Assembly: GCA_022616665.1 (NCBI GenBank) | Contig: JAKEFJ010000048.1 | Coordinates: forward strand, 1 to 48,790 | DNA: 48,790 nt | Direction: 5' to 3' | Source: Acidobacteriota bacterium | Lineage (GTDB): Bacteria > Acidobacteriota > Polarisedimenticolia > Gp22-AA2 > AA152 | Shown: positions 1 to 48,790 of the stretch, one piece after another | Numbering within the stretch: position 1 is the first letter of the stretch | Layout of the letters: each line of letters starts with the position of its first letter | Position numbers and translations under genes: made by a program | Notes under the pieces: generated by a model | What the model was told of the DNA's origin: nothing | Seen by the model: only the letters and a program-made list of their open reading frames with translations | Databases searched by the model: none

Positions 1-795
1 CAGTGACATCTCGCCCATCTGGTCCGCGATGCGCTGGCTGTTGAGGACCGAGACATCCGCAACGAAGCCGCGCCAGGATCCGGCGTGGGCGCTGAACTTC
101 TCGCGGAAATAGGCCTCGTTGGCCTTGCCGATCTGCTCGGTGGTGAACCACAGCTGGGAGAGGATCATCCGATCGGCGCCCATCTCCTCCACCGTCTTGT
201 AGGTTTCCAGCAGCACGTCCTGATTTCCGGGAGAGATGGTGGTGTTCACGACGATCTCGGGCTTGCGGCCGTTGCCGTTGCGCGCCTCGCGGACCGCCTT
301 CACCCCATCGGCGATTTTCTGGAAGGAGCCCTGCATACCCCGAATCCGATCGTGTACCTCCTGGGGGCCGTCCACGGAAACCATGATGGCGTCCACCCCC
401 AGGTCCGCGAGTCGGCGCGAGTCCCTCGGAAGGTAAGTCCCGTTGGTGTTGATGCTGCAGTACATCCCCTTGGATTTGATGAACTCGACGAAGGGAAGAA
501 TGTCGCGGTGCAGGAACGGCTCGCCTCCCCAGAGGAAGGCCCCGGTACCATCCTTGGCAACGTCCTCGATGACCGAGCAGAGTGTGGCAAGGTTCAGCTG
601 CTGGATCTCGTGCTCTTTCGAGAGATCGTGGAAAAGGCCCTGCTCACCCCATTGCCAGCACATGGTGCATCGGAGATTGCAGCGATAGGTCATCATGAAA
701 GTGAGAATTCGGGGGGCCTGCCAGCGGTCGGCCATGAAGACCGGCCCCGCCCTCAGCAGCAGTTCCTTGAGCCTCGTTCCCAGGTCGTAAGACAA
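1..795 (-). CDS. Radical SAM protein (partial; runs off the left edge)
   Basis: Reverse-strand reading gives ...MADRWQAPRILTFMMTYRCNLRCTMCWQWGEQG... with a CxxxCxxC radical-SAM motif, then GAFLWGGEPFLHRDILPFVEFIKSKGMYCSINTNGTYL. Absent from the ORF track because it is open at the edge. Start is TTG at 795 or ATG at 735. Confidence 0.85.
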   Translation of the reverse strand, partial: MSYDLGTRLKELLLRAGPVFMADRWQAPRILTFMMTYRCNLRCTMCWQWGEQGLFHDLSKEHEIQQLNLATLCSVIEDVAKDGTGAFLWGGEPFLHRDILPFVEFIKSKGMYCSINTNGTYLPRDSRRLADLGVDAIMVSVDGPQEVHDRIRGMQGSFQKIADGVKAVREARNGNGRKPEIVVNTTISPGNQDVLLETYKTVEEMGADRMILSQLWFTTEQIGKANEAYFREKFSAHAGSWRGFVADVSVLNSQRIADQMGEMSL

Positions 796-796
796 T

Positions 797-2512
797 TCAC
801 TGCCTCATTTTCTTGGGCGTCACCACCGCCAGATAATTGATTGCCAGTTGCCTGTCCACCTCGCACAACGATCGCGCCACTCCCCACCCTGAGGCGGAGG
901 CGGCCCGGACCAGCCTCTCCGAGGCGAGGCCGAGAGCATTGACTCCGAGATAGATTCCCTTGAGGGGAAGCGCAAGCGCCATCCCCAGGTGGGGATGCTG
1001 CTTCACCAGGTGACCTTCCACACCCAGGGCCAGCACCGCATTGGCCAGCTGCGGGACAAGCTGCAGGTAGCCGCCATTCGCCTCCACGCGAACCTCGCCA
1101 AACTCGGAAAGGACTTCCTCCAGCTCCCGGCGGCTCCAGCGGTGCAGCCGATCGGAGGGGGGATGGGGCCAGATGCCAATGGTCGTCACGATGATTCTCC
1201 CGCCGGGGCGGGTGACCCGGGCGAATTCGGCAAGGACATGGCGAAAATCGGCCATGAGATAAAACGCCTGGGTGCACAAGGTCAGATCGAAGGAATCCGA
1301 ACGAAAAGGCAGCGCCAGCGCATCTCCGCGCACGGCCACGCCATGGTAGGGGCTGAGATCCATCCCCACGTACCGCGAAGCCCTTGGGGAAAAGAATTCC
1401 CGGTAAGGCGTGTACTTGCACCCCACGTCCAGGATTTCCAGACCCGACTTGCCGTTGAGAGCGGCCGCCTGCCGCCTGAGCCCTGCGGCTATTTCCCGCA
1501 GCATGAGGTAATCGTATTGCCATATCCGCGGCTTTGAGATGCGGCGCACCACGCGCCGTGCCTCGTGCTCCGGGTGGCTTCCGTTCGAGCTGCTCATGAC
1601 TTCTCCGCTTGCAGGGAGGCGCGGGGAGCTGCCTCCACCGGCCAGCGTCGCGCCCACGAATCCTCGCACCAGTCCCTCGGAAAAGGACAGCGAAGCGCGC
1701 AGATCATGCCCCCGTCCCAGCACCGCAGCTCCGGCCGCGTCCCGTCCACCATCCCACAGACTTCTGGCCATGCGGGCCACCATGTGGAGATTCCCCCGGC
1801 GCGCGTGCTTTCCGTAGAAGGCCCCCTGGCCGATCCCGTAATCGCGATAGAGCCCCTGCTGTTGCCGGGGCTTGCGCCAGGAACGGTGTGTGACCACCAG
1901 ATTCGGGAGATAACGGATGGGCACTCGGGCCCGCAGCAGCCGGTATCCCAAGTCGTTGTCTTCCGCGGCCGGCCAGCTCGTCCCGGGTCCCAGCGTCTCA
2001 TCGAAAGGCCCGACCCGGCGAAGGACGGGCGCGGGTATCGCCATGTTGTTTCCGAACAGGACGTCCCGAAAAGCCGGGCGTCGATATTCCCTCTCCTGGC
2101 CCTCGTCCAGAAGAGAAGGGGCGATGACCGCATCCCCCTCCCGTTCACCCGCCAGCACTCTTCCTGTCAGGGCCACCTCGCCCCGCGTGTCCACGCACGC
2201 CCGGTGCATTTCCTCCAACCAGTTCTCCGCCACCCGGCAGTCGTCATCGGTGAAGGCGAGCAGCCCCCCTTTCGCCTCGGCGATTCCTCGGTTGAGGGCC
2301 GCGCTTTTCCCTCGCCGGGGGCAGTGCACATGTCGCAACCAGCGCTCGGGGCCGTCTTCCTCCGGCTCGCGATGTTGCAGATTGCGGCTTTGGTCGAGGA
2401 CGATGATTTCCACGCCCTCGAAGGGTGACCGGCGCAGGTGGGCCAGACAATCGGCGAGTAGCTCCGGGCGATCCGCGGTGGCGATGAGCACAGAAATCCG
2501 GGGGCCTCTCAT
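797..2512 (-). CDS. Fused family 2 glycosyltransferase and class I SAM-dependent methyltransferase
   Basis: N-terminus MRGPRISVLIATADRPELLADCL... with FTDDDCR is GT2. C-terminus LEILDVGCKYTPYREFF...YVGMDLSPYHG...DSFDLTLCTQAFYLM...RPGGRIIVTT is a methyltransferase. ATG at 2512 overlaps the upstream stop (ATGA). Confidence 0.85.
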   Translation of the reverse strand: MRGPRISVLIATADRPELLADCLAHLRRSPFEGVEIIVLDQSRNLQHREPEEDGPERWLRHVHCPRRGKSAALNRGIAEAKGGLLAFTDDDCRVAENWLEEMHRACVDTRGEVALTGRVLAGEREGDAVIAPSLLDEGQEREYRRPAFRDVLFGNNMAIPAPVLRRVGPFDETLGPGTSWPAAEDNDLGYRLLRARVPIRYLPNLVVTHRSWRKPRQQQGLYRDYGIGQGAFYGKHARRGNLHMVARMARSLWDGGRDAAGAAVLGRGHDLRASLSFSEGLVRGFVGATLAGGGSSPRLPASGEVMSSSNGSHPEHEARRVVRRISKPRIWQYDYLMLREIAAGLRRQAAALNGKSGLEILDVGCKYTPYREFFSPRASRYVGMDLSPYHGVAVRGDALALPFRSDSFDLTLCTQAFYLMADFRHVLAEFARVTRPGGRIIVTTIGIWPHPPSDRLHRWSRRELEEVLSEFGEVRVEANGGYLQLVPQLANAVLALGVEGHLVKQHPHLGMALALPLKGIYLGVNALGLASERLVRAASASGWGVARSLCEVDRQLAINYLAVVTPKKMRQ

Positions 2513-3510
2513 GCGGTCCTCCCCCGCTGTTCGCCGGTTTCTCGTTGAGGCTCTGCTCGCGAGGCTCCCGAACGACGAAATCCCTTCCAATAGCGTCGCT
2601 CTCCCAGAAGGGACTGCGCCTTGCCCAGGATGCTTCCGCGTGCTCCCATCCATTCCAGTGACGCCATCCCCGCTTCCAGCAGACTCCAGGCGGGAGCCAG
2701 GGGATCCAGCGTCGACAGCCCGCTTGCCCGGGCCACGCGCTTGAGAGGGTGGTGGGGCACTGAGGCGAAGCGAAGCTCCCGCTCCAAGGAGGGATGCTTT
2801 CCGGCCAGGTCTCGATCCGCCATCCCGACGCACTCGCAGTCCCGAAGCCAGCGGTACAGGGTCTTGTCGTAGATCTGGCGGGCCACAGCAATAGAGAGAT
2901 AGCGCATCTCCGCTCCCGCTTGGATGAGCCGCCAGCCCAGGTCATAGTCCTCATTGCCATAGCGGATGAAAGATTCGTCGAATCCCCCGGCGCGCTGGAG
3001 AAGCTGCCGCGACATGGAGGCGTGGCCGAAATGGCAGTCGTCGAAGCGGAATTCGTAGCCCGGCGTCGAGAGGCGTTGCTCCACCTGACCTCCCCAGATT
3101 TCAATGCCCTGCTTCAGGAAGGAATGCCGCAATCCCTCAGCCAAGGCGAGGCCGCCGAAGACGACCCGTTCCATCCCGTCGGTATGCGCCTCACGGTGAG
3201 CGCAGATCGATCCCTCCTTCAGGATCATGTCATCGTCGAGAAACAGGACGACTTCCGAGGAGGCCGCATGAGCGCCCCGGTTTCTGGCGGCCGCCAAGCC
3301 ACGATTCTCCTGGGAGACCACGCGCAGCAGAGGATCGCCGCGGAACCGGCTGAGCATCTCCAGGGTTCCATCGCGAGACCCGTCCACCACCACCAGGATT
3401 TCCGCGCCCCCCGCCGCGCCTGCCTGATTCAGCAGCGCCGGTAGCGTTCGCTCCAACAATCCGCGACGGCTGTAGGTGGGAACCACGATCGACAGGCGCG
3501 TGGTGGTCAT
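2509..3510 (-). CDS. Glycosyltransferase family 2
   Basis: MTTTRLSIVVPTYSRRGLLERTLPALLNQ...LFLDDDMI. Start at 3510 gives an ATGA overlap with the deacetylase stop. Confidence 0.88.
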   Translation of the reverse strand: MTTTRLSIVVPTYSRRGLLERTLPALLNQAGAAGGAEILVVVDGSRDGTLEMLSRFRGDPLLRVVSQENRGLAAARNRGAHAASSEVVLFLDDDMILKEGSICAHREAHTDGMERVVFGGLALAEGLRHSFLKQGIEIWGGQVEQRLSTPGYEFRFDDCHFGHASMSRQLLQRAGGFDESFIRYGNEDYDLGWRLIQAGAEMRYLSIAVARQIYDKTLYRWLRDCECVGMADRDLAGKHPSLERELRFASVPHHPLKRVARASGLSTLDPLAPAWSLLEAGMASLEWMGARGSILGKAQSLLGERRYWKGFRRSGASRAEPQRETGEQRGRTA

Positions 3511-4325
3511 GACATCCCTCGCAGCGGCTCCGGAGCCGTTTGACCCGCCAAGGCCGCCAGGGAGGAGGCGGCCCATTCCCGCATGCCAAACCCGGTCCTG
3601 AGCTTGAAGGCGAAGGACCACTGCGTCTCGTGGCAGGTGATCAGGCTGCGGCGGAGCTGGAAGGGATCGGTTCCTTCGCCGTTGCCTCCACGAATGTCGG
3701 CGCAGGCGCTCTCATATCCCGCCTCCCTCAGCAAGGCCAGACAGCGATCGTCGAAGAGCCCATGGGGATAGGAGAAATGACTCACCCGGATGCCGAGCCG
3801 ATCCTCCAGAATCTGCTTGGAGCCTAGAATCTCCTCACGCAGATCGAGTTGGGGGATGCTGGGGAGCGGGCGGTGGGTCCGGCTGTGGGATCCCAGCTCA
3901 ATACCCCGGGCGGCAAGATCGGCGGCCTCCTTCCATGAGAGCAGAGGCCGGGGCGGATCCCCATGCCGCGCATCCCAGGTGTTGCTCTCGCCGACCCGAT
4001 CCGCGACCAGGAAGATCGTCGCCGAAAAGCCATATTCCTCCAGCACCGGCGCCACTTCCTGCATGAAATCCCGGTAGCCGTCGTCGAAGGTGAGGGAAAC
4101 TGCCCGCTGGGGGAGTGGACGCGTTCCCCGCGCCACCTCAACCACCTCGCCGAGAGGGATCGTTCGATACCCGTTCTCATGCAGGGATCGCATCTGGGAG
4201 CGGAATTGATCCGGAGTCAGCCCCCACTGGCGCAGTCGCTGGCCCGGATCTCCGCTGATCCAGTGGTACATCAGGATTTTCACGCCTCGGCTCTCAGGCA
4301 CCGGTCTTCGCCTCCTCTTGAGCAT
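3507..4325 (-). CDS. Polysaccharide deacetylase (NodB-type)
   Basis: ILMYHWISGD...AVSLTFDDGYRDF...ELGSHSRTHRPL...SYPHGLFD are NodB motifs. A GTG start near 4283 is also possible. Confidence 0.9.
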   Translation of the reverse strand: MLKRRRRPVPESRGVKILMYHWISGDPGQRLRQWGLTPDQFRSQMRSLHENGYRTIPLGEVVEVARGTRPLPQRAVSLTFDDGYRDFMQEVAPVLEEYGFSATIFLVADRVGESNTWDARHGDPPRPLLSWKEAADLAARGIELGSHSRTHRPLPSIPQLDLREEILGSKQILEDRLGIRVSHFSYPHGLFDDRCLALLREAGYESACADIRGGNGEGTDPFQLRRSLITCHETQWSFAFKLRTGFGMREWAASSLAALAGQTAPEPLRGMS

Positions 4326-5253
4326 CCTCGCGCGTGCGGGTGAATCCGGAAAAGATCAGCCAGCTCGCAACGCCTTGCCCCAGGCCCGAAAGATAGGCCC
4401 GGCCGGTGCGCCACGCCGAAGCATCCCGCCGCAGCGCCCCCAGCAGCGCCGTCTTGCCCTGGGCCAAGAGGACCGCCAGGGCCACCCGCGAAGGGAAAAA
4501 GTCACCACGCGCAATCCGTTTGAGCGCCCAGACGGCGATTCCGTATCCGTACTCCCATTCCACCGCCGACTGGGTCTCGCCGTCGCGCCAGGGCAGGTGC
4601 GCCACGATCACCTCCGGGTCGTAGCGAATCCGGCCACCGCGCAGTAGCAGGCGGTGAATCAGGTCGGTGTCCTCGGCGCTTCGATAGCGGCCGCCTGCCC
4701 CCAGCTCCGGATCGAACGGACCGATGCGGTTCAACCAGCTCCTCCGCACCGAAAGGTTGAACCCGCCTCCCACCGTGGAGGGGTCCACCGGTCTTGTGTA
4801 GATCTTCACCTCCGAAGGGTGCCATGTGGTGGCCGCCAGGATGCGAGGATCGGCACAGTCGCTCGGCTCAGGCAAGGAGCCACCGGTGACCGCGGCCAGC
4901 TCCGGATCGCTGGAGAACGCTCGGGCCACCGAGTCCGCCCAATCGCGGCGCGCCAGGCAGTCATCGTCGATGAAGCCCAGAATTTCCCCCCGGGACTCCC
5001 GAACCGCCAGGTTGCGCGCGCGGCTGAGCCCACGGCTGGGTGTCGGTATCCATCTAAGATTCGGGATTCGCCTCTGATGTTGACGCACCAGCTCCCCCGT
5101 CTCGGGACCGTCGCTCTGATCCACCACCAGGATCTCCAGAGGCGCGGGTGCGAGTTCGCCGAGACGCGCCAGACACCTTGCCAGCAGGTCGGGGCGATTG
5201 CGGGTGCAGACCACGACGGTGATTTGCTCGGGAGAAAGGGGCTCGGGCTTCAC
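4294..5253 (-). CDS. Glycosyltransferase family 2
   Basis: ITVVVCTRNRPDLLARCLARLGEL...ILVVDQSDG...GFIDDDCLARRDW; ATGA overlap with the upstream gene. Confidence 0.88.
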   Translation of the reverse strand: MKPEPLSPEQITVVVCTRNRPDLLARCLARLGELAPAPLEILVVDQSDGPETGELVRQHQRRIPNLRWIPTPSRGLSRARNLAVRESRGEILGFIDDDCLARRDWADSVARAFSSDPELAAVTGGSLPEPSDCADPRILAATTWHPSEVKIYTRPVDPSTVGGGFNLSVRRSWLNRIGPFDPELGAGGRYRSAEDTDLIHRLLLRGGRIRYDPEVIVAHLPWRDGETQSAVEWEYGYGIAVWALKRIARGDFFPSRVALAVLLAQGKTALLGALRRDASAWRTGRAYLSGLGQGVASWLIFSGFTRTREDAQEEAKTGA

Positions 5254-7007
5254 AGCATCCCCCCTCCGGTGACAGCGGGTGTCGAAGTCCGCACGTCGGC
5301 GGCGCCGCCTTTCACTTCGAAAACCTTGATCCCTCCATCGTCGTAGACACGTGTGAGAAACGCAGCCTCATCGGGGTCGTACGATCCCAGCTTTCGCTCA
5401 TCCGGTCCGTAGTAGACATAGTCGATGCCGAAGCGCTGCAGCAGCCCCAGGCGTTTGCTGTCATCCCACTCCTCGGAATAGAAGAGCTGGATATCTCGTT
5501 GCCTTGCTTCTATCTCGTTGGTCAGCATGTCCTCCCCGATGAAGACCCGCTGCCCCGACAACCGAGGCACATAGTTGCCAATCCGGTAGGAGGCGAGAAC
5601 CAGGGCCTCCCTGGGAACCTGCCGGTTCAGCCAGTCCATGGCCGCGAGCTGCGTGCTGGGGAGATAGGTCGGTGCTCTCACGATCTTTGCCTCATGCCGA
5701 TAGGAAAGGAAGAGGTTGGCGGTGCTCAGACAGCAGGCCACCAGCATCACACCCATTGCCGCCACCAGTCCGGGTGGCGCCCAAAGGCTCCGCGGCCGGC
5801 ACGGAGCGCGTTTCCGGGCTCGGCGCCGGAGGAGAATTCGGCGGAAGACGGTTCGACGCAATCCCTGGGTGGCGAGAATCGAGAGTGGAATCTGGATCCC
5901 GTTCAGCAGGTGCCATCGCCAGTTGATGTAGGGGACATACGCAAGGATCAACACCGTGAGAACCCATGCCTTGGCCATGCGCTCCCCGGAAGGCCGCCGG
6001 ATCCGCAGGAAGCCATCGAAGGTGAGCATGGCCACGAGGAAACTGGCTCCCAATCCCATTCCAAGGCGGAAAGGCTCGGGGGTGGGGAAATTGAGTCGGG
6101 ATACCACGTCCCCCCACCTCGGCTCCCGCTCCAGAATCAACCGGTTGAAGAACAGCATCCCCAATGGAAGACCCAGGACGATCGCGACGCTCTTCAGCCG
6201 ATTCAAGCCGGGGATGCGTCCCATTCCGAGCCCGTCTAGGAGCAGATACATCCCGGCTATGGGAACGAAGGCCACCGCTTCGAATGCGTGGCTGGATGCC
6301 AGCCCGGCCGCGCAGCAGCCGGCTGCCAGGGCGGGGCCAAACCGCCTGACCCGCTCCGATTTCAGCAGCAGGGCGAGGGAGCCGGTCATGAGGGCCGCGG
6401 CAAAGATAAAGTGCGGGTAGACGATCATGGCGTGAAATAGATTCAATTCTACCAGCCAGTTACTCACCGGCCTGAGGTCGAGACCGGTTGCCCGCAGGAC
6501 GATACGGGTGAACCAGAGGAGGCCTCCTCCGAAGCACGCCAGGAGTAGGGCGAATCTGCGGTAGAAGGGCCGGCGAATTGCCGTGGCGATGAAGGAATAG
6601 GCGGTAAGCACCAGCAAGACGATGGAAACTGCCCCGAAGAGCCGATGGGTGAAGTCAAGACTCCATCCCATCCAGCCGGAGAGCCGTCCCAGGGACAGAT
6701 AAAGAAAATTGAACAGCGCCGGAGGATTGGGCTCAGGAGTAAAGTTGTTGGTGAAGAGAGCCTTTCCTTCGGAAGCCTGGCGCATGAGCGCCAGATAGAC
6801 ATTGTTGTCATCGATGGCGTCGGTCCCCACCAGCCCCATGAATCTTTCCGTGGCGCTCTGGCGAGAATAAGCATCCCAATAAGGGATCCCGACGATGACG
6901 ATGAGAAGCCCCGATAGTAGCAGTGGGAGGATCCACTCCTTCATGCGGATCTGGCCGAACGGCGGCGGCACAGTCGCCTCCGGCCGATAAAGCCCGGCGC
7001 CCCTCAT
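5250..7007 (-). CDS. Multi-spanning membrane protein, GT-C (GT39/PMT-like) glycosyltransferase candidate
   Basis: Many hydrophobic segments; N-terminal luminal-type motif GTDAIDDNNVYLALMRQ; soluble tail. The real start MRGAGLYRPEA at 7007 gives an ATGA overlap with the flippase. Confidence 0.65.
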   Translation of the reverse strand: MRGAGLYRPEATVPPPFGQIRMKEWILPLLLSGLLIVIVGIPYWDAYSRQSATERFMGLVGTDAIDDNNVYLALMRQASEGKALFTNNFTPEPNPPALFNFLYLSLGRLSGWMGWSLDFTHRLFGAVSIVLLVLTAYSFIATAIRRPFYRRFALLLACFGGGLLWFTRIVLRATGLDLRPVSNWLVELNLFHAMIVYPHFIFAAALMTGSLALLLKSERVRRFGPALAAGCCAAGLASSHAFEAVAFVPIAGMYLLLDGLGMGRIPGLNRLKSVAIVLGLPLGMLFFNRLILEREPRWGDVVSRLNFPTPEPFRLGMGLGASFLVAMLTFDGFLRIRRPSGERMAKAWVLTVLILAYVPYINWRWHLLNGIQIPLSILATQGLRRTVFRRILLRRRARKRAPCRPRSLWAPPGLVAAMGVMLVACCLSTANLFLSYRHEAKIVRAPTYLPSTQLAAMDWLNRQVPREALVLASYRIGNYVPRLSGQRVFIGEDMLTNEIEARQRDIQLFYSEEWDDSKRLGLLQRFGIDYVYYGPDERKLGSYDPDEAAFLTRVYDDGGIKVFEVKGGAADVRTSTPAVTGGGML

Positions 7008-8512
7008 CGCGTGACCTCCGCCCAGGCTCTTCCCACGAGCCGCCGCTCTTCCCGGAACGTTCCGCTCAAGCCGTAGACCAGAGCGAATCCCGCCAGGCAG
7101 GTTGCTCCACGCGCCGCCAGGATCGGAAGCGTCGGATCGGGAATCCAGCTCTTCCACAGCCACATCACCAGGGCCACCGGCAAGCCTGCACCCAGAGGCG
7201 CGGCAATGGAGCGCAGCAAAAACCCCGATGACTGCACTCCCGCCCAGGCGCACCCGCGCCTGAGGATGAGGAACAGGTCCACTCCCATTGTGGCGATCAG
7301 CGTGCCCAGCGCCGCACCCGCCAGGGAGAATAGCCGGTAACCGGCCACCACGAGGACCAGATTCAGCGCATATCGGACGGACTCGGCCTTGAGCAGATCC
7401 GAGACTCTTCCCGCTCCGAACAGCAGCGTCGTAGCGGTCAAGGATGCGGCTCCCACCAGGCCCGTGAGGGCGAGGGCGCGCAGCGCTGGCAGGCCTTGCA
7501 CGAAGCTTTCACCGGCCCAGTGCCGCAGGATCGCTCCCCCGTCCACCATCAGCAGGGTCACGATCGGCATGGCAAGGGCGAGGTTCACGCGCGTCGCGAC
7601 TTCCAGCATCCTGGCGGCAGCGGCACCTCCCTCCGCAGCGTCGGCGCGCGATGCGAGCGGAAAGAGGACGCCGGAAATGGGTTGGAGACCCTTCAGGATG
7701 AGAGAAGCCAGCGTTGCTCCCGCCGCGAACAACGCCACCACCTGGGGTCCCGCCAGGATTCCCAGAATCAGGAGGTCGGCGTTCTCGAAAAGGGTCCTGA
7801 CGCTCTCGTAGCCGAATGAAAGGAAAGAAAAGAGGGAGGCTCCCCGTTCCAGGCCCCGGTAGGCGCCCCCTCCGGTGAAGTGGATCCCGGGAGCGATGCG
7901 ACGAATCGTCAGCCAGCGCGCCAGGTGCCCGGAGATGGAAGCAACCAGCTGAACTGCCCCCAGCGAAACCACCCCGAATCCCGCGTTGAGAAGGGCCGCT
8001 GTGGCCACGAGCCGGAACAACGCGGTCGACACTTCGATGGCATTCAAGAGGCCAAAACAATGCAGTCCTGCCAGGACGCTGCGGGTCACTCCGAAGGGAA
8101 ATGAAACCAGAAAATTCAAGGCGATGAGAATGAGCAAAACACGCACCGGACCCTGGCGCTGGGACGTGACGTGAAACCTGTCGAGCGCGGTGAAGCTCAA
8201 GAGGATGAGACCGGCGCATGCGACCATTCCCACCACGAGGTAGATGCGGAAGATGGATCCAAGCTCTCGATTGGCCTGCTCGGCGCGCCCCGCGTCCACG
8301 TGGGCTGCCACGGAGCGGACGCCGGCGGCGCCGCTCCCGGCGTTGAGAAAGCCGAAATAGCTTCCCAGAGCCGTGGCCATCACCCAAAGCCCATACTCCA
8401 CGGCACCCAGGTGGCTTATGACCATCGGTGTGAGGACCAGGAGCATCAGTCCGTTCACCGCAGCTCCTGCGTATCCTGACGTGATATTGCGCGCCAGCCG
8501 GCCCATGTTCAT
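7004..8512 (-). CDS. Oligosaccharide flippase / polysaccharide biosynthesis membrane protein (Wzx-like)
   Basis: MNMGRLARNITSGYAGAAVNGLMLLVLTPMVISHLGAVEYGLWVMA... with a multi-TM MATE/MOP-like pattern. Start at 8512 gives an ATGA overlap. Confidence 0.82.
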   Translation of the reverse strand: MNMGRLARNITSGYAGAAVNGLMLLVLTPMVISHLGAVEYGLWVMATALGSYFGFLNAGSGAAGVRSVAAHVDAGRAEQANRELGSIFRIYLVVGMVACAGLILLSFTALDRFHVTSQRQGPVRVLLILIALNFLVSFPFGVTRSVLAGLHCFGLLNAIEVSTALFRLVATAALLNAGFGVVSLGAVQLVASISGHLARWLTIRRIAPGIHFTGGGAYRGLERGASLFSFLSFGYESVRTLFENADLLILGILAGPQVVALFAAGATLASLILKGLQPISGVLFPLASRADAAEGGAAAARMLEVATRVNLALAMPIVTLLMVDGGAILRHWAGESFVQGLPALRALALTGLVGAASLTATTLLFGAGRVSDLLKAESVRYALNLVLVVAGYRLFSLAGAALGTLIATMGVDLFLILRRGCAWAGVQSSGFLLRSIAAPLGAGLPVALVMWLWKSWIPDPTLPILAARGATCLAGFALVYGLSGTFREERRLVGRAWAEVTR

Positions 8513-9525
8513 GAAATCTCTTTCGCCCCCGAGAGAACGTCGGAAGGTGTCTCCAGGATTTTTCGAACTCCGGCACGGGCGCGGGCGAAGTTGCCGGTCT
8601 CGTCCTGCTCCAGATAGCGGAATTTCTTGAGGCAGAAACCTGCCCACGCCAGGGCCAGCAGGGACGGGAGAATCGCTGTGGGAAATTCCATCTTGCTTGC
8701 ATAGCGCCCAAGGGTTCGGCGAAGCTCGGAAGCCAAGGGATCGCGGCCCTTGAGGAGCCGATCCAGGGCGCCGAATGGATCCCAGCGCCCGGAGCCTTCG
8801 CTGCGAAACGCCAGCCAGAGGCAGACGTCCAAAAGGTCATAAGCGGGCAGAGAGAGCTCGTCGCAGAGTTCCCAATCGATGACTCCGTAATGCAGCCCGT
8901 ATTCGAGGATGTTCTCACCGCAAAAATCGCCATGCGCAAGCACCGACGGGAAGGATCCTCCAAATCCCTCCCACACCTCACGGGCGGCTGATTCCAGAAG
9001 TGTCCGAGAGCGCCCTGTCCGGTCCAGCTTCACGCTGAATTCTTCGGTCCAGACCGGTACCAATCCACCCGCCTCACCCCGGGTAGCCTTCCCCAGGCTG
9101 GCACTCCAGCTTGAAACCCAATTCAACAGGCGAATGCACCGCCCGTTGAACCGCATTCCCGGCGTGACCCACTTGGAAATCTTTTCGCCCTTGAGTGCGG
9201 ATTGGAGGAGCATTCGCCGGCCCGCCACCTCCCGGTAAAGCAACGGTTTCGGCACAGACCCTGCCGGAAGACGCTCGCCGGTCTGGCACAGCGCCTGCAG
9301 ACCGCGATGCTCCTGGTCGAGGTGCTTGATGCCAGCCAAATCGAATCCCACCTTTCCCACCGCGGCTGGATACCGTTGCTGCGGCAGGAAAAAGAAATAG
9401 AGAGACTGGTCGGCATAGTTCTTGTCTCCATGGGGACGGTGGATCATCATCACCGCGATGTCGCGCGGCGAGACTCCCAGCCCCATGGCGGCAAAATCTC
9501 GATAGGTTTCCGACAGCACATCCAT
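8509..9525 (-). CDS. APH/choline kinase-fold phosphotransferase family protein
   Basis: VLAHGDFCGENILEYGLHYGVIDWELCDELSLPAYDLLD matches the APH catalytic HGDxxxxN and D-W-E motifs. Confidence 0.75.
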   Translation of the reverse strand: MDVLSETYRDFAAMGLGVSPRDIAVMMIHRPHGDKNYADQSLYFFFLPQQRYPAAVGKVGFDLAGIKHLDQEHRGLQALCQTGERLPAGSVPKPLLYREVAGRRMLLQSALKGEKISKWVTPGMRFNGRCIRLLNWVSSWSASLGKATRGEAGGLVPVWTEEFSVKLDRTGRSRTLLESAAREVWEGFGGSFPSVLAHGDFCGENILEYGLHYGVIDWELCDELSLPAYDLLDVCLWLAFRSEGSGRWDPFGALDRLLKGRDPLASELRRTLGRYASKMEFPTAILPSLLALAWAGFCLKKFRYLEQDETGNFARARAGVRKILETPSDVLSGAKEIS

Positions 9526-10169
9526 CAGCGCGATCTCCTGGCCACGACGATGCAATTGGGTAAAAATTCCCGGTGTATTCCCAAGCGGCGGAGCACCTGG
9601 AACGCCGCAAGGATCGCCGCACGGCGCATGGCGCCACCCCCCACGATCAGCCGCAGGAAAAAGTCGAACGGCTCATTTCGTTCCAGGGGCACGAGCACCT
9701 CTGGAGACCAAAGAGAGGCATGCGCGTAATACCGGTCGACGATTCCGAATCCCTGCCGGCGAAGCTGAGAGAGGATGATTCGGCTCTTGAGCCCCACGGC
9801 GCGCTCCCCGTGAAGCGCGACAATCCAGCGGCCGTCCTCGGTCAGCATCGCTGCGGCCTTTTCCCGGTGAAGCCTGGAGCTCCATCCGCCAATCTCCTCC
9901 AGAATGAAATCGAATCCTCGACCGCCTACGGCCCGCGGAGCGGAGAGGCCTCGCTCGACTTGAACGCCGCTGGCTTTGAGGAGCTTGAGCAGCTCGGCGC
10001 CCGGTTCGCCCAGGACCATCGCCCGCTGCCCAGGCGCCGGAAACAAGAGACTGCGCCAGACAGGCGCGGAGCCTCGGGTCCAGGATGTGATCCCATCCCA
10101 GGTCTCCCCCGGTTTCCGCGGGGCTCTCACGGAATTCTCTAAATCCTTATGAAGGTGTAGCTCCGCCAT
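9525..10169 (-). CDS. Hypothetical, possibly a degenerate SAM-methyltransferase-fold protein
   Basis: GQRAMVLGEPGAELLKLLKASGVQVERG...FDFILEEIGGWSSRLHREKAAAMLTEDGRWIVALHG resembles a class I MTase layout without a clean GxGxG motif. Stop/start shared with the next gene (TGATG). Confidence 0.5.
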   Translation of the reverse strand: MAELHLHKDLENSVRAPRKPGETWDGITSWTRGSAPVWRSLLFPAPGQRAMVLGEPGAELLKLLKASGVQVERGLSAPRAVGGRGFDFILEEIGGWSSRLHREKAAAMLTEDGRWIVALHGERAVGLKSRIILSQLRRQGFGIVDRYYAHASLWSPEVLVPLERNEPFDFFLRLIVGGGAMRRAAILAAFQVLRRLGIHREFLPNCIVVARRSR

Positions 10170-10215
10170 TGAGGGCGCTCTCTCCCGTCGCGTTAAACCG
10201 TTTAATTAGAAAAAC

Positions 10216-10734
10216 TTACGAACCTAAGCCAGCCGCAGCTACCGGCCGCAGGAACTCTGGATCACAGTCGAGTGCTGCCTGGCGCCGGAAAAGCTCGAGC
10301 AGGATTCGGATCCGCTCGCCGCCGTTGAGGTGCGCTTCCACGCTCCCCTCAAAGCCGGCGAAAGGTCCTTCCACAATCCGCACCCGGGCTCCTGGCGCGA
10401 GGCAGCGGCGGTGCGGTCGATGGCGCAGCACGACGCGCTCCAGCTTGCGAATCTCCGCGAGCATCTCCTCGCCGATCGGAACCGGTGAGTCACCACTGGT
10501 AATCACACGCACCAGACCCGGGGTCCATCGGATCCCCGGATAGTCCTTCGCAAAGAAGAGCTTCACGAAGAGATAGCCGGGAAAAAGCGGCGATTCTTCG
10601 AAAAACCGCTTGCCTGCGCGACGGCGTCTTTGACGGATGCTGGGGCAATAAGTCTCCAGACCCGCACGTCCCAAAGCGGCCGACACCAGCCGCTCTCGCC
10701 GGGGTTTGGTCTGGACTGCGTACCAGAACGACAC
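10216..10734 (-). CDS. NusG-family specialised transcription antitermination protein (RfaH/LoaP-type paralog)
   Basis: MSFWYAVQTKPRRERLVSAALGRAGLETYCPSIRQ...SPLFPGYLFVKL...GLVRVITSGDSPVPIG...GARVRIVEGPFAGFEGSVEA: NGN plus KOW layout. Confidence 0.88.
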   Translation of the reverse strand: MSFWYAVQTKPRRERLVSAALGRAGLETYCPSIRQRRRRAGKRFFEESPLFPGYLFVKLFFAKDYPGIRWTPGLVRVITSGDSPVPIGEEMLAEIRKLERVVLRHRPHRRCLAPGARVRIVEGPFAGFEGSVEAHLNGGERIRILLELFRRQAALDCDPEFLRPVAAAGLGS

Positions 10735-10752
10735 GATGCGCTCCTTCCGACC

Positions 10753-10992
10753 CTAGCTGCGGCTTCCGTTACCGTTGCCGGCACTCTCGATTTCGCCCGC
10801 GGGGACGAGCCTGTTCTTTTCGAGCCATCTCAGCAGCTCCGACCTCTTGTAGCGAAGCGAGGCGTTTGGACTGCTCCCCAGCCGGTAGCAGGGAATCACC
10901 TGCTCCCGGGTGAGCTGCCACAACTTGGTCCGGCCGATCTTGAGATACCTTCGAGCCTCTGCACTGGTGAGGATTTCTTCTTTTCTCGCCAT
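10753..10992 (-). CDS. Helix-turn-helix (MerR/excisionase-type) DNA-binding protein
   Basis: MARKEEILTSAEARRYLKIGRTKLWQLTREQVIPCYRLG...LRYKRSELLRWLEKNRL is an HTH_17-like pattern. Confidence 0.78.
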   Translation of the reverse strand: MARKEEILTSAEARRYLKIGRTKLWQLTREQVIPCYRLGSSPNASLRYKRSELLRWLEKNRLVPAGEIESAGNGNGSRS

Positions 10993-11028
10993 GTTTACCT
11001 TGCCCCTCTTTGTTTAAGACTCCCCCAG

Positions 11029-12366
11029 CTAGAAAATCCTGAACGTCATTCCAAGAAAGTAATTGTCTACACGCTGCGTGTCGCCAGCCACCCCTGAGTT
11101 TTTTTGCTCGCGGAAGTTGGCAAGCGCGGTGAGACTGCACCACTCGGTGATGGAGTAGCCGCCGCTCAGAGCCAAACCCTCGGACTCGATGTCCACGGCG
11201 GTGGTAGCGCCACCCAACGATTCCCACTTGCTGTAGTCCAGCGCGATTCCGTAGGTGAAATTCCGGCCAATCTTCGAATGGAAGCTCGCGTAGAGTGAGT
11301 CTCCCACGGTGACGGTGTCGGCGCCTGTGTCAGCCGTGAGCCGACGCTGATACCCGCCCTCCAGATCGAATCGAAGGAACGACCGCCTCATACCGGCCCG
11401 ACCGATGAACAAGCGCTGGCTCCGGCTCCTTTCATCCGTTTCGTTGGTCTCCGATTCGATTTGTCCAGGTTGACAGATAATCGTTCGGGTGTAGTCGCGC
11501 ACCTGCTGATCCACCAGGGAAGAGCCCACATAGAGTTCCGTAGACCACGCTCCGGCCCTCGAATGATCCCAGCCGATCCCGAACTGGTTAGCGGTGGATC
11601 CCTGGGTTTGGGAAACGGTCTGGGTCACCAGTTGATCCGCAACGGCCCCAGCACAGGGATCGGCATTGAACGCGGGCTCTGAAGAGTAGAAGGTGATGAA
11701 CGCTGGAGCATAGAGGCCTGTCAGGGTGTCTTCCCTTCCCAGGACTCCAGTCAAGCTCACATTGCCAATGAGACCGTTATTGTCGGTGAAATCAGGATCG
11801 TCGAATCGATTGGCGTAGTACTGGACACCCCCCGTCCACGAGAGGGAACGGGAAAGCCCTTGCGAAAAATTTACCCCCGAGAGGTTGCGCCATCGTTTCT
11901 GGGTATTCGTGAGAATGGGTGAGTCGCCGGTTTCCGGGGTCGCCACGATAATGGGATCGCGGCTCAACGTGAAAGCCTCGCGAATCTGCAAGCTTGTGCG
12001 CTCGCTCAAGCGGTAGTTGGCCGCACCGTAGAAGGCCTGACTGAAGGAGTCCAACTCCGAAAAATCCAGATAATGGCTCAGGACCGGCCGGTAATTGAGC
12101 GACCACTCCGTCCTGGGGGTGTGGCGCCTCACATTCAGCTCCAGGGCCAACGTGGTGATGTAATCACTCTGGGGAGCGCCAGCGGAAAAGAAGACATTCG
12201 AGTTGGGTCGCTCACCAATGGTCGCGGTTAGATGATATTCATCGGGTCCCTGGGTTCCTACCGCGAGGGCCTGGCCCCGGGCGATTCCGGTCCCACCCGC
12301 CAGGGCCAGTCCCAGCGAGAGGCTCATCGAAATGGGTCGGTGGGAACGAGGGGATCGGCTGCTCAC
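11029..12366 (-). CDS. Outer-membrane beta-barrel protein associated with polysaccharide export
   Basis: Alternating amphipathic strands, aromatic C-terminus (NYFLGMTFRIF), N-terminal signal-like segment; overlaps the end of the Wza-like gene. Confidence 0.7.
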   Translation of the reverse strand: MSSRSPRSHRPISMSLSLGLALAGGTGIARGQALAVGTQGPDEYHLTATIGERPNSNVFFSAGAPQSDYITTLALELNVRRHTPRTEWSLNYRPVLSHYLDFSELDSFSQAFYGAANYRLSERTSLQIREAFTLSRDPIIVATPETGDSPILTNTQKRWRNLSGVNFSQGLSRSLSWTGGVQYYANRFDDPDFTDNNGLIGNVSLTGVLGREDTLTGLYAPAFITFYSSEPAFNADPCAGAVADQLVTQTVSQTQGSTANQFGIGWDHSRAGAWSTELYVGSSLVDQQVRDYTRTIICQPGQIESETNETDERSRSQRLFIGRAGMRRSFLRFDLEGGYQRRLTADTGADTVTVGDSLYASFHSKIGRNFTYGIALDYSKWESLGGATTAVDIESEGLALSGGYSITEWCSLTALANFREQKNSGVAGDTQRVDNYFLGMTFRIF

Positions 12367-12959
12367 GGCACGACCACCGTGTCGCCGGGCTCGAGTATCA
12401 AGTTCTGCTCCGGGCTTTTGCCGCTGAGGATTTTTTCGTAGTTGACGGTGATTCGCGCGCCGTTTTTACCGTTATTACGGATGATGATGATTTCTTTCTT
12501 TTTCGCAAAGGCGGTGAAGCCCCCGGCCAGCGAAATGACCTGCAGGAGATCGGTCTTGTTTTTCAAGATCAGGGCGCCCTGAGTGACCACCTCACCCATC
12601 ACATAGACTTTGTAGCTGTTCACTTCTTCAACGAGCACGGTGACCCGGGGCTCGCTCAGGTACTGCTTCAATCGCTCGGTCAGCACCAGTTTCAGCTCCA
12701 GGGGCGTGAGTCCCGCCGCCTGAAGATCGTCCAGCAGTGGAAATGAGATCTTTCCGTCGGGTCGAACGGGAACAGAGCGAGTCAAGTCCACTTCCTTCCA
12801 GACCTGGATATTCAGAACATCCCCAACGCCGATGCGGTAATCCCCGGCGGTGGAAGGGTCGGGCGCTTTCTCGGCAATGGGCGGGGCAGCCAAGCCAGGC
12901 GAAGCGATCGCCAGGGCGAGAACCCACGCTGCGGTGACACGCGGGAGACACTTCCACAT
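12363..12959 (-). CDS. Polysaccharide export protein with SLBB domain (Wza-like)
   Basis: MWKCLPRVTAAWVLALAIASPGLA signal peptide; DYRIGVGDVLNIQVWKEVDLTRSVPVRPDGKISFPLLDDLQAAGLTPLEL; VYVMGEVVTQGALILKNKTDLLQVISLAGGFTAFAKK. SD GGAGG lies 7 nt before ATG 12959. Confidence 0.9.
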   Translation of the reverse strand: MWKCLPRVTAAWVLALAIASPGLAAPPIAEKAPDPSTAGDYRIGVGDVLNIQVWKEVDLTRSVPVRPDGKISFPLLDDLQAAGLTPLELKLVLTERLKQYLSEPRVTVLVEEVNSYKVYVMGEVVTQGALILKNKTDLLQVISLAGGFTAFAKKKEIIIIRNNGKNGARITVNYEKILSGKSPEQNLILEPGDTVVVP

Positions 12960-13071
12960 CAACGAACCTCCTCGGGCCAGGGCCCAAGCCATCGAGTTTC
13001 ACTCCGCCACGAGAACGGGAAGCAAGCAGATACGCTTTTGTACCGATTTAGCCTTGAATAGAGCTCGGCTA

Positions 13072-13125
13072 CCCATTTCCTTTTTGAAATGGGGATATCC
13101 CTCTCTGGGAATCCCGCCCCAGAGA
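13072..13125 (-). promoter_or_regulatory. Tandem hairpins in the wza leader
   Basis: CCCATTTC-N6-GAAATGGG (13072-13093) and TCTCTGGG-N8-CCCAGAGA (13102-13125), both with perfect 8-bp stems. Confidence 0.55.
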
Positions 13126-13148
13126 ATCGAAAAATTACAATTTCGGGA

Positions 13149-13177
13149 TTGACAGCACCGAGGGGGCGTCGTATATT
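13149..13177 (+). promoter_or_regulatory. Candidate sigma70 promoter on the plus strand, antisense to the wza leader
   Basis: TTGACA (13149-13154), 17-nt spacer, TATATT (13172-13177). Confidence 0.5.
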
Positions 13178-13183
13178 TGACGC

Positions 13184-13335
13184 GAGAAACAGGCCTGACT
13201 CGTTATCCGATGATGAGGGGAGATTATTCTTAGCACGATACACCCCTGCCTGTTTGCGTCAGTTGTTCTGTTCGACACCCCGCCTTTTGCTTGGCAGTTC
13301 CCCGACCGGGGACTGTCAACGTTCCCTTTTTCTCT
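13184..13335 (+). ncRNA. Candidate structured antisense RNA
   Basis: Lies downstream of the TTGACA-N17-TATATT promoter. Contains paired GACGC(gag)AAACAGGC...GCCTGTTTGCGTC and ends in hairpin TTGGCAGTTCCCC-gac-CGGGGACTGTCAA, then CGTTCCCTTTTTC. No plausible ORF. Confidence 0.35.
13291..13319. repeat. Imperfect 12-bp inverted repeat (hairpin)
   Basis: TTGGCAGTTCCCC-gac-CGGGGACTGTCAA, one mismatch and one bulge. Confidence 0.6.
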
Positions 13336-13405
13336 CGATACTCGACTCAGCTGCTTCCATGCCCAGTTTCTGGATGGAAACACCTGCTCCGAGCTGTTTG
13401 CTCGT

Positions 13406-13427
13406 CCGTATGGGTGGTACGATACGG
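13406..13427. promoter_or_regulatory. Inverted repeat CCGTAT-N10-ATACGG overlapping the minus-strand -10
   Basis: Perfect 6-bp arms (13406-13411 and 13422-13427) at the -10/TSS of the candidate promoter. Confidence 0.35.
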
Positions 13428-13447
13428 CGTAACTAGTTGCTTGTCAA
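13419..13447 (-). promoter_or_regulatory. Candidate sigma70 promoter for the exopolysaccharide operon
   Basis: On the minus strand, TTGACA (13447-13442), 17-nt spacer, TATCGT (13424-13419). Confidence 0.5.
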
Positions 13448-13667
13448 GAGAAAAACTGGCTTCAGTTTGTTGACATCGACCGCCCAACAGTTTCGTTTTT
13501 GCCATTCTAACTTGTTCGAAGGAAACCAATTATGAGCAGTATGGATGCGAAGGTGCGAAGGTGCACTTCGAACAGAATGAAACAATCCGGACACAGGCAG
13601 AACCATACCGATGCTTGATTGAGGGGAATCCAGTGAAGGAGAATATTCGAGGATAAGCTTCGCGACT

Positions 13668-15716
13668 TCACGAGTCGAAGGATTTGCCGAACCGATCTTC
13701 CAACTCCGCACGAGCCACCTCCAGCAGATCCAGATCGCGCGGGAGATCAGCAACTCGCAGATCAGGAGTTCCCGATTGCCGGACTCCAAGAAATTCCCCG
13801 GAGCGTCTCAGCGAGAGATCTCGACGCGCAATCTCAAAACCATCGGAAATCTCAGCCAAGATTCTCAGGCGCTCCACTCCCTGGGGCGTGGTTCGCTCCG
13901 CCGGAATCAGGATGCACCAGGATGGGCGAATTCCGCGCCCGACCCGACCGCGGATCTGATGAAGCTGAGCCAGTCCGAATCGGTCCGCCTGCTCCACCAC
14001 CATGACGGACGCCTCAGGCACATCCACACCCACCTCCAATACGGTGGTGGAAACCAGAACCTGGACCGCTCCACTTGAGAACTCCCGCATGATCCGCTGG
14101 CGCTCTTCCCAGGAGAGCTTGCCATGAAGGAGTCCGACCTGTAGATCCGGGAAAACGCTGGAAGAGAGCCGGCGAAAGGTATTCATGGCCGAGCTTTCCG
14201 GCGCCAGCTGCGAGTCTCGAATGGCTGGAACCACAATGGCCGCCCTTCCCCCGCGTCCCACTTCCTCCCGAATGAATCGGTAAACCTTCTCCCTCTCTTG
14301 AGGAGCCCGTACGGCCGTCCTGACCGGCACTCTCCCGGGGGGCATCTCATCGATAAGAGAAACATCCAGGTCTCCATACAGGGCCATAGCCAGTGAGCGA
14401 GGGATGGGAGTCGCGGTCATGATGAGCTGGTGGGGGTTGCTCCCCTTTCCTCCAAGAAGCTCCCGCTGTCGGACACCGAATCGATGTTGCTCATCCACCA
14501 CAACCAGCGCCAGCCGCCGGAAGCGGACCGCATCCTGAATCAGAGCATGGGTTCCGATTGCCAAGCCCACGCGACCCTGGGCGATGGAAGCCAGCAGCTC
14601 CCCTCCTGACGAAACTCGAGATTGGGACGTGAGCAGGGCCATTGCATGGCTCGTCTTGCTCAGTAACTCTTCGGCGCTACGCGCGTGCTGCTCAGCCAGG
14701 ATCTCGGTCGGAACCATCCAGGCCACTTGATACCCCCTCTCCATGACCGCAATCGCCGCCAGGAGTGCCACCACGGTTTTGCCACACCCGACATCTCCTT
14801 GAAGCAGCCGCCCCATGGGATAGCTCCTGCCGAGATCCGCCAGAATTTCCGCCAGCGCTCTTTTCTGCGCATCCGTCAGGTTGAAGGGAGCGAGGGCGAT
14901 CAGTCCCTCTTGCCGATCGGGGGGAACGAAACATGGGAATCCCTCGCGTGAGCGGCGTTGGCCGCGGGCGCGGGCGAATGCGCATTGGAGGCGGTACAGC
15001 TCTTCCAGCGCCAGCCTTCGATGGGAGATGGTGAGCCCTTGCGCCAAGAGGCTCGCCTCGGTCCCGGCAGGCGGGAAGTGAACGTTTCGCAGGGCGCTCG
15101 CTCGATCCTCGAGCGACAAGCGCCGCACCGTCGCTTCAGGTAGCGGGTCCTCCATCGCTTCGGGAAGCGTCGCAAGCGCCCGATGGATGAGGGTGCGCAA
15201 CGAGCGCGTGGACAGATCCGCAGTGCGCCGATAGATGGGGACGATCCGTCCCGTGTGAGTACCCTCAGGGTCATCGCCCAGCACCTCGAACTGAGGGTTT
15301 TTGAAGAGGGGGAGTGGAGGCCCCTGTTCTGGGAGAGACGGGACGCCATGAAGCACCACCAGGCTGCCGTCCTTCAGGACATTCCGCAAATAAGGCTGGT
15401 TGAACCATCGAGCCGCAATCCCGCCGGTCTCGTCCTCCAGCCGCAGATCGAAAAGAGTGAATCCGCGAATCCTGGTTCTCCTCAGGCGGGCGTTTCGTAC
15501 CGTTCCCCGCACCGTCGCTGGAGCATCCACCAAGAGATCAGCAACCGGAATGAAGCGGCTGCGGTCTTCATACCGGAATGGGAGGACCATGAGAAGGTCC
15601 TCCACGGTGGCGATCCCGGCTTCAGCCAGGCATTCAGCCCGGCGCGGGCCGATTCCGCGAAGCTCGGTCAGCGAGGAGCCGAGGCGGAGCACCACTTCCC
15701 GCTTGGTCCGGCCCAT
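13668..15716 (-). CDS. recG: ATP-dependent DNA helicase RecG
   Basis: LRGIGPRRAECLAEAGI, LQGDVGCGKTVVALLAA, VVVDEQHRFGVRQRE, MTATPIPRSLAMALYGDLDVS, QIRGRVGRG. Confidence 0.96.
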   Translation of the reverse strand: MGRTKREVVLRLGSSLTELRGIGPRRAECLAEAGIATVEDLLMVLPFRYEDRSRFIPVADLLVDAPATVRGTVRNARLRRTRIRGFTLFDLRLEDETGGIAARWFNQPYLRNVLKDGSLVVLHGVPSLPEQGPPLPLFKNPQFEVLGDDPEGTHTGRIVPIYRRTADLSTRSLRTLIHRALATLPEAMEDPLPEATVRRLSLEDRASALRNVHFPPAGTEASLLAQGLTISHRRLALEELYRLQCAFARARGQRRSREGFPCFVPPDRQEGLIALAPFNLTDAQKRALAEILADLGRSYPMGRLLQGDVGCGKTVVALLAAIAVMERGYQVAWMVPTEILAEQHARSAEELLSKTSHAMALLTSQSRVSSGGELLASIAQGRVGLAIGTHALIQDAVRFRRLALVVVDEQHRFGVRQRELLGGKGSNPHQLIMTATPIPRSLAMALYGDLDVSLIDEMPPGRVPVRTAVRAPQEREKVYRFIREEVGRGGRAAIVVPAIRDSQLAPESSAMNTFRRLSSSVFPDLQVGLLHGKLSWEERQRIMREFSSGAVQVLVSTTVLEVGVDVPEASVMVVEQADRFGLAQLHQIRGRVGRGIRPSWCILIPAERTTPQGVERLRILAEISDGFEIARRDLSLRRSGEFLGVRQSGTPDLRVADLPRDLDLLEVARAELEDRFGKSFDS

Positions 15717-15717
15717 C

Positions 15718-16614
15718 TCAATGAGATCCCAGCGGCGCGGATTTCGATGGTTGGAGTGAAAGGAGAATGCCGGAGGCGATCATTCCTCCCCCGGCGAGGA
15801 GCGACGGTGTGATCGGCTCCCCGAACAGAATCCAGGCATAGACCGTGGCCAGGATGGGCTCGCCGAAGGCCGCCAGATTCACGAGGTAAACTCTGAGATG
15901 TCGCACAGCCCAGTTGAGGCAGCCGTGGCCGACCAAAGTGGGAAGGATGGCGAGGGCTGCCAGGTAGAAGTAGTCCCTTGCTGGGTAGCCGGTGAGGGGC
16001 TGTCTCGCTGCCAGGGCGGCCGCGGCGAGAAAGATCGCGGCGGTCGCGCAGAGGAGAAAAAAGTAGGTCACGAAAGAGACCCGGCTGCGAACCGCTCTCC
16101 CTACCACGAAGCATCCGGCGCCGGCCGCGGCAGCCACCACCGCCAAGGCGTCGCCCATGAGGCGCTTGCCGGAGATCCCCCAATCGGCTCGCGAGATGAG
16201 CAGAGTTCCCGCCACCGAGACGGCAATCCCCACATAGAATTTGGCGGGCGCGCGCTCCTCAAGCGCGAATCCTGAAATCAGCGCCGAGAACAGCGGCTGG
16301 GTGGATACCAGCACCACCGAGCTACCGATGCTGGTGAGATCCAACGACCATATCCACGCCCCGAAATGGACGGCCAGGAACGCGCCGGCCAACACGATGC
16401 GGCCGAGCACGTTGGAAGGGATTGAAGAGAAATGAAGCCTGCGAAGCGCAAAGGGAGCCAGCAGCGCTGCCGCCAGCGCCATCCGATAGCAGGCAATGGA
16501 AAGCGGCGGGGCATGACAGAGCCGAACAAAGATGGAACCCCAGGAAATCGCCAGGACCGCGAGCACGAGGGCGACGCCCGGGGAGAGCGCTTGATTCGCC
16601 TCGCGCGACGGCAA
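15718..16614 (-). CDS. EamA/DMT-family transporter
   Basis: About ten TM segments; LAISWGSIFVRLCHAPPLSIACYRMALAA and ALISGFALEERAPAKFYVGIAVSVAGTLLI. Confidence 0.87.
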   Translation of the reverse strand: MPSREANQALSPGVALVLAVLAISWGSIFVRLCHAPPLSIACYRMALAAALLAPFALRRLHFSSIPSNVLGRIVLAGAFLAVHFGAWIWSLDLTSIGSSVVLVSTQPLFSALISGFALEERAPAKFYVGIAVSVAGTLLISRADWGISGKRLMGDALAVVAAAAGAGCFVVGRAVRSRVSFVTYFFLLCATAAIFLAAAALAARQPLTGYPARDYFYLAALAILPTLVGHGCLNWAVRHLRVYLVNLAAFGEPILATVYAWILFGEPITPSLLAGGGMIASGILLSLQPSKSAPLGSH

Positions 16615-16652
16615 ATAGGATTACCTCCCGAGGGATAAGGCGCCGGGAATCC

Positions 16653-17801
16653 TCAGCGGGCTGGGCCGGGAGAGGAGGCCGGGAAGGGTGCCGTCTGGCC
16701 TGCCCCCATGGGAGTTCCGCCCCCGTAGCGTTCATCGAACATCCGGCCCCATTTGGTGCCTCTGAAGCGGGAAATCCTTGCTCGACCCACCGTGGGGTAC
16801 CACATCCAGTCATGGTAGACGTTGGAGGCGAAGGGCGCCCAAACCACCAGCGGGGAATGCAGCGCCAGCTTCTCCAGAAACCGAAGCGGCCCCAGCCGGA
16901 GCATTTGATCTCCCCAGATGACGAAGCTCTTGCTCGTCTTGAATCCCCAACTCTCTCCTTCGATGGAATCCCCGACCACCTCGATCTGCTTTGGATCGCC
17001 AACTCCAAGGCCTCGTTCGTGGCAGATTCGCAAGTAGGGGATGCTCAGGGGGTCGAACCCCATGAGCTTAGCCGCCACCGCATCAATGGCCACCGGATCG
17101 GCTGAAGCGAGGATTACGTCTTTGATCACCGGTACCATGGTCCTCGGCCCGGCGCCATTCCCCGCCACGGTCCCATCCATGACGGTGAAAACGGCGGGAT
17201 GGATCTCGCGCTGCATCATCACGAGATCCACCAGCACTTCGTGGATGTATTTGTGGGCGTAATGGCGCACTTCTTTGAGCAGTCCGCCGAAGGCATTCTT
17301 GATGGACCCGGTGGTGGTGGAATGCCCGTGGGTCTTTACCGTGGGAAGGTGGAGGATGTTTCTGCCCGGGTAGATGGAGGGAATCTCAATCCCCTCGGGG
17401 AAAATCTGGTTCAAGCGCAGCAAGGGAGACTTGAAATGGTAGACCATCCAGCTCACTTCGGTCAGGGGCTGGAACTTCAATCCGAACCGATCCAGCACGG
17501 GAAGCCATCGGTTGTCTCTCGCTCCCGCCCACGGCTCGGTGACGACCGTCTTATTCTCCACCGGCGTGAGCCGCGCGTTGGAGTACCCGTCCTGCCGGAG
17601 CGTTCCGAGCACCCCCTCCAGTTGCCACGGCTGACTGGAGCAGGATGGGAAGTACTTGGTCCACGAAAGGTTCAGTTTCAAGAGGAGCGGAATGGAAGGA
17701 TCCAGGGCCTGGCGATAGTCCGCCAGGTGCATGAGGCGTCCATAATCGTTGAGCACCCTGCTCGGGTCGGTGCGGATCACGGCAACACGGGATGAGGTCA
17801 T
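16653..17801 (-). CDS. DUF362 domain-containing protein
   Basis: LLLKLNLSW...ILHLPTVKTHGHSTTTGSIKNAFGGLL...DVILASADPVAIDAVAAKLMGFDPLSIPYL. Confidence 0.82.
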   Translation of the reverse strand: MTSSRVAVIRTDPSRVLNDYGRLMHLADYRQALDPSIPLLLKLNLSWTKYFPSCSSQPWQLEGVLGTLRQDGYSNARLTPVENKTVVTEPWAGARDNRWLPVLDRFGLKFQPLTEVSWMVYHFKSPLLRLNQIFPEGIEIPSIYPGRNILHLPTVKTHGHSTTTGSIKNAFGGLLKEVRHYAHKYIHEVLVDLVMMQREIHPAVFTVMDGTVAGNGAGPRTMVPVIKDVILASADPVAIDAVAAKLMGFDPLSIPYLRICHERGLGVGDPKQIEVVGDSIEGESWGFKTSKSFVIWGDQMLRLGPLRFLEKLALHSPLVVWAPFASNVYHDWMWYPTVGRARISRFRGTKWGRMFDERYGGGTPMGAGQTAPFPASSPGPAR

Positions 17802-17874
17802 CGGCAGCTCCGGGGAAGTTCCGTCCAGACGGGCCTTTCCCGCTTATTCTAGCGTCAGACCCATCGACTTGCAA

Positions 17875-18792
17875 TTATCGAAAGGTATCAAAATACAGAA
17901 TGCCGGCGACCACTAACGCCCAGAGGGCGACGCAAGCAAGGAGCGGTCGATCGGTGAGGAGAGAGGAGGCTGGATTTCCTCCCTGACCCCGCTGGTGGAC
18001 CAGGTAGAGGTAGCGGAAAATTCCGTAGAGGACGAAGGGGATGGTGACAAACAAGTGATGCGTGCCCAGCTTCTGCTCCACCTCAGGAGAGATGGTGTAG
18101 AAGGAATAGCAAACTACCGTGGAGGCGGTGGTGATGGAGATCATCTGGTCCAGGAACAGCACCGAGTATTCTCTCAGGGCCGGCCGATGGTCCCGGGCCC
18201 CATCCGCGAGCAGCTCCAGCTCCCGGCGGCGTTTGCAGAACGCCAGAAAGAGCGACAGCATGATGGTGCAGAGAATGAGCCAGGGAGAGATTTCGACCTG
18301 GATGGCCAGAGCCCCAGCCAGGGCCCTCAGGACGAACCCGAAAGCGATGATCATCACATCCAGAATGACCATTTCCTTCAGCCAGAACGAGTATCCCAGG
18401 TTGAGCAGGACGTAGGCCAGTCCCGCGGCCCCGAAGTAGGGCGTTAGCGCGAAACCTGCGGTCAACGACCCCAGCAGGAGAAAAACCAGGATGACCACTG
18501 CCGTGCCCACTTTCAGCCGCCCGGAAGCGATGGGTCGCCTCGACTTGACCGGGTGCTTGCGATCCTTCTCGAAATCCAGGACGTCATTGAGCAGATAAAC
18601 GCCCGAGGACAGGGCGCAGAAAATGAGGAAGGCAAGGAGGGCCTCTAAGACTCTCGTCGAGTCGCCCAGACCCTTGGCGAACAGGAGGGGCGCCAGCAAC
18701 AGGAGGTTCTTGATCCACTGCTGCGGACGCATGGATTCCAACAAGTCAAGAAGGATACCCTTGGGACGATTCTGCTCGGCAGGCTCCGGCAT
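17875..18792 (-). CDS. UbiA-family prenyltransferase (decaprenyl-phosphate phosphoribosyltransferase-like)
   Basis: SMRPQQWIKNLLLLAPLLFAKGL, YLLNDVLDFEKDRKHPVKSRRPIASGRL, multi-TM. Start chosen at MPEPAEQNRPKG. Confidence 0.85.
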   Translation of the reverse strand: MPEPAEQNRPKGILLDLLESMRPQQWIKNLLLLAPLLFAKGLGDSTRVLEALLAFLIFCALSSGVYLLNDVLDFEKDRKHPVKSRRPIASGRLKVGTAVVILVFLLLGSLTAGFALTPYFGAAGLAYVLLNLGYSFWLKEMVILDVMIIAFGFVLRALAGALAIQVEISPWLILCTIMLSLFLAFCKRRRELELLADGARDHRPALREYSVLFLDQMISITTASTVVCYSFYTISPEVEQKLGTHHLFVTIPFVLYGIFRYLYLVHQRGQGGNPASSLLTDRPLLACVALWALVVAGILYFDTFR

Positions 18793-18876
18793 TTCACTCC
18801 AGAGTGAGTAGGATAGGCATCCGGCCGCGCAGATATTAGCACCCGATGAGAAGACCTGCAAAGGCGAGAAACGCCG

Positions 18877-19656
18877 ATGACGCCCCGTGACAGCTCCCCC
18901 AAGCGCGAGCCCGCTCCCTCGCCTCTGCGCACTTGCGTCATCATCCCGGCTTTCAACGAAGAGCGATCGATCCCGCTGGTTCTGGGCGGCATTCCGGTGA
19001 ATCTGGTGCAAGAGATCGTCGTCGTTGACAATGGCTCGACCGATGCCACGGCCCGGGTCGCCGCCGAGATGGGGGCCACCGTGATCACCCAGACTCGACG
19101 CGGTTACGGGTCGGCATGCCTAGCGGGACTGGAATACCTCCGAATTCCGTCGCCGGACATCGTGGTCTTCCTGGACGGTGATTTCAGCGACCATCCCAAC
19201 GAAATGCCCCAGCTCCTCGCTCCCATCCAGGAGGACGGCTTCGACCTGGTGGTCGGCTCGCGTACCCTGGGCAAGGCGGAGGAAGGAGCCCTCCTGCCCC
19301 AGGCAAGGCTCGGCAATCGCCTGGCGGTGTTTCTCCTTCGGGCGCTCTATGGCGTGCGCTATACGGACCTCGGTCCATTTCGCGCAGTCCGTTACTCCCG
19401 GCTGATGGATCTGGGGATGAAGGATACGAACTTCGGCTGGACCGTGGAGATGCAGGCACGCGCAGCCCTGGCGGGATGGAGAACCATGGAGGTTCCGGTT
19501 AGCTATCGGCGACGGGTGGGGGTCTCGAAAATCACCGGCACTGTCTCCGGGACCATCCGGGCGGGGATTAAAATCCTCTCGACCCTGCTCATGCTGAAGC
19601 TTGCTGGAAGGACTCAAAAGGCGCGGGCCAGGACCGCTGAACTCCGCATACTCTGA
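18877..19656 (+). CDS. Family 2 glycosyltransferase, dolichyl/polyprenyl-phosphate hexosyltransferase-like
   Basis: TCVIIPAFNEERSIPLVLGGIP, EIVVVDNGSTDATARVA, VFLDGDFSDHP, LVVGSRTLGKAEEGALLPQARLGN, YRRRVGVSKITGTVSG. Confidence 0.88.
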   Translation: MTPRDSSPKREPAPSPLRTCVIIPAFNEERSIPLVLGGIPVNLVQEIVVVDNGSTDATARVAAEMGATVITQTRRGYGSACLAGLEYLRIPSPDIVVFLDGDFSDHPNEMPQLLAPIQEDGFDLVVGSRTLGKAEEGALLPQARLGNRLAVFLLRALYGVRYTDLGPFRAVRYSRLMDLGMKDTNFGWTVEMQARAALAGWRTMEVPVSYRRRVGVSKITGTVSGTIRAGIKILSTLLMLKLAGRTQKARARTAELRIL

Positions 19657-19678
19657 GCTCCCGCGTCATCGATAAAGC

Positions 19679-20530
19679 TCAGATGTCCCGTTTCCGATGC
19701 CTCTCCGCGGGCTGAATCAATCCGACGGGGAGCGACGCGCTGCGCGGCGCAACCAGACCCCTGCGAAGCTGGATCATCTCTGCGGCAATGCTCACGGCGA
19801 TTTCCTCAGGAGTGCAGGCCCCGACGGGGATTCCGATGGGAGCTCGCAAGCCGCTCAGGCGTGATTCTGAGAATCCTTCCCTCCGGAGCCGTTCCACGAT
19901 CACCCGCACCTTCCGCCGGCTTCCGATCAAGCCGACGTACCCGGCGGAGGTTCCGAGCACTCGTCGAAGCGCCTCCAGATCCGTCCGGTGACACCGGGTC
20001 ACGATTGCCACGTAGGTGGAAGCATCCACCGGCGGCAGGTCTCCGGACATGCCAGAGCCCATCCGCAAGAGCTGCACTTGTCCCGGAAAGCGTCCCACCT
20101 CCAGGAATTCCGGTCGGTCGTCCAGCACGGTTGTGGCGAACCCCAGAGCCGGTGTCAAGGCGGCAAGAGCCGCCCCCACGTGACCTGCCCCGAAGATGAG
20201 GAGGCGCTCCGGTGGCAACTCCACCTGTAGGTGCACCCGAACCCGTCCCCCGCAGATCATTCCGGTGCATCCCGGTTCATCGCCCTCCTTCAGCAGGTAC
20301 TCCCTCACCATCGATCCCCCGGTGAGGATCAACCCTTTTGCATCCTCCACCACAAGCGCTTCCAAAGCACCGCCTCCAATGGAGTCGAGCAATTCGCCTC
20401 CTTCCAGGACAGCCATTCGGGCTCCTTCCTTCCGTGGAGTGGAGCCGGCGGAGTCGATAATGGTCGCGATAGCGAGGCGCTTGCCCTGTCGCAGGGCCTC
20501 GACGACTCTTTCATGAAAGGAGAGCGACAT
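19679..20530 (-). CDS. XdhC family protein (molybdenum-enzyme maturation type)
   Basis: TIIDSAGSTPRKEGARMAV, GCTGMICGGRVRVHLQ, LLIFGAGHVGAALAAL, YVGLIGSRRKVRVIVERL, APIGIPVGACTPEEIAVSIAAEMI. Confidence 0.92.
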   Translation of the reverse strand: MSLSFHERVVEALRQGKRLAIATIIDSAGSTPRKEGARMAVLEGGELLDSIGGGALEALVVEDAKGLILTGGSMVREYLLKEGDEPGCTGMICGGRVRVHLQVELPPERLLIFGAGHVGAALAALTPALGFATTVLDDRPEFLEVGRFPGQVQLLRMGSGMSGDLPPVDASTYVAIVTRCHRTDLEALRRVLGTSAGYVGLIGSRRKVRVIVERLRREGFSESRLSGLRAPIGIPVGACTPEEIAVSIAAEMIQLRRGLVAPRSASLPVGLIQPAERHRKRDI

Positions 20531-20538
20531 CGATTCCT

Positions 20539-21501
20539 CTACTGCTTCAGCGAGGACTTGTTATGCTCCCACCACCCGGCCCAGCGCGCCGCATCCTCGC
20601 CAAAATCCTGACCAGTCATCTCCTGGAGGGCCGTCGCCGCCTTCTCTTTCATCTCGGCTGAGGAATGCGGGTCCTTCAGAAAACCGAGAATCGGAGCGAA
20701 GGCGCTGAATCCGCCCGCATTGGAGAGGGCCCCGAGAGCCGCCAGACGGACCTTCATGGAGGGATCTTGGTGAATCGCCTGAAGCAGCGCCTCACTCGAT
20801 GCCGAATCATGAAATCCGCCGAGCGCCGAGGCGCTGTTGGCACGCACCTCCTCACGGCTGTCGGAGAGTCCTTCTAGAAGGCTCTGCGAGACGCCGGGCG
20901 CCTGCAGCAAGCTGAGGCCCTCCAACGCCGCCTTGACTACCTTCAAATCCGTGTCCCTCAGGGCCCTCTTCAAAGCGGGGACGGCAGCGGGATCGTGGAG
21001 TGCGCCCAGGGCAAACACCGTGGCGACGCGAGTATCCAGGTCAGGCTCTTTCCCGTAGCTTTTCGCAAGTATCTCCGCCGCTCCGGGATCTCCTCCTTTG
21101 GTCCACAGGATGTTAGCCACCATGATCCGGCTGTCGCTTGGAGTGGAGACCGGCACCAGCCGGATGGGGTTGTAGAACACGTTGAAGCGCCTGGAAAGCT
21201 CCAGTTCCTCCACGAGGGGTTTTTTGGCTTCGGGACTCTGAATGACCAGGAGGTGCAGGATGCATTGGACGCGGGTCTCCGCATTGCGGCTCTGCAGACC
21301 GCGGGCGAAGGGCTCTACCTCCCCTTTTTCCACGAGCTGACTCAGTCTCTGGCGCGCCTCGAGCCGCTCTTCGTAGTCGTCGGAGTTGGACTGGACAAAG
21401 AGCTTTTCTACGTCCACTTCCGGAGCGCACGAGGCAGAAAATGCAATGAGAAGGTACAGCAATGACAGCGCGGTCCTGCGGCGCCAGGAATGGATCGACA
21501 T
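20539..21501 (-). CDS. HEAT-repeat lipoprotein
   Basis: MSIHSWRRRTALSLLYLLIAFSASC lipobox, then repeated HEAT units such as VPALKRALRDTDLKVVKAALEGLSLL and REEVRANSASALGGF. Confidence 0.8.
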   Translation of the reverse strand: MSIHSWRRRTALSLLYLLIAFSASCAPEVDVEKLFVQSNSDDYEERLEARQRLSQLVEKGEVEPFARGLQSRNAETRVQCILHLLVIQSPEAKKPLVEELELSRRFNVFYNPIRLVPVSTPSDSRIMVANILWTKGGDPGAAEILAKSYGKEPDLDTRVATVFALGALHDPAAVPALKRALRDTDLKVVKAALEGLSLLQAPGVSQSLLEGLSDSREEVRANSASALGGFHDSASSEALLQAIHQDPSMKVRLAALGALSNAGGFSAFAPILGFLKDPHSSAEMKEKAATALQEMTGQDFGEDAARWAGWWEHNKSSLKQ

Positions 21502-21512
21502 CGTCTTTGTCC

Positions 21513-21857
21513 TCAGACCAGTGCCCTTCGCAGGGCAGAAATGTGCGCGGGTGTCGTACCACAACAGCCGCCGATGAGTCGGGCGCCTTCACGGACATAC
21601 CGCGGCGCATACCGGACCAGCACGGAGGGATCCTCCTGGTAGCGTCTTTTCCCTCCAAACCAGCGCGGCAGCCCTGCATTCGGCTCGGCCGCCAACGGAC
21701 CTCCTTTGCCGGATGCCATTGCCTTGAGCGCCTCAAGAACCGACTTGGCCCAGAAGTCCGGGCCGGGAGTTTTGTCGGCAAGGAGCAACGTCGCGAGACC
21801 GCCGTCCAGCACCAGAACCTTCCGGGAGAGGAGGTCCAGGAATTCCCGGCGGTTCAT
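21513..21857 (-). pseudogene. Internally truncated homocysteine S-methyltransferase family protein (remnant or repurposed small protein)
   Basis: 114 aa joining an N-terminal segment (LLSRKVLVLDGGLATLLL) directly to a C-terminal segment (PLAAEPNAGLPRW...YVREGARLIGGCCGTTPAHISALRRAL). Most of the barrel is missing. Confidence 0.7.
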
Positions 21858-21863
21858 CGTCGA

Positions 21864-22367
21864 CTATTCCTCGTCTTCACTCGGCTGTGGCGCGGCGATT
21901 TCCTTCTGGTGCACCGTTTGGAGGGAGATAATCTCGAAACGCTTCACCCCGCTGGGAACCTGGATGGCGACCTCTTCTCCCTCGCGGCGTCCGGCGAGCC
22001 CTTTTCCGATGGGGGAGGTGATGGAGATGTAGCCGCGCGGCACATCAGCATCCTCGGAAAAGACCAACTCATAGCGGATCTCCTTTTCTTCTTTGAGATC
22101 GTAGAGCACGACGGTAGATCCGAGTCCGACCTTGTCCTTCGGAAGCGCCTCGACCTTGATCATGGAGATTTCTTGCAGGCGCTTCTTGATGTTGCCGATC
22201 TTCGCCTTGACGTAGCTTTGCCGCTCAAGCGCCGCGTGATACTCGGCGTTTTCGCGCAGGTCTCCCATGGCCAGGGCTTTCTTGATTTCCTTGGGGAGAT
22301 CATGCCGGTATTCCCGCTCGAGTTGGCGAAGTTCCTTCTCAAGCCTCTCAATGGCCTGTCTGAACAT
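21864..22367 (-). CDS. greA: Transcription elongation factor GreA/GreB family
   Basis: RLEKELRQLEREYRHDLPKEIKKALAMGDLRENAEYHAALERQSYVKAKI...PRGYISITSPIGKGLAGRREGEEVAIQVPSG. Confidence 0.92.
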   Translation of the reverse strand: MFRQAIERLEKELRQLEREYRHDLPKEIKKALAMGDLRENAEYHAALERQSYVKAKIGNIKKRLQEISMIKVEALPKDKVGLGSTVVLYDLKEEKEIRYELVFSEDADVPRGYISITSPIGKGLAGRREGEEVAIQVPSGVKRFEIISLQTVHQKEIAAPQPSEDEE

Positions 22368-22497
22368 GGTGAATGCACCATCCTGGAAAGGAACTGGCAG
22401 TCTACGATGGGAATCAGCTGTTGTCAACGTCTTGTGAAGTCAAGACTTTACCGGCGCGCGGGACGATGCGGTTCAGCGAGATGAGATGAAGGGGGGT

Positions 22498-22517
22498 GGG
22501 GGACCTTTCGGTCCCCC
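22498..22517. repeat. Perfect 8-bp hairpin upstream of greA
   Basis: GGGGGACC-TTTC-GGTCCCCC; on the minus strand the loop is GAAA. Confidence 0.6.
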
Positions 22518-22760
22518 GTTCGGGTTGTTGTTTGGGAGGTTATGTGACTGTCTGAGTTGTATATATATATTTTCGATGCACAGGTAGGATAAGCATTCAA
22601 AAATATGTATATACTGAATCTGAAGAAAATGTAGTTACACAGCTCAGAATGTCAAGGCTTCTGGGAAATAAATTTCTATCCCCATCGTTGGCACCCAGTA
22701 CTGTTTGACTCGCCTGGAACCGGCAGGGTAGTATGAGCTCCCGGGGAAGTATTCAACTCG

Positions 22761-23189
22761 ATGATGGGTGGTATGTTAGCTCGGATCAGTCCCAAGATTG
22801 CGATCAGCATCGCCATTTTGCTGGCGGCATTCTCGATCCTCGTCGGCTTGAGCTTTCGCGGCAGCATGGTTTATTACCTGACGGTGAGTGAATTCCTCGC
22901 GCACCCCCCCTCCAGCTTGGATGACCACTTTCGAGTAAACGGCAAAGTCGTTCCAGGGAGCATCTCCAAGCAAAGCGGGGTGCTGGGAGCGGGATTCCAG
23001 ATGACGGACGGTCAAGGCGTTCTCAAGGTGGTGTTTCGCAAGGAGCTCCCGGACACCTTCGTGGATGAGGCGGAGGTGGTCGTGGAGGGAAGTATGAACA
23101 ATGGAGTGTTCGAAGCTCACACACTCCTGGCGAAGTGTCCATCCAAGTACGAAAGTCAGGAGAAGGCCAGCTATTCAGCCTCTCCCTAA
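22761..23189 (+). CDS. ccmE: Cytochrome c maturation heme chaperone CcmE (Cys-type, CxxxY)
   Basis: TM anchor then YYLTVSEFLAHPPSSLDDHFRVNGKVVPGSI...VLKVVFRKELPDTFVDEAEVVVEGSMNNGVFEAHTLLAKCPSKYE. The heme-binding position is Cys (CPSKY). Confidence 0.9.
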   Translation: MMGGMLARISPKIAISIAILLAAFSILVGLSFRGSMVYYLTVSEFLAHPPSSLDDHFRVNGKVVPGSISKQSGVLGAGFQMTDGQGVLKVVFRKELPDTFVDEAEVVVEGSMNNGVFEAHTLLAKCPSKYESQEKASYSASP

Positions 23190-23253
23190 TTTTCTACAGT
23201 CTGGCGCCTCCCCCCAGGGCGGTAGAATTCCCCCGATCCTCTCGGAGTAGAGA

Positions 23254-25242
23254 ATGCCCCAGTTCGGCAGTCTCTGTCTCATCCTGGCGCTCATCGCCTC
23301 CGCCTGGTCCCTCGTCGCCTCAGCGCTGGGGGCGCTCACCCGATCACGCTCATTGATTACCAGCGGTGAAAGAAGCTCCCTCGCCGTCACCGCTGTGCTG
23401 GGCCTCGCTTCGTCGGCTCTCTGTGTCCTGTTCCTGAAGGATCGATTCGACGTGGAGTACGTGGCGTCCTATTCCAGCCGCGCGATGCCGGCGCTTTTCA
23501 AGGTAGCCGCCTTCTGGGGAGGACACGCCGGATCCCTGCTGCTCTGGGTCCTGGTCCTCTCGGTCTTCTCGGCCATCGTCATCGTTCAGAACCGGCACCA
23601 GAACCGCGGCCTGATCCCCTATGTCGTTGCCACGCTCTCGGGGATCACCGTCTTCTTCCTGGTTCTTTTGAACTTCACCAGCGATCCTTTCGACCTCCTG
23701 GGATTCACGCCGCCCGACGGGAAAGGGCTCAATCCCCAGCTCCAGACCCCGCTCATGGCCATCCACCCGCCGACCCTGTATCTGGGCTACGTAGGCGTCG
23801 CGGTGCCTTACGCATTCGCCATGGCCGCGCTTCTATCCGGCCGGGTGGGGGACGTGTGGATTCGCACCACCCGCCGCTGGACGCTGTTCGCCTGGCTCTT
23901 TCTGGGAGTGGGACTTCTCCTGGGAGGATATTGGGCCTACATCGAGCTGGGATGGGGAGGCTATTGGGCCTGGGATCCGGTGGAGAACGCGGCTTTGATG
24001 CCCTGGCTGACGGCCACGGCCTTTCTTCACTCTGTGATGATCCAGGAAAAAAAGAGAATGCTGAAGGTCTGGAACATGAGCCTTATCATTCTCACCTTCA
24101 CGCTCTCGATCTTCGGGACGTTTCTCACCCGCAGCGGCGTCATCTCGTCGGTCCACGCCTTCGCGAAATCGGGCGTGGGCACGGTGCTCGCCCTGTTTCT
24201 TGGGACGGTCATCACCTTCTCGGTCACGCTTCTCGTTTGGCGCCTCCCGCGCCTGCAGAGCGAGGGACGGCTGGATTCCTTCGTTTCCCGCGAGAGCAGC
24301 TTTCTGTTCAACAATCTGCTTCTGGTGGGAATCTGCTTCGCCGTGTTCTGGGGCACCATCTTCCCGGTGCTCTCGGAGGCGGTGCGGGGCGTGAAAATCA
24401 CCGTGGGCCCGCCCTTCTTCAACACGGTCAATTTCCCTCTGGCGATGGCGCTGCTGGCTCTCACGGGCATCTGTCCGTTGATCGCCTGGCGCCGCGCCTC
24501 GGCGAGCCACCTGATGCGCGTCTTCCTCTATCCTGCCTCCCTCGCCATGGCGGTATTCGCTTTGCTCCTGATTCTGGGGATTCGCGAGCTCTCACCGCTG
24601 GTGGCCTTCACCCTTTGCGCCTTCGTGCTGGGGACGATGTTTTACGAGTTTTACCGAGGATCTCGCGCGCGACAACGATCCACAGGAGAGTCGTTCCCCT
24701 CGGCCCTGGGGAAACTGATTGGCAAGAACCGGCGGCGCTACGGCGGTTTTACGGTGCATGTGGGCGTCGTGTTCATACTCATGGGGGTGGTGGGGTCTTC
24801 GTTTTTCCGGCAGGAAGCCACGTTCTCGCTTCGCCGGGGTGAGTCCTTCCAGGCCGGACGATACACAATCAGGTTCCAGGACACTTCCTCCTCCAGCGAC
24901 GCGCACATGGATCGGTTCGAGGCGATCCTCGCCCTGTCACGCGGCGGGCAGGAAGTGGGTCTGCTTCAGCCGGGGAGGAACTTCTACAAGAGCTTCAATC
25001 AGCCCTCCACCGAGGTGGACATCTATTCGACGCTGCGCGAGGATCTCTACTTCATCCTCATCGACTTCGATGCCCAGAGCGGGCTCGCCACCTTCAAGTA
25101 TTACCTGAATCCTCTGATCAATTGGATCTGGATCGGATGGATCGTGCTGTTCGCCGGCACCCACGTGGCGGTCTGGCCGGATTCCCGAGAGCGCGCTCTT
25201 CTTGCCCGGACCCGCCTCATCGAGGAGCGCACGTTTGCATAG
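23254..25242 (+). CDS. ccmF: Cytochrome c heme lyase subunit CcmF
   Basis: WGGHAGSLLLW, WAYIELGWGGYWAWDPVENAALMPWL (WWD region), FGTFLTRSGVISSVHAFAKS. Confidence 0.95.
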   Translation: MPQFGSLCLILALIASAWSLVASALGALTRSRSLITSGERSSLAVTAVLGLASSALCVLFLKDRFDVEYVASYSSRAMPALFKVAAFWGGHAGSLLLWVLVLSVFSAIVIVQNRHQNRGLIPYVVATLSGITVFFLVLLNFTSDPFDLLGFTPPDGKGLNPQLQTPLMAIHPPTLYLGYVGVAVPYAFAMAALLSGRVGDVWIRTTRRWTLFAWLFLGVGLLLGGYWAYIELGWGGYWAWDPVENAALMPWLTATAFLHSVMIQEKKRMLKVWNMSLIILTFTLSIFGTFLTRSGVISSVHAFAKSGVGTVLALFLGTVITFSVTLLVWRLPRLQSEGRLDSFVSRESSFLFNNLLLVGICFAVFWGTIFPVLSEAVRGVKITVGPPFFNTVNFPLAMALLALTGICPLIAWRRASASHLMRVFLYPASLAMAVFALLLILGIRELSPLVAFTLCAFVLGTMFYEFYRGSRARQRSTGESFPSALGKLIGKNRRRYGGFTVHVGVVFILMGVVGSSFFRQEATFSLRRGESFQAGRYTIRFQDTSSSSDAHMDRFEAILALSRGGQEVGLLQPGRNFYKSFNQPSTEVDIYSTLREDLYFILIDFDAQSGLATFKYYLNPLINWIWIGWIVLFAGTHVAVWPDSRERALLARTRLIEERTFA

Positions 25243-25714
25243 GTCAGCTTTCCGCCTGGGGCTTTGCATGGCGCTCCTCTTTTCCGCCTCGGCCGCGGCA
25301 TTCTCCACCCAGGAAGCCGTGGACACCGTCACTGCCAAGCTCATCTGCGATTGCGGCTGCAACAATCTCACGATCAAGGACTGTACCTGCGGCAAGGCTG
25401 ACCGCGTGCGAGCAGAGGTCAAGGGACGCCTGGATTCCGGCCAGACACCTGAGCAGATCGTGCGTGCCTATGTGGAGGAGTATGGAGAGCAGATCCTGGC
25501 GGCCCCCACGACACAAGGCTTCAATCTCGTGGGTTGGATCGCTCCGTTCGCCGTCCTGCTCCTCGCCGGCTCTTTTCTCGTGCTGGCTTTGCGGCGTTGG
25601 GCCAGGGTCCCATGGCACGAGCCTCCCCTCGCTCCGATGGGCCCCGGCGCGCGGGCGCCCGACCCCTCGTTTCTGAAGCGGGTCGAAGACGAAGTTGAGG
25701 ACGTGGAGCGCTGA
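25235..25714 (+). CDS. ccmH: CcmH-like cytochrome c maturation thiol protein with extra cysteines
   Basis: Signal peptide LGLCMALLFSASAAAF, KLICDCGCNNLTIKDCTCGKAD...GQTPEQIVRAYVEEYGEQILAAP, C-terminal TM. TTG start at 25235 likely; the ORF track extends it to 25202. Confidence 0.85.
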   Translation: MHRSAFRLGLCMALLFSASAAAFSTQEAVDTVTAKLICDCGCNNLTIKDCTCGKADRVRAEVKGRLDSGQTPEQIVRAYVEEYGEQILAAPTTQGFNLVGWIAPFAVLLLAGSFLVLALRRWARVPWHEPPLAPMGPGARAPDPSFLKRVEDEVEDVER

Positions 25715-25715
25715 G

Positions 25716-26033
25716 ATGGCGGTGGTCGCGTTTCTGGCGTTGGCCCTAGGTCTGGGATTCTGGATTCTTCGACCTCTCATGGGCCGCGAGGAGTTCAAAA
25801 CCGCCGACTACGAGCCCGCCTCCGAGTTGAAGGATCTTCTGGTTTTGCGGGACGTCGCCTACGACACGCTGAGGGATGTGGAGTTTGATTTTCGCATGGG
25901 GAAAATGTCCGAGAAGGATTACCACGAATTGAAGGCGCGATATCAGGGGGAGGCGGCGGAAATCTTGCGGCAGGTGGAGGAACTGGAAGGGCGGCTCGAG
26001 ACGGAGACCCGAAAGCGTGTCGGCACCCCCTGA
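25716..26033 (+). CDS. Short CcmI-like membrane-anchored protein
   Basis: N-terminal TM AVVAFLALALGLGFWILRPL, coiled-coil tail LLVLRDVAYDTLRDVEFDFRMGKMSEKDYHELKARY; position between ccmH and ccmA. Confidence 0.7.
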   Translation: MAVVAFLALALGLGFWILRPLMGREEFKTADYEPASELKDLLVLRDVAYDTLRDVEFDFRMGKMSEKDYHELKARYQGEAAEILRQVEELEGRLETETRKRVGTP

Positions 26034-26049
26034 TGGAACCGGGCCCCTG

Positions 26050-26775
26050 ATGAGCCAGACGGCATTCGTCCAGGCTCTCGATCTGGACTTTAGCTTCGGG
26101 CAACGACGAATCCTTCAAGGACTCTCCCTCAATCTTCAGCGGGGCGAGGCTCTGGCCCTCTTCGGACCCAACGGTGCGGGCAAAACCACGCTCCTGCGCC
26201 TCCTCGCGACGCTTTTGCAGCCCTCGAAGGGCGAGGCGTTCGTGGACGGAATCCCTCTCGCGCGCCGCAGCGAGCGGGCAAAAGCGCGCCGACGGATCGG
26301 TTTCCTCTCCCACCAGAGCATGCTCTACGAGCGCCTGACCGCCCGTGACAACCTTCGCTTCTATGCGCGGATGTATGGCGTCGAGGATCCTGAGCGCCGG
26401 TGCGCGGAGCTTTTCGAACAGGTGGAGCTGGAGGGGCGCGAGGACGATCCGGTGGAGGAGTATTCCCGCGGCATGCAGCAGCGCCTGGCCCTGGCCCGGG
26501 CGTTGGTTCACGACCCCGATCTGGTCCTGCTGGACGAGCCCTTTTCCGGCTTGGACCCCAGGGCCACTCTTCGTCTCGGCACTCTGCTGGCGGATCTGGC
26601 TCGGCGTGGCAAGGCCGTCCTGTTCACGTCTCACGATCTGGAGGCGGGGCTCTCGATGGCCCACCGGGTCGCCATTCTCTGGGGCGGCACGCTGGCCTAC
26701 GAGGCCCGCCGGGAGGAGCTTACCCTGGACATGCTGGCGCGCGTCTACTCCTCGCTCGCAGAACGAGTCGCCTGA
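26050..26775 (+). CDS. ccmA: Heme ABC exporter ATP-binding protein CcmA
   Basis: LALFGPNGAGKTTLLRLLATLLQPSKG Walker A, EYSRGMQQRLALARALVHDPDLVLLDEPFSGLDP. Confidence 0.93.
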   Translation: MSQTAFVQALDLDFSFGQRRILQGLSLNLQRGEALALFGPNGAGKTTLLRLLATLLQPSKGEAFVDGIPLARRSERAKARRRIGFLSHQSMLYERLTARDNLRFYARMYGVEDPERRCAELFEQVELEGREDDPVEEYSRGMQQRLALARALVHDPDLVLLDEPFSGLDPRATLRLGTLLADLARRGKAVLFTSHDLEAGLSMAHRVAILWGGTLAYEARREELTLDMLARVYSSLAERVA

Positions 26776-26785
26776 GGGCCACTCT

Positions 26786-27469
26786 TTGCGCGTTCGCTCT
26801 GCCACTCTGACCATTTGCGGAAAGGACCTTCGGCAGGAGCTCCGAACGCGTGAGAGCTTTACCTCGACCTTCTTCTTCTCACTCCTGGTGCAGATCGTCT
26901 TCAGTTTTTCCTTCGACTTCCAGAAACTGGGGCTGGGATTCGAGGACGTAGGGGCAGGAATCCTCTGGATCACCCTGACCTTCTCCGCCATCCTGAGCCT
27001 GCAGAATTCCTTCCTCATCGAGAGGGAGAGGAATTGCCTCGCGGGACTGGCGCTGTGTCCCTGCGATCCCAGCGCGGTGTTCCTGGGAAAGTTTCTGGCC
27101 AATTCACTGTTCGTCCTGGCGGTCCAGGTCCTGATTCTCCCCCTATCCAGTCTCTTCTTCGGCTATGATCTCCTGCGCGTCCTGCCCGGCCTCTGTCTGG
27201 TCGTGACGGTGAATGCGGTCGGCTTTTCCGCCCTGGGAACTCTGTTCGCGGCCATCTCGGTCCGCACGCGGAGAAGCGAGTTGCTGCTGCCGCTCCTGCT
27301 CCTGCCCGCGGCGACTCCGGTGGTGATCTGGGGCGTGAAGGCCACTCGGCTCTGCCTCTCCGGCCGGCCGCTGGACAGTTACGGCTATCTGGTTGCTCTC
27401 TCGGCCTGCTTTGGAGTTATTTTCACCGTGGCCGGTGTGCTGCTGTTCGACTTCGTAATGGAAGAGTGA
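26786..27469 (+). CDS. ccmB: Heme exporter protein CcmB
   Basis: LRVRSATLTICGKDLRQELRTRESFTSTFFFSLLVQIVFSFSFD...GILWITLTFSAILSLQNSFLIERERNCLAGLALCPCDPSAVFLGKFLAN. TTG start at 26786; the longer ORF includes out-of-frame ccmA. Confidence 0.9.
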   Translation: MRVRSATLTICGKDLRQELRTRESFTSTFFFSLLVQIVFSFSFDFQKLGLGFEDVGAGILWITLTFSAILSLQNSFLIERERNCLAGLALCPCDPSAVFLGKFLANSLFVLAVQVLILPLSSLFFGYDLLRVLPGLCLVVTVNAVGFSALGTLFAAISVRTRRSELLLPLLLLPAATPVVIWGVKATRLCLSGRPLDSYGYLVALSACFGVIFTVAGVLLFDFVMEE

Positions 27470-28185
27470 TGAGGTCTGCCGTGGAAAAGACTGAGAAGTT
27501 GCTGCGAGGCTTGGAGCTGGTCCTGTTTCTCCTCGTGGCGGCGCTGATGATCCTCAGTCTCTATTGCGTCTTCCGGGTGGTGCCCAACGAAGTGACGATG
27601 GGCGCCGTGCAGCGGATTTTCTACTTCCACGTTCCCTCCGCCTGGGTGGCATTCCTGGGCTTCTTCATCGTCTTCGTCGCCAGCATCTTTTATCTCGTCA
27701 CCCGCCGCCTGCTCTGGGACGTGGTGGCCCACGCCGCGGCGGAACTGGGGGTTCTCTTCTGCGCCATCGTGCTGTTCACGGGCCCGATCTGGGCACGGCC
27801 GGTGTGGGGAACCTGGTGGACCTGGGAAGCCCGCCTCACCACCACCCTGGTGCTGGAAATGGTCTTCGTGGCATACCTGGTTCTGCGGACCCAGGCGGAA
27901 AGCCGGGCCCAGGCGGCACGCCTTTCGGCGGTGGTGGGCATTGTGGGGTTTCTGGATGTCCCCATCATCTATTATTCGGTGCACCTCTGGCGCGGACACC
28001 ACCCGATCGTCTTCAAGTCCAGCGGCGGGCAAGGGCTGGATCCGATCATGCTCAAGACTTTCATGCTCTGCATGACCACTTTCACCCTCCTCTTCCTCCT
28101 CCTCCTGGCCATGCGCATCCGGCTGGGACTCCTTCAGGAGTCCCTGGCGGAGCTCAAGGAGCAGGGCTCCATACCGGGAGCATAA
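27466..28185 (+). CDS. ccmC: Heme transporter CcmC
   Basis: VQRIFYFHVPSAWVAFLGFFIVFVASIFYL, WGTWWTWEARLTTTLVLEMVFVAYLVLR, VPIIYYSVHLWRGHHP. ATGA overlap with ccmB. Confidence 0.94.
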   Translation: MMRSAVEKTEKLLRGLELVLFLLVAALMILSLYCVFRVVPNEVTMGAVQRIFYFHVPSAWVAFLGFFIVFVASIFYLVTRRLLWDVVAHAAAELGVLFCAIVLFTGPIWARPVWGTWWTWEARLTTTLVLEMVFVAYLVLRTQAESRAQAARLSAVVGIVGFLDVPIIYYSVHLWRGHHPIVFKSSGGQGLDPIMLKTFMLCMTTFTLLFLLLLAMRIRLGLLQESLAELKEQGSIPGA

Positions 28186-28186
28186 G

Positions 28187-28336
28187 ATGAAGAATTTGAA
28201 CTACCTTTTCTGGGCCTACACCCTCATCTGGATCGTCTTGGCCGGCTATTTGCTGAGCCTCTCCATCCGGCTCAGGGCCATCGGCTCCCAGCTCCGCCGC
28301 CTCAAGTCGCGCCTTCCCGGGGGAAATGAGGGTTAA
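28187..28336 (+). CDS. ccmD: CcmD family small membrane protein (49 aa; below the ORF-track cutoff)
   Basis: Translation MKNLNYLFWAYTLIWIVLAGYLLSLSIRLRAIGSQLRRLKSRLPGGNEG; starts right after ccmC. Confidence 0.85.
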   Translation: MKNLNYLFWAYTLIWIVLAGYLLSLSIRLRAIGSQLRRLKSRLPGGNEG

Positions 28337-28398
28337 GAGGCACTAAACCTTTCTCCCCGTTCTCTCGTTTATAGAGACATCGGGATCGTCCCCGGGGT

Positions 28399-28764
28399 GT
28401 GTCAATGGGAGGCTCCTTGAGCGGCGGATCGAAATTCCTGACCTTCTGCCTGGTTTCGGGCATCTTCCTTTACTCTCTCTGTTCCGACTTGCTGACGCCT
28501 CGGGAAGCTATCGCCGGCGGAGAGGCCACTTGGGCCACGATCCGGATCTCCGAGCCCCATGGCTGCCCGCGGAGGACCCAGCTGCGAATTCCCGTGGGGC
28601 TGGTGGATTTTCTCGCCAGCCACAGCCAGAGCGAGCCAATGTTCGAGGTCGACGGGGAAATTCTCGATGCTCGGGAGGCCTGGAGGAAAGTCAGGCGTTT
28701 GCCGCCGGGCCATTCCCTCCAGCTTCAAGTCGAAGACGGGAGTATTGAAGTCGAGCTGAATTGA
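28399..28764 (+). CDS. Secreted hypothetical protein
   Basis: Signal-peptide-like FLTFCLVSGIFLYSLCSDLL then a small soluble domain. Confidence 0.5.
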   Translation: MSMGGSLSGGSKFLTFCLVSGIFLYSLCSDLLTPREAIAGGEATWATIRISEPHGCPRRTQLRIPVGLVDFLASHSQSEPMFEVDGEILDAREAWRKVRRLPPGHSLQLQVEDGSIEVELN

Positions 28765-28824
28765 CAGCGGCGCATTCTTTTCCTTCCACTTCCCCCCCAC
28801 CTGCTGTGAGCGCGCGCCGCTGAG

Positions 28825-28863
28825 GGGAGGGATCCTCCGGCTCTCAACCGGAGGATCCCTCCC
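28825..28863. terminator. Perfect 16-bp inverted repeat, terminator-like hairpin without U-tract
   Basis: GGGAGGGATCCTCCGG-ctctcaa-CCGGAGGATCCCTCCC in the gap between two genes. Confidence 0.6.
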
Positions 28864-28884
28864 AAGCAAGCTTCTCAGCGCTCA

Positions 28885-29481
28885 GTGGCTCAGGTATCAT
28901 TCGGCCTGAGCGGTGCCAGGAATCGATTTCGAGGTGGCAGATTGCCAGAGCGAGTCAGGGCCGTCGCGGTTTTCGGGAGCAGCGAGCCCGTGGCGGGAGA
29001 GGCCCTGTACGAAGAGGCGAGACGTGTGGGCGACCTCCTGGCCCGCTCCGGTTTCAGCGTGGTCAGCGGGGGTTACGGTGGTGTCATGGAGGGCGCCAGC
29101 CGCGGCGCCCGGGAAGCGGGTGGGCACTGCATCGGTGTCACCACCAGCGTCTTGCGTCGGGGGGCGGGCAATCCCTTCCTCAGCGAGGAGCAGCGGGAGC
29201 CTGATCTGTTTCTGAGGACCCGGCGTTTGATAGAGCTTTCCGACGCCTATATAATCCTGCGCGGAAAATCCGGAACCCTGGCCGAGCTGATGTTCCTCTG
29301 GGCCCTCAATCGGGGCGGCCTCCTCCCCTCCACCCGCATCATCTTGCTGGGGGACTTTTGGGAGGAAATCCTCGGCTCCCTGCAAAACCTGAATATGGTC
29401 GAAACCGATCAGATGGCAATCACGCGGATGGTGCGCACTCCTGAGCAGGCGGTTGAGCAGATCGCCTCCTTCTTTCGATGA
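28885..29481 (+). CDS. LOG family protein (lysine-decarboxylase-like nucleotide phosphoribohydrolase fold)
   Basis: VAVFGSSEPVAGEALYEEARRVGDLLARSGFSVVSGGYGGVMEGASRGAREAGG...GKSGTLAELMFLWALNR. A TTG start near 28942, preceded by GAGGTGG, is an alternative. Confidence 0.82.
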   Translation: MAQVSFGLSGARNRFRGGRLPERVRAVAVFGSSEPVAGEALYEEARRVGDLLARSGFSVVSGGYGGVMEGASRGAREAGGHCIGVTTSVLRRGAGNPFLSEEQREPDLFLRTRRLIELSDAYIILRGKSGTLAELMFLWALNRGGLLPSTRIILLGDFWEEILGSLQNLNMVETDQMAITRMVRTPEQAVEQIASFFR

Positions 29482-30179
29482 GCGAAATCTCGACCTCCCC
29501 TCCCCCCTCTCCCCCCGCCAAGGGGATTATCCGGGATTATCTGGAAACCATCATCACCTGCGTCATCTTCGTCATCTTCGCCCGAACGTTCGTCTTCCAG
29601 CAGTCCAAGATTCCCACCGGGTCCATGATCCCGACGCTGCTCATCGGGGACTACATCATGGTCAACAAACATGTTTACGCTCCCACCAGCTTCGAGTGGG
29701 AGAAGAAGCTGTTCCCCATTCGCGAGATTCGTCACAGGGACATCGTCGTCTTCAAGTATCCCGACGAGCCGGAGAAGGATTACATCAAGCGAATCATCGG
29801 CCTTCCCGGCGACGTGATTGAGATCAAGCGCCGACAGCTGTACGTGAACGGCGTGCTGCAGAACGAGCCGTACGTCCAGCACATCTACCCCATGGGGACC
29901 AACCTGGACGCCGACGACTACCCACCCACGAAGATTCCGCCGGACCGCTATTTCGCCATGGGGGACAATCGGGACAACAGCCGGGACAGCCGCGCTTGGG
30001 GCCTCGTGCCCAGGGACTACGTGAAGGGTCGCGCCTTCGTCATTTTCTGGTCTTACGAGGAGGAGCGGGACGCCTACCTGCGCACCGGCCTGGCCGACCG
30101 GGCCACCGCCATCTGGTCCAAGATCACCCACCTGTTCACCCGCACTCGCTGGAGCCGGTCGCTCAACCTGATCCGCTGA
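29478..30179 (+). CDS. lepB: Signal peptidase I
   Basis: SKIPTGSMIPTLLIGDYIMVNKHVY, DYIKRIIGLPGDVIEIK, YFAMGDNRDNSRDSRAWGLVP. ATGA overlap with the LOG gene. Confidence 0.95.
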   Translation: MSEISTSPPPSPPAKGIIRDYLETIITCVIFVIFARTFVFQQSKIPTGSMIPTLLIGDYIMVNKHVYAPTSFEWEKKLFPIREIRHRDIVVFKYPDEPEKDYIKRIIGLPGDVIEIKRRQLYVNGVLQNEPYVQHIYPMGTNLDADDYPPTKIPPDRYFAMGDNRDNSRDSRAWGLVPRDYVKGRAFVIFWSYEEERDAYLRTGLADRATAIWSKITHLFTRTRWSRSLNLIR

Positions 30180-30194
30180 GCCTGTCCGGTCCGT

Positions 30195-31784
30195 TCACTC
30201 GAATCGCGGCAGATCCTCGGCCGGCGAGGGGGCCTTGGATTCCAGGTGCCTGCGCCACGCCTCGCGCCGCATCGGGTAATCGGAGCGGTAGTGAGCGCCG
30301 CGGCTCTCCTCCCGATCCAGTGCCGACCGGCACACCAACCTTCCCAGGATGATCAGGTTTCGCGTTTCGACTCCCTCACGGCGAATCGGCTCGGCGTTCA
30401 GGGAGGCCTCCCAGGCACCGATGTATTGAAGGGCCGAAGCGAGGCCCCCCGCCTCGCGGCGGATTCCTGCCTGCATCCACATGATCCCCGCGAGAGCGGA
30501 GGCGATTTCCTGGGATTCACCCGTCGGCAAGGCACGCAGAGGAACCACATTCTGCCGGGATGCCCGCACCTCCGCTCCCTTCACCCAAGCTAACATGATC
30601 CCAGCCGCTCGAGCGCCGAAGACGACTCCTTCCAGCAGCGAGTTGCTGGCCAATCGGTTGGCCCCATGGACCCCCGTGCAGGCCACTTCCCCGGCGGCGA
30701 GAAGCCCGGGAACGCTGGTGCGGCCGAAGAGATCCGTCCGGACTCCCCCCATGAAATAGTGGGCGCTGGGATGCACCGGCACCCGATCCCGGGCGAGATC
30801 GAACCCGAAGCGCAGGCAGGTATCGTAAATGCGAGGGAACCGCGCACGCAGAGCCGAGGGGTCGCGCCCCGTCAGGTCCAGATAGACGCAAGCATCCCCC
30901 GTGCGCTCCATTTCTTGAATGATGCCGCGCGTGACGGCGTCCCTGGGAGCCAGCTCCCCATCGGGGTGGTAGCGCGCCATGAATCGTCCCCCTTCCCCGT
31001 TGCGCAGAACCGCACCCTCCCCTCGCAGAGCTTCCGACAAAAGAAAACGCGGCGCCCCGGGAGCGAACAGTGTGGTGGGGTGAAACTGGACGAATTCCAG
31101 ATCCGCCATCACGGCCCCAGCGCGGTAGGCCATGGCCATCCCGTCTCCCGTGGCTTGTGGCGGATTGGTGGTTTCGCGGTAAAGACGCCCCGCTCCCCCG
31201 CTGGCCAGAAGCACCGCGGGCGCCCGGGCCAGCCAGACCTCCCGGCTGCGCTCGTCCAGCAGAAGCAGTCCAGCACACCGCTCCCCCTCCAAGACCAGGT
31301 CCACCGAAAAGGTCCGGCTGAAGAAGCTCAGAGAGGGAAACTGCCGGGCTCGAGCGAGAAGCGAGCGCACGATTTCCATTCCGGTGGAGTCCCCCTGCGC
31401 GTGCAAGACTCGCCTTCTGCTGTGAGCTCCCTCCTGGGCGAAGGCCAGTCGCGTCCCTTCCCGGTCGAATCGAGTGCCCCATTCGATAAGCTCCTGGATT
31501 CGCTCCGGCCCTTCTTCCACCAGCACCCGGACCGCTTCCTCATCGCAAAGGCCGTCCCCGGCGATGAGGGTGTCTTGCAGGTGAAGCTCGACACGATCCT
31601 CCTCGGAAACCGCCGCGGCGATTCCACCCTGGGCATACCCGGTGTTGCTGTCCGTGGGATCGTCCTTGGTGACCAAAGCGACACGGGTCCCGGATTCCGC
31701 CAATCCTATTGCGGCCCTGAGCCCGGCGATGCCGCTTCCGACGATGAGGGCATCGAAAGAGAGGGATTTTTCGATTCTTTGCAT
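30195..31784 (-). CDS. nadB: L-aspartate oxidase
   Basis: DALIVGSGIAGLRAAIGLAE, GYAQGGIAAAVSEEDRVELHLQDTLIAGDGLCDEEAV, HARRRVLHAQGD-type region, GGVRTDLFGRTSVPGLLAAGEVACTGVHGANRLASNSLLEGVVFG. Confidence 0.94.
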   Translation of the reverse strand: MQRIEKSLSFDALIVGSGIAGLRAAIGLAESGTRVALVTKDDPTDSNTGYAQGGIAAAVSEEDRVELHLQDTLIAGDGLCDEEAVRVLVEEGPERIQELIEWGTRFDREGTRLAFAQEGAHSRRRVLHAQGDSTGMEIVRSLLARARQFPSLSFFSRTFSVDLVLEGERCAGLLLLDERSREVWLARAPAVLLASGGAGRLYRETTNPPQATGDGMAMAYRAGAVMADLEFVQFHPTTLFAPGAPRFLLSEALRGEGAVLRNGEGGRFMARYHPDGELAPRDAVTRGIIQEMERTGDACVYLDLTGRDPSALRARFPRIYDTCLRFGFDLARDRVPVHPSAHYFMGGVRTDLFGRTSVPGLLAAGEVACTGVHGANRLASNSLLEGVVFGARAAGIMLAWVKGAEVRASRQNVVPLRALPTGESQEIASALAGIMWMQAGIRREAGGLASALQYIGAWEASLNAEPIRREGVETRNLIILGRLVCRSALDREESRGAHYRSDYPMRREAWRRHLESKAPSPAEDLPRFE

Positions 31785-31874
31785 GCCGGAAGAGGCTCCT
31801 TTCCGAGGGCTCGGCGGGAGGGTGATTTTATCACGGTGGAGCTCTCAGAACTCACTGTACTCTCGATAGTTAAC

Positions 31875-31887
31875 CCGAGCAGCTCGG
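31875..31887. promoter_or_regulatory. Inverted repeat CCGAGC-A-GCTCGG just upstream of the -35
   Basis: Perfect 6-bp arms in the nadB/DUF4388 divergent intergenic region. Confidence 0.4.
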
Positions 31888-31900
31888 CGAATCTGGATGG

Positions 31901-31929
31901 TTGACACCCCCTGGAGGCGACACTATACT
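31901..31929 (+). promoter_or_regulatory. Strong candidate sigma70 promoter of the DUF4388/kinase module
   Basis: TTGACA (31901-31906), 17-nt spacer, TATACT (31924-31929). Confidence 0.65.
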
Positions 31930-32001
31930 CTCCACGTCTTGAGCGTATTTCCTCCACTACCGCCTCGGCGGCCCCGACTCCATCCCAAGGATGGCCTGTC
32001 G

Positions 32002-33858
32002 ATGGAACCGGTGAAAAACTCAGGCACGCTCTCCGAAATCTCCTGCCCTCGGCTTTTGGCGTATCTGCATCGGACACGATTTGACGGCACGCTGCGAATC
32101 TCTCGCGGGGCGCTTCTGAAGCTCCTCTACTTCCAGGCGGGTGAGATCGCCATGGCCTCCTCCAATGATCAGGGAGACCACCTGGCTCCCATTCTGATTC
32201 GGGCTGGTAAGCTGAAGCCGGAACAGATGGATCTCGCCCGCAAGTCGACCAAGCCGGGCACTTCCCTCGCCCGCATCTTGGTCCAGATGGGATTCCTCAC
32301 CAGCGGAGAGTTGTTCGCCGGGGCGCGCCAGCAGCTGCGCCAGATCGTCGGCAGCCTCATGGGACTGACCGACGCCGCTTACGAGATTCAGGGAGGGTAT
32401 TTTCCCAGGGAGATAACTTCCCTGAACGTGGATACGCGGGAGATGTTCCTGGATCTCATTCGCGACCTTTCCGACCGCAGCTTCGTCTTGCTGGAAGTCG
32501 GAGCGCCCGACACGATCTATGTTCCCGCAAAGGATTCGCTGAATGGATCCGATGGCCCCCGACTGCCCCGAGCATGGAAGGATCACGCCGAGCGCTTCTC
32601 GTCTCCTCTCGCCATCCATGAGTTCGGACAAATGTCGAGCCTCGATGATTTTTCCGCCAGCAAAGTGGTGTACGGCCTGTCACTGTTCGGCTGTGTGGCG
32701 CCGCACCGGCACGAAGAGAGCACCCCGGAAACGGCAACGATGAAGCCTGCCTCCGAGCCCGCCGCACATCCCGAGCCGGTGCCGTCGGTGGAGATTGTCG
32801 ACGCGGAGGATTCCGATGCTTCCCCGCAAGAAGCTTCTCCGGAGCTCTCCCGGGACGCTGAAATGACTCCTGCGGAGCCGGAGGTGGAACCGATTCCCTC
32901 TTTCCGCGAGAGATTCCACTCCGTCAAGCCAACCGAGGAGCACCCCCAACCGACACCGGAGCCGCCACCCCCGCCTCCAATTGCCCAGCCGCCGCTCCCG
33001 TCACTCATGAATTCCCCGCAACCGGCTCCGGCGTCTTCTGCCGGGGTGGACAGAGTCTCCGATGGGGAGCCGATTCGGCTGGAGTTCAAAGGTCCGTTCG
33101 CCGATCGGCTCCCGCCGGTGAAACCCTCCCGACCGTGGGCGGCAGCCTCGATCCTGGGGGGGGTTGTACTTCTGGCATTGACCTCCTACTGGTTTATCTT
33201 CCTCCGGGCTCCCGGAGCGGCGCCCGCCCCCGCGCCCCCGGCACAGGAGGTTCCCTCCAGCGAAACGACGGGCGAGGATTCCACGGCAAGTGGAGCCGTG
33301 GAAGAGGACAATTCAGCTGCCCCGGTGGCGAGCGCGGCAGGAGAAACGGCCGAGGCTGACCAACTGGAGTCACCCCCGTCGCCGCCGTCGGAAGCCTCCT
33401 CCGCGACAGCCCAGGCGCCTGCGCCCCTTGCTCGCGTGCAGGCAAATCCTGAATCGCCCATGCAACCGTCGCCGCCTGGGGTCGCTTCCTCTCCGATTCC
33501 TGCGGGATTTCGCGCCGCCCGCTCCCGCCTGGATGCCGGGGAGTACGCCTCGGCCGCACAGAGCTGGGCCGGAGGCTTCGGCGCCCAGGCTGATCGGTCC
33601 TTCACGATACAAATCGCCATCGCCTGCCGGCAGGAGACTCTCCAGAAGGCCGCCCGTCGGACGCCGGACTCCAACCAGTTCTTCGTCCTTCCTTTTTCAT
33701 TGGGGGGCCGTCCTTGCTACCGACTCTGCTGGGGGGTCTACGAGAGCCTGGATTCGGCGCAATCATCCAAGTCGTCGGTTCCCGCCTTCTTTCTTGACGA
33801 GGGGGGGCAGCCGGTGGTGGTGAGCCTGCATAAGGCGCTCGCAACGGAGGGACGCTGA
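32002..33858 (+). CDS. DUF4388 domain protein with Pro-rich linker, one TM and SPOR-like C-terminus
   Basis: MEPVKNSGTLSEISCPRLLAYLHRTRFDGTLRISRGALLKLLYFQAGEIAMASSNDQGDHLAPILIRAGKL; TM WAAASILGGVVLLALTSYWFIFL; C-terminus SFTIQIAIACRQETLQKA...CYRLCWGVYESLDSAQ. Start at 32002 because the track start at 31897 precedes the promoter. Confidence 0.8.
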   Translation: MEPVKNSGTLSEISCPRLLAYLHRTRFDGTLRISRGALLKLLYFQAGEIAMASSNDQGDHLAPILIRAGKLKPEQMDLARKSTKPGTSLARILVQMGFLTSGELFAGARQQLRQIVGSLMGLTDAAYEIQGGYFPREITSLNVDTREMFLDLIRDLSDRSFVLLEVGAPDTIYVPAKDSLNGSDGPRLPRAWKDHAERFSSPLAIHEFGQMSSLDDFSASKVVYGLSLFGCVAPHRHEESTPETATMKPASEPAAHPEPVPSVEIVDAEDSDASPQEASPELSRDAEMTPAEPEVEPIPSFRERFHSVKPTEEHPQPTPEPPPPPPIAQPPLPSLMNSPQPAPASSAGVDRVSDGEPIRLEFKGPFADRLPPVKPSRPWAAASILGGVVLLALTSYWFIFLRAPGAAPAPAPPAQEVPSSETTGEDSTASGAVEEDNSAAPVASAAGETAEADQLESPPSPPSEASSATAQAPAPLARVQANPESPMQPSPPGVASSPIPAGFRAARSRLDAGEYASAAQSWAGGFGAQADRSFTIQIAIACRQETLQKAARRTPDSNQFFVLPFSLGGRPCYRLCWGVYESLDSAQSSKSSVPAFFLDEGGQPVVVSLHKALATEGR

Positions 33859-33859
33859 C

Positions 33860-35317
33860 GTGTCGAGACGGTCTCGCGTCGGATGGCTCGTTGCCGTTTT
33901 GGCCACCGGGACCGTTGCCGCCGACGTGCTCCATCTGAAGGACGGGCGGAGCATCCCCGTGGAGTCGTGGGAATTCAAAGGCGATAGCATCGTGTTCGAG
34001 ATCCCCGCGGGAAGCGTGACCATCCCTCGCTCCCTTCTGGAGCGCGTGGAGGTGACGACCCCGCTTGCCACGAAGGTGGCGACTCCCTCCGAGAACTCCC
34101 CGGCGCCTCCCTCCGGCAAATCCCCCGCCGCCTCTCGTCCCGCCCCACCGTCGGCACCCAAGACCTCAACCATCCCCGAGAAGCCGCCAGCCGACTGGTC
34201 GCGCCTCTCGGAAGACGCCAAGGAGCGGGAGCTCGAGAAAATGAAGCGAGCGCTCAGGGACAATCCGCGGCAGCGTGAAGAGATCTCACGGCAGCTGGCG
34301 CTGGGGCTGTCGGATCTGGCGGCACGCTGGGCGAACCAGGGCGATCTGGCCGCCGCCCAGACCCGCTTCGGCGAAGCGCTGTCTTACGATCCCCACTGCC
34401 TGCCCGCCGTTATAGGTCTTTCGAGCGTCTACCTGAAGCAGGGGAAGGACTCTTATGCCCGAGCCCAGATCGAGGAGGGTCTGGTTTTCTTCCCGAAGGA
34501 CCCCACGCTCCACTACCTGCTGGGGGAAGTCCATTACGTGCAGGAGAATCTCCGGGACGCCATCTCCGAGTGGGAGACTTCCCTGTCTCTCAAGAGCGAT
34601 CCCCGCGTGACGGCGCGACTGGAGAAGGCCCGCCGGGAATTTGCGGTGGATGAGGGTTATCAGAGGAAGGACACGGCTCACTTCACTTTCCGCTATGAGG
34701 AGTCAGGCTCCATCCCCGAGAGCCTCGCGGCATCGCTTCGAAGTTACCTGGAGGATGAGTACGGCGAGCTTTGCGATCGATTTCAATTCGTGCCACCCGG
34801 CCCGCTGGTTGTGATTCTCTATCCCTCCCGCGATTTCCATCAGGTTACCCAGGAGCCGGCTACGGTGGCGGGCCTCTTCGACGGCAAGATCCGGATTCCG
34901 CTGGGGGGAGTCAAGACGCTGAACCCTCCTTTGCGAGCCGTGCTGGTCCACGAATTGACGCACGCCTTTGTTTTTGGCAAGAGCGGGGGGAATTGTCCCC
35001 GCTGGCTGCAGGAAGGCCTCGCGCAGCTACAGGAGGGGAAATCTCCCTCTCCGGCGGAGGAGCGTTCCCTGGTCCGGGACCTGGCCGCTTCCGAAGGGCG
35101 ATCCTGGTATGACGAATTCAGCTATGCCTCGTCCTTGTCCTTCACGCGCTACCTGTCGGAGCGATACCCTTTCCAGATTTTCCTGGAGGCGCTGGATCGG
35201 ATGAAGACGGGGGGATCCGCCGAGGAGGCCTTGCAGGAGAGTACCCGGGAAGACTTCGCCCAGCTGCAGAAAAGCTGGTTGGATCAACTGGTGCGTCAAT
35301 TCGCCGAGGGACACTGA
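33860..35317 (+). CDS. TPR protein with gluzincin (peptidase MA-like) domain
   Basis: TPR-like repeats, then VLVHELTHAFVFGKSGGNCPRWLQEGLAQLQEG (HExxH...E). Confidence 0.8.
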   Translation: MSRRSRVGWLVAVLATGTVAADVLHLKDGRSIPVESWEFKGDSIVFEIPAGSVTIPRSLLERVEVTTPLATKVATPSENSPAPPSGKSPAASRPAPPSAPKTSTIPEKPPADWSRLSEDAKERELEKMKRALRDNPRQREEISRQLALGLSDLAARWANQGDLAAAQTRFGEALSYDPHCLPAVIGLSSVYLKQGKDSYARAQIEEGLVFFPKDPTLHYLLGEVHYVQENLRDAISEWETSLSLKSDPRVTARLEKARREFAVDEGYQRKDTAHFTFRYEESGSIPESLAASLRSYLEDEYGELCDRFQFVPPGPLVVILYPSRDFHQVTQEPATVAGLFDGKIRIPLGGVKTLNPPLRAVLVHELTHAFVFGKSGGNCPRWLQEGLAQLQEGKSPSPAEERSLVRDLAASEGRSWYDEFSYASSLSFTRYLSERYPFQIFLEALDRMKTGGSAEEALQESTREDFAQLQKSWLDQLVRQFAEGH

Positions 35318-35318
35318 G

Positions 35319-36830
35319 ATGGCCCTGCTCTCGGGAAGACTTTCGCAGCAAATGCTGGCACAGGTGTTGGGGCAGGTCCTGTCGCTGGGGAAATCGGGGG
35401 CGCTGAAGATTTCACTGGGGAACATGACCCGCCAGCTTTTCATCGAAAAAGGAAAGTCGATCCGGTACGCGGCTTCCAACCTGATGGCCGAGAGTCTCAC
35501 GGAGCATCTGAAGCGAGTGGGAAAGTTCAACGCCGAGCAGGTGCGACGAGCCACCACCTCCAAAATGGCGAACGAGCTTTTGAGCTCCGCCATGCTGCGA
35601 CTGGGATTCCTGAGCCATGACGAACATCGAGACATGGTCCGGGCGATGATCGAAAAGGTTGTGGTGGCCTCGGCCAATTGGAAGGATGCCGGCTACGAAT
35701 ACATGGAGGGGGAGATTCCATTCGCGCAGGCCGAAGACGTAGGCCTGCCGGTGCCGGTGGCTATCCTGGGGCTGACCCGCCACGGTAGCGATCTCGCCGC
35801 ACTGCGCCGTTCGCTGGGAGATGGAAATCTTCGGATTCGCGTCAACCCATTGCCGGCATTTCCCCTGGAGCAGGTTCCTTTGGATCCGGCTGAGGGGTTC
35901 CTGGTCTCCCGCGCGGACGGGACCCTCTCGGTGCGTGAAATCTCCCTGATGAGCCCCCTGGGAACCGACGAGACCGAGCGGGCGCTGTGCGGCCTGATTC
36001 TCGCGGGCATCCTGATGATCGACGGTGCCGAAAGCGAGCCCGCGCACTTCGGAGCACCCCGCCCGCAGAAGGCCGACACACGAGAGAAGGTGGAGCGCCC
36101 CCGGCGCACCGACGGCCCGACATCGGTGTCACCCCCGGTCCCGTCCGGCCCCGTGGAAGAGGTTCTCGAGCGCTTCGGGGCTCTGGATGGCCAAAACCTC
36201 TATCAGGTGCTGGGAGTGAGCCCGACTGCCTCCGAATCGGAGATTCGCCACGCCTACTACTCCCTGGCCAAGCGCCTCCATCCCGACAAATTCGCCGACG
36301 AGCAGACCAAGGCCCGCGCCGAAAAGCTGTTTGCCGCGATCACGGAATCCTACTCCACCCTTTCGCGAACGGAAAACCGCCAGGAATACGACAAGAACAT
36401 TCAACCCGTGGCGGCGAAGGGCGCCTCTGAAGCCTCCGCGGCGCAGGTGGCGCGCCAGAACTTCCTCCACGGCAAGGCCCACCTGGAAAAGCACGAGCTG
36501 ACGAAGGCGCTCTCCTTTTTCGAGCATGCGGTGGAACAGGAGCCCGGTCGCGAGGAGTATCGCCGCTATCTGGCGCTGGTCCAGAGCAGCAACCCAAGGC
36601 TCCGGAAAGAGGCTGAGCAAAACTTCCTCAAGGCCATCGAGCTGAACCCCACCTTCGCCGAAAACTACGCGCAGCTGGGACTCCTGTATCGGAAAATGGG
36701 TCAAACCGCCAGGGGGGACGAATTCCTCCAGAGAGCCCTCTCCTGGGACCCCAGCAACGAAACCGCCGTGGAAGCTCTCCGATCCGAAGATCCCAAGAAG
36801 GGAATCCTGAAAGGGATCTTCGGCAGCTGA
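35319..36830 (+). CDS. DUF4388-like, DnaJ and TPR multidomain protein
   Basis: MALLSGRLSQQMLAQVLGQVLSLGKSGALKISLGNMTRQLFIEKGKSIRYAASN; LYQVLGVSPTASESEIRHAYYSLAKRLHPDKF with J-domain HPD; C-terminal TPR repeats. Confidence 0.85.
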   Translation: MALLSGRLSQQMLAQVLGQVLSLGKSGALKISLGNMTRQLFIEKGKSIRYAASNLMAESLTEHLKRVGKFNAEQVRRATTSKMANELLSSAMLRLGFLSHDEHRDMVRAMIEKVVVASANWKDAGYEYMEGEIPFAQAEDVGLPVPVAILGLTRHGSDLAALRRSLGDGNLRIRVNPLPAFPLEQVPLDPAEGFLVSRADGTLSVREISLMSPLGTDETERALCGLILAGILMIDGAESEPAHFGAPRPQKADTREKVERPRRTDGPTSVSPPVPSGPVEEVLERFGALDGQNLYQVLGVSPTASESEIRHAYYSLAKRLHPDKFADEQTKARAEKLFAAITESYSTLSRTENRQEYDKNIQPVAAKGASEASAAQVARQNFLHGKAHLEKHELTKALSFFEHAVEQEPGREEYRRYLALVQSSNPRLRKEAEQNFLKAIELNPTFAENYAQLGLLYRKMGQTARGDEFLQRALSWDPSNETAVEALRSEDPKKGILKGIFGS

Positions 36831-36942
36831 CCTCTCAGCCGCATTGACTTCCCCTCCGCCGGGCCTAAATTCCTTCAAGAGCCGCATTTCCCCCTGGAGA
36901 GGGGGGGTTTCTCTCGGATTACGAACTCGTCATGGAGAGGGG

Positions 36943-38673
36943 ATGCCCAGCGTCACCTGCCCACATTGCCAATCCTCCCAGGAGGTGAATTCCGTCTCCG
37001 CTGGCGCCCAGGAAGGAGTCTCCTGCGCTTCCTGCGGCAGGCCATTTTCCCTTTCTGTCCCGTCGCCGAGCCCGACCCAGCGGATCAACTCCGCCTCCGA
37101 GAAGCTTCCCTCGACCGCCACGGCTGAAAAACTACCGGCCCGAATGGGCCCCTACGAGATTCGCGGCATCATCGGCACCGGAGGGATGGGGGTGGTGTAT
37201 CAAGGGTGGGACGAGCGACTCAACCGCAGCGTCGCCGTCAAGACCCTGAAGCCCGAGCTGGCTAAAGAGCCCGCCTTCTGCGAGCGCTTCCTGAGGGAGG
37301 CCCGGGCCGTCGCCTCCCTGTCCCACCCGAACGTGACCCAGATTTATTACATCGGGGAGGAGGAGGGGAGGCCGTTTTTCGCCATGGAGTTTCTGGAAGG
37401 CAAGCCCCTGGACGCTCTGCTGCGCGAGGAAGGCAAGCTTGCCTCCTCCCGGGCCGCAGAGCTGATCCGGCAGGCGGCTCTCGGCCTCAAGGCCGCCGCC
37501 GCCCGCGGCGTGATCCACCGGGACATCAAGCCCAGCAACCTGGTCCTGACGAAGGAAGGCGTCCTGAAGGTGACCGACTTCGGCCTGGCCAAGATGGTGG
37601 TGGCCGATTCGGGGCTGACTCTCACCGGAGAAGTGCTGGGCTCTCCCAACTACCTGGCCCCGGAGCAGGCCTCCGGTGCGGCCGCGGATCTCCGCTCCGA
37701 CATTTATTCCCTGGGTGCCACACTCTACGAGCTGCTCACCGGTCGTCCGCCCTTCGACGGACCGACGCCCGTTTCCATCATCCTCAAGCACGTGCGCGAG
37801 CCCTTGCGCTCGCCGCGGCAGTTCAGTCCGGAGCTGCCGGTTCCTCTGGTGACGCTCACCCAGCGGATGCTCGCCAAGCGCCCGGAGGATCGCCCGAAGG
37901 ACTATGACACTTTGCTGCGCGAGATGGACCGGTTGCTGGCGGCCGTCAGCAGCCCATCGGATGGCAGATCGGCCCTGCTGGGCGGGACCCCAAGCGATGG
38001 CCGGAATCCCGGAGCCGGCGTTTCCGCCCCGTTTCGAGGCCTGCCTGCGGAACCCATCGGCTCGTCTTCGGGACTCTGGATTATCGGCTCGATTCTGGCG
38101 CTGGGACTCATCGCCGCGTGGGGCTTCCTCAAACAATCGCGCGCCGCGGCGGCTTCCTCCACGGTGCCCACCATCCGGGCGGGCATCACGCAGCCCGCTT
38201 CCCCACCCGAACCCATGCGGGGCGCACAGAATCCGGATCAGCCCCCCTCCTCTTCCGATCCCGCCTCCGGCGATCCGTACCAGACTCGAATTCTCTCCAC
38301 CAGCGCCGAGGTTTCACCCCCCCAGCTGGGCGCCACCGGACCGCGCCAGCGCACCTTCGACCTGCCGCCGCGCATGGACAGGCTCAAAGAAGTCGCGCGG
38401 GCCAACCTCCAGTTCGTGGAGAACACCCACGAGATCACCCTGGACGGGCGCCTCAAGGTACGAGGCTCCGTTTACAATGCGGGCCTCGCAGCTGCCAGCG
38501 AGATCAAGGTGCACGTCACTCTCACCGACCCGGAAGGCAATGTCATCGCCTCCGGCGACGCGACCCTGTCGCCGCCCCTCCTCTCCAGTCACCAGTCAGG
38601 CACCTTCGAAGTCCTCTTCCCCGATCCGCACCGCAGCATCAGCATCAAAGCCGAGCTGAGCTGGAATTCCTGA
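36943..38673 (+). CDS. Transmembrane Ser/Thr protein kinase with N-terminal zinc ribbon
   Basis: MPSVTCPHCQSSQEV...VSCASCGRPF; IGTGGMGVVYQGWDERLNRSVAVKTLK; VIHRDIKPSNLVLTKEGVLKVTDFGLAK; TM IIGSILALGLIAAWGFL. Confidence 0.93.
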   Translation: MPSVTCPHCQSSQEVNSVSAGAQEGVSCASCGRPFSLSVPSPSPTQRINSASEKLPSTATAEKLPARMGPYEIRGIIGTGGMGVVYQGWDERLNRSVAVKTLKPELAKEPAFCERFLREARAVASLSHPNVTQIYYIGEEEGRPFFAMEFLEGKPLDALLREEGKLASSRAAELIRQAALGLKAAAARGVIHRDIKPSNLVLTKEGVLKVTDFGLAKMVVADSGLTLTGEVLGSPNYLAPEQASGAAADLRSDIYSLGATLYELLTGRPPFDGPTPVSIILKHVREPLRSPRQFSPELPVPLVTLTQRMLAKRPEDRPKDYDTLLREMDRLLAAVSSPSDGRSALLGGTPSDGRNPGAGVSAPFRGLPAEPIGSSSGLWIIGSILALGLIAAWGFLKQSRAAAASSTVPTIRAGITQPASPPEPMRGAQNPDQPPSSSDPASGDPYQTRILSTSAEVSPPQLGATGPRQRTFDLPPRMDRLKEVARANLQFVENTHEITLDGRLKVRGSVYNAGLAAASEIKVHVTLTDPEGNVIASGDATLSPPLLSSHQSGTFEVLFPDPHRSISIKAELSWNS

Positions 38674-38741
38674 TCTGCAGGGAGACTGCGCTGCTTCAGA
38701 TGCATGGGTCGCCGGATCTTGAATCCTGATGCAGTGCGTCG

Positions 38742-39332
38742 CTAGGCTTCCATGTCGGGGGCGGAGGCGGCGAGCTGGGCTGCGTGGCGGATGTAATGGA
38801 AGCCGGAGAACACCGTGGCGGTCAGGGTGAGGTAGACGAGGTAGGGAACCACCGCCGTCGAGCGAATCCCGAGGGTGTTGTAGAGAAGCATGGTGCACAC
38901 CGTGACGACTTGCATCGCCGTGGTGATCTTCCCGTAGAGCGTGGCCGGGAAGCGGGTCAGGCCCGTGGCCAGATGGATGACCAACGCGATGAGGACGATG
39001 AGCACGTCCCGGCTGATGGTGAGAATGGTCAGCAGGATGGGAAAGCGATTGAGCAGGGTGAAATCGGGGAAGCTGGCGGGATGATCGGGCAGCGAAAGGA
39101 CGACCAGCGCGGCGGTCATGAGGAGCTTGTCGGCCAGCGGATCCAGGAACGCTCCCAAGGAGCTCCCCTGCCCGAAGCGGCGGGCCACGAAACCATCCAG
39201 CGCGTCGCTGATCCCGGCCGCGGCGAAAACTCCCAGGGCCCAGCCGGGATGATTCGACACCACCAGCATGATGAAGACCGGGACCAGGACCATCCGGGCG
39301 ATGGTGAGGAGATTGGCGACGGTGAATCCCAA
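38742..39332 (-). CDS. pgsA: CDP-alcohol phosphatidyltransferase (PgsA-like)
   Basis: NLLTIARMVLVPVFIMLV; SDALDGFVARRFGQGSSLGAFLDPLADKLL (CDP-AP motif). Confidence 0.88.
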   Translation of the reverse strand: MGFTVANLLTIARMVLVPVFIMLVVSNHPGWALGVFAAAGISDALDGFVARRFGQGSSLGAFLDPLADKLLMTAALVVLSLPDHPASFPDFTLLNRFPILLTILTISRDVLIVLIALVIHLATGLTRFPATLYGKITTAMQVVTVCTMLLYNTLGIRSTAVVPYLVYLTLTATVFSGFHYIRHAAQLAASAPDMEA

Positions 39333-39355
39333 GGTTCCTCCACGTGGCCCCGGTG

Positions 39356-39679
39356 TCAGGAGCTGCTACCGGGAGGGGCCTCCCCTTCTCCCCCATCCGG
39401 CACTGCCGGTTCTCGAGGAGCTTCCTTCGCTTTCTCGGCGTTGGGGTCGAAGTGGATGAAATTCCCGAATGTCTTGCTGCTGCTGACGGTGGCGATGGCG
39501 TGCTTGAAAATCATCTGCTCGCCCTGGGAGCTCTCTACAATCACCGTGAACTTGTCAAAGCTCTTGATGCGCCCGGTGATCTTCCTCCCGCTGTTCAGGA
39601 ACACCAGGACGCGGGCCTTGTCCTTGCGGGCCTGGTTGAAGAAATCGTTCTGGATGTTCAGCGAGTCTTCCCGTTCCAT
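39356..39679 (-). CDS. hfq: RNA chaperone Hfq with acidic/Pro-rich tail
   Basis: MEREDSLNIQNDFFNQARKDKARVLVFLNSGRKITGRIKSFDKFTVIVESSQGEQMIFKHAIATVS; sits next to miaA. Confidence 0.92.
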   Translation of the reverse strand: MEREDSLNIQNDFFNQARKDKARVLVFLNSGRKITGRIKSFDKFTVIVESSQGEQMIFKHAIATVSSSKTFGNFIHFDPNAEKAKEAPREPAVPDGGEGEAPPGSSS

Positions 39680-39710
39680 GGGGCCTCCTGTCCCGGACTT
39701 GGCCAAGCGC

Positions 39711-40676
39711 CTACCCGATTCCGGCGGTGGAGCCGATCCGCTCGGCCACATAGTCCCCGATCCTCCGAGCCGCCGACTCGATCGGACCGCTCACCTCGAA
39801 CCACTGCACGTCGCGCTCCTTGCGAAACCAGGTCATCTGCCGCTTGGCATAGCGCAAGGTGTTCCGGATGATCAGCTCCCGGGCTGCGGGGAGGTCACAC
39901 TCCCCCCGCAGATGAGCTGCCAGCTCGCGATACCCGAGTGCCTTGAAAGCATTGCCTCCCTGCGGGTACCGCTCCATCAGGCCGCGAGTTTCCTCAAGAA
40001 GCCCGGCCTCCAGGAACGCGTCCACCCGCCGGGTGATCCTCTGGGTTATCTCGACGCGCGACCGGAGAAGGCCGACCTTCACGCTGGGGAAACGGTCCTC
40101 AGAGCGCCACTCCTCCCGCGCCCGGCCCACGGTGTCCATGATGCCCTGTTCCGCCAGCTCCAGTGCGCGCACCAGGCGCTGGCGATCCGAAGGCGCGATG
40201 CGCCCGGCGGAAACGGGATCCTTCTCCTGGAGCAGCCGGTGTAACGTGCCGGCGCCCTGCACTTCCTCCAACAGAAGCAGGTGCTTCCTAAGATGCGGAT
40301 TCCGCCTGGGAAGATCCGACACGCCTTTGAGAATTCCGCGCAGATACAGTCCCGTCCCGCCCACCAGGATGGGCACGGCCCCCGCGGCAAGCATTTCGGA
40401 TAGAGCCTCATCCGCCGCTCTGAGAAAATCACCCAGCGAATAGTCTCGATCCGGGTCTTCCAGATCCAAGCCGCGATGCGGGACCCTTTCACGGACGACC
40501 TTGGGTGGCTTGGACGTCCCGATGTCCAGTCCCCGATAGACTGCCATGGAATCGACGCTGAGAATCCAGCCGCCGAACCGCTGCGCCAGGGCCAGGGCGA
40601 TTTCGCTCTTTCCGGATGCGGTCGGGCCCACGATGACCACGGCAGGCGCGCCCGCATTTCCCGGGGCCCGGGTCAA
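39711..40676 (-). CDS. miaA: tRNA dimethylallyltransferase
   Basis: VVIVGPTASGKSEIALALAQRFGGWILSVDSMAVYRGLDIGTSKP; ILVGGTGLYLRGILKG. TTG start near 40676. Confidence 0.95.
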   Translation of the reverse strand: MTRAPGNAGAPAVVIVGPTASGKSEIALALAQRFGGWILSVDSMAVYRGLDIGTSKPPKVVRERVPHRGLDLEDPDRDYSLGDFLRAADEALSEMLAAGAVPILVGGTGLYLRGILKGVSDLPRRNPHLRKHLLLLEEVQGAGTLHRLLQEKDPVSAGRIAPSDRQRLVRALELAEQGIMDTVGRAREEWRSEDRFPSVKVGLLRSRVEITQRITRRVDAFLEAGLLEETRGLMERYPQGGNAFKALGYRELAAHLRGECDLPAARELIIRNTLRYAKRQMTWFRKERDVQWFEVSGPIESAARRIGDYVAERIGSTAGIG

Positions 40677-40984
40677 CCCAAATCGCCTTTCTGCCTCTGG
40701 TCGTCCCGGGACCGGTTGACCACCTCCTTGAGATGGTCCTGGCAGTAGATGTGCCCCTGCTGGACGGGCTTGCCGCACCGGGGGCACCTGCTTCCCGTCA
40801 CCTTGTTGGATAGGCGCAAGGCCATGGAAAGGAGAAGACTGGTGACCAGCAGTAAAGCGCCGGCTCCCAGAAGCAGGCGCACCTGAGAGACGCGGTTCTC
40901 GTGGAAGATCATCTCGGAGGCCACCATCCAGACGACGGCGGCCGCCATGGCAAGCAATCCGATGCTACGCAAGAGCTTGACCAA
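40673..40984 (-). CDS. Small two-TM membrane protein with zinc ribbon
   Basis: Two hydrophobic segments then CPRCGKPVQQGHIYCQDHL. Confidence 0.65.
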   Translation of the reverse strand: MVKLLRSIGLLAMAAAVVWMVASEMIFHENRVSQVRLLLGAGALLLVTSLLLSMALRLSNKVTGSRCPRCGKPVQQGHIYCQDHLKEVVNRSRDDQRQKGDLG

Positions 40985-40986
40985 GA

Positions 40987-42192
40987 TTACTCCTTCTGCG
41001 CTTCCTCGGGGGCCGGCTCGGAGTGGAGCACCGGCTGCAGACCCAGCTCCCGCAACCCCTGGACGGCCCGCCCTTCGTGATGGGGGCCGAGAGTGCGGCG
41101 GATAGCCAACAGCTCAGAGTAGAGCAGCTCGTTGAGGCCGTCCAGCAACTGGTCCGCCCCGCTGCCGTTTCCCAGGCTCCGGATGCTCTTCTGTAGCAGC
41201 CTTTCGTCCAGAGTCCCGTCCCGGCCCAGAATCTGTTCCCCCAGAAGCGCCGGCTGCTGCTTCTTCTGGTCCAGCAGATAGCGCGACAGAATCGCTTCGC
41301 CGATGGGCCCGACTTCCTTGACCAAGTAGGAATGGAGGAAGCCGAACATCTCGTTGTAGCGGCGGATGAGGGGAAGGGTCTCCTCGTCCCGCGGCTGGGT
41401 CACGGGGGCCTGGTGGGCGCGCATTTTCAAATAGCCGGTGGAGAACAGGAGGAAGATGACGCGCAGCGACTCCGCCCGGCCGATTTCGCTGGCCCGGACC
41501 ACTTCCGCCAGGCTCTTCTCGCCATCGATGAGAGTCTGCACGTAACGCTCGTGCGGCTCCAGTGCCAGGGATCCTCCAGCCTCCCGCGGCGAGGTGGCCT
41601 CGAAGACCGCCTGCTCCGAGGGCATCCGCTCCGAGAACAATTGCGTGTTCCTGACCGAGCGGATTCCCCCGCCCACCATTTCCAGGATGGGAAGGCCCAG
41701 ATCCATTCCTCCTCCGGGAATCTCCTGCGCTTCGTGGAAGCGGAATTCGCCCTTCTCCCATTCGAAAAGCTCGTTGATGATTCTCTGGGCCTGTCGCCGA
41801 AGCACCTCCCACAGGCCCTTGGGAGTGAGGACCCCCGCTTCGATCAGGATGCGGGCGGGGCGCTCGCCGTTGCGCTCCCGCTCCAGCGCCGTTTCCATCT
41901 GCTCGCGCGAAATCTGCTCCTCACAGAAAAGGAACCCAGCCAGATTCCCGTCCGGATGATTCGAGAGCAATCTCACCACCCGCCCCTCCCGAACCTGCAC
42001 GGATACTTCCCGTCCCTCGTCTCGAAGGACGAGCACCCCCCGACGGTTCAGGACCCGCAGGAATTCCAGGACATCGCAGATGGAAAGCGCCTTGAGCCGG
42101 CCGGAAAAACTCCCGTCTCTCGCCGGCGGCCCCGGCCGCGTGGAGGACTCTGTTGGTGGCAACTGAGGATTGGAGTCGGCAGAGCGATTCAT
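40987..42192 (-). CDS. DUF4388 domain-containing protein
   Basis: FSGRLKALSICDVLEFLRVLNRRGVLVLRDEGREVSVQVREGRVVRLLSNHPDGNLAGFLFCEEQISREQMETAL. Confidence 0.78.
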   Translation of the reverse strand: MNRSADSNPQLPPTESSTRPGPPARDGSFSGRLKALSICDVLEFLRVLNRRGVLVLRDEGREVSVQVREGRVVRLLSNHPDGNLAGFLFCEEQISREQMETALERERNGERPARILIEAGVLTPKGLWEVLRRQAQRIINELFEWEKGEFRFHEAQEIPGGGMDLGLPILEMVGGGIRSVRNTQLFSERMPSEQAVFEATSPREAGGSLALEPHERYVQTLIDGEKSLAEVVRASEIGRAESLRVIFLLFSTGYLKMRAHQAPVTQPRDEETLPLIRRYNEMFGFLHSYLVKEVGPIGEAILSRYLLDQKKQQPALLGEQILGRDGTLDERLLQKSIRSLGNGSGADQLLDGLNELLYSELLAIRRTLGPHHEGRAVQGLRELGLQPVLHSEPAPEEAQKE

Positions 42193-42256
42193 CCGCCGCG
42201 ATAATATCCTCGCGAACTTTTCGTTGTCAATCTATCGGAGAAGGCGGAGGCTGTGG

Positions 42257-44551
42257 TCAATAAATTCGCAGAAGCTCGATGCCGGGATAGTAATGCTTGA
42301 GAATGGTGGCGTAATCCTCCCCTCGCACGGCCATGCCGTAGGCGCCCACCTGGCACAGCCCGACGCCGTGGCCCCACCCTTTTCCGGCGAAGTGGAATGC
42401 CGCGACGCCACCGGAGGGATCCATCTGGCGCTCCAGAGTGAACAGGTTCTCCTTGAGTCCCAGCGCGGTGCGGACCCGAAATCCGTTGATCAGGAACGAG
42501 CCGCGGCTACCGATCAGCTTCAACTGGATGGCCCGCCCCGAGACGCCGCGCTTGGTGACCACCACGTCCTGGAGACGTCCCACGTCCACTCGCTTTTTCA
42601 CCACATCTTCCAGCTCGTCACGCGTGTAGCTCTGATCCCAGCGATAGTAGGGACTCGAGCGGTCATCGGCCGCGCCGAGCACGGACGAGGTGAGGATGAG
42701 AACGTCCACCACGCCAAAAGCGTTGAGGTGGAAATTCACCTCGTCACCCACATCCAGGATCAGCCGGGACACGGGATAGCTCCTCCCACGGACCGAGCGG
42801 TACAGGCATAGCCCCGGAGTCACCGGGTGCGTCGTGAGATTGCCCTTTTGACTCACGCTCAAGGTGCTGCCTTCCATGCCACGGAAAGTGGCCCGCTCAA
42901 ACTCCCAGGTATCGAGGCTCTGGGCGATCCGGGCGATCCAGGCGAGAACCATGGCACGCGTGGGGCGGGCATGGAGGCGGAGGGTGCCGTCGGGAAACAG
43001 CCCAAGGATCCCTTCGCTGAGCAGGAAGGCCACCGTTCTGGCGTCGGCCGGAGGAATCGATGCGTAGTCGGCGACGTTCAGGACAAAGGGAATGTCCCGC
43101 TCGTCCAGGCTGATCCGCGCCCGCTCTTCCCAGCCAAATGCCTTGACCATGAAACGGCTCCATTCCAGGATGTCCCCGCGCTCGAAGCGGTATCCTCCGG
43201 GAACGCTTCCTGAGCCGATGACCGGGAAGGCGCGCACCCACCATCCCAGGGCCTCCGCGGGAACCGCTTCCTCCTGCAGGAATTTTCGCTGCAGAGCCTC
43301 TTCGCCCGCCACGCCGGAGACCACCAGAAGCGCCAGCTCCGGACCCAGGGGAGGCGACGCCGCGTTCTCGATCCACGGCAGGTCTTCCCGCCCCGCCAGG
43401 ACGGTCGGCTCCGCCTTCTCCGGATAGCAATCCACTCCCTTCAAATAGGGCCCCTTCTGATCCGGAAAGATGTTGACCCCGTCTTCGGTTTTTCCGCCGC
43501 AGGTGGAGGTATACAACGCCTTGATGGGCAGTCCATTGAAGGCTGCGATGATTCCCGCGGTCTCCTCCACCGCCTGGTTCGTCAGCGGGTGCTCCGTGGT
43601 AAAGCCTTTGTAAACCTGACAGGACATGCTGTCGCAGATGTCGAAGCCCGATTCGGAGAACTGCCCGCGGTTCGCCGCGATGTAGGTTCTCGCCGCCACC
43701 GACTGCGCCTTGAGCGCCTCGATTTCAGGATAAATCCCGGGGCCCATCTCGTTGGGAACCACGCCGCGCAGATAATCCTCCAGAGGAAGCTGGTTGATGA
43801 CTTTCAGGCTGTCCCCCAGCATCTTGACTTCGAGCTTTCCCCGGTACGCCAGCCCGTTCACCTCCACCGTCCCGCCCGCCACCGAGGAGACGGCCACGAA
43901 CGATTTCACGTCGAGGACCTGGGAGTAATAGCGGGAGTCCACCAGCCTCAGGCGCGCCTTCCCCGACGCGGGGGAGGCCTCATCCGCCACCCAGATTTCC
44001 GTCATCCCTTCCTCCTGGAGCTTGTCGGTGAGCGGGGCGGCATCTTCGCGCCTGGAGAATTCCCCCACCCGGACCCGGTACGCGCTTCGCTCCGGGTTAT
44101 AGGACACGATGACGGGGTCGGGGACGAGCCGCTCCAGCCGGTCCTTCACGGCATCCGCCTCCGCCTGCGTGGCGAACGAGCCCACTTGAACGCGAAAGAT
44201 AGTCCGCGGCGCGACTCCCTTGGGAAGATCCACCACGACGACCACCGACTCGTCGAAACGGGCCTTCCAGAGCGGGACCAGTTTTTGGGGATGCAGGATG
44301 AGCAGCCCGCCGGCGGCGGAGAGCTTGGCTTCCGCTGGCTCCGTGGTCAGCCCAATCCGGACATCGGGCTGCGCTGCAGGTGTGGAGGGGGCATTAGGAG
44401 TGGGCGGCGGCGCGGCGGGAGGCGTTTCCCCCTTGCGCCTCGGGGCCGCCATGCCGGAGAGGCAGCCGAGGATCAGGGCCAGAATGAGAACTGCGATGAG
44501 GGCATGAAGCGATCGAATCGTTCTCGAGCCTCCTCGGCCGGGACGCGGCAT
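42257..44551 (-). CDS. SpoIID/LytB domain protein with SPOR and internal SLH-like insertion
   Basis: SPOR-like TIFRVQVGSFATQAEADAVKDRLERL; LPLEDYLRGVVPNEMGPGIYPEIEALKAQSVAARTY; C-terminal GKGWGHGVGLCQVGAYGMA; SLH-like DILEWSRFMVKAFGW...ARTVAFLLSEGILGLFPDGTLRLHARPTRAMVLAWIARI. Confidence 0.87.
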   Translation of the reverse strand: MPRPGRGGSRTIRSLHALIAVLILALILGCLSGMAAPRRKGETPPAAPPPTPNAPSTPAAQPDVRIGLTTEPAEAKLSAAGGLLILHPQKLVPLWKARFDESVVVVVDLPKGVAPRTIFRVQVGSFATQAEADAVKDRLERLVPDPVIVSYNPERSAYRVRVGEFSRREDAAPLTDKLQEEGMTEIWVADEASPASGKARLRLVDSRYYSQVLDVKSFVAVSSVAGGTVEVNGLAYRGKLEVKMLGDSLKVINQLPLEDYLRGVVPNEMGPGIYPEIEALKAQSVAARTYIAANRGQFSESGFDICDSMSCQVYKGFTTEHPLTNQAVEETAGIIAAFNGLPIKALYTSTCGGKTEDGVNIFPDQKGPYLKGVDCYPEKAEPTVLAGREDLPWIENAASPPLGPELALLVVSGVAGEEALQRKFLQEEAVPAEALGWWVRAFPVIGSGSVPGGYRFERGDILEWSRFMVKAFGWEERARISLDERDIPFVLNVADYASIPPADARTVAFLLSEGILGLFPDGTLRLHARPTRAMVLAWIARIAQSLDTWEFERATFRGMEGSTLSVSQKGNLTTHPVTPGLCLYRSVRGRSYPVSRLILDVGDEVNFHLNAFGVVDVLILTSSVLGAADDRSSPYYRWDQSYTRDELEDVVKKRVDVGRLQDVVVTKRGVSGRAIQLKLIGSRGSFLINGFRVRTALGLKENLFTLERQMDPSGGVAAFHFAGKGWGHGVGLCQVGAYGMAVRGEDYATILKHYYPGIELLRIY

Positions 44552-44571
44552 CTTAGCATAGAATATTTTGC

Positions 44572-45243
44572 ATGCCCGCCGTTGCGACCCGGAGGATTCG
44601 GGGAGTCGTCTTCGATCTCTGGAACACCCTCGCCTACAACGATCATCGGCCCAATCCAGTCATCGCCCTGGGTGAGGCCTTCGGCGTACGCGGACAGCCA
44701 GGATGGACCAAAATTCTCGAGCGGGGAATGATGCAGGAAAAGCTCACCGGAATCGAGGAGGGAATCGCCGCCATTTCCCGTCTCACCGGCAGGCGGCTCG
44801 ATCGCGGGACCGCGGATGAGCTGGCGCGCCTCTGGCGGGAGGCCTGCGCGCAGACCCGGCTGTTCCCCGAGGTCCCCGAGATCCTCGGCCGCCTGGCGCA
44901 GCGATTTCGCCTCGGACTCCTCTCCAACACCCAATCGTTCGACCTGGAATTCCCGGGCCTCTCCACTCTGCCCATCCACTCCCGGCTGTTTTCCTTCGAG
45001 ATGGGCGCCCTGAAGCCCGAAGCGGGCCTGTTCGTCCGGATGGCGCAGCAGCTGGAAATGCCGCCCCGCGAGGTGCTGATGGTCGGCGATAATTTTCAGG
45101 ATGATGTGCTGGGGGCGGAGGCGGTCGGGATGCAGGCCCTGCTGATTCGCCGCGGCGGCTCGCCGCTCTCCTTCCAGGAGACCCACCTCGATCGCGAGCC
45201 CCTGATAACCCTCCATCCGCTGCCCGAGCTGTTGGGCGATTAG
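44572..45243 (+). CDS. HAD superfamily hydrolase
   Basis: IRGVVFDLWNTLAYND; LGLLSNTQSF; ALKPEAGLFVRM; EVLMVGDNFQDDVLGAEAVGMQALLI. Confidence 0.9.
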   Translation: MPAVATRRIRGVVFDLWNTLAYNDHRPNPVIALGEAFGVRGQPGWTKILERGMMQEKLTGIEEGIAAISRLTGRRLDRGTADELARLWREACAQTRLFPEVPEILGRLAQRFRLGLLSNTQSFDLEFPGLSTLPIHSRLFSFEMGALKPEAGLFVRMAQQLEMPPREVLMVGDNFQDDVLGAEAVGMQALLIRRGGSPLSFQETHLDREPLITLHPLPELLGD

Positions 45244-45257
45244 GCTCGCGCTCCGAC

Positions 45258-45626
45258 TCAGAAATCGGATCGAGACCTGCGCAGCTCGACGCCCACCGAC
45301 TCCACGATGCCATCCAGGACGGGTGTCTCCTTGCGGACGCGGATGAAGATCTCCTCCACGCTCACCTGCTCGAAGACAGTCGCGACAATCTTCCCCGCCA
45401 GAGCTTCGATGAGACGGAACGACTTCCCCCGGCCGATTTCCTGCACGATCCGGTGCACCTTGCGGTAATCCAGCGTGTCGGCGATGCGATCGGAGGCGAT
45501 GGCTTTCGAGTAGTCGAAGGTCAGCTCCAGGTCGATGGAGTAGCGCCCGCCCACTTCCCGCTCCATTCGCGTCAGTCCGTGGTAGCCGTGAAAGCGAATT
45601 CCCGAAAGCAGAATCTTCTCCCTCAT
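45258..45626 (-). CDS. folB: Dihydroneopterin aldolase
   Basis: MREKILLSGIRFHGYHGLTRMEREVGGRYSIDLELTFDYSKAIASDRIADTLDYRKVHRIVQEIGRGKSFRLIEALAGKIV. Confidence 0.92.
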   Translation of the reverse strand: MREKILLSGIRFHGYHGLTRMEREVGGRYSIDLELTFDYSKAIASDRIADTLDYRKVHRIVQEIGRGKSFRLIEALAGKIVATVFEQVSVEEIFIRVRKETPVLDGIVESVGVELRRSRSDF

Positions 45627-45967
45627 CGATTCTTCTCGTGTCCTTCGAAGGCTTTCCTGGTCGCCTCGTCCAGGGCGCTGCCGGCGTTGGGGGTGCAGGC
45701 ACAGTGCCCCCCCTTGTGAGTGGCCACGTGCCCGTGGCGGGAGCATTGCCCGTCACAGCCGCCGCAGAACCGATCGGTGCAGACCCAGCGCACGATCTTT
45801 GGGCCCTCCGACCCAGCTTGTTCCTTGTCCTTGGCAACCGGCGCGGCTTTCGGGGGGCTCGCGGGGGGATTTTCCGGCGGAGCCGTCTGGCTGAGAGCCA
45901 AGGCTCCCGCCAGTGAGACGGCCAGGAAAGCCAGCAGGAACAGGGAGCCTAACTGACGTGGGCGCAT
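45623..45967 (-). CDS. Small secreted Cys/His-rich hypothetical protein
   Basis: Signal peptide MRPRQLGSLFLLAFLAVSLAGALA; Cys cluster VCTDRFCGGCDGQCSRHGHVATHKGGHCACTP; ATGA overlap with folB. Confidence 0.6.
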   Translation of the reverse strand: MRPRQLGSLFLLAFLAVSLAGALALSQTAPPENPPASPPKAAPVAKDKEQAGSEGPKIVRWVCTDRFCGGCDGQCSRHGHVATHKGGHCACTPNAGSALDEATRKAFEGHEKNR

Positions 45968-45992
45968 GCGAATCTCTCCCATGAAAAGGTCC

Positions 45993-47174
45993 TCATCCTC
46001 GGCCAACCTCCAGAGGGTTGTCAAGGTACTTCAAGCCGGTGCCCGTATTGAACAGCACCACCTTTTCCGTGCGCCGGATGACACCCGCCTGCAGCAGATG
46101 GCGCAGAGCGGCCACGCCGGCGCCACCCTCAGGGCAGGCCAGAACCCCCTCCAGGCGCGCCAGCAGGTCGGCCCCATCCGCCATTTCCTCCTCCGTAACG
46201 GCCGCCGCCGTCCCCCGGCTGCCGCGGATTCCCTTCAGGATGAGTCGATCCCCCAGCGGGCCGGGCACCCGCAATCCCCAGGCTCGGGTCACGGGGTTTT
46301 CCCAAAGAGAGGCCGCGTCCTCCCCCTGATCCAAGGCGCGGACGATGGGAGCGCACCCTGCCGCCTGGACCGCCACCATCCGTGGCCGCGCCGATCCGAT
46401 CCATCCCAACGCTTCCATCTCTTCAAATGCCTTCACCATGCCGATCAGTCCCGTTCCCCCGCCGGTCGGATAGAGGATCCAGTCGGGCAGGCTCCACTCC
46501 ATCTGCTCGGCGATCTCATAGCCCATGGTCTTTTTTCCCTCGATCCGGTACGGCTCTTTCAGCGTGGAAACGTCGAACCACCCCTTTCCGGCGCCTTGCT
46601 CCTTGAGAGCCAGGGCACAGTCCCTAATCGTCCCCTCCACCGCATGGACCGTGGAGCCGTAAGCCCGGGCTTCCTCAAAGAACAACGCGGGCGTATCCCG
46701 GGGCAAGAACACATGCACCGGGATTCCGGCCGCGGCGCCGTAGGCAGCAAGCGCCGAGCCTGCGTTTCCCGCCGACGGGATGGCCAGCTCCGGCGCGCCG
46801 CAATGCTTCGCCATGGTGACCGCCGCCGACAGGCCCCTGGCTTTGAACGAGCCGGTGGGATTTCCCCCTTCCTCCTTGATCCACAACTGCTCGAGGCCCA
46901 CCTCCCTACTCAGGCGACGGACGAGCAGTAGCGGCGTACCACCTTCGCCCAGCGTCACCGGCTCACCCGGGGGCATCACCTCCCGATAACGCCACATGTC
47001 CCAGGGACGATCCCGGAGAAGCCGGGTTGATACCTCACCCGGTGAGAGCCGGTATCGTGCCAGCAGCGGCGCGCCGCAATCGCACAGCCCTGCCAGCTCG
47101 TTCGCCGAACGGCGCCTGCCGCATCGGGAACACTCGAGATGATCGATTCGAGAGACTGGGTGAAGGCCCGGCAT
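45993..47174 (-). CDS. thrC: Threonine synthase (PLP-dependent)
   Basis: N-terminal zinc-ribbon-like CSRCGRRRSANELAGLCDCG; GEGGTPLLLVRRL; KEEGGNPTGSFKARG; PSAGNAGSALAAYGAAAGI; YPTGGGTGLIG. Confidence 0.9.
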   Translation of the reverse strand: MPGLHPVSRIDHLECSRCGRRRSANELAGLCDCGAPLLARYRLSPGEVSTRLLRDRPWDMWRYREVMPPGEPVTLGEGGTPLLLVRRLSREVGLEQLWIKEEGGNPTGSFKARGLSAAVTMAKHCGAPELAIPSAGNAGSALAAYGAAAGIPVHVFLPRDTPALFFEEARAYGSTVHAVEGTIRDCALALKEQGAGKGWFDVSTLKEPYRIEGKKTMGYEIAEQMEWSLPDWILYPTGGGTGLIGMVKAFEEMEALGWIGSARPRMVAVQAAGCAPIVRALDQGEDAASLWENPVTRAWGLRVPGPLGDRLILKGIRGSRGTAAAVTEEEMADGADLLARLEGVLACPEGGAGVAALRHLLQAGVIRRTEKVVLFNTGTGLKYLDNPLEVGRG

Positions 47175-47188
47175 GGCGTTAGAGGCTC

Positions 47189-48289
47189 CTAGGGCCGCGA
47201 GGCGGCCCCCTCGGCGGGGACTTCCCGGGAGGAGTACCAGAGGGAAAGGGTCTGTTCAGCGGGCTTTCCCTGTGGCGTGAAATTGTTGTCATCGCCGCTC
47301 CTGGATGTGTCGTAGTGGGGATACCACTTCCAGATGTAAGCCCCCTTGAACCAGGGTTTCCTCCAAGTGGACCGGAACATCGCCTCGTAGCAACGCGCCT
47401 GTTGCTGGGGATTGACTCGGTCCTGTGTGTCCCAGAGCCAAGGCTGCACAGACGCCCTGTCCGAGCTCTTGTACCCCACCTCGGTGAAGACCACGCTGCG
47501 ATGGGTCCTCGAAGCCACGCGCTCCAGCATCGCCAGCGGCTGCGCCCAACCTGCCATCAGCTCCTCCAGCGTGGGGTCACTCTTCTGCGACAAAGGGAAG
47601 TAGGCCTGCACCCCGGTGAAATCCAGCGCGTCCCAGAATGGGATGGCTTCGAACTCGTGGTCCCAGTTTGCGGCATAGGTCAGCTTGCCGTGATAGACGG
47701 CGCGCACCTGCCGGATGATCTCGCGCCATTCCTTTTCGTGGCCCAGCGTCGCCCCCTGCAGCTCGGTGCCTACCGCCAGAGCTTCCATGCCGTTCTTTTC
47801 TGCCAGATTCGCGTAGTGGAGAATGAAGCTGCGATAGGAATCGAACCAAGCCTTCCAGTGATCGTCGCTCTTCATCTTGATCTCGCCCGTCCATACGGTG
47901 TCGTGCCATCCCGCAACCCAAAGGTGGGGCTTCAGGAGCGTGCGGATTCCGAAGCTGCGCGCCAGCAGCGCCGTTTCGGCCAGCCCGCGGTCGGTCTCGC
48001 CCCAGTAGATGTCGCCCTCGGTGACGATCTGGATCTGGGTGGAGTCTGCACTTTTCATCCAGCCAAAGGGGGTCTGGGAAATCCACTCCACGTTGCTTCG
48101 CACCAGCGGCCGGAACACCGACTCGTCGATGCGCCGGCCCGCCACCCAGCAGACTCCCCGCATCCTCTGATCCGAGGAGAAAAGATTCTGGACTCTTGGT
48201 GGGGGGCTGGGCGCAGCGGTCCGGGTGTCCGGGGGGCTTGCTCCGAGGCATAGGAAGACGGCGAGCAGCAGAGGAAGGACCGTCCTCAC
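47189..48289 (-). CDS. Secreted glycoside hydrolase-like TIM-barrel protein (GH113-like)
   Basis: MRTVLPLLLAVFLCLGAS signal; MRGVCWVAGR; LKPHLWVAGWHDTVWTGEI; ALAVGTELQGATLGHEKEW; VVFTEVGYKSSDRASVQPW. Confidence 0.68.
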   Translation of the reverse strand: MRTVLPLLLAVFLCLGASPPDTRTAAPSPPPRVQNLFSSDQRMRGVCWVAGRRIDESVFRPLVRSNVEWISQTPFGWMKSADSTQIQIVTEGDIYWGETDRGLAETALLARSFGIRTLLKPHLWVAGWHDTVWTGEIKMKSDDHWKAWFDSYRSFILHYANLAEKNGMEALAVGTELQGATLGHEKEWREIIRQVRAVYHGKLTYAANWDHEFEAIPFWDALDFTGVQAYFPLSQKSDPTLEELMAGWAQPLAMLERVASRTHRSVVFTEVGYKSSDRASVQPWLWDTQDRVNPQQQARCYEAMFRSTWRKPWFKGAYIWKWYPHYDTSRSGDDNNFTPQGKPAEQTLSLWYSSREVPAEGAASRP

Positions 48290-48790
48290 GGCCGATTCCG
48301 CCGGAACCGGACGCGGACGAAACGGCGCTTCCCAACCTTGATCAGGTGCTCACAGGGCGTGTCGGCTTTCAGCTCCAGGTCCGCCGATTCCACCCGCGTC
48401 CCGTCGAGCGTGACGCCTCCTTGACGGATGAGGCGCGTGGCCTCGCCATTGGACTTCGCGAGACCCGCCTTCACCAGGAGCTTGGGAAACCAGAGCGGAG
48501 CCGGCTCGCAGGAGAGCTCCACCTCCTCCACTTCGTCCGGCGCCTCTCTGGAGACGAAAATCCTCTCGAATTCCGCCTCGGCGGATAGGGCCTCGGCCGC
48601 CGAATGGAAATCAGCGATGATCCGTTTCGCCAGCTCTACCTTGGCCTTCTTGGGATGGAGCTGTCCGCTGGCGACGTCCTGCTTCATCCGGGAAATCTCA
48701 TCCAGGCTGGCGTCGGTGCACAGCTCGTAATAGCGCCACATGAGGTCATCCGAGATGGACAGGACCTTGCCGAAAATCTCCCGGGGCGGC
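48286..48790 (-). CDS. tyrS: Tyrosyl-tRNA synthetase, C-terminal part (partial at right edge)
   Basis: PPREIFGKVLSISDDLMWRYYELCTD...LHPKKAKVELAKRIIADFHS...S4 domain LLVKAGLAKSNGEATRLIRQGGVTLDGTRV. Confidence 0.92.
   Translation of the reverse strand, partial: PPREIFGKVLSISDDLMWRYYELCTDASLDEISRMKQDVASGQLHPKKAKVELAKRIIADFHSAAEALSAEAEFERIFVSREAPDEVEEVELSCEPAPLWFPKLLVKAGLAKSNGEATRLIRQGGVTLDGTRVESADLELKADTPCEHLIKVGKRRFVRVRFRRNRP

Follow-up and report, generated by a model that had tools for sequence, protein, structure and literature searches.

In the window, that is, the whole stretch of 48,790 nucleotides analyzed here, which comes from a soil lineage of Acidobacteria, a 675-bp intergenic region separates recG (13668–15716) from a gene encoding a wza-like polysaccharide export protein (12363–12959), and both genes are encoded on the minus strand. 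The export protein matched Poly_export in a profile search, and its closest NCBIfam model was that of the XrtA/PEP-CTERM export protein, with a score below the cut-off. Its start codon is most likely the ATG at 12957–12959: a Shine-Dalgarno sequence (AGGAGG, 12972–12967) lies 5΄ of this ATG, and we therefore placed the start there. Together with the sense promoter described below, this gives a predicted mRNA leader of ~453 nt (12960–13412, minus strand) for the exopolysaccharide (EPS) operon. The gene downstream encodes an outer-membrane protein with a weak TIGR03016-like match, and is followed by genes for a small HTH_17 DNA-binding protein (10756–10992, minus strand) and an RfaH/UpxY-like NusG paralog (10216–10734, minus strand). 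The HTH_17 protein has 78–79% protein identity to its matches in two relatives (G002 and G003, the match in G003 containing one TGA within the matched stretch), and it likely regulates the EPS operon. A specialised NusG paralog encoded within the operon is one of the hallmarks of RfaH, UpxY and LoaP systems; the best NCBIfam models for the paralog found here were RfaH (95.7 bits) and UpxY (81.3 bits), both below the cut-off.

Two facing promoters in the operon leader

We scored promoters as the number of matches, out of 12, to the sigma-70 consensus. The initial annotation of this DNA had placed two convergent promoters in the leader, and both are present as described: a sense promoter, P–, on the minus strand (TTGACA-N17-TATCGT, 13419–13447, 10/12) and an antisense promoter, P+, on the plus strand (TTGACA-N17-TATATT, 13149–13177, 11/12). 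P– would be the main promoter of the XrtA-type EPS operon. P+ lies ~300 bp downstream of P–, so that, as read from the sequence, an opposite-strand promoter sits inside the leader and faces the sense promoter. The predicted starts are 13184 (plus) and ~13412 (minus), and the two transcripts would overlap by ~227 nt, close to the ~230 nt claimed previously. Markov-1 simulations of the 675-bp intergenic region yielded 0.09 sites of at least 10/12 and 0 of at least 11/12 per region, compared with the two sites of at least 10/12 observed, and simulations of the length of the window yielded 0.75 and 0 sites, respectively. In the 267 kb of the same genome that served as background, 19 sites reached at least 10/12 (7 per 100 kb), and P+ and P– formed the sole convergent pair separated by 60–500 bp. 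By these sequence comparisons, the promoter pair is not a product of chance.

Each promoter is preceded by an A/T-rich block. The block upstream of P– (AAACTGAAxCCxGTTTTTxC, 13448–13470, minus strand) is a candidate UP-like element or activator site; 14 of its 23 columns are invariant in four genomes, compared with 7 of 98 columns further upstream. The block upstream of P+ (AATTACAATTTCGGGA, 13132–13148, plus strand; also called the AATTACAATTTC block) is a candidate UP-like element or regulator site, with 14 of 17 columns invariant in the genus and 11 of 17 in the family. A third short block, GAACNGNATGAAACAAYYCGGA (13570–13603), located ~125–160 bp upstream of the sense promoter, is also retained in the genus and is a candidate activator site. 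A possible second sense promoter in block A was rejected by eye (TGTAAT without the A at position 2, and no –35 element).

Conservation of the promoter pair among relatives

The family comparison comprised four genomes: that of the window, two of the same genus (G001 and G002) and one of a sister genus (G003). recG is the neighbor upstream of the leader in all four. A DNA search of 60 relatives returned two strong matches in each of G001 and G002, each match corresponding to one promoter block, and a weak match in one further genome (G055). Each of the two blocks occurs once per genome. A search of 37 further genomes of the class did not find the sense-promoter block, and a wider family was rejected on this basis. 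The recG/wza interval carries TTGACA-17-TATATT (11/12) on the plus strand in G001 and TTGACA-17-TACAGT (10/12) in G002, with TTGACA-17-TACCGT on the minus strand in both. In G003, the minus promoter is intact and the plus site is degenerate (TTAACG-17-TTGATT, 7/12). The arrangement is accordingly found in three of three genus members, and the sister genus has the sense promoter only. Across the four genomes, P– retains an invariant –35 element (100%), a –10 element of TATCGT or TACCGT and a spacer of 17 bp in every case; in the three genus members, P+ retains an invariant –35 element, the 17-bp spacer and T1, A2 and T6 of the –10 element. The initial annotation had itself proposed the conservation of these boxes in close relatives as a test, and their retention in both same-genus genomes makes antisense transcription into the EPS leader likely.

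Sequence identity is distributed unevenly over the interval. Within the genus it is 82–94% for the 17 nt upstream of the P+ –35 element, 53–59% for the P+ spacer and 76–94% for the P– spacer, compared with 23–41% for the DNA between the promoters. The predicted overlap is nevertheless 227, 246 and 231 bp in the three genus members, and the equivalent start-to-start distance in G003 is 220 bp. The plus strand ahead of P+ contains no gene in any of the four genomes, and recG is on the minus strand; P+ is therefore not the promoter of a neighboring gene. A second wza-like gene of G001 also has an opposite-strand promoter, which precedes a divergent gene and therefore offers no parallel. These patterns suggest that the antisense promoter is likely under selection. 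Chance is considered the source of many antisense start sites in bacteria, as proposed for low-GC genomes (PMC7366714), and P+ might likewise be fortuitous, reflecting pervasive antisense transcription without function. However, P+ occupies the same place throughout the genus in an interval otherwise at background identity, and matches of this quality are rare in the genome, so that we regard a fortuitous origin as very unlikely.

Properties of the predicted antisense transcript and the sense leader

The predicted antisense RNA extends from 13184 to 13331 on the plus strand, with an uncertain 3΄ end at ~13275 by analogy with G001 or at 13331 by a hairpin followed by TTTTT. As proposed initially, it contains no plausible open reading frame: no reading frame was preferentially conserved between species, and the transcript is therefore considered non-coding. 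In particular, a 115-aa frame at 13089–13436 was rejected as a plus-strand small protein, its similarity being found chiefly at the conserved DNA blocks and in all frames alike.

The initial annotation had further described a structured antisense RNA ending at the hairpin (13291–13319, plus strand). Antisense transcription is the part of this proposal that remains likely; the structured RNA with that terminator is unsupported. The hairpin and the T run (13327–13331) both exist, but a 7-nt gap separates the stem from the T run, the hairpin sequence is not kept in relatives and terminator-like sites occur at the chance rate (2 found versus 2.2 expected from shuffled sequences). A good candidate for a terminator hairpin directly followed by a U tract was found in G001, and no convincing one was found for the plus RNA in the window, G002 or G003 (three of the four genomes). 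The fold of the window RNA from the predicted start at 13184 is no better than that of shuffled sequences (z = –0.2), whereas moving the start 5 nt upstream and truncating the RNA to 85 nt gives z = –3.4; because the value varies in this way with the chosen ends, it is too fragile to call. The first ~95 nt of the G001 plus RNA fold significantly (z = –4.3) into a compact three-way junction closed by the 5΄ end, followed by TTTTGTTTTTTT, and from the predicted start no significant fold was obtained in G002 or G003. Conserved secondary structure of the plus RNA was accordingly not found, the fold from the predicted start being significant in G001 only, and the sequences are too diverged to be aligned for covariation.

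These data bear on the possibility that P+ produces a dedicated structured cis-antisense RNA of ~95–150 nt, which would pair with the EPS leader and control translation, stability or termination. The junction in G001, the similar fold of the window RNA with the earlier start and the known parallels DonS and MtlS (see below) are in its favor, but the lack of a significant fold from the predicted start in the window and the other two relatives, together with the unconserved hairpin and the chance rate of terminator-like sites, argues against it. Sequence conservation is not required of an RNA whose sole pairing partner is its own complement, and this reading is therefore compatible with the divergence of the interval. 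On balance, we consider this reading doubtful, with an appreciable residual probability.

Alternatively, P+ might give rise to a housekeeping RNA or to a small RNA that acts in trans and may be a client of Hfq. An hfq gene is indeed encoded in the window, as noted initially (39470–39655, minus strand), 26 kb away, and the region around the P+ start is G+C-rich; promoters of stable RNAs often have a G+C-rich start region. However, nothing above chance was obtained when the window was searched against Rfam, or when the region was searched at lax settings, the plus RNA contains no conserved stretch usable as a seed, and no link between the leader antisense RNA and Hfq or hfq was found. The 6S RNA is located elsewhere in the genome (G000:C7:7156-7334), which rules out this identity for the P+ RNA. 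A trans-acting or housekeeping role is thus extremely unlikely.

On the sense strand, the leader forms a predicted hairpin near its 5΄ end (13343–13391, minus strand; –22.7 kcal/mol), and each of the three relatives has a comparable hairpin at much the same position, 18–42 nt from the leader start as taken in that fold. Over its first ~72 nt, the leader shows a tendency toward folds better than those of shuffled sequences (P < 0.0025 in the window; P = 0.025, 0.03 and 0.07 in the three relatives), in a test that was chosen after seeing the data. A consensus fold of the leader start contained no pairs, the alignment being too diverged. The loop and sequence of the hairpin, judged by eye, resemble neither ops nor the UNCG dfn hairpin; it could be a recruitment element for the NusG paralog. 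Further along the leader, downstream of the antisense promoter, tandem inverted repeats occur at 13050–13130 on the minus strand (CCCATTTC...GAAATGGG and TCTCTGGG...CCCAGAGA), and 100-nt windows at these repeats fold well in the window and in G002 (z of about –3 to –3.8).

The tendency of the leader start to fold in four genomes would also be consistent with a different view of the P+ region, in which the block at 13132–13184 mainly serves the HTH_17 protein or the NusG paralog, either as a regulator site or as an element of the sense-strand leader, and resembles a promoter by chance. Both candidate readers are encoded in the operon, the 17 nt upstream of the P+ –35 element are conserved like the hexamers, and more so than the –10 box in G002, and the upstream block persists in G003 while the hexamers decay. 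Set against these points, the exact 17-bp spacing is retained amid drifting sequence, and 11/12 consensus matches never arose in the simulations. On balance, we consider such a regulator site or leader element unlikely.

Proposed interference in the leader and its biological implications

By sequence, the convergent promoter pair in the EPS leader is real and conserved, and opposing transcription probably restrains the operon. In the mechanism that we propose, P+ would be a genuine, selected antisense promoter inside the operon leader, from which RNA polymerase would run toward P– and collide with or occlude sense transcription. In addition, the leader may be paired by the short antisense RNA, and each of these effects would reduce EPS expression for as long as P– is not activated. 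Since the promoters are conserved and the sequence of the overlap is not, the data fit interference by transcription itself no less well than they fit a dedicated RNA; two promoters held at a near-fixed distance around drifting DNA form the pattern expected if antisense transcription itself matters, or if the RNA acts solely on its own complement. We infer that P+ is active and repressive, and that it acts mainly through interference and less through a specific RNA. In our judgment, there is about an even chance that such repression, whether or not it also involves RNA pairing in cis, is the correct explanation. Against it, P+ is degenerate in G003, although its upstream block is still recognizable there, and a bare promoter does not explain why the 17 nt upstream of P+ are unusually conserved and persist in G003; the shortage of convincing plus-RNA terminators, noted above for three of the four genomes, also weighs against it.

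Control by convergent promoters is itself already known, and it is the location that is new. Literature searches on antisense RNA, covering both UpxY capsule leaders and the leaders of exopolysaccharide operons, found no direct precedent. In the mtlA system of Vibrio cholerae, the antisense RNA MtlS overlaps the mtlA 5΄ untranslated region, and interference between the two promoters was inferred (PMC6597380). As here, a promoter in the 5΄ region of the operon faces the operon promoter; however, the gene, phylum and signal differ, the overlap with the 5΄ untranslated region is 71 bp rather than ~227, and MtlS has been detected and tested, whereas the present case is known from sequence alone. 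The DonS family of Bacteroides glycan loci comprises short (78–128 nt) cis-antisense RNAs at the start of polysaccharide-related operons, thought to be repressive (PMC7366714). This position is the one proposed here, but the DonS RNAs lie antisense to susC homologues in the uptake loci of Bacteroidetes, whereas the present operon is for export, in Acidobacteria, and its RNA is predicted. For icsA of Shigella, the antisense transcript RnaG is mentioned in PMC6597380 as lowering target transcription by interference and attenuation; the likeness lies in this lowering of target transcription, whereas the gene is unrelated and no attenuator is shown here. Moreover, in a synthetic E. coli system, antisense promoters placed downstream of a sense promoter lower output in proportion to their strength, and antisense RNA and interference contribute about equal shares (PMC4731013), although these parts are engineered and act within E. 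coli.

LoaP/dfn and RfaH/ops (PMC12691694) resemble this locus in that a polysaccharide or secondary-metabolite operon has a long leader containing a leader element, together with a NusG paralog of the specialised type. They differ in that neither the UNCG dfn hairpin nor ops was identified here by eye, and the paralog does not reach the cut-off of the RfaH, UpxY or LoaP model. Its orthologs have 70% identity in G001 (at the end of contig C139) and 65% in G002, and none was found in G003, a genome listed as 100% complete, where the best match was 23%. The three genomes in which the antisense promoter is intact thus all have the paralog, and the one in which it is degenerate lacks it; this co-occurrence, a single contrast among four genomes, proves nothing and suggests a test. 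More speculatively, the operon's own NusG paralog would help sense polymerases through the leader. Transcription from P+ might then act as a built-in roadblock that only polymerases carrying this paralog pass efficiently, the antisense promoter and the antiterminator forming one switch that is gained or lost together, an extension that we regard as distinctly unlikely.

A literature search found few studies of regulatory RNAs in Acidobacteria. If P+ fires, this locus would offer the phylum a specific example, open to experiment, of exopolysaccharide export under antisense control; such export is a trait of importance in soil aggregation and desiccation. That the NusG paralog is found wherever the antisense promoter is intact, and is absent where it is not, also suggests asking whether specialised NusG factors aid polymerases against opposing transcription.
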